A stretch of DNA of 34,188 nt, taken from a virus. A program made the position numbers and the translations under genes. The notes below the pieces were generated by a model, which was not told where the DNA came from, made no database searches, and saw nothing but the letters and a program-made list of their open reading frames with translations. Numbering within the stretch: position 1 is the first letter of the stretch; each line of letters starts with the position of its first letter. The DNA lies in IMG/VR virus record IMGVR_UViG_3300035034_000050, positions 1 through 34,188 of that record. The stretch is one strand, 5' to 3'. Shown piece by piece: positions 1 through 34,188 of this stretch.

Positions 1-285
1 CAGGGGGTGCGCGGAGCCTCGGACGATCACTATGTCCATATTTTTGGGTAATTCTGCCGATTTTTTGCGTTTTGGTGGGAGGATCGTGCGCGTATGTCGC
101 AAAACACGCAATAATTCACCACATTCATCCCCTTATGTCGAATAAATCGCCTTCTTGTAACATGGCCCCCGGAAATAGGGGTGGGTTGCTGACCTATTAT
201 TTCCTTGACAGGCTTTGATTTCTGGTCGGGTGCGGGGGTCCCCGGACATGCCCCAGCAGAGCGATATACCGCCGTGGTTTACTAC

Positions 286-312
286 CGTGGTAAAAAAGGG
301 GGTGTTACCACG
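286..312. repeat. Inverted repeat CGTGGTAA / TTACCACG
   Basis: Perfect 8-bp arms at 286-293 and 305-312 flank an 11-nt spacer made of an A-run followed by a G-run. The arms contain the same GTGGTAA/TTACCAC core as the iteron-like repeats, so this is probably a specialised member of the same array, either a dyad operator or a cruciform-forming site. It does not end in a T-run and is not a classical terminator. Confidence 0.6.
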
Positions 313-591
313 AAAAACGGTGGTAACAGCCTTGGTAACGCCCTAAGTCGTTGATTCCATTAAGGATGTTACCATGTTACCAGATAACCATGTTTTGAAG
401 ACTATAATACAGGGAAAAGAAAAAAGGGTTTTTGTGAAATAGTGGCTGTCAGGCGGGAACTCCTAGGAACGGTGGTAACTTGGTAACGCCCCCGCCTCCG
501 GGAAGTGATTTTAGCCAACGAAAATAGGGGCTTCAGGGGTGTTTTAGCCTGTTACTACCGAGTCCCGTTCTGGTAACACGATTTTGGTAAC
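304..591. repeat. Iteron-like array of TGGTAAC/GTTACCA heptamers
   Basis: Nine exact copies of one heptamer occur in 288 bp. Forward TGGTAAC starts at 321, 333, 473, 481, 571 and 585; reverse GTTACCA starts at 304, 368 and 376. They come mostly in pairs 8 to 14 bp apart. Two pairs form a longer shared unit, ACGGTGGTAAC followed by TTGGTAACGCC, at 317-342 (with a 4-base insertion) and 469-490. Degenerate copies lie at 288 (TGGTAAA) and 623 (TGGTATA). Such arrays are typical binding sites for replication initiators or phage regulators. The assignment as origin is inference. Confidence 0.8.
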
Positions 592-658
592 ATTCGGCTT
601 TTTGGGGGAAAAGTCCCCACGGTGGTATATAGTCGGGAAAAATACCGCCGGATTCAAT

Positions 659-705
659 AAGGCCCCCGCCCTCCCGGTATGAATACCGCCTTGGACGAGG
701 GCCTT
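659..705. terminator. Compound hairpin downstream of the leftward primase-helicase gene
   Basis: Outer arms AAGGCCC (659-665) and GGGCCTT (699-705) enclose a small inner hairpin, CGGTA (675-679) with TACCG (684-688) around a TGAA loop. An alternative outer pairing is GCCCTC (668-673) with GAGGGC (697-702). The structure sits 27 nt beyond the stop codon of the leftward gene, where a terminator would be expected. The run after it on the minus strand is only TTATT, so an intrinsic terminator is possible rather than certain. Confidence 0.4.
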
Positions 706-731
706 AAAAGTCGCAAACACCAGCCTTGGTA

Positions 732-3455
732 TTAAATGAGGCTATCTGGGTCCTGTGCGCCGGACGAATCATCGCCCGTATTGAGCATCTTTGCCCGCTC
801 GTCCAGCTTGGCCGCGATGGCGTGAGGGCGATAGAACGCCTTCTGCGTCCCGAAGTCACCGAAGCGACGGTTCCGGCCTGCCTTCCAACCGAGCGAGCGC
901 AGAGCGCGCCCGATCTCGATGGACTGGCCCTTCGTCGGACGGTTGCTGTTGGCGAGGCAGTGCTGCCAAATCTCGATGACGCAGACGGAGTGGCGGAAGG
1001 CCCAAGGGGCTTCGTCGAAGTCGTCTCCATCCCGATACGGGGTGTCGACCCACGCGCCGATCTGGCCCTCGTAGATGTCGGCCTCTGTCAACTGGCGACG
1101 GTCCTCTTGGCGGGCCAGAGCCTCGGTCTTGGCGTCGTCTCCGGTCAGGTAGAGGGGAAGGCTGCCTGTCGGCTGCTCTTTGCGCATGACGCGATACAGG
1201 TAGACGGCTTCGGCCCACATCTGCTCGATCTCGTCCTTCAGGCCGTTCACGTCGATCCAGTCGGTCTCGACCCGGATCGGCCAGAAGCGACGGTTGCCCG
1301 TAGGGTCGGCCAGATACTCGTCGTTGTTGGTGGACCCCATGAAGACTTGCTGGCGCTTGAACGTCGTCGCGTTGCGCGCGTAGGCCATCCGCACGGTCGT
1401 CTCGATGTCCGCGAGGAAGTGCTTAATGTCTTCGACGCTGGAACGACCCATCGTGCTTAGTTCGGGCAGTTCGGCGACCCAGACGTTCTTCAGTTCTTCC
1501 ATGAGTTTCTGCGGGTCCGAGAAGTTGGCCGTCAGGGTCCCGGCCCAATCGAGAGCGAGGACGCGGATGAAGGTCGACTTACCGGAGCCTTGCGCACCTT
1601 CGAGGATCGGAACGCTGTCGAACTTGTGGCCCGGCTCGAAGATACGGGCGATGGCCGCGATCATCCACATCGTTGCGGTCTCGCGGTGGTATTCGTCGTC
1701 GGGAGTCCCGAGATATTTGGAGAACAGGTATGCGATCCGGCTGACCCCATCCCACTTGAATGAGAGGACGTGCTGCCGAACCGGGTGGAAGCAGAACTGC
1801 CGGGCGGCGATGTCGATGGCTGCGCGGAGGTCACGGTCTGTGACCCTCATCCCGTAGCCCTTCTTGCCGTTGCCGTTGGGGTGTTCCAGCATCGAGCGGA
1901 TGACGTTCTCATGGTAGTCCTCCCACGGGTCTCCGTCGTGCTTGTTGTCGCAGTAGATCGTATCGAGGCCGATCACGCCTGACTGGAAGTCGCGGCGCAG
2001 GACGCGCTCGTGCTTGAACTCGTTGAACTGCAAGGCCCCGTGGATGCGCGTGTCCGACTGGACGATGACGCGCGTGTTGTCGAGGTTGTTTTCCAGCATC
2101 CCGGTCGTGGTGTTGAACGCACACTCGCGGGCCAGCCAGCCCTTCTTCGCCTTCTCGGGCGTGGGCTTCGACGATGCCGTCAGGACGGGCAGACCATCCT
2201 CGCCCGGCAGGTATTTGGGCGCGATGTGTTCGTCGACCTCGGGTTCCCCGAGCAGTTCGTTGATCTCGGCCAGTTCTGCGACGGACAGGCCCGTGTCGAT
2301 CTCGGCTTCGCCCTCGAACGCCTCGTCAAAGGCATCGTCCAGATCGTCCTCGAAGTCATACTGTTCCTCGACAAGCTGCTCTTTGTAGCCTGCGTCCTTC
2401 AGCACGAACTCCATCATGGCTTTCCACGACGGGCGCTTGCCCATCGGCGTGTCCATGTCGATCTTGTCGTCCATGCCGCCGAACTTGTGGATACGCACGA
2501 GGTCCCATGCGTTCACGAGCATGTCGGAACAGGGGTCGGAGCCGTGGTGTGAGTAGAGGAACAGGCCGTCGTCTTGGACCTCGGCCCCGTTCCGGGTGGT
2601 GCCGCCCAGATAGGTGTAGCGGGGCTTCCCGGTGTTCTCGTCGACCGATTCGTATTCGTTCGAGAGGAAGTGTTCGATGGCGTCTTCGATGTCGTATTTA
2701 CGGCAGAAGGTGCCGACCGGGCCTTCCTTCTCCGTGGGGTCTTCGGCCTTGTCTTTGGTCTGGCGGAGTTCGCCTTCCGAGGCCACGGTCGGCAGGTTGC
2801 GCAGATCGCGCCAGTCGCCGACCTCCTGCTCGAACACGTCGAGGTAAGATTGCCAGTCGAGGAAGTCGCCTTCTAGGCTGATGTGGTGGCGGTATTCGCC
2901 GTCGCGGGAGACCGTCGGCATGAACATCATCTGCGCCGGACGGAACGAGACCGGATCGACGTTCTCCATCTGCGGGTCGATCAGTTTTTGGCAAACGATC
3001 CGACTGGCGGCGGAGTAGGTCTCGGCGTCGACCGGGACTTCAAGGAAGATGTAGACCCGGACACGCGGGGCCTCGGGGGTATGCCGCCGGGTGGTGTGGG
3101 CAAGGTGTGGGATGCCATCGAGCAGTTCTCCCGTGAGAACTGATTCAGCGAACTCGACCGTAGTGTAGTCAAAGTCGAAGGACATCATCGTCGCCGGGAG
3201 GACGGAGCGCCGATTGCGCGTCTCACCTTCTACCGGGGCGCGGAAGCGCCAGCCGTTCTCGGCCTTCTTGCGAAGCTGGGTCTGGTCGTCGAGGTTGTCG
3301 TATTCAGCACGGGTCTCTCCGGTCCTGACGGGTTCCACGAAAGAGCGAACGAATCGTCCGAGGGGAACCACCTTGTTCTCGACCTTGCCGAAGTTCGTCT
3401 TGCGACCCTCGGCGAATTTCATCAACTGGTTTTCATTGTCTTTTTTATTGCCCAT
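732..3455 (-). CDS. Primase-helicase, VapE/D5-like (AEP primase + P-loop helicase)
   Basis: A 907-residue replication protein. The N-terminal third looks like an archaeo-eukaryotic-type primase: a DxD pair in SFDFD (D94, D96) and a basic HTPEAPRVR stretch near H125. The C-terminal part is the virulence-associated-E/D5-type helicase. It has Walker A GAQGSGKS (K626), an acidic WVAELPEL Walker B-like segment, and the family hallmark STNNDEYLADPTGNRRFWP. It probably primes and unwinds phage DNA. It is transcribed leftward, opposite to the rest of the replication genes, with the HTH regulator 88 bp upstream. The ATG at 3455 has only a weak GGGCGAC ribosome site; an internal ATG at 3421 (MKFAEG) is an alternative. 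The C-terminus, PDSLI, matches the tail found on several other phage proteins here. Function is sure at family level. Confidence 0.9.
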   Translation of the reverse strand: MGNKKDNENQLMKFAEGRKTNFGKVENKVVPLGRFVRSFVEPVRTGETRAEYDNLDDQTQLRKKAENGWRFRAPVEGETRNRRSVLPATMMSFDFDYTTVEFAESVLTGELLDGIPHLAHTTRRHTPEAPRVRVYIFLEVPVDAETYSAASRIVCQKLIDPQMENVDPVSFRPAQMMFMPTVSRDGEYRHHISLEGDFLDWQSYLDVFEQEVGDWRDLRNLPTVASEGELRQTKDKAEDPTEKEGPVGTFCRKYDIEDAIEHFLSNEYESVDENTGKPRYTYLGGTTRNGAEVQDDGLFLYSHHGSDPCSDMLVNAWDLVRIHKFGGMDDKIDMDTPMGKRPSWKAMMEFVLKDAGYKEQLVEEQYDFEDDLDDAFDEAFEGEAEIDTGLSVAELAEINELLGEPEVDEHIAPKYLPGEDGLPVLTASSKPTPEKAKKGWLARECAFNTTTGMLENNLDNTRVIVQSDTRIHGALQFNEFKHERVLRRDFQSGVIGLDTIYCDNKHDGDPWEDYHENVIRSMLEHPNGNGKKGYGMRVTDRDLRAAIDIAARQFCFHPVRQHVLSFKWDGVSRIAYLFSKYLGTPDDEYHRETATMWMIAAIARIFEPGHKFDSVPILEGAQGSGKSTFIRVLALDWAGTLTANFSDPQKLMEELKNVWVAELPELSTMGRSSVEDIKHFLADIETTVRMAYARNATTFKRQQVFMGSTNNDEYLADPTGNRRFWPIRVETDWIDVNGLKDEIEQMWAEAVYLYRVMRKEQPTGSLPLYLTGDDAKTEALARQEDRRQLTEADIYEGQIGAWVDTPYRDGDDFDEAPWAFRHSVCVIEIWQHCLANSNRPTKGQSIEIGRALRSLGWKAGRNRRFGDFGTQKAFYRPHAIAAKLDERAKMLNTGDDSSGAQDPDSLI

Positions 3456-3543
3456 GTGTCGCCCATGCCGTCAGAGAGTTGATCCCCCGAGTTGGTTTCG
3501 GAGGTTGCTAAAAGCTGCCTATGAGATCGTCAGGTCCCCAGAA

Positions 3544-3816
3544 TCAGGCAGCGTAAACGAACTTGTGGAACTCGTCGATGCTCAACGGGTCGGACAGAAG
3601 CCCAGCCTCCGCGTTACGATTCGAGATGTCGACGATTTCCTTGGCACGGTGCGCAGGGATTTTTTCGTCGTTGATCCAGTTATACAAGGTCGCGCGGGTG
3701 CATCCGACCTTCTCCGCGATCTTGAACATCACGCGGGATTGGGTCCGGTCTTCGTCGGGAACCATGCGCAGAAGCAGGGCTTGCAGCGCCTTCGGTTCGT
3801 CATAGCTACGGGGCAT
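3544..3816 (-). CDS. Small HTH transcriptional regulator (Cro/YdaS-like)
   Basis: A 90-residue protein with a central helix-turn-helix, around IAEKVGCTRATLYNWINDEK followed by a helix with RAKEIVDIS. This layout is typical of Cro/YdaS-type phage regulators. It reads leftward and probably shares a transcript with the primase-helicase gene. The start is supported by AGGAG 10 nt upstream on the minus strand. It lies directly beside a divergent control region with a dyad (3858-3878), so I infer that it represses its own promoter and/or the rightward early promoter. Whether it is part of a lysogeny switch is unclear: no integrase or second repressor is visible. Confidence 0.8.
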   Translation of the reverse strand: MPRSYDEPKALQALLLRMVPDEDRTQSRVMFKIAEKVGCTRATLYNWINDEKIPAHRAKEIVDISNRNAEAGLLSDPLSIDEFHKFVYAA

Positions 3817-3851
3817 ATCTTAGAATCTCCTGTTGAGGGTCGAGTGCCAGA

Positions 3852-3900
3852 CATATATTGTAAAACGTAACTTGACAAGCCCTTACCGATAGTCCATATC
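3852..3900. promoter_or_regulatory. Divergent promoter/operator region between regulator and early operon
   Basis: An imperfect palindrome, TTGTnAA(n7)TTnACAA, spans 3858-3878. Its right arm contains TTGACA (3872-3877), a perfect -35 box for rightward transcription, with a weak -10 CATATC at 3895-3900 (17-bp spacer). The same arm read leftward gives TTGTCA, with TATATG (complement of 3852-3857) as a -10 candidate at a short 15-bp spacing. A repressor bound at the dyad would cover both -35 boxes. The dyad and the TTGACA are seen directly; promoter activity and the identity of the binding protein are inferred. Confidence 0.5.
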
Positions 3901-3950
3901 AGGGCCTCGGGAATGAACCCGATTCTGACAACCACCAGCAAGGAAATGCT

Positions 3951-4400
3951 ATGAGCCTCGAAGAAGCCCTGAACAAGAACACTGTCGCAGTAGAGCGCCA
4001 CAACGAACTTCTCGAAAAAGTTCTGGCGTCTGGCGGCAAAGCCCCGGCGGAAGAAAAAGCCGCTGCCAAGCCCGCTGCGAAACCCGCAGCCAAGGCAACC
4101 GCGAAGCCCGCTGCAAAACCCGCAGCCAAGGCAGCCGCGAAGAAGAAAACCTCTGTCGACGACATCGCAGCCGCGTTCGGCAAATACATGAAGACTGGCG
4201 ACACGGAGGAACGTGAAGCGGCCAAGGTGAACGTGAAGGCCATCGTCGACTACTTCGGTGCAGCCAAAGCCACTGCGATCCCCGAAGACAACTTCGACGA
4301 AGCCCTCGGCTATCTCGCGCAGTTTGAAGCTGGCGAAGAAGTCGAGTTCGACGGCGGACCCGAAGACGAAGACGGCGAAGAAGAAAAATCCCTCGTCTAA
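3951..4400 (+). CDS. Histone H1-like Ala/Lys/Pro-rich phage protein
   Basis: A 149-residue protein and the first gene of the rightward operon. AAGGAA lies 6 nt before the ATG. Residues 1-25 form an acidic/polar helix. Residues about 30-65 are a lysine/alanine/proline-rich stretch of PAAK repeats like histone H1 or AlgP C-terminal tails, expected to bind DNA non-specifically. Residues about 65-135 look like a folded helical domain (VDDIAAAFGKYM, then IVDYFGAAKATAIPED). The end is strongly acidic and terminates in KSLV. Its place before the nuclease and SSB genes suggests a DNA-binding role in replication or recombination. The exact function is unknown. The PAAK part is encoded by a 36-bp tandem repeat. 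Confidence 0.75.
   Translation: MSLEEALNKNTVAVERHNELLEKVLASGGKAPAEEKAAAKPAAKPAAKATAKPAAKPAAKAAAKKKTSVDDIAAAFGKYMKTGDTEEREAAKVNVKAIVDYFGAAKATAIPEDNFDEALGYLAQFEAGEEVEFDGGPEDEDGEEEKSLV
4068..4139 (+). repeat. 36-bp tandem repeat inside the H1-like gene
   Basis: Two adjacent 36-bp copies (4068-4103 and 4104-4139) differ at only two positions. Each encodes 12 residues of the KPAAKPAAKA type. The high DNA identity, including third codon positions, points to a recent duplication by slippage, so copy number may vary between related phages. Confidence 0.8.
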
Positions 4401-4421
4401 GGCAGGTCCTCCTGTCTTATC

Positions 4422-4455
4422 GGCCCCGTCCGGCGCAATCGTAAGCGGCGGGGCC
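4422..4455 (+). other. Hairpin in the intergenic leader of the DUF2800 gene
   Basis: GGCCCCG (4422-4428) can pair with CGGGGCC (4449-4455), extended by one G-T and one C-G pair, with a large loop. It lies between the H1-like stop and the next ribosome site. There is no T-run, so it is more likely an RNA-processing or translation-modulating hairpin than a terminator. Confidence 0.35.
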
Positions 4456-4480
4456 TACTTCCCCAGATTGAAGGCCCGTG

Positions 4481-5845
4481 ATGACCGACAACCCCCTTGA
4501 AAGATTGCACTCCGAACGCGGCCCTTCAGCCGCGCACCGCTGGCGGCCATGCCCCGGCTCGGTTGTTCTCTGCCGTGGGCTGCCGGACGATGCCGGGATC
4601 GAGGCTGCGCTGGGAACCGTGTTCCACGAGTTCGCGGCCCTGACCCTCGAATTTGACGTGAACCAGCACATGATGGTCGGTTCCTTGATGGAAGTCGAAG
4701 CCAACGGCCAGCCCATTGTCTTGGAGTTCGATCAGGAGATGGCGACCAAGATGCAGCCGGGGATCGACTGGATTCGGGCCTACGAAGGCCCCGGAACCCT
4801 CCTGCTCGTCGAGAAGCGTTTGGACCTGCAAGAGTGGGTCGGAGAAGGCGAGTTCGGCACGTCCGACGCCGGAATCATCGACATTGAGAACTGCCGGATC
4901 GTCGTGTTCGATTGGAAGTGGGGGGCCGGGGTTCCGGTGGCCCCATACCACAACGACCAAGCCATGCTCTACTTCCTTGGGTTCTGGTCCACCTACGCCC
5001 GCGACATGTTCGCAGAGGAGTCTTTCCGCCAGTATCAGGAAGCCGAAGGCCCGCGCCCGGCCCCACACGGCGCTCCCGAGACCGTGGAAGACTGGCTGGA
5101 CGACAACCCGGATTGGGCCGACGGTATCGAGGTCATCATCAACATTGAGCAGCCTCGCGCGCCCGGTGGCGGTGGCGTCTGGAAAACGACGGTCGGAGAG
5201 TTGCTGACCGAGGGCCGTAAGATCAAGGCCGACGCGGAGATGACAGAGCGCGACGACGCGCCTTTGGTCCCCGGCGAAAAGCAATGTCGGTTCTGCCCGG
5301 CCTCCCGCCACCAAGTCTGCCCGGTGGAGCGCGACTTCGTTCTTTCGGGCTTTGACATCTCGGTCGATGACCTTGACATTGCCTTCTTGTCAGGCTCCGA
5401 TCTGGACCTGCGGGACCGCAAGGCGCTGACGCCGGAACAACGGTCTGCCCTCGTTATGGCGACCTCGCAGATCAAGAAATACCTCGACGCCCTCCATGCC
5501 GAGGCTTTCATCGACGCGGAAAATGGGGTAGAAGTTCCCGGTATGTTCTTGGCCGAGGGCCGTCGCCCCGGACGCAAGTGGAAGGACATCGACAAGGCCG
5601 GGCCGATCATGGAGATGCGTCTCAAGGACGACGCTTGGGAGAAGAAATGGATGACGCCGACCGCCGTAGAGGAACTGGTCGGCAGATCGAAATACGCGAG
5701 GCTCTTTGAAGCCCTCGTGGAACAGGGGGAAGCCAAGCCGCAGCTTGTCCCATCGGAATCGGGGAAGACCCCGGTAAAAAGTCGCCGTGAGCAGCTAGAC
5801 GACGCTTTCGACGAAGCAGCACAAGAGACTGACACACTCATCTAG
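4481..5845 (+). CDS. DUF2800-family PD-(D/E)XK nuclease, Cas4/AddB-like
   Basis: A 454-residue protein of the phage DUF2800 type. The nuclease core is visible: an HEF motif in FHEFAALTLEF, the acidic residue in GTSDAGIID (D129), and the DWK signature (D144, K146) in VVFDWKWGAG. Cysteines C24 or C31 near the N-terminus and C269, C272 and C280 near the end of the domain resemble the four-cysteine iron-sulfur staple of Cas4/AddB nucleases. It probably acts on DNA ends in replication or recombination with the SSB encoded just downstream. A GTG three bases earlier (4478) would also be in frame, but AAGG at 4471-4474 is better spaced for the ATG at 4481. The C-terminus, TDTLI, belongs to the shared tail set. 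Confidence 0.85.
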   Translation: MTDNPLERLHSERGPSAAHRWRPCPGSVVLCRGLPDDAGIEAALGTVFHEFAALTLEFDVNQHMMVGSLMEVEANGQPIVLEFDQEMATKMQPGIDWIRAYEGPGTLLLVEKRLDLQEWVGEGEFGTSDAGIIDIENCRIVVFDWKWGAGVPVAPYHNDQAMLYFLGFWSTYARDMFAEESFRQYQEAEGPRPAPHGAPETVEDWLDDNPDWADGIEVIINIEQPRAPGGGGVWKTTVGELLTEGRKIKADAEMTERDDAPLVPGEKQCRFCPASRHQVCPVERDFVLSGFDISVDDLDIAFLSGSDLDLRDRKALTPEQRSALVMATSQIKKYLDALHAEAFIDAENGVEVPGMFLAEGRRPGRKWKDIDKAGPIMEMRLKDDAWEKKWMTPTAVEELVGRSKYARLFEALVEQGEAKPQLVPSESGKTPVKSRREQLDDAFDEAAQETDTLI

Positions 5846-5855
5846 GAGACCTTAA

Positions 5856-6518
5856 ATGGCTGATGACAAAAAGAAAAAAGACAAGGAACTTCAGGTTACG
5901 CTGCTCGGCGTCCGCCTGTCGTTTGCCAACATCTTTGAACCGAAGGAACAGAAGAACGATGACGGCACGACCCGCATGGTCTACGGCGCGAACTTCCTGA
6001 TCGAAAAAGCGAACGACGAGGGCAACAACAAGGCTCGCGTCCAGAAAGCCGCCACGGCAGCGAAGCGCAAAAAGTGGGGCGATGACGAGGCCAAGTGGCC
6101 CAAGCTGAAGCCCGAGAAGGTCTGCCTTCGCGACGGCGATCTCGAAGATTGGAATGGCTACGCGGACATGCTCTATGTCTCTACCAACCGTCGCGGCGAT
6201 GATGGCTCGCCCCGGATCATCACGAACCGGAAAGACGCAGACTCCAAGTGGATTCCTGCGAAGCCCGGCGAATCGGCCTGCCCTTATGCGGGTTGCTATG
6301 TGAACGCGATCATCCGCGTCTGGGCGATGGACAACGAACACGGCAAGCGTATCAACGCCTCGCTCGAAGCGGTCCAGTTCCTCCGTGATGGTGAAGCCTT
6401 CTCCGGCGCGGCTCCTGTCGATGTCGACGAAGAATTTACCGACGACATGGTGGGCGAAGAAGGCTCCATCGGCGACGAAGCTGGTGGCGACGACGACGAC
6501 GAAGATTCGCTCGTATAA
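5856..6518 (+). CDS. DUF2815-family single-stranded DNA-binding protein
   Basis: A 220-residue protein matching the phage DUF2815 SSB-like family. The family pattern is seen in VRLSFANIFEPKEQ near the start and GCYVNAIIRVWAMDN followed by INASLEAVQFLRDGEAF in the middle. The last 30 residues are strongly acidic (DDDDEDSLV at the end), as in the acidic tails of T7 gp2.5 and bacterial SSB, which recruit partner proteins. It is expected to coat single-stranded phage DNA and recruit the polymerase and nucleases. It lies 10 bp after the DUF2800 gene, a frequent phage pairing. The ribosome site is AGGAG just before the ATG. Confidence 0.88.
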   Translation: MADDKKKKDKELQVTLLGVRLSFANIFEPKEQKNDDGTTRMVYGANFLIEKANDEGNNKARVQKAATAAKRKKWGDDEAKWPKLKPEKVCLRDGDLEDWNGYADMLYVSTNRRGDDGSPRIITNRKDADSKWIPAKPGESACPYAGCYVNAIIRVWAMDNEHGKRINASLEAVQFLRDGEAFSGAAPVDVDEEFTDDMVGEEGSIGDEAGGDDDDEDSLV

Positions 6519-6525
6519 GATGACC

Positions 6526-6547
6526 GAGGCGGCCTCCGGGCCGCCTC
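6526..6547 (+). other. Strong GC hairpin between SSB and polymerase genes
   Basis: GAGGCGGCC (6526-6534) and GGCCGCCTC (6539-6547) form a perfect 9-bp stem around a TCCG tetraloop. It begins 7 nt after the SSB stop and ends 24 nt before the polymerase start. The following bases are AAACC, so there is no U-tract. I read it as an attenuating or 3'-end-stabilising hairpin that could raise SSB relative to polymerase. Confidence 0.5.
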
Positions 6548-6571
6548 AAACCTTCATCCCCGTGAGGCTCC

Positions 6572-8686
6572 ATGACCGATCTGATCCGACTCGACTTTGA
6601 AACTTACAGCGATCTCGATCTCCGGGAAGTGGCATCCAGTCGATATTCCAGACATGGCAGCACCGAGGTCCTGATGGGGGCCTACGAGTTCAACGACAAC
6701 GGCCGGGTCGACCAGTGGGACGCAGCCGGGGGCCAGCCTATCCCGAAGATCGTCGCCGAAGCCCTCGTCGACCCCGAGTGTGAAAAATGGGCTTGGAACG
6801 CCTCGTTCGAGATTCAGATCACGCTCAACACTTTGAAAATTCCGACGGTGATCGAGCAGTGGAAAGACTCCATGATCCTCGCGGCGTCTTGCTCGCTGCC
6901 TATGGGGCTGGACAAGGCCGGGCCGATCATCAACCTCGACGACGAACACCTGAAGGACGAGGACGGCAAGCGCCTGATGCGCAAGTTCTCCATCCGCAAG
7001 AAGTCCCAGCGCAAAGCGACCAAGGGGCAACTGCTCCGCACCTACTGGTATGACGACGTTGAGGACTACGAAAAATACCTGACCTACAACCGTCGCGATG
7101 TGAAGTCCGAGGGCGCGATTGCGCGCCGCCTGATGCAGTTCAATTCGATGTCCGAGGAAGAATGGGCCATGTGGCACATGGACCAACGGATCAATCAGGC
7201 CGGGCTGCCGATCAACATGCAGATGGTGGCAAACGCCTCCAAGGTCTACCACGAGGTCATGGCGATCCAGCAGGCCCGGATGAACGAGGTCTCCGGCTTG
7301 GAGAACGCCTCGTCTACGGCACAACTGAAGCCGTGGCTTCAAGACCACGGATACATGTTCGACGACTGCCAAAAGGGCCACATCAAGACGGCCAGAGCCT
7401 ACTTCGACGAGAAGCCGGACCATTGGGGAGACGAGCAGTGGGACGAGTATCGCGCGAACGACGCGCTGAAGGAAGTTCTGGACCTGCGCCTCGAAACCTC
7501 GCGCTCGTCGATCAAGAAGTTCGACTCCCTGTTGAACGCAACTGATAGCGACGGGATGCTCCGCAACGTGCTTCAGTTCTGCGGAGCGCAGCGGACATGG
7601 CGGTGGGCTGGCCGAGTCTTCCAGCCGCAGAACCTCCCTCGCCCGGAGAATCGGTTCGAGAGCAACATCTACATCCACGCGAAGCAGGTAGAGCATCTGG
7701 ATTGGGAGGCTCTGCAACTGGTCTACGGGAATGTCTTCGACCTTTTGGCGTCCACGATTCGCCCGGCGGCGCAAGCCCCCGAGGGCATGTTGCTGATCGA
7801 CGCCGACCTCAACGCAATCGAGAACCGCGTCCTTGGGTGGATGTCGGGCTGCACGAAGATTTTGGACGTGTTCAAGAACAAGCGCGACCCCTACATCGAC
7901 TTCGCGACCTACCTCTACGACATGCCCTACGACGCGCTCTGGTATGAGTATAAGACGCAGGGGAACGGGGCCAAGCGGACCATCGCGAAGCCGGGCGTTC
8001 TGGGCTGCGGCTATATGTTGGGCGCGGGCGAGAAGAAGGTCAACCGCCAGACGGGCGAGATCGAAGCCACGGGCCTTCTGGGCTACGCTTGGGACATGGG
8101 AGTGAAGCACTTTACCCCGGAGCAATCCAAGCTGTCGGTGGACACCTTCCGGCGCGAGTTTCACGAGGTCAAGACCTACTGGTATGGGATCGAGCGCGCG
8201 GCCAAGAAGTGCATCAAGACGGGCCGCCCGGCCAGCTACGGCGAGGGCTATGCCAAGATCACGTTCGACCGCCTCGGGCCTTTCCTGCGGATGATCCTGC
8301 CATCGGGCCGGGCGCTGCACTACGTTCGTCCGCGCGTCGAGATGGTGAAGGCCCCTTGGGGCGACATGAAAGAGACGATCACCTACGAGGGCCTGAACGA
8401 CCGCAAGCAGTGGGTTCGCATGACGACACATCCGGGTAAGCTGACGGAGAACGCCGACCAAGCGATCTCGCGCGATCTTCTGGCCCACGGCATTATGCTT
8501 TCGATGAACGCGGGTCTCGACGTGCGCCTGCATGTCCATGACCAAATTATCGGGCTGTCGATGGAGGACAAAGCCGAGGAAGAATTGGCGATCTTGATCG
8601 AGTGCATGGAGACCCCGCCCCCGTGGGGACCGGACATTCCGCTCGGCTCTGCCGGGTTCATCTCCCCCGTGTTTATGAAGGACTGA
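6572..8686 (+). CDS. Family A DNA polymerase (phage type) with 3'-5' exonuclease
   Basis: A 704-residue polymerase. The N-terminus has the exonuclease DxE pair (D8, E10 in RLDFETYSDLDL). Polymerase motif A is DADLNAIENR with D412 as the likely metal ligand. Motif B is R469-x3-K473-x7-Y481. Motif C is HVHDQ (H656, D657, Q658). The usual residue after the motif C Asp is Glu; here it is Gln. It is the replicative polymerase of the module. GAGG lies 4 nt upstream of the ATG. The strong hairpin at 6526-6547 lies between it and the SSB gene. There is no sign of the 5' nuclease domain, as expected for phage enzymes. Confidence 0.93.
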   Translation: MTDLIRLDFETYSDLDLREVASSRYSRHGSTEVLMGAYEFNDNGRVDQWDAAGGQPIPKIVAEALVDPECEKWAWNASFEIQITLNTLKIPTVIEQWKDSMILAASCSLPMGLDKAGPIINLDDEHLKDEDGKRLMRKFSIRKKSQRKATKGQLLRTYWYDDVEDYEKYLTYNRRDVKSEGAIARRLMQFNSMSEEEWAMWHMDQRINQAGLPINMQMVANASKVYHEVMAIQQARMNEVSGLENASSTAQLKPWLQDHGYMFDDCQKGHIKTARAYFDEKPDHWGDEQWDEYRANDALKEVLDLRLETSRSSIKKFDSLLNATDSDGMLRNVLQFCGAQRTWRWAGRVFQPQNLPRPENRFESNIYIHAKQVEHLDWEALQLVYGNVFDLLASTIRPAAQAPEGMLLIDADLNAIENRVLGWMSGCTKILDVFKNKRDPYIDFATYLYDMPYDALWYEYKTQGNGAKRTIAKPGVLGCGYMLGAGEKKVNRQTGEIEATGLLGYAWDMGVKHFTPEQSKLSVDTFRREFHEVKTYWYGIERAAKKCIKTGRPASYGEGYAKITFDRLGPFLRMILPSGRALHYVRPRVEMVKAPWGDMKETITYEGLNDRKQWVRMTTHPGKLTENADQAISRDLLAHGIMLSMNAGLDVRLHVHDQIIGLSMEDKAEEELAILIECMETPPPWGPDIPLGSAGFISPVFMKD

Positions 8687-8689
8687 TAC

Positions 8690-8875
8690 ATGCTGACCAA
8701 ACCTACGCCCCCGAACCCAGAACTGGACGCCCTGATCGCGAAAGCCAAGGCGGCTCCGCCCATGACGGAAGACGAGATTGAAGCCCAGAAGGCGTCGTTC
8801 GTGCGCGGCATGATGGCCCGCTGCGAGCATGGCGTTCTCGACTTTGAGCAATGCCCTAAGTGCCGGGGCTGGTGA
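8690..8875 (+). CDS. Small zinc-knuckle protein
   Basis: A 61-residue protein starting 3 nt after the polymerase stop. The C-terminal half holds a likely zinc site, C45-x-H47 and C55-x2-C58, in CEHGVLDFEQCPKC. The first half is a helix with the pattern TEDEIEAQKASFVRG, which I recall from small proteins in similar phage replication modules. No enzymatic function can be assigned. It is translationally coupled to the next gene, whose ATG overlaps this stop by one base. Confidence 0.75.
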   Translation: MLTKPTPPNPELDALIAKAKAAPPMTEDEIEAQKASFVRGMMARCEHGVLDFEQCPKCRGW

Positions 8876-9201
8876 TGGCGAAGCAGTTTGAGATCGACGA
8901 AGACTATGTGGAACTGAATGTCGTCGACATCGCAGAGCGGCATGGCCGTTTTGTCCGCAAGGTCAACTGGCAGGGACGCCGCAACGCGCCGGATCGGGTC
9001 TTTGCCCACGAGACCTACGACCGGGACATCTGGATCGAGTTCAAGGCACCGGGGGAGGCCCCACGCTCCGGGCAGCGCCTCGAACATGACAAGATGCGCA
9101 AGGCCGGGATGACGGTCTACGTCTGCGACCGGATCGACGACGCCTGCCGGGTCCTCGGGCTTCCTGTGCCGCGCATGACGCCGGAGGGTAGGCTGATATG
9201 A
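8875..9201 (+). CDS. VRR-NUC domain nuclease
   Basis: A 108-residue single-domain protein of the VRR-NUC group within the PD-(D/E)XK nucleases. The core is GRRNAPDR (D40), then IWIEFKAPG (E55, K57) and a downstream GQRLEH (Q67), followed by a helix and a VYVCD strand. Stand-alone VRR-NUC proteins next to SNF2 helicases are common in phages and probably cut branched or flap DNA. The ATG at 8875 overlaps the previous stop by one base. An upstream GTG at 8860 would add five residues inside the previous gene and is less likely. The stop overlaps the helicase start by 4 bases (ATGA). Confidence 0.88.
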   Translation: MAKQFEIDEDYVELNVVDIAERHGRFVRKVNWQGRRNAPDRVFAHETYDRDIWIEFKAPGEAPRSGQRLEHDKMRKAGMTVYVCDRIDDACRVLGLPVPRMTPEGRLI

Positions 9202-10748
9202 GCCGCAAACCCAAGATCATACTGCCCAAGCACCTGACGGACATCGAGTCAGTCGAACTGCTCTACGGCCCACCCGGCAGGCTTCTCCGATACGACGACT
9301 TCCGGGGATACCAGCGGTGGATGTCGAGCAAGATGCTTGAACAGGATTGCTACATGGCCGCCGAGATGGGGCTTGGGAAGACCGGATCGAGCCTGTTCGC
9401 ACTGCATGAGGGCATCCGTCAGGGGGTCTTTCGGAGGCCCCTGATCGTGGCTCCGCTCCGGGTCGCGGAATACACATGGCCGGAAGAAATCGCGACATGG
9501 GACTTTGCCCGCAGCATGACGTTCCGGGTCGTCACCGGGAACGCGCAAGAACGCATGGCCTCGCTACGGTATAGCCCGGCGCAGGTCACGATCATCAACA
9601 GGGAAAACCTGCGCTGGCTGCACGAGGTTTTCGAGGGCAAGGGGTGGCCGTTCGACTGTCTGGTCTACGACGAAGCCTCGCGCCTGAAGAAAGGCATGAA
9701 GCGTGTCACCCAGAGCAAAGAACAGCGCAAGAAGGGCATCAAGCCCGGGCTGACAGAACTCGGGGTCATCCACTCGCACAAGCGGTCATGGAACCGGGTG
9801 ATCGAACTCTCGGGGACGCCATCGCCAAACGGGCTGGTAGACCTCTGGGGGCCGATCTCGGTGATCGACGACGGACACAGGCTCGGGTCTTCTATGACGG
9901 CCTACAAGAACCGCTGGTTCATCGAGAGCAAGTATTCCTATGGGATCGAAGCCCGCCCCCACGCGGAAGCCGAGATCATGGGCAAGATCGACGACCTGTT
10001 TTTCAGTCTCCGGGAAGAAGACTATCTCGACCTGCCCCCGATGATCGAGCGCGATCATGTTGTCCATCTGCCGGAGAAGGCGATGAAGGTCTACCGGGAG
10101 TTCGAGCGCGAGATGGCTGTCGAGGTCGTCAATGGCGCGGGGGACAAAGAGATCGTCGAGGCGGTCAACAACGGCGTCCTGACCGGGAAGCTGCTTCAGA
10201 TCGCGAATGGCTCCATGTATCTCGGGGACAAGTTCGACGTAGAGACGGGCGGCAAGCTGCCCAAGGAGTCGGTGAAGCTGCATACGGAGAAGCTGGACGC
10301 GCTGGAATCCATCATGGAGGAAGCCGCTGGTCGTCCAGTTTTAGTTGCCTATTCCTTCCAGTTCGATAAAGCTGCTATAAAGAAGCGGTTTCCCTACGTT
10401 CGGATTTTCGGGGAATCGCAATCGGATGTCCGGGACTGGAACGCCGGGAAGATCAGGATGCTCCTGACGCACCCAGCGAGCGCCGGACATGGGCTAAACT
10501 TCCAGCACGGCTCCAACATCGCCGTGTGGTTCGGACTTACTTGGTCATTGGAATTATATCGCCAATTTATCAAGAGGTTACACAGGTCCGGGCAGAAGGC
10601 CGACCGGGTTTTCCTACACAGGATCATCGCGGCGGGAACGGTAGACGCGAACGTCCTCGGGGTCTTGACGACCAAGGGCGCGACACAGGACCAGATCACG
10701 GACTGCGTTGGGGTCCGGCTGGACAACGTAATGAAGGTGGCGGCATGA
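9198..10748 (+). CDS. SNF2/DEAD-like DNA helicase (translocase)
   Basis: A 516-residue superfamily 2 ATPase. Motif I is AEMGLGKT (K61, T62), motif II is DEAS (D158), and motif VI is KRLHRSGQ (R460, R463). This is the compact phage SNF2-like layout without extra domains. It probably remodels replication or recombination intermediates together with the VRR-NUC nuclease, with which it is coupled by a 4-base overlap. The 3' part holds short patches of lower GC (around 10330-10395 and 10530-10590, with codons such as TTA and ATA) unlike the rest of the gene. The C-terminus overlaps the small terminase start by 4 bases. Confidence 0.9.
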   Translation: MSRKPKIILPKHLTDIESVELLYGPPGRLLRYDDFRGYQRWMSSKMLEQDCYMAAEMGLGKTGSSLFALHEGIRQGVFRRPLIVAPLRVAEYTWPEEIATWDFARSMTFRVVTGNAQERMASLRYSPAQVTIINRENLRWLHEVFEGKGWPFDCLVYDEASRLKKGMKRVTQSKEQRKKGIKPGLTELGVIHSHKRSWNRVIELSGTPSPNGLVDLWGPISVIDDGHRLGSSMTAYKNRWFIESKYSYGIEARPHAEAEIMGKIDDLFFSLREEDYLDLPPMIERDHVVHLPEKAMKVYREFEREMAVEVVNGAGDKEIVEAVNNGVLTGKLLQIANGSMYLGDKFDVETGGKLPKESVKLHTEKLDALESIMEEAAGRPVLVAYSFQFDKAAIKKRFPYVRIFGESQSDVRDWNAGKIRMLLTHPASAGHGLNFQHGSNIAVWFGLTWSLELYRQFIKRLHRSGQKADRVFLHRIIAAGTVDANVLGVLTTKGATQDQITDCVGVRLDNVMKVAA

Positions 10749-11470
10749 GTGACGTGAACGAAGCACTGGCGAGACACGCAGAGGGCCGTAGGCTCGCGAA
10801 GAAGGGCGGGCAGAACACGCCGAACGCCGAGATCGCTTCAGACGACGCTCTGGGCGGCGTGACCGTGGGCTGGCTGGCGTCGGTGTTTAAGATCGACCCC
10901 AAGGACGTGAAGCGCCGCCTCGCGGACTGTGCGCCCGTGAACCCCGGCAAGATGACCGGGCGGGGTATCCAAGGCCGCAAGTATGATCTGAAGGAAGCTG
11001 CGGCCTACCTGATTCCTCCGAAGATCAGCCACGCGGACTTCATGCGCTCGATCAAGAAGGGCGACCTGCCCCCGTCTATGCAGCAGACGTTTTGGGCTGC
11101 CAAACTGGCGGAGCAGAAGTGGCAGGAAAACGCGGGCGACCTGTGGCGCACGGTCAAGGTCCGGGAAGTCCTCGGGGACACATTCCAAACCCTGAAGTTC
11201 ACGATCCAGCTATGGCCGGATACGGTGCGCGGGGAGGCCGGGCTGTCCGAGGCGCAGCAGGAAATCCTCGTTCGCATGGGCGACAAGTTGCAGGGGGAAA
11301 TCTACGATACCCTCGTGCGGCAAATGCAGGAGCAGTCGTCCGGCCCACAATCAGATGAATACGAAGAAACAATCAGAGAAGCGGACATCCACGCGGGCTT
11401 CCGCGTCGAGAACACCGTGGTAGAGGCAGCAGATGAATATGATGACCCAGAAGCCGATGCACTCATCTAA
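10745..11470 (+). CDS. Terminase small subunit (Nu1-like)
   Basis: A 241-residue protein by position and content. An N-terminal winged-helix-like segment (GGVTVGWLASVFKIDPKDVKRRL, then GRKYDLKEAAAYL) resembles lambda Nu1-type small terminases. It is followed by a helical middle part and an acidic tail. It would recognise the packaging site and load the large subunit. The ATG at 10745 overlaps the helicase stop as ATGA. A longer frame open from 10526 lies inside the helicase gene and is rejected. The end, ADALI, belongs to the shared tail set. There is no intergenic gap in front for a lambda-like cos site. Confidence 0.8.
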   Translation: MSDVNEALARHAEGRRLAKKGGQNTPNAEIASDDALGGVTVGWLASVFKIDPKDVKRRLADCAPVNPGKMTGRGIQGRKYDLKEAAAYLIPPKISHADFMRSIKKGDLPPSMQQTFWAAKLAEQKWQENAGDLWRTVKVREVLGDTFQTLKFTIQLWPDTVRGEAGLSEAQQEILVRMGDKLQGEIYDTLVRQMQEQSSGPQSDEYEETIREADIHAGFRVENTVVEAADEYDDPEADALI

Positions 11471-13583
11471 CACGCTCGAAGCGATCATCGTCCAGTCTGC
11501 GGCTGCGGCGAGACCTCCCGAGCGGATGACGGTATCACAGGCTGCGGAGAGATACCGCGAGATCAACAGCCCCGGCTCCTACGTTGGCCCGTGGAAGAAC
11601 GACACGACGCCATACCTCGTCGAGCCGATGGACATCCTCACGTCGACCGAGTTCACAAGCATGGCCTTTGTTGGTCCGTCGCAGTGCGGCAAGACCGATA
11701 TGTTCTCCAACTGGCTCGCCTACGCGGTCAAGAATGACCCGGCGGATATGATGCTGGTCCAGACGGGCAAAGACACGGCCCGCGACTTCTCGATCCGCCG
11801 GGTCGACCGCCTGCACAGGCAGTCTCCGCTGATCGGGGAGATGCTGGTCGGCACCGCCGAGGACAACGTGTTCGATAAGCAATACACGTCCGGCATGATG
11901 CTCTCGTTGGGTTGGCCGTCGGTCAAAGTCCTGTCGGGCCGCCCGATCCCGCGCATGTGGATCACCGACTACGACCGTGGCGGGGCTTTCGAGGACGTGG
12001 ACGGCGAAGGCTCGGGTTTCGACTTGGCCCAAGCCCGGACGAACACCTATCGCCGCTTCGGTATGACCGTGGCAGAATCCTCCCCCGGCTTCGAGGTCGA
12101 GAACCCCAAGCACATCCTGAAGACCCGGCACGAGGCGATGCCCACGCCGGGGATTTTGGCGCTCTACAACAAGGGCGACCGTCGGCGCTGGTATTGGCGC
12201 TGCGTGAAGTGCGAGAACCCGTTTGAACCAGACTTCTCGCTCCTGCACTGGCCTGATTCGGAAGACCTCAAAGAGTGTTCCGAGAACGCCGTCTTGCGCT
12301 GCCCCCACTGCAATCAGATTTACGCGCACGACACAGGCACAGGGCATCCGTCCAAGCGCGAGATGAACATCGCCGGGCGTTGGGTCCGGGACGGCCAGCA
12401 TTGGATGCCCAACGGCGAGATGCACGGGGTTCCGACGCGCTCGGACATCGCTTCGTTCTGGCTTAAAGGCGTGGCCGCGACGTTCTCGACGTGGGATAAA
12501 TTGGTGTTCAAGCACCTGTCCGCCGAGCGGGAATACGAATCAACAGGCTCCGAGAAAGCGCTGAAGGCCACGGTAAACACCGACCAAGGGACGCCCTACA
12601 TCCCCAAGATGCTTTCTTCGGATCGCGCGCCGGAGACCCTGAAGGCACGGGCCAAGGATTACGGCCACCGCACGGTTCCGCCGGGTGTTCGGTTTATGAC
12701 CGCAGCAATCGACGTGCAAAAGAACCGCTTCGTGGTGCAGGTCACAGGCGTCTACTCCAACAGTGACCGGATCGTCATCGACCGTTTCGACATCCGCAAG
12801 TCCAAGCGGCTCGACCCCGACGGCGAGCGGTATTGGATCAACCCCGGCTCCCATGCGGAGGACTGGAAGCTGCTCGGCGAGGAAGTCCTCGGCAAGACCT
12901 ACCCTCTCGGCGATGGCTCTGGCCGGATGATGGGGATCAGGTTCACGGTATGCGACTCCGGTGGTAAAGCTGGTGTGACATCAAACGCTTACGACTATGT
13001 TCGTTGGCTCCGCCACGGGGAAACCGACGACATCGACACCAGCAATGAGCAAGGCGAATACGAGTGGTTTTCTGAATACGCAGGCCGTTTCCTGCTCTTG
13101 AAAGGGGCCTCGTCTCGCACGGCCCCACGGGTCAACGTCACGTTCCCGGACTCCCAACGCAAGGATCGCATGGCCGGGGCGCGCGGTGAAATCCCTGTGA
13201 TGTTCATCAACACGCACGACATCAAGGATTCTCTTAACAATATGCTGGATCGCCTCGATCCCGGCGGGCGTTGGATGTTCCCGAATTGGCTGTCGGATGA
13301 CTTCTATATCGAGATGACCGTAGAGGTCAAAGACGCCTCTAAGGGGTGGATCAACCCGCTCCGGCACCGGAACGAAAGCTGGGACCTCATGGCCTACCAC
13401 TTGGCGACATGCCTGTTGCCCCAGATCGCTTTTGACCATATCAAGTGGGATGACCCGCCGGGCTGGGCCGAGGAATGGGACCTGAACGATATGGTCTACG
13501 ATCCTCGGGAGAAGTCCAAACCGTTCGACTCTGAAAAGAAGTCGAGTTATGGTCTATCAAAATTGGCAGAAAATTTAGCGTGA
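11433..13583 (+). CDS. Terminase large subunit (lambda GpA family)
   Basis: A 716-residue packaging motor/nuclease. Walker A is GPSQCGKT (residues 81-88, K87). The ATPase domain continues to ITDYDR. A zinc ribbon follows with C257-x2-C260 and C290-x2-C293. The nuclease domain begins with the AAIDVQ strand (D427). These are features of the lambda gpA family, which usually makes cohesive ends. The start overlaps the small terminase by 38 bp; GAGG sits 6 nt before this ATG, which favours it over ATGs at 11439 and 11442. The last codons are AT-richer than the gene average. Confidence 0.93.
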   Translation: MNMMTQKPMHSSNTLEAIIVQSAAAARPPERMTVSQAAERYREINSPGSYVGPWKNDTTPYLVEPMDILTSTEFTSMAFVGPSQCGKTDMFSNWLAYAVKNDPADMMLVQTGKDTARDFSIRRVDRLHRQSPLIGEMLVGTAEDNVFDKQYTSGMMLSLGWPSVKVLSGRPIPRMWITDYDRGGAFEDVDGEGSGFDLAQARTNTYRRFGMTVAESSPGFEVENPKHILKTRHEAMPTPGILALYNKGDRRRWYWRCVKCENPFEPDFSLLHWPDSEDLKECSENAVLRCPHCNQIYAHDTGTGHPSKREMNIAGRWVRDGQHWMPNGEMHGVPTRSDIASFWLKGVAATFSTWDKLVFKHLSAEREYESTGSEKALKATVNTDQGTPYIPKMLSSDRAPETLKARAKDYGHRTVPPGVRFMTAAIDVQKNRFVVQVTGVYSNSDRIVIDRFDIRKSKRLDPDGERYWINPGSHAEDWKLLGEEVLGKTYPLGDGSGRMMGIRFTVCDSGGKAGVTSNAYDYVRWLRHGETDDIDTSNEQGEYEWFSEYAGRFLLLKGASSRTAPRVNVTFPDSQRKDRMAGARGEIPVMFINTHDIKDSLNNMLDRLDPGGRWMFPNWLSDDFYIEMTVEVKDASKGWINPLRHRNESWDLMAYHLATCLLPQIAFDHIKWDDPPGWAEEWDLNDMVYDPREKSKPFDSEKKSSYGLSKLAENLA

Positions 13584-13819
13584 GTATCATGGCCCTGACA
13601 GAAGATGAAAAGACCCTAATGACCTCGCGCCTGACTGACGCAGAGAACGCCTACCACCTGATTATGACCGGACAACAAGCCAAGGTCTATGTGGATCAGA
13701 ACGGCGAGCGCGTCGAGTATCAGGCGGGCAGTGTGGATCGTCTTCGGGCCTACATCCAGCAAATGAAACTGGCCCTCGGCAAAGTGTCGATCTCGGGTCC
13801 CATGAAGGTCTGGTTTTGA
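13580..13819 (+). CDS. gpW-like head-tail connector protein
   Basis: A 79-residue protein between large terminase and portal, exactly where lambda places gpW. Its sequence has the gpW pattern: an N-terminal helix (RLTDAENAYHLIMTG), a short beta hairpin with QNGERVEYQAG, then a helix (VDRLRAYIQQMKLAL). gpW joins the DNA-filled head to the tail. GTG at 13580 overlaps the terminase stop (GTGA); ATG at 13589 is an alternative that removes three residues. Confidence 0.85.
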   Translation: MSIMALTEDEKTLMTSRLTDAENAYHLIMTGQQAKVYVDQNGERVEYQAGSVDRLRAYIQQMKLALGKVSISGPMKVWF

Positions 13820-13820
13820 T

Positions 13821-15506
13821 ATGAAAGCTACTGTAATTGACCCAAACGAACTGGCCGAGATCGACGCACTGGTCGGGACCCCGCAGCGCGACATGGCCTT
13901 TGGCGGCGCATATGACGGCGCGGCGCGCTTCGACAAGGGCATCGCTTCATGGTCTCCGCCCCTGCAATCTGCGGACGCGGACCTGCTCCCGGTCAAGGGG
14001 CTGGTGGACTCACGGGCGCGCGACGTGGGCCGCAATGACGCCTATGTCCAAGGCGGAGCCACAATCCACAAAGACGGCATCGTTGGGGCCATGTATGCCC
14101 TCAACTCCAAGCCCAACACGGAAGCCCTCGGGCTGGACGAAGATTGGGCGACCGAGTTTCAGAAAGAAGTTGAAGCCCTGTTTACGATCTGGGCAGAGTC
14201 CCCGCGCAAGTGGGTCGACGCTTCCGGCCAGAACACCTTCACGAGCCTGATCCGGCTGACCGTCGGGGTCTACACCTTCGCGGGGGAATCACTCGCTACG
14301 GTGGAATGGATCAACGAGAAGGGCCGGGACTTCAAGACGGCGATCCAGATGATCGACACGGATCGCCTGACGCAGCCTGACTCCGCGATGGCGAACCCGC
14401 TCGTCCGAGGCGGCATCAAACACAACACGCGCGGCAAGCACCTGTCGTATTTCATCCGGGTCGACCATCCCAGCGACTACCGGGTGCTCATGCTGTCGAC
14501 CACGGCGTATAATTCTTACAAAGAGGTCAAGGCCGAGAAGCCTTGGGGTCGCAAGCAGGTCATCTACATCCGCGAGCAAATGCGCGTGGACCAGACCCGT
14601 GCGGTCTCGGACATCGTGTCGGCCCTGAAGGAAATCCACATCACCCAGAAGTTCCGGGATGTGACGCTTCAGAACGCCGTGGTGAACGCGATGTATGCTG
14701 CGTCCATCGAGTCGGACCTGCCCCCGGAAGCTGTCTACCAGCAACTCGGCTCCGGCAATGCCGGCCAGTCGGTTGCAGATTACGCAGAGAAGTATCTGGG
14801 CGCAGTCAGCGAATACGTTGGCTCGTCCAAGCACATGAAAATGGACGGCGTGAGAGTGCCGCACATGTTTCCCGGAACTAAGTTCAAGCTGCACCCTGCC
14901 GGAAACCCCGGTGGCGTGGGCCAAGAGTTTGAGACCGGGCTGCTTCGCTACATCGCGTCGTCCCTGAACATCTCCTACGAGGAACTGGCTCGGGACTTCA
15001 CCAAGACCAACTATTCGTCCGCCCGTGCGGCGATGGCCTCGACGTGGCGGTTCATGCAGAGCCGGAAGAAACTGGTCGCCGATGAGATGGCGAACGCGAT
15101 CTTCCGTCTGTGGCTGGAAGAAGCGATCAACGCCAATCGTTTGAAGTCCTTCCCAGCAACGATGGCCGGGATGCTCTACACCAACGGCGGACTGAACATG
15201 ATGTTCGACGCCCTGTGCGCCGGGGAGTGGATCGGGGCTGCTCGCGGCCAGATCGACGAACTCAAAGAGACACAGGCTGCCGTTCTGCGGATCAAGTATG
15301 GCTTGTCCACTCACGAGGACGAACTGGCCCGTCTTGGCAAGGACTACCGCAAGGTGTATGCCCAACTCGAACGCGAGGCCAAAGAGCGGGACGACCGCAA
15401 CATCGAACTGTTCGAGGACAATTCGGTAAACGCAGCCTCCGGCACGACTCGCGAAGTCGACGCGGAAGATGAAGGGACCAAAGACGATGACACAAATGCA
15501 GAGTAA
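13821..15506 (+). CDS. Portal protein (lambda gpB family)
   Basis: A 561-residue portal protein starting 1 nt after the connector gene. Its length and segments (VDSRARDVGRNDAYVQGGATIHKD near residue 60, RVDHPSDYRVL in the middle, and LNISYEELARDFTKTNYSSAR around 380) fit the lambda gpB portal family. It forms the dodecameric vertex through which DNA is packaged. The C-terminal 50 residues are acidic and poorly structured. It overlaps the protease gene downstream by 20 bp. Confidence 0.92.
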   Translation: MKATVIDPNELAEIDALVGTPQRDMAFGGAYDGAARFDKGIASWSPPLQSADADLLPVKGLVDSRARDVGRNDAYVQGGATIHKDGIVGAMYALNSKPNTEALGLDEDWATEFQKEVEALFTIWAESPRKWVDASGQNTFTSLIRLTVGVYTFAGESLATVEWINEKGRDFKTAIQMIDTDRLTQPDSAMANPLVRGGIKHNTRGKHLSYFIRVDHPSDYRVLMLSTTAYNSYKEVKAEKPWGRKQVIYIREQMRVDQTRAVSDIVSALKEIHITQKFRDVTLQNAVVNAMYAASIESDLPPEAVYQQLGSGNAGQSVADYAEKYLGAVSEYVGSSKHMKMDGVRVPHMFPGTKFKLHPAGNPGGVGQEFETGLLRYIASSLNISYEELARDFTKTNYSSARAAMASTWRFMQSRKKLVADEMANAIFRLWLEEAINANRLKSFPATMAGMLYTNGGLNMMFDALCAGEWIGAARGQIDELKETQAAVLRIKYGLSTHEDELARLGKDYRKVYAQLEREAKERDDRNIELFEDNSVNAASGTTREVDAEDEGTKDDDTNAE

Positions 15507-16845
15507 CGCGCAGCCCTTCCTCGCCAGCTTCGACGCTCGCCCGCTCTTGGTTTCCCAAGACGGCGCGACGTTCTTCAAGGCGAGCATCGACTTCGTTCTG
15601 GCCCACGAACATTCGGAGGCCATGACCGCAGACATGAACACGGTCGCGTCGGTTGACGATGACGAGTTCTGGGCCGAGGACGACTGGCGCTCGATGCTGC
15701 GGCCCTATGTGGTCGTCAAAGGCGTCTTGCAGGTTCCGGTCCAAGGGACGCTCCTGAACCGCTTCCCATACCAGCTTGGCCGCTGGGCCACGGGCTATGA
15801 CTACATCGAACGGGCCGTCATGCGCGGTATGGAAGACCCGGAAGTCCGGGCCATTGCACTGGTTATCGACTCTGTCGGCGGCGAAGTAGCGGGTTGCTTT
15901 GAGTTGGTCGACAAGCTGCATGACATGCGTGGGACCAAACCGATTCGCTCTTTCGCCGCAGATCACGCCTATTCCGCAGCTTACGCCCTCGCCTCGGTCG
16001 GGGACGAGATCACCGTAACCCGCTCCGGTGGCACGGGTTCGGTCGGCGTTGTGACCATGCACATTAACGCCGAAAAGGCGATGGATCGCATGGGCGTCGA
16101 AGTGACTCTCATCCACGCCGGGAAGCACAAGGTCGACGGCAATTCCTATGAGAAGTTGCCTGACGCCGTGAAACAGCGTATTCAGGCAAGAGTGGATAAG
16201 ATTTATGGCGTCTTCACATCCACGGTTGCGCGCAATCGCGGCATGGACGAAGATGCCATCAAAGGGACTGAAGCATTGACATACGATGCAGAGGACTCCA
16301 TCGAGATCGGGTTCGCAGATCGGATCGGCGCTCTCGATGATGAGATGATCGCGTTTACTGAAGAAGTGGCTGAAGAAGAGGATATTCAAATGACCACGAA
16401 ACCAAAAACCACCGTGGCCGAGGCCACTCAAGACGATACTGTGGCAAAGGCGACCTACGACGCAGACGTGGCTACCGCCACGACTTCGGGTGAGACCGCT
16501 GGCCGTCAGGCTGAAAAGGAACGCGCAACTGCGATCCTCGGTTCAGACGCAGGTAAGGCTCGCCCGAAGGCAGCCCTGTCCGCCGTGCTGAACACCGACA
16601 TGACTGTCGAGCAGGCCACGGCCTTCTTGGCGGACCTGCCGGAAGAAGCCAAAGCGACGGCTGAAGCCCCCAAAGCAGATGCACCGGAAGCAACCGCCAC
16701 GCCCTTCGGCGCGACGATGGACGCTGACGGTCATCCGAATGTCGGGGCAACCGCAGAGAGCGCAAGCGGCGAAGAAGCCAACAGCGCCGACTCCATCATC
16801 GCCGACTTCCAAGCCCTTACAGGCGCCGGCAAAAAGCGCGCGTAA
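15487..16845 (+). CDS. Head maturation protease, S49 (lambda gpC-like) with C-terminal scaffold region
   Basis: A 452-residue protein. The N-terminal 300 residues form an S49/SppA-type protease: DSVGGEVAG loop, catalytic Ser163 in HAYSAAY, TGSVGVV strand and Lys215 in GKHKVDGN. The Ser-Lys distance of 52 residues is what I recall for bacterial SppA. Residues about 300-452 are alanine- and glutamate-rich and scaffold-like. The gene therefore probably makes both protease and, from an internal start at 16390, scaffold, as lambda C/Nu3 do. AAGGGA lies 9 nt before ATG 15487; an in-frame ATG at 15469 would add six residues. Confidence 0.9.
   Translation: MTQMQSNAQPFLASFDARPLLVSQDGATFFKASIDFVLAHEHSEAMTADMNTVASVDDDEFWAEDDWRSMLRPYVVVKGVLQVPVQGTLLNRFPYQLGRWATGYDYIERAVMRGMEDPEVRAIALVIDSVGGEVAGCFELVDKLHDMRGTKPIRSFAADHAYSAAYALASVGDEITVTRSGGTGSVGVVTMHINAEKAMDRMGVEVTLIHAGKHKVDGNSYEKLPDAVKQRIQARVDKIYGVFTSTVARNRGMDEDAIKGTEALTYDAEDSIEIGFADRIGALDDEMIAFTEEVAEEEDIQMTTKPKTTVAEATQDDTVAKATYDADVATATTSGETAGRQAEKERATAILGSDAGKARPKAALSAVLNTDMTVEQATAFLADLPEEAKATAEAPKADAPEATATPFGATMDADGHPNVGATAESASGEEANSADSIIADFQALTGAGKKRA
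16390..16845 (+). CDS. Nested scaffold protein (Nu3-like) from an internal in-frame start
   Basis: An in-frame ATG at 16390 is preceded by GAAGAGGA with a 7-nt spacing, one of the best ribosome sites in the late region, although it lies inside the protease frame. It would give a 151-residue Ala/Glu-rich protein identical to the C-terminus of the protease. This copies the lambda C/Nu3 arrangement, in which the scaffold starts inside the protease gene. The ribosome site and frame are seen; expression is inferred. Confidence 0.6.
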   Translation: MTTKPKTTVAEATQDDTVAKATYDADVATATTSGETAGRQAEKERATAILGSDAGKARPKAALSAVLNTDMTVEQATAFLADLPEEAKATAEAPKADAPEATATPFGATMDADGHPNVGATAESASGEEANSADSIIADFQALTGAGKKRA

Positions 16846-16865
16846 CCTCCCGGTTCGCACGGAAC

Positions 16866-16901
16866 GTGGGGCAACCCACATAACCTAAAGTCAATAGGAG
16901 A
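16866..16901 (+). promoter_or_regulatory. Leader of the decoration gene: tetraloop hairpin and strong RBS
   Basis: GTGGG-GCAA-CCCAC (16866-16879) is a small hairpin with a GNRA-type tetraloop. It is followed by TCAATAGGAGA (16891-16901), a strong ribosome site 5 nt before the decoration protein ATG. The same 11-base box recurs at 18482-18492 before the gene at 18499. Both fit high-level translation of head genes. Confidence 0.5.
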
Positions 16902-16906
16902 ACACA

Positions 16907-17341
16907 ATGGCTGTTGACACAAAAGTCCCGATGGGCAAACCGGGTGTTGCGGAGTTCAAGTCCGAAACCTTCGGTAATATGGACGAACCACGCTTCGGCG
17001 AAGGCGTTCCCACCCCGACCAACATTACGGTCACGGCATCCGGCACAGACATCTCGCTCGATCTCTATTCCGTGTTGTCGTCCACCGGGGGCGCTCTGGC
17101 TGTCTATAACGCCACGCGGGATGCTGGCTGCGCGAACTATATCGCGGCGCAACCTGTTTCGATCCCCGACGGCGAGACCGCGACCTTCGCTGTCTACCGG
17201 GAAGGCCATTGGAGCATGGACGCCCTCGTTTGGGACGCCAGCTACGATACCGACGCCAAGAAGGCCGCTGCCTTTGAGGGTTCCGTTTCGCCGACGATCT
17301 TTGTCAGCAAACGTGACTACAACTCCGATCAGATTCTCTGA
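16907..17341 (+). CDS. Head decoration protein (lambda gpD-like)
   Basis: A 144-residue protein between protease/scaffold and major capsid protein, the lambda gpD position. The beta-rich sequence (SLDLYSVLSSTGGALAVYNAT, then TATFAVYREGHWSMDALVW) fits the gpD trimer family that binds the outside of expanded capsids and stabilises them. It has a strong TAGGAG ribosome site. The capsid gene follows 24 bp later, consistent with matched high expression. Confidence 0.8.
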   Translation: MAVDTKVPMGKPGVAEFKSETFGNMDEPRFGEGVPTPTNITVTASGTDISLDLYSVLSSTGGALAVYNATRDAGCANYIAAQPVSIPDGETATFAVYREGHWSMDALVWDASYDTDAKKAAAFEGSVSPTIFVSKRDYNSDQIL

Positions 17342-17365
17342 TCGCCGCAACAAGGAAAAGAAACC

Positions 17366-18418
17366 ATGTCGATCCAAAATACTCTCCACGACACGGCGAC
17401 CCTTGGTGCGGTCATGCGCGAGATGGAATCGCCATCGAACTACTGGCTGGGCTTCTACGGCTCGGAAATCCAATTCGATGACGAATACATCGACTTCTCT
17501 CGGATCACCGAGAATCGCAAGATCGCCCCTCTGGTCGTCCCGACTACACAAGGCAAACCGATCTACTCGGCTGCCGAGCAGGTCCAGCGCGTCAAACCCG
17601 CCTACGTCAAGCCGAAGGACGCCGTTTCTGCAACGCACGTCATCAAGCGTGTTGCAGGCTTTGGCGAACTGACGCCGGGCGCAGCGCCCATGTCCCCGCA
17701 GTCTCGCTACAACGCGATCATCGGTGACATCCTTCGCCAGCACCGCGAGGCCATCGAGCGCCGCTGGGAATGGCTTGCAGCCCAAGCCACGATCTACGGC
17801 AAGGTCACGCTGGAAAGCGACGACTACCCCCGGACGGTTGTGGACTTTGAGCGGGCCGCAGGCCACGACGTAACCCTCACCGGGTCGAACCGTTGGGGTC
17901 AGGCTGGCGTGTCCATCTTGTCGGACATCGAAGGAATGAAGAAGACTGTTCGTGACGCCAAGTTCGGCGGCGCGACCAATCGTCTGACTGTCGGCACCGA
18001 TGCTTGGGAGGTCATGCGTCAGGACGACGAACTTCGTGAACTCCTGAAGTTGGACTTCCGCAACTCGAACAACGGTCTGGAAATGAACCTTGGGGTCATG
18101 GAAGGTCTGGAAGTCGAGCGCGTCGGCAAGATCAACGGCACGACCGAGATCGTGGTCTATTCGGACTACTACCAAGACCCGGCCGGTTCCGTTGTTCCGT
18201 TCATGTCTCCGAAGGATGTGGTCCTCACCGGGCCATCCGTCAACGGCGTTCGCTGCTTCGGTTCCGTTCAGGACAAGAAGGCGGGCTGGCAACCCTACCC
18301 GATGTTCTCGAAGATGTGGGACGAGGAAGACCCGTCGGCGACATTCGTGATGACCCAATCGGCTCCGCTGATGGTTCCGGTCGGCACGAACAACACCTTC
18401 CGCAAGACCGTGGTGTAA
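17366..18418 (+). CDS. Major capsid protein (lambda gpE family)
   Basis: A 350-residue protein of the phage major capsid protein E family. The N-terminal arm has the family-like DDEYIDFSRITENRKIAPLV. A middle segment, RHREAIERRWEWLAAQA-like (QHREAIERRWEWLAA), is characteristic, and the C-terminus ends with a strand typical of the A domain. It follows the decoration gene directly and is followed by the clearest intrinsic terminator in the window, as expected for the most abundant late product. Confidence 0.92.
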   Translation: MSIQNTLHDTATLGAVMREMESPSNYWLGFYGSEIQFDDEYIDFSRITENRKIAPLVVPTTQGKPIYSAAEQVQRVKPAYVKPKDAVSATHVIKRVAGFGELTPGAAPMSPQSRYNAIIGDILRQHREAIERRWEWLAAQATIYGKVTLESDDYPRTVVDFERAAGHDVTLTGSNRWGQAGVSILSDIEGMKKTVRDAKFGGATNRLTVGTDAWEVMRQDDELRELLKLDFRNSNNGLEMNLGVMEGLEVERVGKINGTTEIVVYSDYYQDPAGSVVPFMSPKDVVLTGPSVNGVRCFGSVQDKKAGWQPYPMFSKMWDEEDPSATFVMTQSAPLMVPVGTNNTFRKTVV

Positions 18419-18431
18419 CCCACTAAGAGAG

Positions 18432-18459
18432 GCCCGGAGGCGACCCCTCCGGGCTTTTT
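18432..18459 (+). terminator. Intrinsic terminator after the major capsid gene
   Basis: GCCCGGAGG (18432-18440) pairs perfectly with CCTCCGGGC (18446-18454) around a CGACC loop and is followed by TTTTT (18455-18459). It lies 13 nt past the capsid stop. As the late genes continue in the same direction, it probably acts as a partial terminator that lowers tail gene expression relative to capsid. Confidence 0.85.
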
Positions 18460-18498
18460 GCTCCGAACCCCAGCAACGCCATCAATAGGAGATTTCCA

Positions 18499-18918
18499 AT
18501 GGCTAACCTACGCCTCCGTGCGATCAACGTGGTCCAACGCACCAAGAAACCCGGCACCGCAGCAGACCCGAGCAAAGGCATCAAAGCCGTAGCGCCCGTG
18601 GTCGAAGAACTGAAGCCCGGCACGATTTTCAATGCGTCCGACAAAGAGCAGTTCAAAGAACTGACCTCCGGCGTGTATCCGGCAGCAGCCGCAGCCCCCG
18701 TCGACGATGACGACGACGATCAGGCGGGGACAGATGTTTCCAAAATGAAGAAAGCCGAACTGGTCGCCTACGCCGAAGAAAATGAACTGGAAGTCGACAC
18801 GTCGGCCAAGGTGGACGATCTCCGGGCAGCCATTATCGCAGCGGAAGCTGGCGAAGGCCCCGAAGGCCCCGAAGGCGGCGAAGGCGGCGAAGGCGGCGAC
18901 GGAACCGATCTGGTCTGA
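18499..18918 (+). CDS. gpFI-position protein with HeH/LEM-like motif and acidic tail
   Basis: A 139-residue protein just after the capsid gene, where lambda encodes gpFI. Residues about 80-115 (MKKAELVAYAEENELEVDT, then KVDDLRAAIIAAE) form the two-helix HeH/LEM/SAP-like motif seen in many phage head proteins. The middle is an aspartate-rich linker, and the end is a glycine/glutamate repeat finishing GTDLV. It may help packaging or head completion. I assign it by position and motif only. The ribosome site TAGGAG shares an 11-base box with the decoration gene. Confidence 0.65.
   Translation: MANLRLRAINVVQRTKKPGTAADPSKGIKAVAPVVEELKPGTIFNASDKEQFKELTSGVYPAAAAAPVDDDDDDQAGTDVSKMKKAELVAYAEENELEVDTSAKVDDLRAAIIAAEAGEGPEGPEGGEGGEGGDGTDLV
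18850..18900 (+). repeat. GGCGAAGG-type codon repeat
   Basis: A run of near-identical 9-bp units encodes alternating Glu-Gly-Pro and Glu-Gly-Gly triplets at the C-terminus of the preceding head protein. It is a low-complexity slippage-prone tract, and length differences between related phages would be expected. Confidence 0.65.
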
Positions 18919-19289
18919 TGGGCATCGCCGACATCCAGAACCGGGCGCGGCAGGGGCTTCACGATACGATGAAGCGCCCTGCCGTCCTGTATGACAAGTC
19001 GGGCGTTCTCGTCGGGCTTGTCCACGTTCGTCGCACGACGGACATCAAGGCTGTTGGGGACCTCTCCGGGACGAACCTGTCCTACGCAGAGGTCCAAGAG
19101 CCTGTATCGTCCCTGATCTTCTTGATCGCAGAACACCAGCCCGCGCGCGCAGAGATGGTTATCCTCTCGGCCGCGGAAGGCTACTACCTCGACACGCTGG
19201 ACCCGGTGGACGGCATCACGCAGTCTGTGAAGGTCTCGCGCATGTCCGAAGATGAACTCGGCGGGAAGACGACACCGGAGGACTTGTAA
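18918..19289 (+). CDS. Head-tail joining protein, gpFII-position
   Basis: A 123-residue protein, coupled to the previous gene by a one-base overlap (TGATG) and to the next in the same way. Its position between gpFI- and gpZ-like genes, its size, and a beta-rich sequence (VLYDKSGVLVGLVHVRR, then AEMVILSAAEGYYLDTLDP) suggest the lambda gpFII-type joining protein that lets tails attach to heads. Sequence recognition is weak; this is mainly positional. Confidence 0.6.
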   Translation: MGIADIQNRARQGLHDTMKRPAVLYDKSGVLVGLVHVRRTTDIKAVGDLSGTNLSYAEVQEPVSSLIFLIAEHQPARAEMVILSAAEGYYLDTLDPVDGITQSVKVSRMSEDELGGKTTPEDL

Positions 19290-19915
19290 TGGCGTCCTCG
19301 ACGTGGGGAGTCTTCATCGAAGGACTCGACGAACTCACCAACATCCCGGGACTGGACCCGCAGGTCCGGCGCGTCAAGGCAGCCCAAGCGATCAACAGGA
19401 CTGCGACCCACGGGCGCGCCAAGATCGCAGACGACATACACGATCAAGTGAACTTCCCTGCCGGATACCTGAAGCCGTCCACGGGCCGCCTGACGGTGGC
19501 ACAGTCGGCGAACCCCAACAATCTTGAAGCCCGGATCAGGGGTCGCGGCGCGGCTACGTCCTTGGCGCGGTTCACCACAGGCAACCCCAAGCCGGGGGGC
19601 CGTGCTGGGGTTCACGTCATGGTCTCGCCGGGAAAAGCCCGGTTCATGCGCCGAGCCTTCGTGATGAAGCTGCGCGCGGGGTCGGGGGACATCGAGACCA
19701 AGAGCAATCTCGGACTGGCGATGCGCCTACGGCCCGGCGAGACTCTGACCAACAAGCGGTATTTCCGGCGGGTTGAAAGCAACCTATACTTGCTCTACGG
19801 CCCTTCCGTGGACCAAGTGTTTCGGGCGGGGGACGGCGGTGGCGTAGCCTCTGACCGAGCCGACTATTTGAGCGACTTTATGGCCGACGAGTTTTCGCGG
19901 CTGATTGAACGGTGA
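19289..19915 (+). CDS. Minor tail protein Z-like (gpZ)
   Basis: A 208-residue protein. Its beginning, with LTNIPGLDPQVRRVKAAQAIN, TATHGRAKIAD and later VNFPAGYLKPS, matches the prophage minor tail protein Z family pattern. In lambda, gpZ acts at the head-proximal end of the tail and is needed for correct DNA positioning and infectivity. The gene overlaps the previous stop by one base. Confidence 0.75.
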   Translation: MASSTWGVFIEGLDELTNIPGLDPQVRRVKAAQAINRTATHGRAKIADDIHDQVNFPAGYLKPSTGRLTVAQSANPNNLEARIRGRGAATSLARFTTGNPKPGGRAGVHVMVSPGKARFMRRAFVMKLRAGSGDIETKSNLGLAMRLRPGETLTNKRYFRRVESNLYLLYGPSVDQVFRAGDGGGVASDRADYLSDFMADEFSRLIER

Positions 19916-19922
19916 GGACGAC

Positions 19923-20456
19923 ATGGCGACACTTCATAAGATTTACCCGATCCCATTGCCAGACCCACTGCGGCTCTACGTCCTGAAGCGGATTACAGGG
20001 GTCATGGACGGCATCACCATCGCGAATGGGTATGCCCACGACCTCAACGGCAAGGTTTTTCGGGGCCGCGCTCTGTTCGGGGAAGGCGACCCCATTCCGA
20101 TGCTCTCGATCTTGGAGGTCCCGATCCCGGTCGACCAACTCCCCTCGCCCGGCTCCGAAAGCAAGGGCGGCTGGGAACTCATGGTTCAGGGCTTTGCCCC
20201 GGACGACCGGGACAACCCTACGGACCCGGCGCACCTTCTTCTGGCGGACGTGAAGAAGTGTTTCGGGCTTGAAAAACAGAAGGAGAATTGGGACAAACCG
20301 CAGGACGGTATCTTCGGACTTGGCGGGATCGTCGATAAGATGTATATCGGGACAGGTGTTGTCCGGCCTGCCGACGAAATATCGGCCAAAGCATATTTCT
20401 GGCTTACGATCACGCTGGATATTGTGGAAGATTTGGCCGATCCTTACAACGCATGA
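19923..20456 (+). CDS. Tail terminator-like protein (gpU position)
   Basis: A 177-residue protein between the gpZ-like gene and the tail tube gene, the place of lambda gpU. The sequence shows a mixed alpha/beta domain (FRGRALFGEGDPIPMLSILE, WELMVQGFAPDDR, then a C-terminal strand AYFWLTITLDIVEDL), compatible with a tail terminator. GAGG lies 5 nt upstream of ATG 19923, which decides against the in-frame ATG at 19905 inside the previous gene. Confidence 0.6.
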   Translation: MATLHKIYPIPLPDPLRLYVLKRITGVMDGITIANGYAHDLNGKVFRGRALFGEGDPIPMLSILEVPIPVDQLPSPGSESKGGWELMVQGFAPDDRDNPTDPAHLLLADVKKCFGLEKQKENWDKPQDGIFGLGGIVDKMYIGTGVVRPADEISAKAYFWLTITLDIVEDLADPYNA

Positions 20457-20486
20457 AACTGAAGCCGTAAAGAACGAGGTATCAAA

Positions 20487-21272
20487 ATGGCCGACAAGAA
20501 CTACACACTAGGTCGCGGGAAGGTCTACTTCTCGCGCTTCAAGTCCGGGACGCAAAACCCCGAGGGCTTTCGCTATCTGGGCAACACGCCAGAGATGAGT
20601 CTCAACATCGAGCAGGATACGCTCGACCACTACAACTCGGACGAGGGCATCAAAGAAAAAGATGACTCCGTGCCGCTGGAAGTGAACCGCACTGGCTCGC
20701 TGATTACGGACAACATCGACCCTGAAAACGTCGCGCTGTTCTTCTTCGGCTCGTCCACTGCGTTGACCCAAGCAATCGTCGCGCAAGACACTGAAACCCT
20801 GACGGGCATCAAGGCCGATCACGCCTACAAGCTGGGCGTAACGCCGAGCAACCCGGCTGGCTACTTCGGCATCGACCCGACTGACTTTGCCGTCGCCGTG
20901 TCTCCCGCTGGGACCACGCTCGTTGAAGACGTGGACTACACCGTCGATCTGGACATTGGCGTCATCACGTTCCTCGAAGGCTCGCTTCTGGCAACAGACG
21001 GCGAGGACATCGACGTTACCTACGCCGTCGCCAGTTCGACACGTTCGCGCGTGATCTCCGGTTCCGATCCGGTCGAAGGCGCGATGATGTTCGTGACCAA
21101 GAACCCCAAAGGCACGGACTGCGTTTACATGTTGCCCTACATCAAGTTGTCGCCCAACGGTGACTACGCGCTGAAGGGCGACGAGTGGCAGCAGATTCCT
21201 CTGTCCATTGAGGTCTTGAAGTCCACGGGCAAAGAGGCCATCTATCGCGACGGCCTGCCTGCCTACGCATAA
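20487..21272 (+). CDS. Major tail tube protein
   Basis: A 261-residue protein, beta-rich, with an N-terminal pattern GRGKVYFSRFKSGTQNPEGFRYLGNTPEM and a conserved TDNIDPENVALFFFG segment that I recognise from siphophage tail tube proteins. An inserted Ig-like or linker part lies around residues 120-185 (SPAGTTLVEDVDYTVDLDIGV). It forms the tube through which DNA passes. A GC hairpin follows 7 nt after the stop, in keeping with a highly expressed structural gene. Confidence 0.83.
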   Translation: MADKNYTLGRGKVYFSRFKSGTQNPEGFRYLGNTPEMSLNIEQDTLDHYNSDEGIKEKDDSVPLEVNRTGSLITDNIDPENVALFFFGSSTALTQAIVAQDTETLTGIKADHAYKLGVTPSNPAGYFGIDPTDFAVAVSPAGTTLVEDVDYTVDLDIGVITFLEGSLLATDGEDIDVTYAVASSTRSRVISGSDPVEGAMMFVTKNPKGTDCVYMLPYIKLSPNGDYALKGDEWQQIPLSIEVLKSTGKEAIYRDGLPAYA

Positions 21273-21279
21273 GAACAGC

Positions 21280-21301
21280 GCCCGCCCTTTCGGGGGCGGG
21301 C
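21280..21301 (+). terminator. Hairpin after the tail tube gene, possible terminator
   Basis: GCCCGCCC (21280-21287) pairs with GGGCGGGC (21294-21301) around a TTTCGG loop, starting 7 nt past the tail tube stop. The following CTTCCT is only a weak U-rich stretch. It could stabilise the mRNA 3' end or terminate partially, cutting expression of the chaperone and tape measure downstream. Confidence 0.6.
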
Positions 21302-21338
21302 CTTCCTGACTCTACGACCAGCAAAAGGAATTATCCCC

Positions 21339-21824
21339 GTGTCAATCACCAACGTCCACATCGCAACCGAGGTCATCCAGTTCAAGAACCGGAACGACAC
21401 GGAAGGCGCAATCGAAGTTCGCGGCATCACCGTCGCAGATGTCATGCAGGCGGCCCACAAGTATGGCCCGCAGCTTGTCGTCGCCTTTGGGAAAATTTGG
21501 GCCAGCGGGAGCGAGTCGCTCCAAGAAGCTGATGTCCGCAATCTGATCTGGGAGGTCTCGACCGAGTTCCCGGATGTTCTGGCAGCGATCCTCGCGATGG
21601 CCGCAGACGAGTATAACGAAGACGGAATCCTGCTCATGCGTCGGCTCCCGATGGATAAGCAGGCGGAAGTGATGAGCGCAGTCTTTAGCCTGTCGTTCGC
21701 CTCGGAGGGTTCGCTGGAAAAGCTGGTGGCGCTCGTGGTGACATGGATGTCGGAGGTTCGTCAGGCGATGGAAGCAGTCACCCAGACTTCTTCGACTGGT
21801 ATTGGGGCCTCCGCAGAAGCGTAA
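21339..21824 (+). CDS. Tail assembly chaperone, gpG-like
   Basis: A 161-residue protein between tail tube and tape measure, the position of lambda G. It is helical (DVMQAAHKYGPQLVVAFGKIW, ADVRNLIWEVSTEFPDVLAAILAMAADE). The start is GTG with AAGGAA 8 nt upstream. A second frame, shifted by -1, overlaps its 3' end and continues to 22063, as in the lambda G/GT pair. The protein would coat the tape measure during tail assembly and be absent from the virion. Confidence 0.8.
   Translation: MSITNVHIATEVIQFKNRNDTEGAIEVRGITVADVMQAAHKYGPQLVVAFGKIWASGSESLQEADVRNLIWEVSTEFPDVLAAILAMAADEYNEDGILLMRRLPMDKQAEVMSAVFSLSFASEGSLEKLVALVVTWMSEVRQAMEAVTQTSSTGIGASAEA
21716..21722 (+). other. Candidate -1 ribosomal slippage site GGAAAAG
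   Basis: In the G frame this reads G-GAA-AAG (Glu127-Lys128 of the G protein). A -1 slip would re-pair AAG as AAA exactly and GAA as GGA with one mismatch. It is not a perfect XXXYYYZ heptamer, but it is the best site in the window allowed: the -1 frame is open only from 21689 (after a TAG at 21686-21688) and the G frame stops at 21822-21824. Slippage here would give a G-T fusion of about 241 residues. Confidence 0.4.
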
Positions 21825-22063
21825 GCCTGTTGCTTGAAAACGGACATGCCGAGGCAATGAGGTATCCCCTCGGCATGGTCTACGACGAAAGCAACATCAT
21901 CATCGAGCGCCATAACTCAAAAATGGCAACCGAGACCCTTCTTCTTCAGCAAGCGATCAACGCCCTATTGTCCAAGGATGCCCGCAAACAGTTTACAAAG
22001 ACGCTTAAAAGCCTCAATGTTGAAACGGGACCCATACGGCCTGTGGGCGATTCAACAGAGTAA
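21743..22063 (+). CDS. Tail assembly chaperone T part, probably made by -1 frameshift from G
   Basis: This frame lies -1 relative to the G gene, is open from 21689, and overlaps the G end. Its first ATG is 21743, but there is no ribosome site, so expression as a G-T fusion is more likely than independent translation. The content looks like a chaperone T domain: PDFFDWYWGLRRSVSLLLENGHAEAMRY-type segment followed by PLGMVYDESNIIIER, then a helical tail. It ends 9 bp before the tape measure ATG. In lambda, the T part recruits tail tube protein to the tape measure. Confidence 0.75.
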   Translation: MDVGGSSGDGSSHPDFFDWYWGLRRSVSLLLENGHAEAMRYPLGMVYDESNIIIERHNSKMATETLLLQQAINALLSKDARKQFTKTLKSLNVETGPIRPVGDSTE

Positions 22064-22072
22064 GAGGACACG

Positions 22073-25000
22073 ATGGCGCGCAAGGATGTCGATCTCGTAA
22101 TCCGCGCCAAGGACGAAGCTGAAAAAGTCGTTAAATCAATCACGACGGCGATCAACGACTTCTCCGAGGCGCAGAAGAATCTGACCGCGAAAGCGGACAA
22201 AACGGAAAACTCGATGCAGGCCCTCGGGGCCGCTTTCGGGCAGTTCCAGAAAGACCTCCGGGGCGGAAACGCTGCGGAGGTTTTGGCGTCTACGCTGGGC
22301 AAGGCGAACACCGCTGTCGAGCGTTTGGAGAAGTCCGTCAAAGGGACGCGCGGAGAAGTCAAACGGCTCGATAGCGACTTCAAGTCGTCCTCGGCGGGCG
22401 TCGAGACCCTGCGCCAACGGGTTGCCGGGGCGGCCAAGGCCCTCGCCGACGGCAAGACATCCCTGAAGAAATACAAGAACGATCTCGCGAAAACGAAGAA
22501 AGAGGCTACTGCGCTGGCAGCAGCCGAAGCGAAGCTGAACGTCTCCGGGATCGAGAAGCGGCTGGAAGCCAAAGCTGCGGCTGCGGCCAAGACCGAGGCC
22601 CGGATCGCAGAACTGCGTCGTCAGATCGGGGGCATGGATACCCCGACAAAGCGGCTGACCTCATCCCTCGAAACCAATACCGCCAAGCTGGCTCGTCAGG
22701 CCGACGAGAGCGATAAGCTGGCGGCATCTCTCGTTCGGGCGCGCACCGAGCAGGCTGGGCTTGCCGCGAAGATGGGCGACACGGCGAACAAGATCAAAGC
22801 CAGCACGGCAGCGATCAAGAAGCAGGAAGGTATCGTCGCGGGTCTCGGGTCTGACTACCAGAAGGTCGTCACCGAGACCAAGGCCGCCGAGAAGGCGAAC
22901 GCTGATCTCGGCAAGGCGCTCGACAAGTCGAACAACGTCCTCGCCCGGCAGGATTCCCAACTCAACAAAGCCAAAGTAGAACTGAAGCAGTTCGCCGCGA
23001 CCAGCCAGCAGGCAGAGGCCGCGTTGAAGGAACTCTCGGCTGCCGGAGCCAAAGGTCTTCGCCTTGAGATCGGGACGCAAGCCCGCGCCGCGAAAGAAGC
23101 CAAGGTTCAGTTCGATGCACTGGCGAAAGAGACAAACGAACTGGCCGCCAAGATGGGCCGGGTCGGCGTCCCTACGCGCCAGATGGTCCAAGACTTTGAG
23201 CGCCTGAAGATTGAGTCCAAAGGGGCCAAGGCCGAGTTCCTGACGCAGCGCAACACGCTGGGCCAGCTTCGGCAAGTCTACCGGGAAGCCGGGACGGATG
23301 TTAATTCGCTGGCGACGGCGCAGGCCCGGTTCGTGGGTCTCCAAGGGCAAGCCGGGACGGCCATTCAGACGGCTCGGGCTAAGACAGACCAAAGCGTAGC
23401 CAGCCTGAACCAACTCCATGCGGGATACCAGAAGGCCGGGACGGCAGCAGGCGCTCTGGCCCAGAAGACTCGTTCGGGCGTGGCCGCGCAAAAACGGGAA
23501 CTCACGGTCAGTCAGCAACTCGCTCGGGCCTACCGGAACATCTATGGCGAGAAGCGCAAGGCCCTGTCGCTCACCCAGCGTCTCCGGGGCAACGTGCTGT
23601 CGCTCGTGGCGGCCTACGGCGGCCTGTATGGCGTGATCGACATCCTCCGGCGCGTTGTGGACGCCTATCAGCAGGTCGAGGCCGCGCAGGCCCGCCTCAA
23701 CGTCGCCTTTGACGGCGATATGGATGTGGTCGCGCAGGAGATGGACTATCTGCGCCGCAACGCGGAACGGTTGGGCGTAGAGTTCGGCGCGCTCGCCGGG
23801 GAATACTCCAAGTTCGCCATCGCCACCAAGAATACCGCGATTGAGGGGGGGCCAGCCCGGCGTCTGTTTATGCAGATCGCAGAGGCGGCCCGCGTCAACC
23901 GTTCCTCTATGGAGGAAATGAAGGGCGTCTTCGTCGCCGTCACCCAGATCGTGTCGAAGGGCGCGGTCCAGATGGAAGAATTGCGCCAGCAGCTTGGCGA
24001 CCGTCTCCCCGGTGCGCTGCAACTCATGGCCGACGGCCTCAACGTCACGACCGCAGAACTCATCAAAATGATGGAGCAGGGCCAAGTCACGGCGGAAGCC
24101 TTGGTCCCCTTCGGGAACGAACTCGAAAAACGCTTCGGCCCGCAACTCGCTGAGAGCCTTCAGTCGACGGCAGCCGAGATGGGCCGCCTCGAAAACGCTT
24201 CGTTCCAAGCCCTGAAGACCTTCGGCGAGGCCGGGTTCATCGACTCCTTCACGGACCTGATGCGGACCCTGACGGAGACCCTTCAGTCTGCGGACGCCGA
24301 AGCCTTTATCTCGCGCCTATCGGAGGCTTTTGCGTCCTTGTTGGACGTGATCGGGTTCGTCGCCAGCAACTTCCAACTGGTAGCGGCAGCAGCCGGGGCC
24401 TTTGTCGGGATCAAGTTGGTCCCTTTTGTTTTGGCCCTGTTTACCGGGTTCAAAAACCTCCGCACCGCGCTTATCGCGTCCAATGTGGCTATGGGGGCCA
24501 CGCAAGCCCGTGCGGCCACTATGGGCGTCTCCGTGGGCCGGGCCGCGATTGCGGTGCGCGGCCTGTCCCTTGCGTTCAAGGGGATGTTGTCGTCGACCGG
24601 GCTCGGGCTGGCCCTAGTCGCCGTCTCTACGGCTATCGGGTATTGGTCGACGCAAGCGGATCGGGCCACCGAGGCCATGAACTACCACCGTGGGATCGTA
24701 GACGATGTAAAGAACGCTTACGACGCCGCCGGAGAGTCTTCGGAAAATTGGGCGGATACGATCACGCGCGTCACATCGCAACAGGCTGAAGCAAACCTTC
24801 GGACTCTGGAAAACCAACTTCAGGCAACGCGCCGGGACGCCATCATCGCGCCTCTCGCCATCGAGAACCTTTACGAGCCTACGATTGGCGGCTTGGAAGA
24901 AACCCGGATTAAGTTGCGCGAATTGGCAAACGAGTTCCGTAATGGCAATTTGACAGTCGATGAATACAAGGCTGGTCTGGAAGAACTCGCGGACGTAGAC

Positions 25001-27088
25001 CCGACTCTTGATCGCGACTTCATCCTGTCACTCCAAGACGCTGCGGATGGCGTTCGCGGCCTCGAAATCTCGGTGCGTGAAGCCGAGTTGATCTTTATCG
25101 CGCTGACGGGGACCACGGAAGAAGCAGCGGCAGCGTTGCGTGAACTTCGTTACGGGGCCGAGGATTCGAGGGACGCCATAGACACCGGGGCTGCGGCCAC
25201 CGAGAGGTTCAATGCGGCGATGGAAGCACTCCGGGAAACACTCCCGGAAGCAGCCTCCGAGATGTCCAAGCTGGAACAGGAGACGGCGAAGATCGAAGGG
25301 GCGCTGCAACAGGCGCTTATTGCCGCCCGCGCCCTGCCAGACGCCATCATGCGGATCGCTGCGGAGCAAGAGGCTCTGGCAGCCGCGAACCAAGGTCTCA
25401 TGGACCTGACGCAAGCGGCAGTCGATGCCAAATTCGGACGGTTCACGGATAGCACGGAAGCGGCCTCGGCCTTGATTCGGCAGTTTGAGGGTTTCCGGGA
25501 AACCCCGTATTGGGATGTCAATGCGCTCCGGGCGGGCTACGGCTCGGATACAGTTACGTTGGCCGACGGGTCTGTCCAGAAGATCGTCGCCGGGATGCGG
25601 GTATCGGTGGCCGACGGCAACCGGGACTTGGCGCGTCGGATCACGACCGAGTTCATGCCCGCAGCACGGGCCGCAGTCGGGGGCGAACGCTTTGATACCT
25701 TCACGGCGCAGCAGAAAGCCGCCCTGACATCCATTGCATATAACTACGGCAGCATCCCAGACAGGATCGTCGAAGCCCTGCGCACGGGGTCCAATGAACA
25801 GATCGCCAACGCGATTCGGGGCCTCGGTGGGGACAACGCTGGGATCAACCGGGGTCGTCGGAACCAAGAAGCCGCCCTGTTCACGTCGACCGCAGCCACG
25901 GATACGGCAGCGCGCGAGCAAGAGCGCGAAGCCTCGCGTCTGGCCGATGAGGCCGAACGCCGGGCCGAAGCTGTCCGGGACTTCCACGACGCCACGGCAG
26001 CCGGGATCGAGCAGCAGCAGTTTGAGTTGTCCATCGCGGACCAGCAGCTTGTCGCCCGCGAGCAGGCCAAGGCCATTCGAGATGCCGAGTTGGCCGCCCA
26101 AGAGGCCGGGACCGTGCTTACGGAGCAGGAACGTCAGGCGATCCTCGCCAACGTCGAAGCCAAGTTCCGCCAGCAGCAGATCGACGAGAACACGGCGGAC
26201 TCGGCAGAACGTCGGGCCGATGCGGAGGAACGGGTCAATCAGCTTCTTGGATACCGGGATTCCTTGAAGACCCAGCTTGACGCTGCGGTCGAAGGTGGGG
26301 ACACCGAGAAGGCCGAGGAACTGCGCGCCAAGATTGAAGAAATCAACGGCCAGCTTGAATCCGCGATCACCAACGCCCAGAACATGTGGTCGGCGGTCGG
26401 CGGTGAGCAAGGGGACGCTGCGGTCGCCCGCCTTGAAGCCCTGCGGATCAAGTCTGCCGAGTTCGGCCAAGAGGCTGAAAACGCTTACTTCTCTTGGAAG
26501 AAAGTCGGTGATCTCCTGATGAATGGGCTGGCTTCGGCCTTCGACACGTTCGCCAAGGGTATCGCCGAAGGTAAGTCGGCGTCCGAGGCCGCGCGCGATG
26601 CCTTCTTGCAGTTTGCCGCAGACTTCCTGCGCCAGATCGCACAGATGATTATCAAGCAGGCAATCTTCAACGCCCTCAAAGGGACCGGGATTGGCAACTT
26701 CCTCGGGATCGGGGTGGCCCACGCGGGCGGCCGGGTCGGCTCCAAGCGGGCCGGGTCCGGCAACGCGGGGCGTAAGGTCAACCCGGCGGTGTTCAACGGA
26801 GCCATGCGCTACCACGTTGGCGGGATGCCGGGCCTGCGTCCGGGAGAGGTTCCGATCATCGCCAAAAAGAACGAAGAAGTTCTGACACGCGACGACCCAC
26901 GCCACATCCTGAACAGCGGGAAGGCCAGCGGGTCCGGCGGGTCCGGCAAGACCTTGAACGCGAAGATCGTGAACGCTATCGACGCGCCGTCCTTCCTCGA
27001 AGCGGCCTTGAACAGCCCTGAAGGGGAGCGGGTCTTCTTGAACTTCATGCGGGCAAACCAGAACGCGGTATCGGGGGCAGTATTCTAA
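22073..27088 (+). CDS. Tail tape measure protein with embedded GH24 lysozyme domain
   Basis: A 1671-residue protein. Residues 1-460 are alanine/lysine/glutamate-rich coiled coil. Hydrophobic segments lie at about 506-526, 767-793 and 843-858, suitable for inner-membrane channel formation during ejection. Residues about 1130-1275 form a T4-type lysozyme domain: E1139 in QFEGF, D1148 nine residues later (the T4L E11/D20 distance), then RAGYGSDT; the usual catalytic-site Thr is not in place. A second coiled coil and a conserved C-terminal VAHAGGRVG segment follow. It sets tail length and the lysozyme part probably opens peptidoglycan on entry. At about 1.5 angstrom per residue the tail would be near 0.2-0.25 micrometre. 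AAGAGG precedes the ATG. Confidence 0.92.
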   Translation: MARKDVDLVIRAKDEAEKVVKSITTAINDFSEAQKNLTAKADKTENSMQALGAAFGQFQKDLRGGNAAEVLASTLGKANTAVERLEKSVKGTRGEVKRLDSDFKSSSAGVETLRQRVAGAAKALADGKTSLKKYKNDLAKTKKEATALAAAEAKLNVSGIEKRLEAKAAAAAKTEARIAELRRQIGGMDTPTKRLTSSLETNTAKLARQADESDKLAASLVRARTEQAGLAAKMGDTANKIKASTAAIKKQEGIVAGLGSDYQKVVTETKAAEKANADLGKALDKSNNVLARQDSQLNKAKVELKQFAATSQQAEAALKELSAAGAKGLRLEIGTQARAAKEAKVQFDALAKETNELAAKMGRVGVPTRQMVQDFERLKIESKGAKAEFLTQRNTLGQLRQVYREAGTDVNSLATAQARFVGLQGQAGTAIQTARAKTDQSVASLNQLHAGYQKAGTAAGALAQKTRSGVAAQKRELTVSQQLARAYRNIYGEKRKALSLTQRLRGNVLSLVAAYGGLYGVIDILRRVVDAYQQVEAAQARLNVAFDGDMDVVAQEMDYLRRNAERLGVEFGALAGEYSKFAIATKNTAIEGGPARRLFMQIAEAARVNRSSMEEMKGVFVAVTQIVSKGAVQMEELRQQLGDRLPGALQLMADGLNVTTAELIKMMEQGQVTAEALVPFGNELEKRFGPQLAESLQSTAAEMGRLENASFQALKTFGEAGFIDSFTDLMRTLTETLQSADAEAFISRLSEAFASLLDVIGFVASNFQLVAAAAGAFVGIKLVPFVLALFTGFKNLRTALIASNVAMGATQARAATMGVSVGRAAIAVRGLSLAFKGMLSSTGLGLALVAVSTAIGYWSTQADRATEAMNYHRGIVDDVKNAYDAAGESSENWADTITRVTSQQAEANLRTLENQLQATRRDAIIAPLAIENLYEPTIGGLEETRIKLRELANEFRNGNLTVDEYKAGLEELADVDPTLDRDFILSLQDAADGVRGLEISVREAELIFIALTGTTEEAAAALRELRYGAEDSRDAIDTGAAATERFNAAMEALRETLPEAASEMSKLEQETAKIEGALQQALIAARALPDAIMRIAAEQEALAAANQGLMDLTQAAVDAKFGRFTDSTEAASALIRQFEGFRETPYWDVNALRAGYGSDTVTLADGSVQKIVAGMRVSVADGNRDLARRITTEFMPAARAAVGGERFDTFTAQQKAALTSIAYNYGSIPDRIVEALRTGSNEQIANAIRGLGGDNAGINRGRRNQEAALFTSTAATDTAAREQEREASRLADEAERRAEAVRDFHDATAAGIEQQQFELSIADQQLVAREQAKAIRDAELAAQEAGTVLTEQERQAILANVEAKFRQQQIDENTADSAERRADAEERVNQLLGYRDSLKTQLDAAVEGGDTEKAEELRAKIEEINGQLESAITNAQNMWSAVGGEQGDAAVARLEALRIKSAEFGQEAENAYFSWKKVGDLLMNGLASAFDTFAKGIAEGKSASEAARDAFLQFAADFLRQIAQMIIKQAIFNALKGTGIGNFLGIGVAHAGGRVGSKRAGSGNAGRKVNPAVFNGAMRYHVGGMPGLRPGEVPIIAKKNEEVLTRDDPRHILNSGKASGSGGSGKTLNAKIVNAIDAPSFLEAALNSPEGERVFLNFMRANQNAVSGAVF

Positions 27089-28683
27089 TGGCGATCATTT
27101 TTCCCTACGAGCCGGATTGGTCCTCCGGCGTCGAGATGAGCCGTGAATACAAGACGGAGATCATCGAGTCCCGGAACCTGACGGAGCAGCGCAAGGCGCA
27201 ACGCTCGCAGCCCCGGCGCACGGTCAGTTTTGACGTGAAGTCCCACGCCCGTCGCGGTGAGGACATCATCGAGTATCTGGAAGACAAAGCGCAGGAGCCG
27301 TTCTGGCTCCCAGACCCCACGCGCGCTGCCCTCATGGGCGAGGCGGCCCAGATCGGGGACGATAAGTTCGTGGTCAAAGGGTCCAACACACCGTTCTGGC
27401 TGAAGGCTGGGGCCAAGGTTATTTTGGGCCGGGGGACAGACGCCCTGAAGGAACTAGCGACCGTGGCGAGCGTGGATGGAGACGCGATCACCTTGGAAGA
27501 CCCTACGGCCTACGAGTGGCCCGCGAATACGCTTGTCCGCATGGCTATGCTCGGTCGCTTGGAGCAAGAGTTGGCCACGCGCTGGGTGACGACGACAACA
27601 GGCGGCATAACCTTCACCTTCTTGGAGGACCCGAACGACACCTACGAGGAAGTCTACCGCAGCCAACGGAACGACCGCTGGTATGACGGCAGAGAACTCT
27701 GGCTCCGCAAGCCCAACTGGCGCGAGCCTGTGGACGCGGGAATCCAAGGATACCTGACCACGCTGTCGTTCGACCGTGGCGTCTTCGACCACCGGGCCGC
27801 GCAACCGTTCAACACGCGCACATGGGCTGCGACATACTCCGGCATGTCCTCGGATGCGGCGGAAGAACTGATCCAGTTTGCCCACCGAAAGCGGGGTCGT
27901 AGGCACTCGTTCTGGATGCCGACTTGGCGGGACGACATGGAGTTGGCCGGGGAATCTCTGTCGGGGACAAATACGCTCACGGCCAACGGGACTGTTGTTT
28001 TTGACAGGCACGACGGTTCGGTCCACATGAATCGGGTCATCGTCTTCTTTGCCGACGGGACCCATGAGTGCAACACGGTCGACTCGATGGCGAAAGCCCT
28101 CGGGAACACAGTAATCACGATGAAGAATAATTGGTCAGCAGACCTGACCTATTCTCGGGTCCGCCAGATTTGCTGGCTCCCGCTCTGGCGCATGGCGACG
28201 GATAAGCTGACGATGCTCTGGCCGACCAGCCGGGTAGGGGAAGCCAAGGTCGCGATCCAACAGGTCCGGGCCTACCAAGCTGTCGGCGATGGGTATTTTC
28301 CGATCACCACGGCGGAGGACAACGGGACGCATACCTACGACATGCGCGGCTACGGCTTTATCTCTACGGGGGATGTCCTCGGATCGCTCGGGCTGCATTG
28401 GTCCACCGAGGCTAAGAAGATCAGCGACGGTATGGATGCAGAGGCCCTGCTACGGGTGACGGTTAAGTTCTACACCGAAGTTCTCGGCGCTCTCGGGGAC
28501 CAGATCGGCGCGACGATCACGCACGAGATCACCGCGTCTGGCGACGTGTCTTTGGATTTTGTCGATGACATCCCGGCCCGTTCAGCGTATGTCAAACTAA
28601 CTTATACGAAAACAGCGACGTTGCCGGGTGACACGGCCTACGAAAATGTCGTGGACACCGTGACGTTTAGGGGTAAGCCATAA
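27088..28683 (+). CDS. Distal tail protein-like (lambda gpM position)
   Basis: A 531-residue protein that overlaps the tape measure stop by one base. The start, IIFPYEPDWSSGVEMSREYKTEI with a following QRKAQRSQPRRTVSFDV, has the pattern of siphophage distal tail proteins: strands that bind the tail tube, with a paired QR-rich strand. A similar motif returns near residue 255 (AAEELIQFAHRKRGRRHSFWMPTWRDD). The rest is beta-rich. It probably caps the tube and connects it to the hub. It is longer than lambda gpM, so added receptor or carbohydrate domains are possible. Confidence 0.7.
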   Translation: MAIIFPYEPDWSSGVEMSREYKTEIIESRNLTEQRKAQRSQPRRTVSFDVKSHARRGEDIIEYLEDKAQEPFWLPDPTRAALMGEAAQIGDDKFVVKGSNTPFWLKAGAKVILGRGTDALKELATVASVDGDAITLEDPTAYEWPANTLVRMAMLGRLEQELATRWVTTTTGGITFTFLEDPNDTYEEVYRSQRNDRWYDGRELWLRKPNWREPVDAGIQGYLTTLSFDRGVFDHRAAQPFNTRTWAATYSGMSSDAAEELIQFAHRKRGRRHSFWMPTWRDDMELAGESLSGTNTLTANGTVVFDRHDGSVHMNRVIVFFADGTHECNTVDSMAKALGNTVITMKNNWSADLTYSRVRQICWLPLWRMATDKLTMLWPTSRVGEAKVAIQQVRAYQAVGDGYFPITTAEDNGTHTYDMRGYGFISTGDVLGSLGLHWSTEAKKISDGMDAEALLRVTVKFYTEVLGALGDQIGATITHEITASGDVSLDFVDDIPARSAYVKLTYTKTATLPGDTAYENVVDTVTFRGKP

Positions 28684-29507
28684 TGGATGATGAAGCCTTC
28701 TGGGGCGAGCCAGTCGAACTCTACCTGTTTGAGACGGGCGATTCGACATACTACGCCTACACCGACGGGGAACGGGCGATCACGCTCGGCGGGAAGACCT
28801 ATGAGCCGATCCCGATTGAGCGGGGGCGTATCACGTCCTCCGCCGGGCTGGATAAGACGCAGATGAAAGTCACCGTCCCGCTCTCGGCCCAGATTGCAGA
28901 AATCTTCCGCACATACCCGCCGGGCTTCAAGGTGAGCCTGAAGGTTTTCGCAGGGCATGTGAACGACCACGACCAGAAGTTCAACGCGGTATGGGTCGGT
29001 CGCGTGTTGCAGTGCAGCCGGGAGAACACCAGCGGCGGCGTCGAGAGAGCCGTGCTGTCGTGCGAACCTGCGTCCACAACGATGCGCCAGAGCGGCCTGC
29101 GCCGTAACTGGCAGCTATCCTGCCCGCACGTCCTCTACGGCGCGCTCTGCGGGGCCTCCGAGGCCGTTGCGACTACGAGTCATACCGTCGTGGACATGGG
29201 CGGAACATGGATCGAACTGGCCCCGGATTGGGAGGGCCCTATCCCTCGTAACAAATTCCGGGCGGGGAAGGTCAAATGGGACGGGGACTTCGGGAAGGAA
29301 CAGAGAATGATCTTGGGGACAGAAGGGGCGGTGACGCTTCAGTTGGCCGGGCCGACATCGGCTCTCAACATCGGAGACACGGTAGAAGTCGCTCTCGGGT
29401 GCAATCGGCTCCGGGGCGACTGCACGGACCTGCACGACAACATCGTGAACTTCGGGGGCCAGCCTTGGATTCCCACGGAGAACCCGATCAACAAGTCGCA
29501 GATTTGA
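28683..29507 (+). CDS. Tail hub protein, DUF2163/gpL-like, with four-cysteine Fe-S motif
   Basis: A 274-residue protein with the layout of the DUF2163/BR0599 hub family used by gene transfer agents and many alphaproteobacterial phages. The N-terminal beta domain is followed by CPHVLYGALC and by GCNRLRGDC-TDLHDNIVNFGGQPWIP at the end. Cysteines C147-x8-C156 and C240-x6-C247 have the spacing I recall for the iron-sulfur-binding lambda gpL family. It sits in the baseplate ring below the distal tail protein. Its ATG overlaps the previous stop by one base. Confidence 0.82.
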   Translation: MDDEAFWGEPVELYLFETGDSTYYAYTDGERAITLGGKTYEPIPIERGRITSSAGLDKTQMKVTVPLSAQIAEIFRTYPPGFKVSLKVFAGHVNDHDQKFNAVWVGRVLQCSRENTSGGVERAVLSCEPASTTMRQSGLRRNWQLSCPHVLYGALCGASEAVATTSHTVVDMGGTWIELAPDWEGPIPRNKFRAGKVKWDGDFGKEQRMILGTEGAVTLQLAGPTSALNIGDTVEVALGCNRLRGDCTDLHDNIVNFGGQPWIPTENPINKSQI

Positions 29508-29508
29508 C

Positions 29509-29751
29509 ATGATTGGCTGGTTCGCAACCCTCCTGATCGGGATCGCCCTGAACATTGTGGCATACCTCATCATGCCGAAGCCGAAGGCCCCCCAGCCACC
29601 GGAGACGAAGGACATGGATAGTCCGACAAACTCTACGGGTTCCCCGATCATGGTGATCTGGGGGTCCCCGAGAATCAAAGGGCTGAACATCCTGCACTCG
29701 ACAAACAAGTTGACCGTGAAGAAGACCTACAAAGAGGGCGGCAAGAAATGA
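29509..29751 (+). CDS. Small tail-tip protein with N-terminal hydrophobic helix; possible hub N-terminal piece
   Basis: An 80-residue protein. Residues 2-21 (IGWFATLLIGIALNIVAYLI) form one hydrophobic helix, followed by a proline-rich linker and then PIMVIWGSPRIKGLNILHSTN and a lysine/glycine tail. The last segment resembles the first strands of large phage central hub proteins (pattern: small residue-rich, IPV-F-G-R-I-G-NI), which usually stay joined to a YYL-LALCHGP segment. Here that second segment starts the large protein at 29941. So this may be a detached hub N-terminus. The membrane-like helix may be an assembly or ejection element. Function is not proven. Confidence 0.65.
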   Translation: MIGWFATLLIGIALNIVAYLIMPKPKAPQPPETKDMDSPTNSTGSPIMVIWGSPRIKGLNILHSTNKLTVKKTYKEGGKK

Positions 29752-29957
29752 TTAAAGTTCGTCCTGAAGACGGCTTCAAGGCGGGTCTTTGCATCTCCGG
29801 GCAGCGCCGTTTTTTGACGCGCCACAACTTCGACTTCCGGGAGTTCGTCCGGGATGGGATCGACATCGAGAGATTCCGTGCGATAAAGGATGGAAACTTG
29901 GAGCGCGCGATCAAAGCCGCTGAAGCACGGGAGGCTGACAATGGGCGGCGGCGGTAA
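29748..29957 (+). CDS. Small conserved-looking tail-region protein, function unknown
   Basis: A 69-residue basic/acidic protein whose ATG overlaps the previous stop (ATGA) and whose end overlaps the central hub gene by 17 bp. The pattern GLCISGQRRFLTRHNFDFREFVRDGI followed by FRAIKDGNLERAIKAA resembles small proteins I recall next to hub genes in other siphophages. It sits in the place of lambda gpK/gpI but has no cysteine-peptidase motif. It probably helps tail-tip assembly; this is inference from position. Confidence 0.7.
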   Translation: MIKVRPEDGFKAGLCISGQRRFLTRHNFDFREFVRDGIDIERFRAIKDGNLERAIKAAEAREADNGRRR

Positions 29958-32838
29958 GGGTAAAACCGAATATCAGGTTGCGGAATACTACCTGACTTTG
30001 GACTACGGCGTTTGTCATGGTCCCCTCGATTCCTTGAACGGCATCTGGGTCAAAGAGAAGCTGGTCTGGGAAGGCCACATCTCGCGGACCTCGACGCTGG
30101 CGATCAACGCGCTTGACGCTTTCGGTGGCAAGAAGAAAGAAGGGGGGGTTGCCGGGACCGTGGATGTCTACATGGGCGACTCGGATCAGCTAATGACCGC
30201 AGCGTCGGCTTCCCGGTATGGCCTGACCCCGACCACAATGCCCGGATACCGGGGCATCGCCCACCTGATGTTCCGGGGCAACGCGGACGACCAAGGCTTT
30301 CTGTGGGTGATGAACAACCCATACCTGCCCCCGACGTGGCTGGACGTGACCCGTATCCCGAAGGGCTGGCAAGACCACTTGTCCGCGATCCCTCGCGGGG
30401 ACATTGGCGACCGTTCGATCTACTTCTTGTTGGACAGATCACAGTCTTTGTCGGGAAGCCAGTTCAACACGATCAAAAATTCCGTTCGGGATAGTTTGGA
30501 CTTCATCGAATTGGCGATCTCGTTGGGCAACAAGATCGACCTCGGAGTCCGGTTCTGGTCCTCCGGCGTTGGTGATGTGTCCATCGAACGCACGGATGTC
30601 ACATCGACCGACATCGACGAGATCAGGGCGTTCATTGACTCCACGGGCCAGCTTTTCGGGGGCGATGTCGTCCCGGCCTATACGGCTGCCGAGACGTGGT
30701 TCCAGACGACCAAGAACGACGACTTGGCGGGGCGCTCGATCATTCTCGTGACGGACGCAGCCTCGAACGACGGCTTTAGTTCTGCGGCCTCCGGCCCGGC
30801 GGCGGACATGCTGGACCAAAACAGCGGAGAGTTCAGCAAGGCGAATGGGAACCCGGTCGACCTCTACGCCATCAACTACAATCAGGCCAACACGACCTTT
30901 ACAGCACAACTCGACAACACCACGCAGGATGGGGTCCCGGTCATCTCGGGGTCCGACACGCAAGGGCTGTCGAACGCTGTCCGGCGCGCGATCCTGTCAG
31001 GGCTAGTGTTGGACGCGAACCCGTCGCACATGATCCGGGAGTGCCTGACGAACGACGATTGGGGCCTTGGAGTCCCTGACGCGGACATCGGGGACAGTTT
31101 CATCTACGCGGCGGAGGTCCTGATCTCGGAAGGCTTCGGGCTGACTATGATGTGGACCCAACAGTCTGCCGTAGAGAAGTTCGTGCAAGAGGTCTGCGAT
31201 CACATTCAGGGCATGGTCTATCTGGACCCTGAAACGGGCCTCTGGGAGATCGTCTTGATCCGGGGCGACTATGACCTCGACGAGTGCATCACGCTCGACC
31301 CGTCGAACTGCACGGCCAACAACAGGCAGCGCAAGGCGATGTCCGAGACCAGCAATGAGATCGTCATCACATACACGGACCCAGACAACGGCGAAGACAC
31401 GTCGATCACGTTCCAAGACATTGCGAACATCGCCATGCAGGGCGGTATCAGGTCAGAGACTCGGGGCTACTACGGCGTCCGGTATTCCCGGCTCGCCCAA
31501 TTCATTGGGGGCCGCGATCTCCGGTCGGCCAGCTATCCGACGTTCTCATGCGACCTCGTAGCCAATACGCGCGCCGGGGCCGTAAAGCCCGGTCAGGTGG
31601 TCAAGTTCTCGTGGCCGGACGACGGGATCGTCGACATGCCTTTGCGGGTCTACAAGGTAGACTACGGCCAGCCGGGCGACTCGAAGATGAAGCTGACCGT
31701 CACCGAAGACATCTTTGGCCTCGGGCAGACGACATACGACCCGGTTGATCCAACAGCGTGGGACGGCATCCAACCTGAACCTATGCCCCTCGAAACGATC
31801 TCGATCACCACGACGCCGCTGCCCTTGCTCCTGCGCTCGGGCATGGCTTTGACCGACGTGGATGACGACGACTACCCGAGCGTCAGGATGACCGTCTTGG
31901 GTAACACGGCGGATCAGCCCATAGACACGATCATCCTGTGGGGGGAAGTGACGAAGCCGAACGGGTCGGTCGCGGTCGAGACCTTGGCCGAATTGCAGTC
32001 CACGCCTCTGGGAGCCTTGGAAGTCGCACTACCTCGGGAAGCCATGTCGACCCTCACGGGCGGCGAGATTCGCCGGATCACCGGGCTTCTCGCAGAACCG
32101 GAGGAAGGGGACTTCTACCAGATCGGGCTAGGCGACGACACGAGCGAGATCGTAATGCTTTACGCATACGACGACGGCGACGATGGGTATCAGGTCGCGC
32201 GCGGCATGTTCGACACGACGCCAAAGGCTTGGGTGATCGGGGACCCTATCTGGTTCCTGAACGATAGCCTGATCCAGATCGAGCCGTCGGAACATGCCTC
32301 GGGAACTGCGTCTTTCTATGAGGTCCAGACGACCAACTCCGGGGGGGTTCTCGACGAAGCCTTTATGACGACCGAGACCTTCACGCCCACGGATCGGCCT
32401 TACGCGCCGCACCGCCCAGCGGACGGGGGGATCGAAGGGAACGGCTTTGCCGAGGCCAGCTACACGGAGGCTGGGGCGTCCACGGTTCCGTCGTCCCTGA
32501 CTGTGACGTGGGCCAACCGGAATAGGTTCGATGAGGACACGGTGCCTCCGCTCTGGGGCGGCACAACAGTCACGCCTGAAGTCGGACAGACGACGACGAT
32601 CAAGGTCTGCAATCGCAGCGACGGCACGGTTGTTCACGAGTATTCCGGCATCGCAGAAGGGGCTACCACGTTCGAGATCGTGCCGGATGACTTCTTGAAC
32701 GCAGAGAGATATATCGACGTGAAGCTGTATGCTGTTCGAGACAGTATCGAATCAGTCCAACCCACCGTTCTCCTGCTCGATATTGAGCGCGTTGGCTACG
32801 GACGCAATTACGGGTATAGCTACGGTGCGCCCAGCTAA
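29941..32838 (+). CDS. Central tail hub/fibre protein (gpJ-like) with inserted von Willebrand A domain
   Basis: A 965-residue protein. Residues 1-150 have the hub pattern (YYLTLDYGVCHGPLDSLNGIWV, FGGKKKEGGVAG, GYRGIAHLMF). Residues about 158-360 are a complete vWA domain: DRSQS metal-site motif (D165, S167, S169), GGDVVPAYTAAE second loop, and ILVTDAASN with D272. After the insertion the hub resumes with NPSHMIRECLTNDDWGLG and the Phage-tail_3-like part ending VTEDIFGL (to about 600). The C-terminal 350 residues are beta-rich fibre or fibronectin-like domains. GGGAGG lies 6 nt before ATG 29941; an in-frame ATG at 29890 lies inside the previous gene and lacks one. It probably organises the tail tip and contacts the cell surface. 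Confidence 0.88.
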   Translation: MGGGGKGKTEYQVAEYYLTLDYGVCHGPLDSLNGIWVKEKLVWEGHISRTSTLAINALDAFGGKKKEGGVAGTVDVYMGDSDQLMTAASASRYGLTPTTMPGYRGIAHLMFRGNADDQGFLWVMNNPYLPPTWLDVTRIPKGWQDHLSAIPRGDIGDRSIYFLLDRSQSLSGSQFNTIKNSVRDSLDFIELAISLGNKIDLGVRFWSSGVGDVSIERTDVTSTDIDEIRAFIDSTGQLFGGDVVPAYTAAETWFQTTKNDDLAGRSIILVTDAASNDGFSSAASGPAADMLDQNSGEFSKANGNPVDLYAINYNQANTTFTAQLDNTTQDGVPVISGSDTQGLSNAVRRAILSGLVLDANPSHMIRECLTNDDWGLGVPDADIGDSFIYAAEVLISEGFGLTMMWTQQSAVEKFVQEVCDHIQGMVYLDPETGLWEIVLIRGDYDLDECITLDPSNCTANNRQRKAMSETSNEIVITYTDPDNGEDTSITFQDIANIAMQGGIRSETRGYYGVRYSRLAQFIGGRDLRSASYPTFSCDLVANTRAGAVKPGQVVKFSWPDDGIVDMPLRVYKVDYGQPGDSKMKLTVTEDIFGLGQTTYDPVDPTAWDGIQPEPMPLETISITTTPLPLLLRSGMALTDVDDDDYPSVRMTVLGNTADQPIDTIILWGEVTKPNGSVAVETLAELQSTPLGALEVALPREAMSTLTGGEIRRITGLLAEPEEGDFYQIGLGDDTSEIVMLYAYDDGDDGYQVARGMFDTTPKAWVIGDPIWFLNDSLIQIEPSEHASGTASFYEVQTTNSGGVLDEAFMTTETFTPTDRPYAPHRPADGGIEGNGFAEASYTEAGASTVPSSLTVTWANRNRFDEDTVPPLWGGTTVTPEVGQTTTIKVCNRSDGTVVHEYSGIAEGATTFEIVPDDFLNAERYIDVKLYAVRDSIESVQPTVLLLDIERVGYGRNYGYSYGAPS

Positions 32839-32849
32839 AGGATATGACC

Positions 32850-33128
32850 ATGACCACGACAATCACAGATAAGACACTCACGAAAGACGCCTACGTTCTG
32901 ATCGGGGAATCACTTTCCTCGGCCTTGATTCAGGTCAAGGGCCCGGACCCGGCCCGGATCGTCATCGCGACGAGCCTCCCGGCGGCGGACGTGACCGACG
33001 GCATCGTTCTTGACCAGAACGACCTTTCTGTGGTCGCCTTCAACGACCTGTCCGCCACGGACAAGATTTACGGGATCGCGATCTCGGGTGAAACCTCGGT
33101 AGGCGGCTTCACAGTCGCAGCCGCGTGA
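32850..33128 (+). CDS. Small virion-type protein, beta-rich, unknown function
   Basis: A 92-residue protein between the central hub and a fibre-like gene. It starts with a short threonine-rich segment and then reads as beta strands (DAYVLIGESLSSALIQVKG, ARIVIATSLP, GIAISGETSVGGFTVAAA), without signal peptide, membrane helix or catalytic motif. It may decorate the fibre or act as a tip accessory. An ATG six bases earlier (32844) is in frame, but AAGGA lies only 1 nt before it and 7 nt before 32850, so I take the second. Confidence 0.6.
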   Translation: MTTTITDKTLTKDAYVLIGESLSSALIQVKGPDPARIVIATSLPAADVTDGIVLDQNDLSVVAFNDLSATDKIYGIAISGETSVGGFTVAAA

Positions 33129-33140
33129 TAGGGGGCCGAG

Positions 33141-33779
33141 ATGGCTAAACGCACACTTCCCGGCCTCGGTCTCACGGGCTTCTGGCCCGCCGGGGCGAAT
33201 GATTGGGGTCCAGAGAACGACGCGAACCTGTTGGCTCTTTCGGTCATGGTCGGCGGCTCCGCGCTTTCGGCCACGACCAGCCTTCCCGGCTCCCCCAGCA
33301 ACGGAGACATCTACATTGTCCCGACGGGGGATACCAACGCCGAGGACGTGGCGATCCGGGACGACGGGGCGTGGGTCTACCTCACGCCGTCTGACGGGTT
33401 TCGCATGTGGGTTTCGGACACTAGCGAATACCTTCGGTTCGACGGGTCGAGTTGGGTCGCGACGTCTGGTGTGGTCCCGATCACGCGGCAGACGCAAACC
33501 TCAAACTACGTCCTCACCGATTCGGACCTCGCCGGGAACGTCGTCAAGAAGATAGACATTGCCGGGGCAAACACGGTCACAATCAACTCGGGACTCGTGG
33601 GGACGGAGCCACTTATGGTCGTCCAAATGGGTCTCGGGCAAACCACCTTCGTCGCAGGGGCCGGGGTGACGATCCGGTCTGCGGACGGTGCGCTGAAGAT
33701 GCGGACCCGCTATTCTGCCGCGTCTCTGATCCCAGACGGGACCAACGCATACATCCTGTCGGGAGACATCACGACATGA
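33141..33779 (+). CDS. Tail fibre-type protein with DUF2793-like domain
   Basis: A 212-residue protein. Residues about 45-105 carry the DUF2793 pattern: LPGSPSNGDIYIVPTG, then VAIRDDGAWVYLTPSDGFRMWVSDT and LRFDGSSW. This domain is common in tail fibres of phages and prophages of Rhodobacteraceae. The rest is beta-rich (NTVTINSGLVGTEPLMVV), like trimeric fibre tips. It probably adds to the receptor-binding apparatus at the tail tip. Confidence 0.72.
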   Translation: MAKRTLPGLGLTGFWPAGANDWGPENDANLLALSVMVGGSALSATTSLPGSPSNGDIYIVPTGDTNAEDVAIRDDGAWVYLTPSDGFRMWVSDTSEYLRFDGSSWVATSGVVPITRQTQTSNYVLTDSDLAGNVVKKIDIAGANTVTINSGLVGTEPLMVVQMGLGQTTFVAGAGVTIRSADGALKMRTRYSAASLIPDGTNAYILSGDITT

Positions 33780-33811
33780 CCAAGTTTTTGACTCACAGAA
33801 AAGGCCAGAGC

Positions 33812-34188
33812 ATGAGCAACCTTCACATCCTCGGCTCCCTCGCGTCCAGCGGCGGGGGTGGCAGCGGTCCTGCCGTAGACACTTTCGACGTCACGGTCCC
33901 GTCCGGCACGGTAGGCTCCGACCTCACGGACTTCCCTGTCATGGTCGACCTGAACGACATGCCTGTAGCTTTCTGGCTTGCTGTCCGGGAGGACGGGGGC
34001 AACGTGCGCGCCTACGCGGCTGATGGCACGACGCTGATCCCGCACGATCTGACGCACATCGACACCGCGTCCGGGCGGGGGCGTTTCTTCGTGAAGCACA
34101 CCCTCACCACGGCTTCGGACACCACTTTCAAAATCAAGGTCTTAGATGCGGCGGAGACCACTTTGGACGCGGGCGACACGAACGGTCG
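33812..34188 (+). CDS. Tail protein with DUF2341-like domain, cut by the window end
   Basis: An open frame that runs off the right edge without a stop; 125 complete codons are visible. After a glycine/serine-rich linker (SSGGGGSGP) it reads FDVTVPSGTVGSDLTDFPVMVDLNDMP, VREDGGNVRAYAADGTTLIPHDL and GRGRFFVKHTLTTASDTTF, a pattern typical of the DUF2341 beta-sandwich found in phage and surface proteins, possibly carbohydrate-binding. AAGG lies 7 nt before ATG 33812. An in-frame ATG at 33776 overlaps the previous stop as ATGA and would add twelve residues. It is probably part of the adhesion apparatus. Confidence 0.7.
   Translation, partial: MSNLHILGSLASSGGGGSGPAVDTFDVTVPSGTVGSDLTDFPVMVDLNDMPVAFWLAVREDGGNVRAYAADGTTLIPHDLTHIDTASGRGRFFVKHTLTTASDTTFKIKVLDAAETTLDAGDTNG

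What the first reader, a model, noticed from the sequence alone, without database searches (positions are those of the whole stretch)
29509..30060. Central hub N-terminus apparently split, with a small gene between the pieces
From memory, many hub proteins of this type run an N-terminal strand block (IPV-x-G-x-R-I-x-x-NI) directly into a YYL-x-ALCHGP block. Here the first block closes the 80-residue protein at 29509 and the second opens the 965-residue protein at 29941, with a 69-residue gene overlapping both. All three overlap, so they are translated as a coupled unit. The first piece also gained a membrane-like helix. It may be a real two-chain hub rather than a decay product.
Basis: inference. 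Interest (0 to 1): 0.55.

Follow-up and report, generated by a model that had tools for sequence, protein, structure and literature searches.

The report
Separate plug chain of phage tail
Three overlapping phage genes encode a tail tip whose channel plug is its own short protein rather than part of the big hub protein; this is a normal design already seen in phages Chi and lambda, with one still unexplained little gene that is missing where plug and hub are fused.

Summary
The 80-aa protein (P1) and the 965-aa hub match adjacent parts of single-chain hubs: in phage Kakheti25 gp26, P1 aligns to residues 2-73 and the hub N-domain to 81-183 of one 813-aa virion protein. But "split" is the ordinary state: P1, a 69-aa gene (P2) and a separate hub occur in this order in 163 of 163 informative loci and 74 of 78 P1-bearing loci of a second survey. 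Fused hubs arise at two places in the tree. P1's hydrophobic helix is conserved and kept in fused hubs, so it was not gained. P1 is homologous to a chain of the solved Chi tail tip (8VJH) and to the C-terminal half of lambda gpI, the channel plug. So this is a two-chain hub with a detached plug: a known kind. New here: P2, a predicted five-helix protein without PDB match, was found in 6 of 6 split and 0 of 11 fused records, suggesting that it serves the detached plug. Side finding: a VWA domain inserted in the hub.

The parts
28683..29507 (+). Upper hub protein, lambda gpL / JBD30 gp50 counterpart (274 aa; phrog_778, Phage_BR0599); cysteines 147, 156, 240, 247 in nearly the spacing of the JBD30 metal site (147, 156, 238, 245)
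   Evidence: JBD30 residues from passages of PMC11445458
29509..29751 (+). P1: separate plug/insertion chain (80 aa), homologue of Chi 'Tail assembly protein 1' and of the C-terminal half of lambda gpI
29515..29574 (+). Hydrophobic helix segment of P1 (about residues 3-22), iris/plug part
   Evidence: hydropathy in 119 of 119 distinct P1; sequence; exact limits are inference
29638..29694 (+). Strand block of P1 (residues 44-62), in the stretch aligned to lambda gpI 140-202
   Evidence: alignment
29734..29738 (+). GAGGG, Shine-Dalgarno-like box for P2
   Evidence: sequence; inference
29748..29957 (+). P2: 69-aa protein (phrog_1196), predicted five helices, invariant Cys15
29929..29934 (+). GGGAGG, Shine-Dalgarno-like box for the hub, inside P2
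   Evidence: sequence; inference
29941..32838 (+). Hub / central fibre protein (965 aa; phrog_1101; fold of lambda gpJ, Chi hub, JBD30 gp53)
29941..30279 (+). Hub N-domain (follows P1 directly in fused hubs; place of the adhesin-like domain of megatron)
30400..31008 (+). VWA domain inserted in the hub (residues 154-356; DRSQS metal motif at residues 165-169)
31003..31740 (+). Hub central domain (Phage-tail_3)

Best explanation
P1 is the channel plug (insertion protein / iris) of a lambda-type siphophage tail tip, made as its own short chain and built into a trimeric two-chain hub with the 965-aa gpJ-like protein. Its strands pair with the hub, its hydrophobic helix closes the channel under the tape measure protein until receptor binding opens the cone, and the helix then leaves the lumen and probably enters the outer membrane. 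P2, made in the same coupled unit, most likely escorts the free plug chain into the hub during assembly and is not needed when plug and hub are one chain. Shown here: homology, gene order, conservation, adjacency to fused hubs, absence of P2 in fused records. Taken from the literature on lambda, T1 and RcGTA: plug position and opening. Inferred: the same for this phage, and the role of P2 (for P2 alone I would say 0.35 to 0.4).
For: The Chi-type P1 counterpart aligns end to end, with no mismatch in the printed alignment, to chain 8vjh_U of the solved tail tip; window P1 hits the same chain at E 0.0057. The P1 profile aligns to lambda gpI 138-203, score 27.9 against at most 16.6 for 50 shuffled gpI and at most 15.8 for lambda M, L, K, J. 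gpI 135-223 is a trimeric tripod plug paired to gpJ by strand augmentation (PMC10721106, passages), its helices leave the lumen on opening (PMC11101478, passages), and the T1 authors say a similar feature is seen in lambda and Chi (PMC11945409, passages). Fused hubs carry P1 then hub N-domain in one chain: Kakheti25 2-73 and 81-183, DoCa1 alike, four contigs, four more. RcGTA and R4C megatron residues 1-46 and 1-45 are an iris/penetration domain before the adhesin-like domain (PMC7296036, PMC10276861, passages). Order P1, P2, hub in 163 of 163 informative loci (128 distinct, 76 clusters at 70% identity). P2 found in 6 of 6 split and 0 of 11 fused records.
Against: hhalign probabilities to lambda gpI are only moderate (68.8% with 5 rows, 41.8% with the larger profile). 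The direct megatron hits are weak (E 0.11). The JBD30 structure did not model the two small proteins; gp51 and gp52 are not mentioned in its main text. I could not read the Chi paper nor inspect 8VJH coordinates, so the P1-hub contact is by homology. P2 may be absent in fused phages only because a deletion that fuses P1 to the hub must remove it. P1 lacks the N-terminal half of gpI.
Confidence: 0.85

Rival explanations
1. P1 and P2 are non-virion assembly chaperones, as their PHROG and RefSeq labels say, and the 965-aa protein alone is the hub.
For: phrog_1180 and phrog_1196 are both labelled tail assembly chaperone, as are the SPN19 genes; the JBD30 paper calls uncoloured ORFs of that segment non-structural and its text does not mention gp51 or gp52.
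Against: The Chi P1 counterpart is a chain of the solved tail tip; P1 is part of a hub that the Kakheti25 record notes as found by mass spectrometry in virions; lambda gpI is in the virion. For P2 the label remains possible.
Confidence: 0.07
2. P2 has no role tied to the plug; it is a small accessory gene that any P1-hub fusion by deletion removes in passing.
For: P2 lies between P1 and hub, so a fusion by deletion must remove it (P1-hit to hub-hit distance: median 447 nt in split, 222-234 nt in fused loci); P2 is the least constrained of the three (dN/dS 0.19).
Against: P2 was in all 163 and all 74 split loci, is still under purifying selection, has an invariant cysteine, and was not moved elsewhere in the fused records (0 of 11), as one might expect of a gene essential for something else.
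Confidence: 0.4
3. The arrangement is a broken full-length hub (decay product) in this one phage.
For: Single-chain hubs do exist.
Against: Same three genes, same order, in 163 of 163 and 74 of 78 loci, all under purifying selection.
Confidence: 0.02

Closest known systems
Phage Chi tail tip (PDB 8VJH; Chivirus SPN19 and YSD1 gene order)
   Same: Separate short P1 chain in the tip, P2-like gene between, gpJ-like hub
   Different: SPN19 hub 27% identical to the window hub, and without VWA insert; P2 not found among PDB sequences
Phage lambda gpL-gpK-gpI-gpJ (8IYK, 8K35)
   Same: Plug made as a chain separate from J; P1 matches gpI 138-203; hub fold matches gpJ
   Different: gpI has an extra N-terminal half; no P2 match in the lambda tail genes; gpK peptidase lies between L and I
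Septimatrevirus central tail hub (Kakheti25 gp26)
   Same: Same P1 and hub N-domain, collinear
   Different: One chain, no P2 found anywhere in the record
RcGTA / roseophage R4C megatron
   Same: N-terminal iris/penetration helix followed by adhesin-like domain; weak adjacent profile hits
   Different: One chain; in RcGTA the gene before megatron (g14) is a peptidase
Phage T5 pb3
   Same: Plug and hub domains in one tip (PMC10721106 passages); fold hit 7zhj
   Different: Plug inserted inside one hub chain
JBD30 (Casadabanvirus) baseplate
   Same: Closest hub fold (8rk3, Z 28.7); JBD16C, also a Casadabanvirus, has P1 and P2 genes
   Different: P1 and P2 counterparts not mentioned in the structure paper's text

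Membership tests
Insertion/plug protein (lambda gpI, T1 gp34, Chi Tail assembly protein 1) | Gene between gpL-like and gpJ-like genes | tested here: met
   BR0599/phrog_778 protein at 28683-29507 before, gpJ-like hub after
Insertion/plug protein (lambda gpI, T1 gp34, Chi Tail assembly protein 1) | Hydrophobic helix then strand block matching the gpI C-terminal part | tested here: met
   gpI 138-203, score 27.9 vs shuffles up to 16.6; hydrophobic stretch in 119 of 119 distinct P1
Insertion/plug protein (lambda gpI, T1 gp34, Chi Tail assembly protein 1) | N-terminal half as in lambda gpI | tested here: not met
   P1 is 80 aa and matches only gpI 138-203; so it is filed as a relative of the gpI C-terminal half and of Chi Tail assembly protein 1 (76 aa), not as a full gpI
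Insertion/plug protein (lambda gpI, T1 gp34, Chi Tail assembly protein 1) | Trimer inside the virion tip channel | not testable with these tools
   Only by homology to 8vjh_U
phrog_1180 / phrog_1196 / phrog_1101 | Profile match | tested here: met
   8.5e-17 (3-78 of 78), 3e-17 (59-123 of 128), 7e-188 (74-814 of 1405). The unmatched start of phrog_1196 may reflect over-extended gene starts such as B3ORF55 (inference)
Single-chain hub (Septimatrevirus type) | P1 and hub N-domain in one open frame | tested here: not met
   Separate genes with stops between them in the shared frame
RcGTA megatron | NCBIfam NF048004 above its cut-off | tested here: not met
   P1 and hub 10.2 bits each, cut-off 800; the adjacency 39-99 and 96-139 is suggestive only
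VWA domain | VWA fold with DxSxS metal motif | tested here: met
   Z about 20 to VWA structures, rmsd 2.3-2.6 over about 175-185 residues of the predicted model; DRSQS; Pfam 0.0013, below its curated cut-off

The most novel reading that the evidence does not exclude
P2 is a dedicated escort for a free-standing tail plug: an obligate third member of two-chain hubs (in the loci surveyed, split and P2 always together, fusion and P2 absence always together, with two separate fusions in one family), binding the hydrophobic plug chain P1 until it is threaded into the hub trimer. That would be a plug-specific assembly chaperone; I recall none described, and searches listed none by title.
Probability: 0.35. 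Interest if true: 0.5.

Novelty: new member of a known kind. Interest (0 to 1): 0.3.

Why it matters
It shows that the channel plug of siphophage tails can be a separate chain or the head of the hub chain within one family, and that public labels (tail assembly chaperone) hide a plug conserved across the 76 clusters (70% identity) of the first survey. The strict pairing of P2 with the separate plug gives a simple genetic test of what P2 does.

Tried and rejected
Decay: rejected by the surveys. Readthrough fusion of P1 with the hub: further stops in the P1 frame before the hub. P1-P2 fusion, suggested by a 151-aa phage B3 protein among the fold hits: the B3 record shows ORF55 drawn from a start inside ORF54 in another frame, so an over-extended start (inference). 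P2 against lambda M, L, K, I, J: no match. P2 fold against PDB: 0 matches with E up to 10, and so nothing for the second look; against viral models 20 matches, 12 of them with probability 1.00, all unnamed or uncharacterised phage proteins. The hub VIA list is filled largely by VWA structures for residues 154-356; families not listed there are not excluded. Scan with Dolichocephalovirinae hubs: 23 loci, 21 below the hub threshold and 2 without P1 hit, so uninformative; in the two named records of that group P1 scored only 0.005 and 0.006, so their fused state is less sure than for Septimatrevirus. Dropped or odd rows: L023 and L105 (contig ends), L224 (P2 but no P1; other sequence upstream) and L233 (truncated). 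Conserved lysine end of P1: only 74 of 129, not pursued. Papers on a hub VWA domain or a plug chaperone: searches listed none by title; of those lists I opened only papers named above, by passages.

Full report
What is there. Three genes follow one another at 29509-29751, 29748-29957 and 29941-32838. They lie in a siphophage tail module: tape measure 22073-27088, DUF2460-type protein 27088-28683, BR0599-type protein 28683-29507, P1, P2, hub. The window is a virus record of 34188 bases. P1, P2 and hub N-domain are identical in two IMG/VR contigs.

Do the two pieces match adjacent parts of a full-length hub? Yes. Using profiles built from P1, P2, the hub N-domain (1-113) and the hub central domain (355-600), Pseudomonas phage Kakheti25 gp26 has P1 at 2-73 (1.2e-14), the hub N-domain at 81-183 (9.8e-23) and the central domain at 219-458 (3.8e-67) in one 813-aa chain; the hub of Xanthomonas phage DoCa1 is alike. 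PHROG profiles agree: Kakheti25 gp26 hits phrog_1180 over 1-73 and phrog_1101 over 1-812. The Kakheti25 record notes gp26 as found by mass spectrometry in mature virions. Fused hubs keep the hydrophobic helix at their N-terminus. Hits of P1 and hub to positions 39-99 and 96-139 of the GTA megatron model point the same way but are not significant alone (E 0.11 each).

Which state is usual? First survey (the loci, four annotated phage records, lambda and the window, 166 sources): 163 have P1, P2 and hub N-domain, and in all 163 P1 and hub are separate with P2 found as well. L023 and L105 end too soon, and lambda gave no hit. The 163 are 128 distinct triples; these form 97, 76 and 17 clusters at 90, 70 and 50% identity. 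P1 and P2 overlap by exactly 4 nt in 136 of 163; P2 overlaps the hub start by 1-20 nt in 159 of 163. Second survey: of 80 loci from a scan with Chi-, JBD-, Klebsiella-, Rhodobacter-, Vibrio- and Septimatrevirus-type hubs, 74 are split with P2 (66 distinct), 4 are fused without P2, 1 has P2 without P1 and 1 is truncated. A scan with two Septimatrevirus hubs gave 5 loci, 4 fused without P2 and 1 split with P2. Only the best 80 of 558, 129 and 587 confirmed relatives were kept, so rarer layouts may be missed, and the P1-based scan favours whatever has a P1.

Direction. In a tree of 79 hub domain sequences the two fused types (Septimatrevirus; the type of contig L242) need two changes, and the starred branches force two; the L242 type sits in a group of 30 (support 100) with 29 split members. 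An earlier tree of 81 rows without that type gave one change. The root is at the midpoint for drawing only, and both are short searches without bootstrap. Within this family split is therefore the likely older state and fusion happened at least twice (inference); deeper, lambda and T1 are split while megatron-type hubs are fused, so the first state is open.

What P1 does. Its Chi-type counterpart is a chain of the solved Chi tail tip. Its profile matches lambda gpI 138-203 and none of the other four lambda tail proteins tested. gpI forms a trimeric tripod in the lumen, paired with gpJ by strands, under the tape measure coiled coil; on receptor binding the plug loosens and its helices leave (passages of PMC10721106 and PMC11101478). 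In RcGTA and R4C the N-terminal helix of megatron makes an iris and may enter the outer membrane (passages of PMC7296036 and PMC10276861). The membrane step is a proposal of those authors. For this phage all of it is by homology.

What P2 does. It is a real gene (dN/dS 0.19 over 485 pairs; invariant Cys15 in alignments of 84 and 81 rows). AlphaFold2 gives five helices with mean pLDDT 85.7, with no PDB fold match. No PDB sequence is a credible relative, also when asked with the Chi-type counterpart. A profile search of 17 whole records found it in 6 of 6 split records and 0 of 11 fused ones: Kakheti25, DoCa1, Marchewka, Colossus and seven contigs of 11.7 to 43 kb, some of which may be fragments. 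So it seems lost, not moved. The functional reading I prefer is an escort of the free plug chain; the plain rival is that fusing P1 to the hub removes the gene between them in passing.

Hub. The AlphaFold2 model (62 rows, pLDDT 88.7) matches the JBD30 and Chi hubs (Z 28.7 and 28.6) and lambda gpJ (Z 20.4). Residues 154-356 are a VWA domain between N-domain and central domain, where megatron has its peripheral domain.

Verdict. Observation right; two-chain hub right; split-from-fused and gained-helix wrong. An ordinary member of a known kind with a testable small gene.

Noticed in passing
window 30400-31008 (hub residues 154-356): A VWA domain with DxSxS metal motif is inserted in the tail hub. 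A motif-bearing insert was seen in 52 of 157 hub loci (42 of 121 distinct inserts); Pfam VWA models hit 7 of 7 motif-bearing and 0 of 3 other hubs tested; 6 changes of state on the tree. It sits in the slot of the megatron peripheral domain, so it may be a host-surface adhesion module (inference).
   Followed up: partly
window 28683-29507 and hub 29941-32838: phrog_15205 matches both the VWA part of the hub (profile 43-218) and the BR0599 protein (profile 225-466), so the VWA module seems to ride on different tip proteins in different phages.
   Followed up: no
window 22073-27088 (residues 1137-1248 of 1671): The tape measure protein holds a phage lysozyme domain (Pfam 1.8e-06, above its cut-off).
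   Followed up: partly
L181:14601-15056 (phage B3 ORF55): The public gene start of the P2 counterpart runs back through most of the P1 gene in another frame; likely over-extended, and perhaps the reason why phrog_1196 is 128 positions long.
   Followed up: partly
window 29509-29751 (phrog_1180) and L003:4539-4769: P1 is labelled tail assembly chaperone in PHROGs and in the SPN19 record, although the same protein is a chain of the solved Chi tail tip.
   Followed up: yes
L224:2300-3007: Contig with hub and P2 but with a regulator-like frame in place of P1; looks like a recombinant or degraded prophage edge.
   Followed up: no
L242, L250, L255, L257: A second, separate lineage of P1-hub fusion in uncultured phages, without P2.
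   Followed up: yes

Follow-up and report, generated by a model that had tools for sequence, protein, structure and literature searches.

The window, that is, the whole stretch of 34,188 nucleotides analysed here (positions 1 to 34,188 of the IMG/VR record IMGVR_UViG_3300035034_000050), carries a run of tail genes whose coordinates are compiled in Table 1. From the distal tail gene onwards, their order is that of phage JBD30: distal tail, upper baseplate, two small genes, hub, and a gp54-type protein. The hub belongs to the gpJ/JBD30-type baseplate hubs both by sequence family (phrog_1101) and by fold, with TM-scores normalised by target of 0.70 to the JBD30 hub gp53 (8rk3) and 0.68 to the tail-tip protein of Salmonella phage chi (8vjh). 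Its start codon was placed at the ATG at 29941, with a GGAGG just 5' of it, and the mechanical ORF start at 29890 was not used. Two observations concern the neighbouring genes: residues 1137-1248 of the tape measure protein (window 25481-25816) match the phage lysozyme domain PF00959 (E=1.8e-6), and about 135 residues at the C-terminus of the distal tail protein (window 28270-28683) form an extension that lies outside its best matches in the phage collection and is possibly a second accessory domain.

Table 1. Features of the tail gene region and of the hub gene in the window.
Feature	Position	Strand	Evidence and remarks
Tape measure protein; its gene abuts that of the distal tail protein	22073..27088	+	TMP_3, gene order
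Distal tail protein (JBD30 gp49 type), without vWA here	27088..28683	+	DUF2460, phrog_1082
Upper baseplate protein (JBD30 gp50 type), without vWA here	28683..29507	+	Pfam BR0599 and Gp84_N, phrog_778
Two small tail genes, syntenic with JBD30 gp51 and gp52	29509..29957	+	phrog_1180 (first gene), synteny
Baseplate hub protein (gpJ/JBD30 gp53 type), 965 aa	29941..32838	+	phrog_1101 E=2e-189; JBD30 hub 8rk3 and chi hub 8vjh by sequence and fold
Hub N-terminal flank, residues 1-142, up to VTRIPKG	29941..30366	+	Aligns in hubs with and without insert
Predicted inserted vWA domain, residues 143-359 (217 residues); ordered fold about 158-351	30367..31017	+	Pfam VWA, AlphaFold2, Foldseek, absence in relatives
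MIDAS motif 1, DRSQS (D165, S167, S169)	30433..30447	+	Sequence; D 103/103, S 102/103, S 103/103 in first relative set
MIDAS loop 2, GGD (G240-G241-D242), conserved threonine absent	30658..30666	+	T in 102/103 of first set
MIDAS motif 3, T271-D272	30751..30756	+	D in 103/103 of first set
DNTTQDGVP, subfamily signature (DNTPxDGVP) near domain C-terminus	30913..30939	+	D, N, T each in 120/127 vWA copies, hub and other baseplate proteins
Remainder of hub, resuming NPSHMIRECLT at residue 360	31018..32838	+	Aligns in hubs with and without insert
Protein matching JBD30 gp54 (receptor-binding protein) profile	33141..33779	+	Profile match 1.7e-72 in L016 (identical hub); tail fibre PHROGs

An earlier note on this DNA had placed a von Willebrand A (vWA) domain at 30400-31035, between two hub segments that are contiguous in ordinary hubs. 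The insertion was borne out, with the domain now delimited at 30367-31017, and hubs lacking it align continuously across the site, as that note had proposed to verify. A profile of 12 hubs aligned to the solved structures skips the insert, passing from residue 139 to 145 in JBD30 and from 145 to 156 in chi, so that the domain is missing in relatives whose flanks join, as expected of an evolved baseplate protein. The chi protein belongs to the same hub family, with flanks that align and without a vWA domain at the site; JBD30 has about five residues there (139-145) together with the genes gp47 and gp48, whereas the window has the vWA domain and no such genes. A sequencing artefact was judged unlikely as the source of the insert, since the identical hub is present in two further IMG/VR contigs (L016 and L017).

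Searched alone, the insert scores 23.9 bits against Pfam VWA (PF00092; E=5e-5; cutoff 23.8), while the whole hub protein, with 19.4 bits, stays under that cutoff. The AlphaFold2 model of the domain, built with 44 sequences, has a pLDDT of 83, a pTM of 0.85 and Rossmann order. With this model, Foldseek returned 253 PDB matches at E<=1e-3, and of the 50 matches listed nearly all can be recognised as vWA/integrin-I proteins or as proteins that contain a vWA domain. Of the models in the viral structure library, those of the PaMx28 upper baseplate protein gp30 and of RcTitan gp22 lie nearest, with a TM-score of 0.75 normalised by query. The structure prediction that the earlier note had suggested thus gave a Rossmann-type alpha/beta vWA fold, and a chance vWA score was rejected on the grounds of fold, family and conservation. 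On the predicted structure, the insert is a von Willebrand A (integrin-like) domain. For other viral vWA proteins, of the CobT/MoxR-partner kind, pairing with AAA genes has been described in papers; this role was rejected here from the gene context, as no AAA+ ATPase gene is adjacent and the flanking genes are tail genes.

The metal site (MIDAS) had been described as a full set. D165, S167, S169 and D272 are all where they had been placed, so that the DxSxS motif and the aspartate of the third loop are present, but the second loop reads GGD and lacks the threonine of MIDAS-type vWA domains. In a first set of 103 domains, each of the five ligands is kept in 102 or 103 members (Table 1), and the window is the sole one without the threonine. 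Within a larger set of 127 vWA copies, all five ligands are kept in 98 of the 102 distinct hub domains; the four that depart from the motif are those of the window, L408, L152 and L209, and GGD at loop 2 is common to the window and L408. In a few of the distal-tail vWA copies the MIDAS also departs or aligns poorly. In L209, the metal motif is lost from the vWA domain of the hub but retained in the distal tail copy. Adhesion dependent on a divalent ion, as the earlier note had proposed, is plausible for the family given the five intact ligands in most hub domains, and is doubtful for this phage, whose sequence lacks the MIDAS threonine. In most family members, a divalent ion at the MIDAS would mediate the host contact; where the threonine is gone, as in the phage of the window and in L408, binding may be metal-independent or may use an altered ion site.

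The collection of hubs was assembled with window-, hub- and clade-based queries, keeping the best 80 loci per scan, and its frequencies describe this collection and are not a census. The insert site of its 308 distinct hubs is short (<60 residues) in 152, holds a vWA domain of 199-254 residues in 102, and holds another insert, of 61-372 residues, in 54. In this collection, the vWA insert is neither unique to the window nor rare. Pfam gave no match for the seven non-vWA inserts searched. Some non-vWA inserts resemble propellers or jelly rolls, an impression by eye; among them, L032 and L039 have inserts of 354-356 residues in place of the vWA domain that look beta-propeller-like, that of L032 being without a Pfam match.

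The analysis of the hub-flank tree indicates that the domain has come and gone repeatedly, since well-supported branches require vWA to have been gained or lost at least 11 times, and places the window among short-site and other-insert hubs. The inserts of the window and L408 are 51% identical, compared with 37-39% for their hub flanks, and the best flank match of the window hub is L018, which has a short site. From these sequence relations, we read the vWA domain as having been exchanged between hubs.

The same vWA subfamily is found in three baseplate proteins, namely the hub, the upper baseplate protein and the distal tail protein. Bordetella phage MW2 carries it in the hub (APL99216), PaMx28 in gp30 and gp33, and RcTitan in gp22; all of these copies keep the MIDAS threonine, unlike that of the window. 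An N-terminal vWA domain is found in the upper baseplate protein of PaMx28, MW2 and others, and the RcTitan clade is among the groups with a vWA domain in the distal tail protein. A second vWA copy is present in MW2 and PaMx28, and also in L021, where it lies in the distal tail protein, whereas RcTitan and its relatives have the domain in the distal tail protein and none in the hub, with weaker forms of the DNTPxDGVP signature.

In JBD30, the arms formed by gp47 and gp48 grip the type IV pilus, and these fibres are anchored on the upper baseplate protein and the distal tail protein, while the hub provides attachment sites as well (PMC11445458). Neither gene was found in the window, either between the tape measure and distal tail genes, which is their place in JBD30, or in a search of the whole record. 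Across the collection, fibres were scored with profiles built from JBD30 gp47 and gp48, and only loci with a visible stretch upstream of the distal tail gene were considered scorable. On this basis, gp47/gp48 are present in none of the 63 vWA hubs, in 3 of the 39 hubs with other inserts and in 81 of the 113 with a short site. The gap between the tape measure and distal tail genes has a median of -29 bases in vWA loci and of +2076 bases where fibres were called. A whole-record search of ten named complete phages with vWA domains found neither gp47 nor gp48, and gave positive results in four control records that have fibres. Of the 32 short-site hubs that lack fibres, six have a vWA domain in the distal tail protein; the other 26 of the 113 scorable short-site hubs show neither fibres nor any detected baseplate vWA domain, so fibre loss is possible without such an insert. 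Hubs with a 22-residue site and without gp47/gp48 include those of L193, L265, L267 and L012 (RcMcDreamy), the last with an upstream GTA TIM-barrel protein that is perhaps another replacement.

A naive Fisher test of the exclusion between fibres and inserts gives 1e-17 and ignores descent. In a Pagel-type model of correlated evolution on the midpoint-rooted tree, dependence is preferred, with a likelihood ratio of 39 for any insert or vWA and of 19.6 for vWA alone. Independent pairs on the tree point in the same direction (5.0 vs 0.7 of 7), with a median p of 0.125 that is not significant. The exclusion of fibres and vWA domains, strong in the counts, is thus suggestive after correction for descent.

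Taken together, the insert is probably a portable vWA adhesion module on the outside of the JBD30/chi-type siphophage baseplate that replaces the lateral fibres. Adhesion is the best-supported role because other inserts occupy the same site, because the vWA domain occurs in three baseplate proteins, and because it was never seen with the lateral fibre genes; of the metal-dependent adhesion first proposed, it is the dependence on metal that is less certain here. The domain would face outward on the baseplate, as the range of inserts suggests, would bind a pilus or a protein on the host surface ahead of the receptor-binding proteins, and would so take over the job of the lost gp47/gp48 fibres. 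A broader version of this reading, which we put forward tentatively, is that in siphophages infecting Gram-negative hosts one integrin-like adhesin subfamily moves between no fewer than six sites in three baseplate proteins and replaces the pilus-gripping fibres, and that entry begins with the vWA contact.

The domain could instead be a part of the structure or assembly that touches both the upper baseplate protein and the distal tail protein and stiffens a baseplate without fibres, with no host contact. vWA domains commonly mediate protein-protein contacts. The copies lie in the three core proteins of the baseplate, and it is on these proteins that the fibres of JBD30 dock (PMC11445458). We consider this reading rather unlikely, since inserts of 61-372 residues at the same site are easier to reconcile with an exposed position that tolerates change than with a fixed contact, and many close hubs have no insert at all. 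The varied kinds of insert, up to 372 residues long, speak against a plug or gate inside the hub lumen, which would hold the tape measure protein and sense ions, as does the presence of the same subfamily in both the distal tail protein and the upper baseplate protein. This last possibility takes its appeal from the plug domain of T5 pb3, in the HDII-insertion region of the hub, where lambda gpJ has an Ig-like domain (PMC10721106); the lambda FNIII-A domain and the T5 plug are likewise extra domains in the N-terminal hub region, with folds that differ from the vWA domain and insertion points that may differ too. We regard the plug as very improbable.

The exclusion itself might be an accident of descent, in which a few lineages lost the fibres and separately gained a neutral insert. 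The independent-pair tests, which are not significant, and the lineages that lost fibres without an insert would be compatible with this account, but the correlated-evolution likelihood ratios and the complete lack of fibres among the scorable vWA hubs speak against it, and the MIDAS residues are kept across about 20-30% identity, which argues against neutrality. It is improbable in our judgement, and we retain replacement of the fibres by an adhesion module as the preferred reading.

The nearest experimental parallel is found in lactococcal phages, in whose evolved distal tail proteins an accessory binding domain likewise occurs within a conserved baseplate protein and in some relatives only; inserted carbohydrate-binding domains in the skunavirus distal tail protein promote adsorption (PMC10688798). 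They differ from the present case in the domain, in the protein that carries it, in their Gram-positive hosts, and in that their role in adsorption was shown by experiment. If our reading is right, there would be integrin-like adhesion at the phage tail tip. The openly licensed literature gave us no description of the first host contact by fibreless siphophages of this type, for which the recurrent vWA domain at the tip is a direct candidate.

The earlier note knew of no well-described hub with this insertion. No paper describing a vWA domain in a phage hub was found among openly licensed papers, but annotated relatives do exist: the MW2 hub is labelled "von Willebrand factor type A" in GenBank, and RcTitan gp22 "VWFA domain" in the structure library. 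The vWA annotation of some relatives was hence already on record, and it is the mutual exclusion of vWA hubs and gp47/gp48 fibres that is new here. Other records in the collection have peculiarities of their own. Three similar vWA-hub loci (L102, L107 and L114) come from one Anaerolinea thermophila metagenome assembly, whose host assignment may be wrong, and the hub homologue of Synechococcus virus S-ESS1 (KY249644; L011) is annotated as several separate ORFs, perhaps owing to frameshifts in the record.
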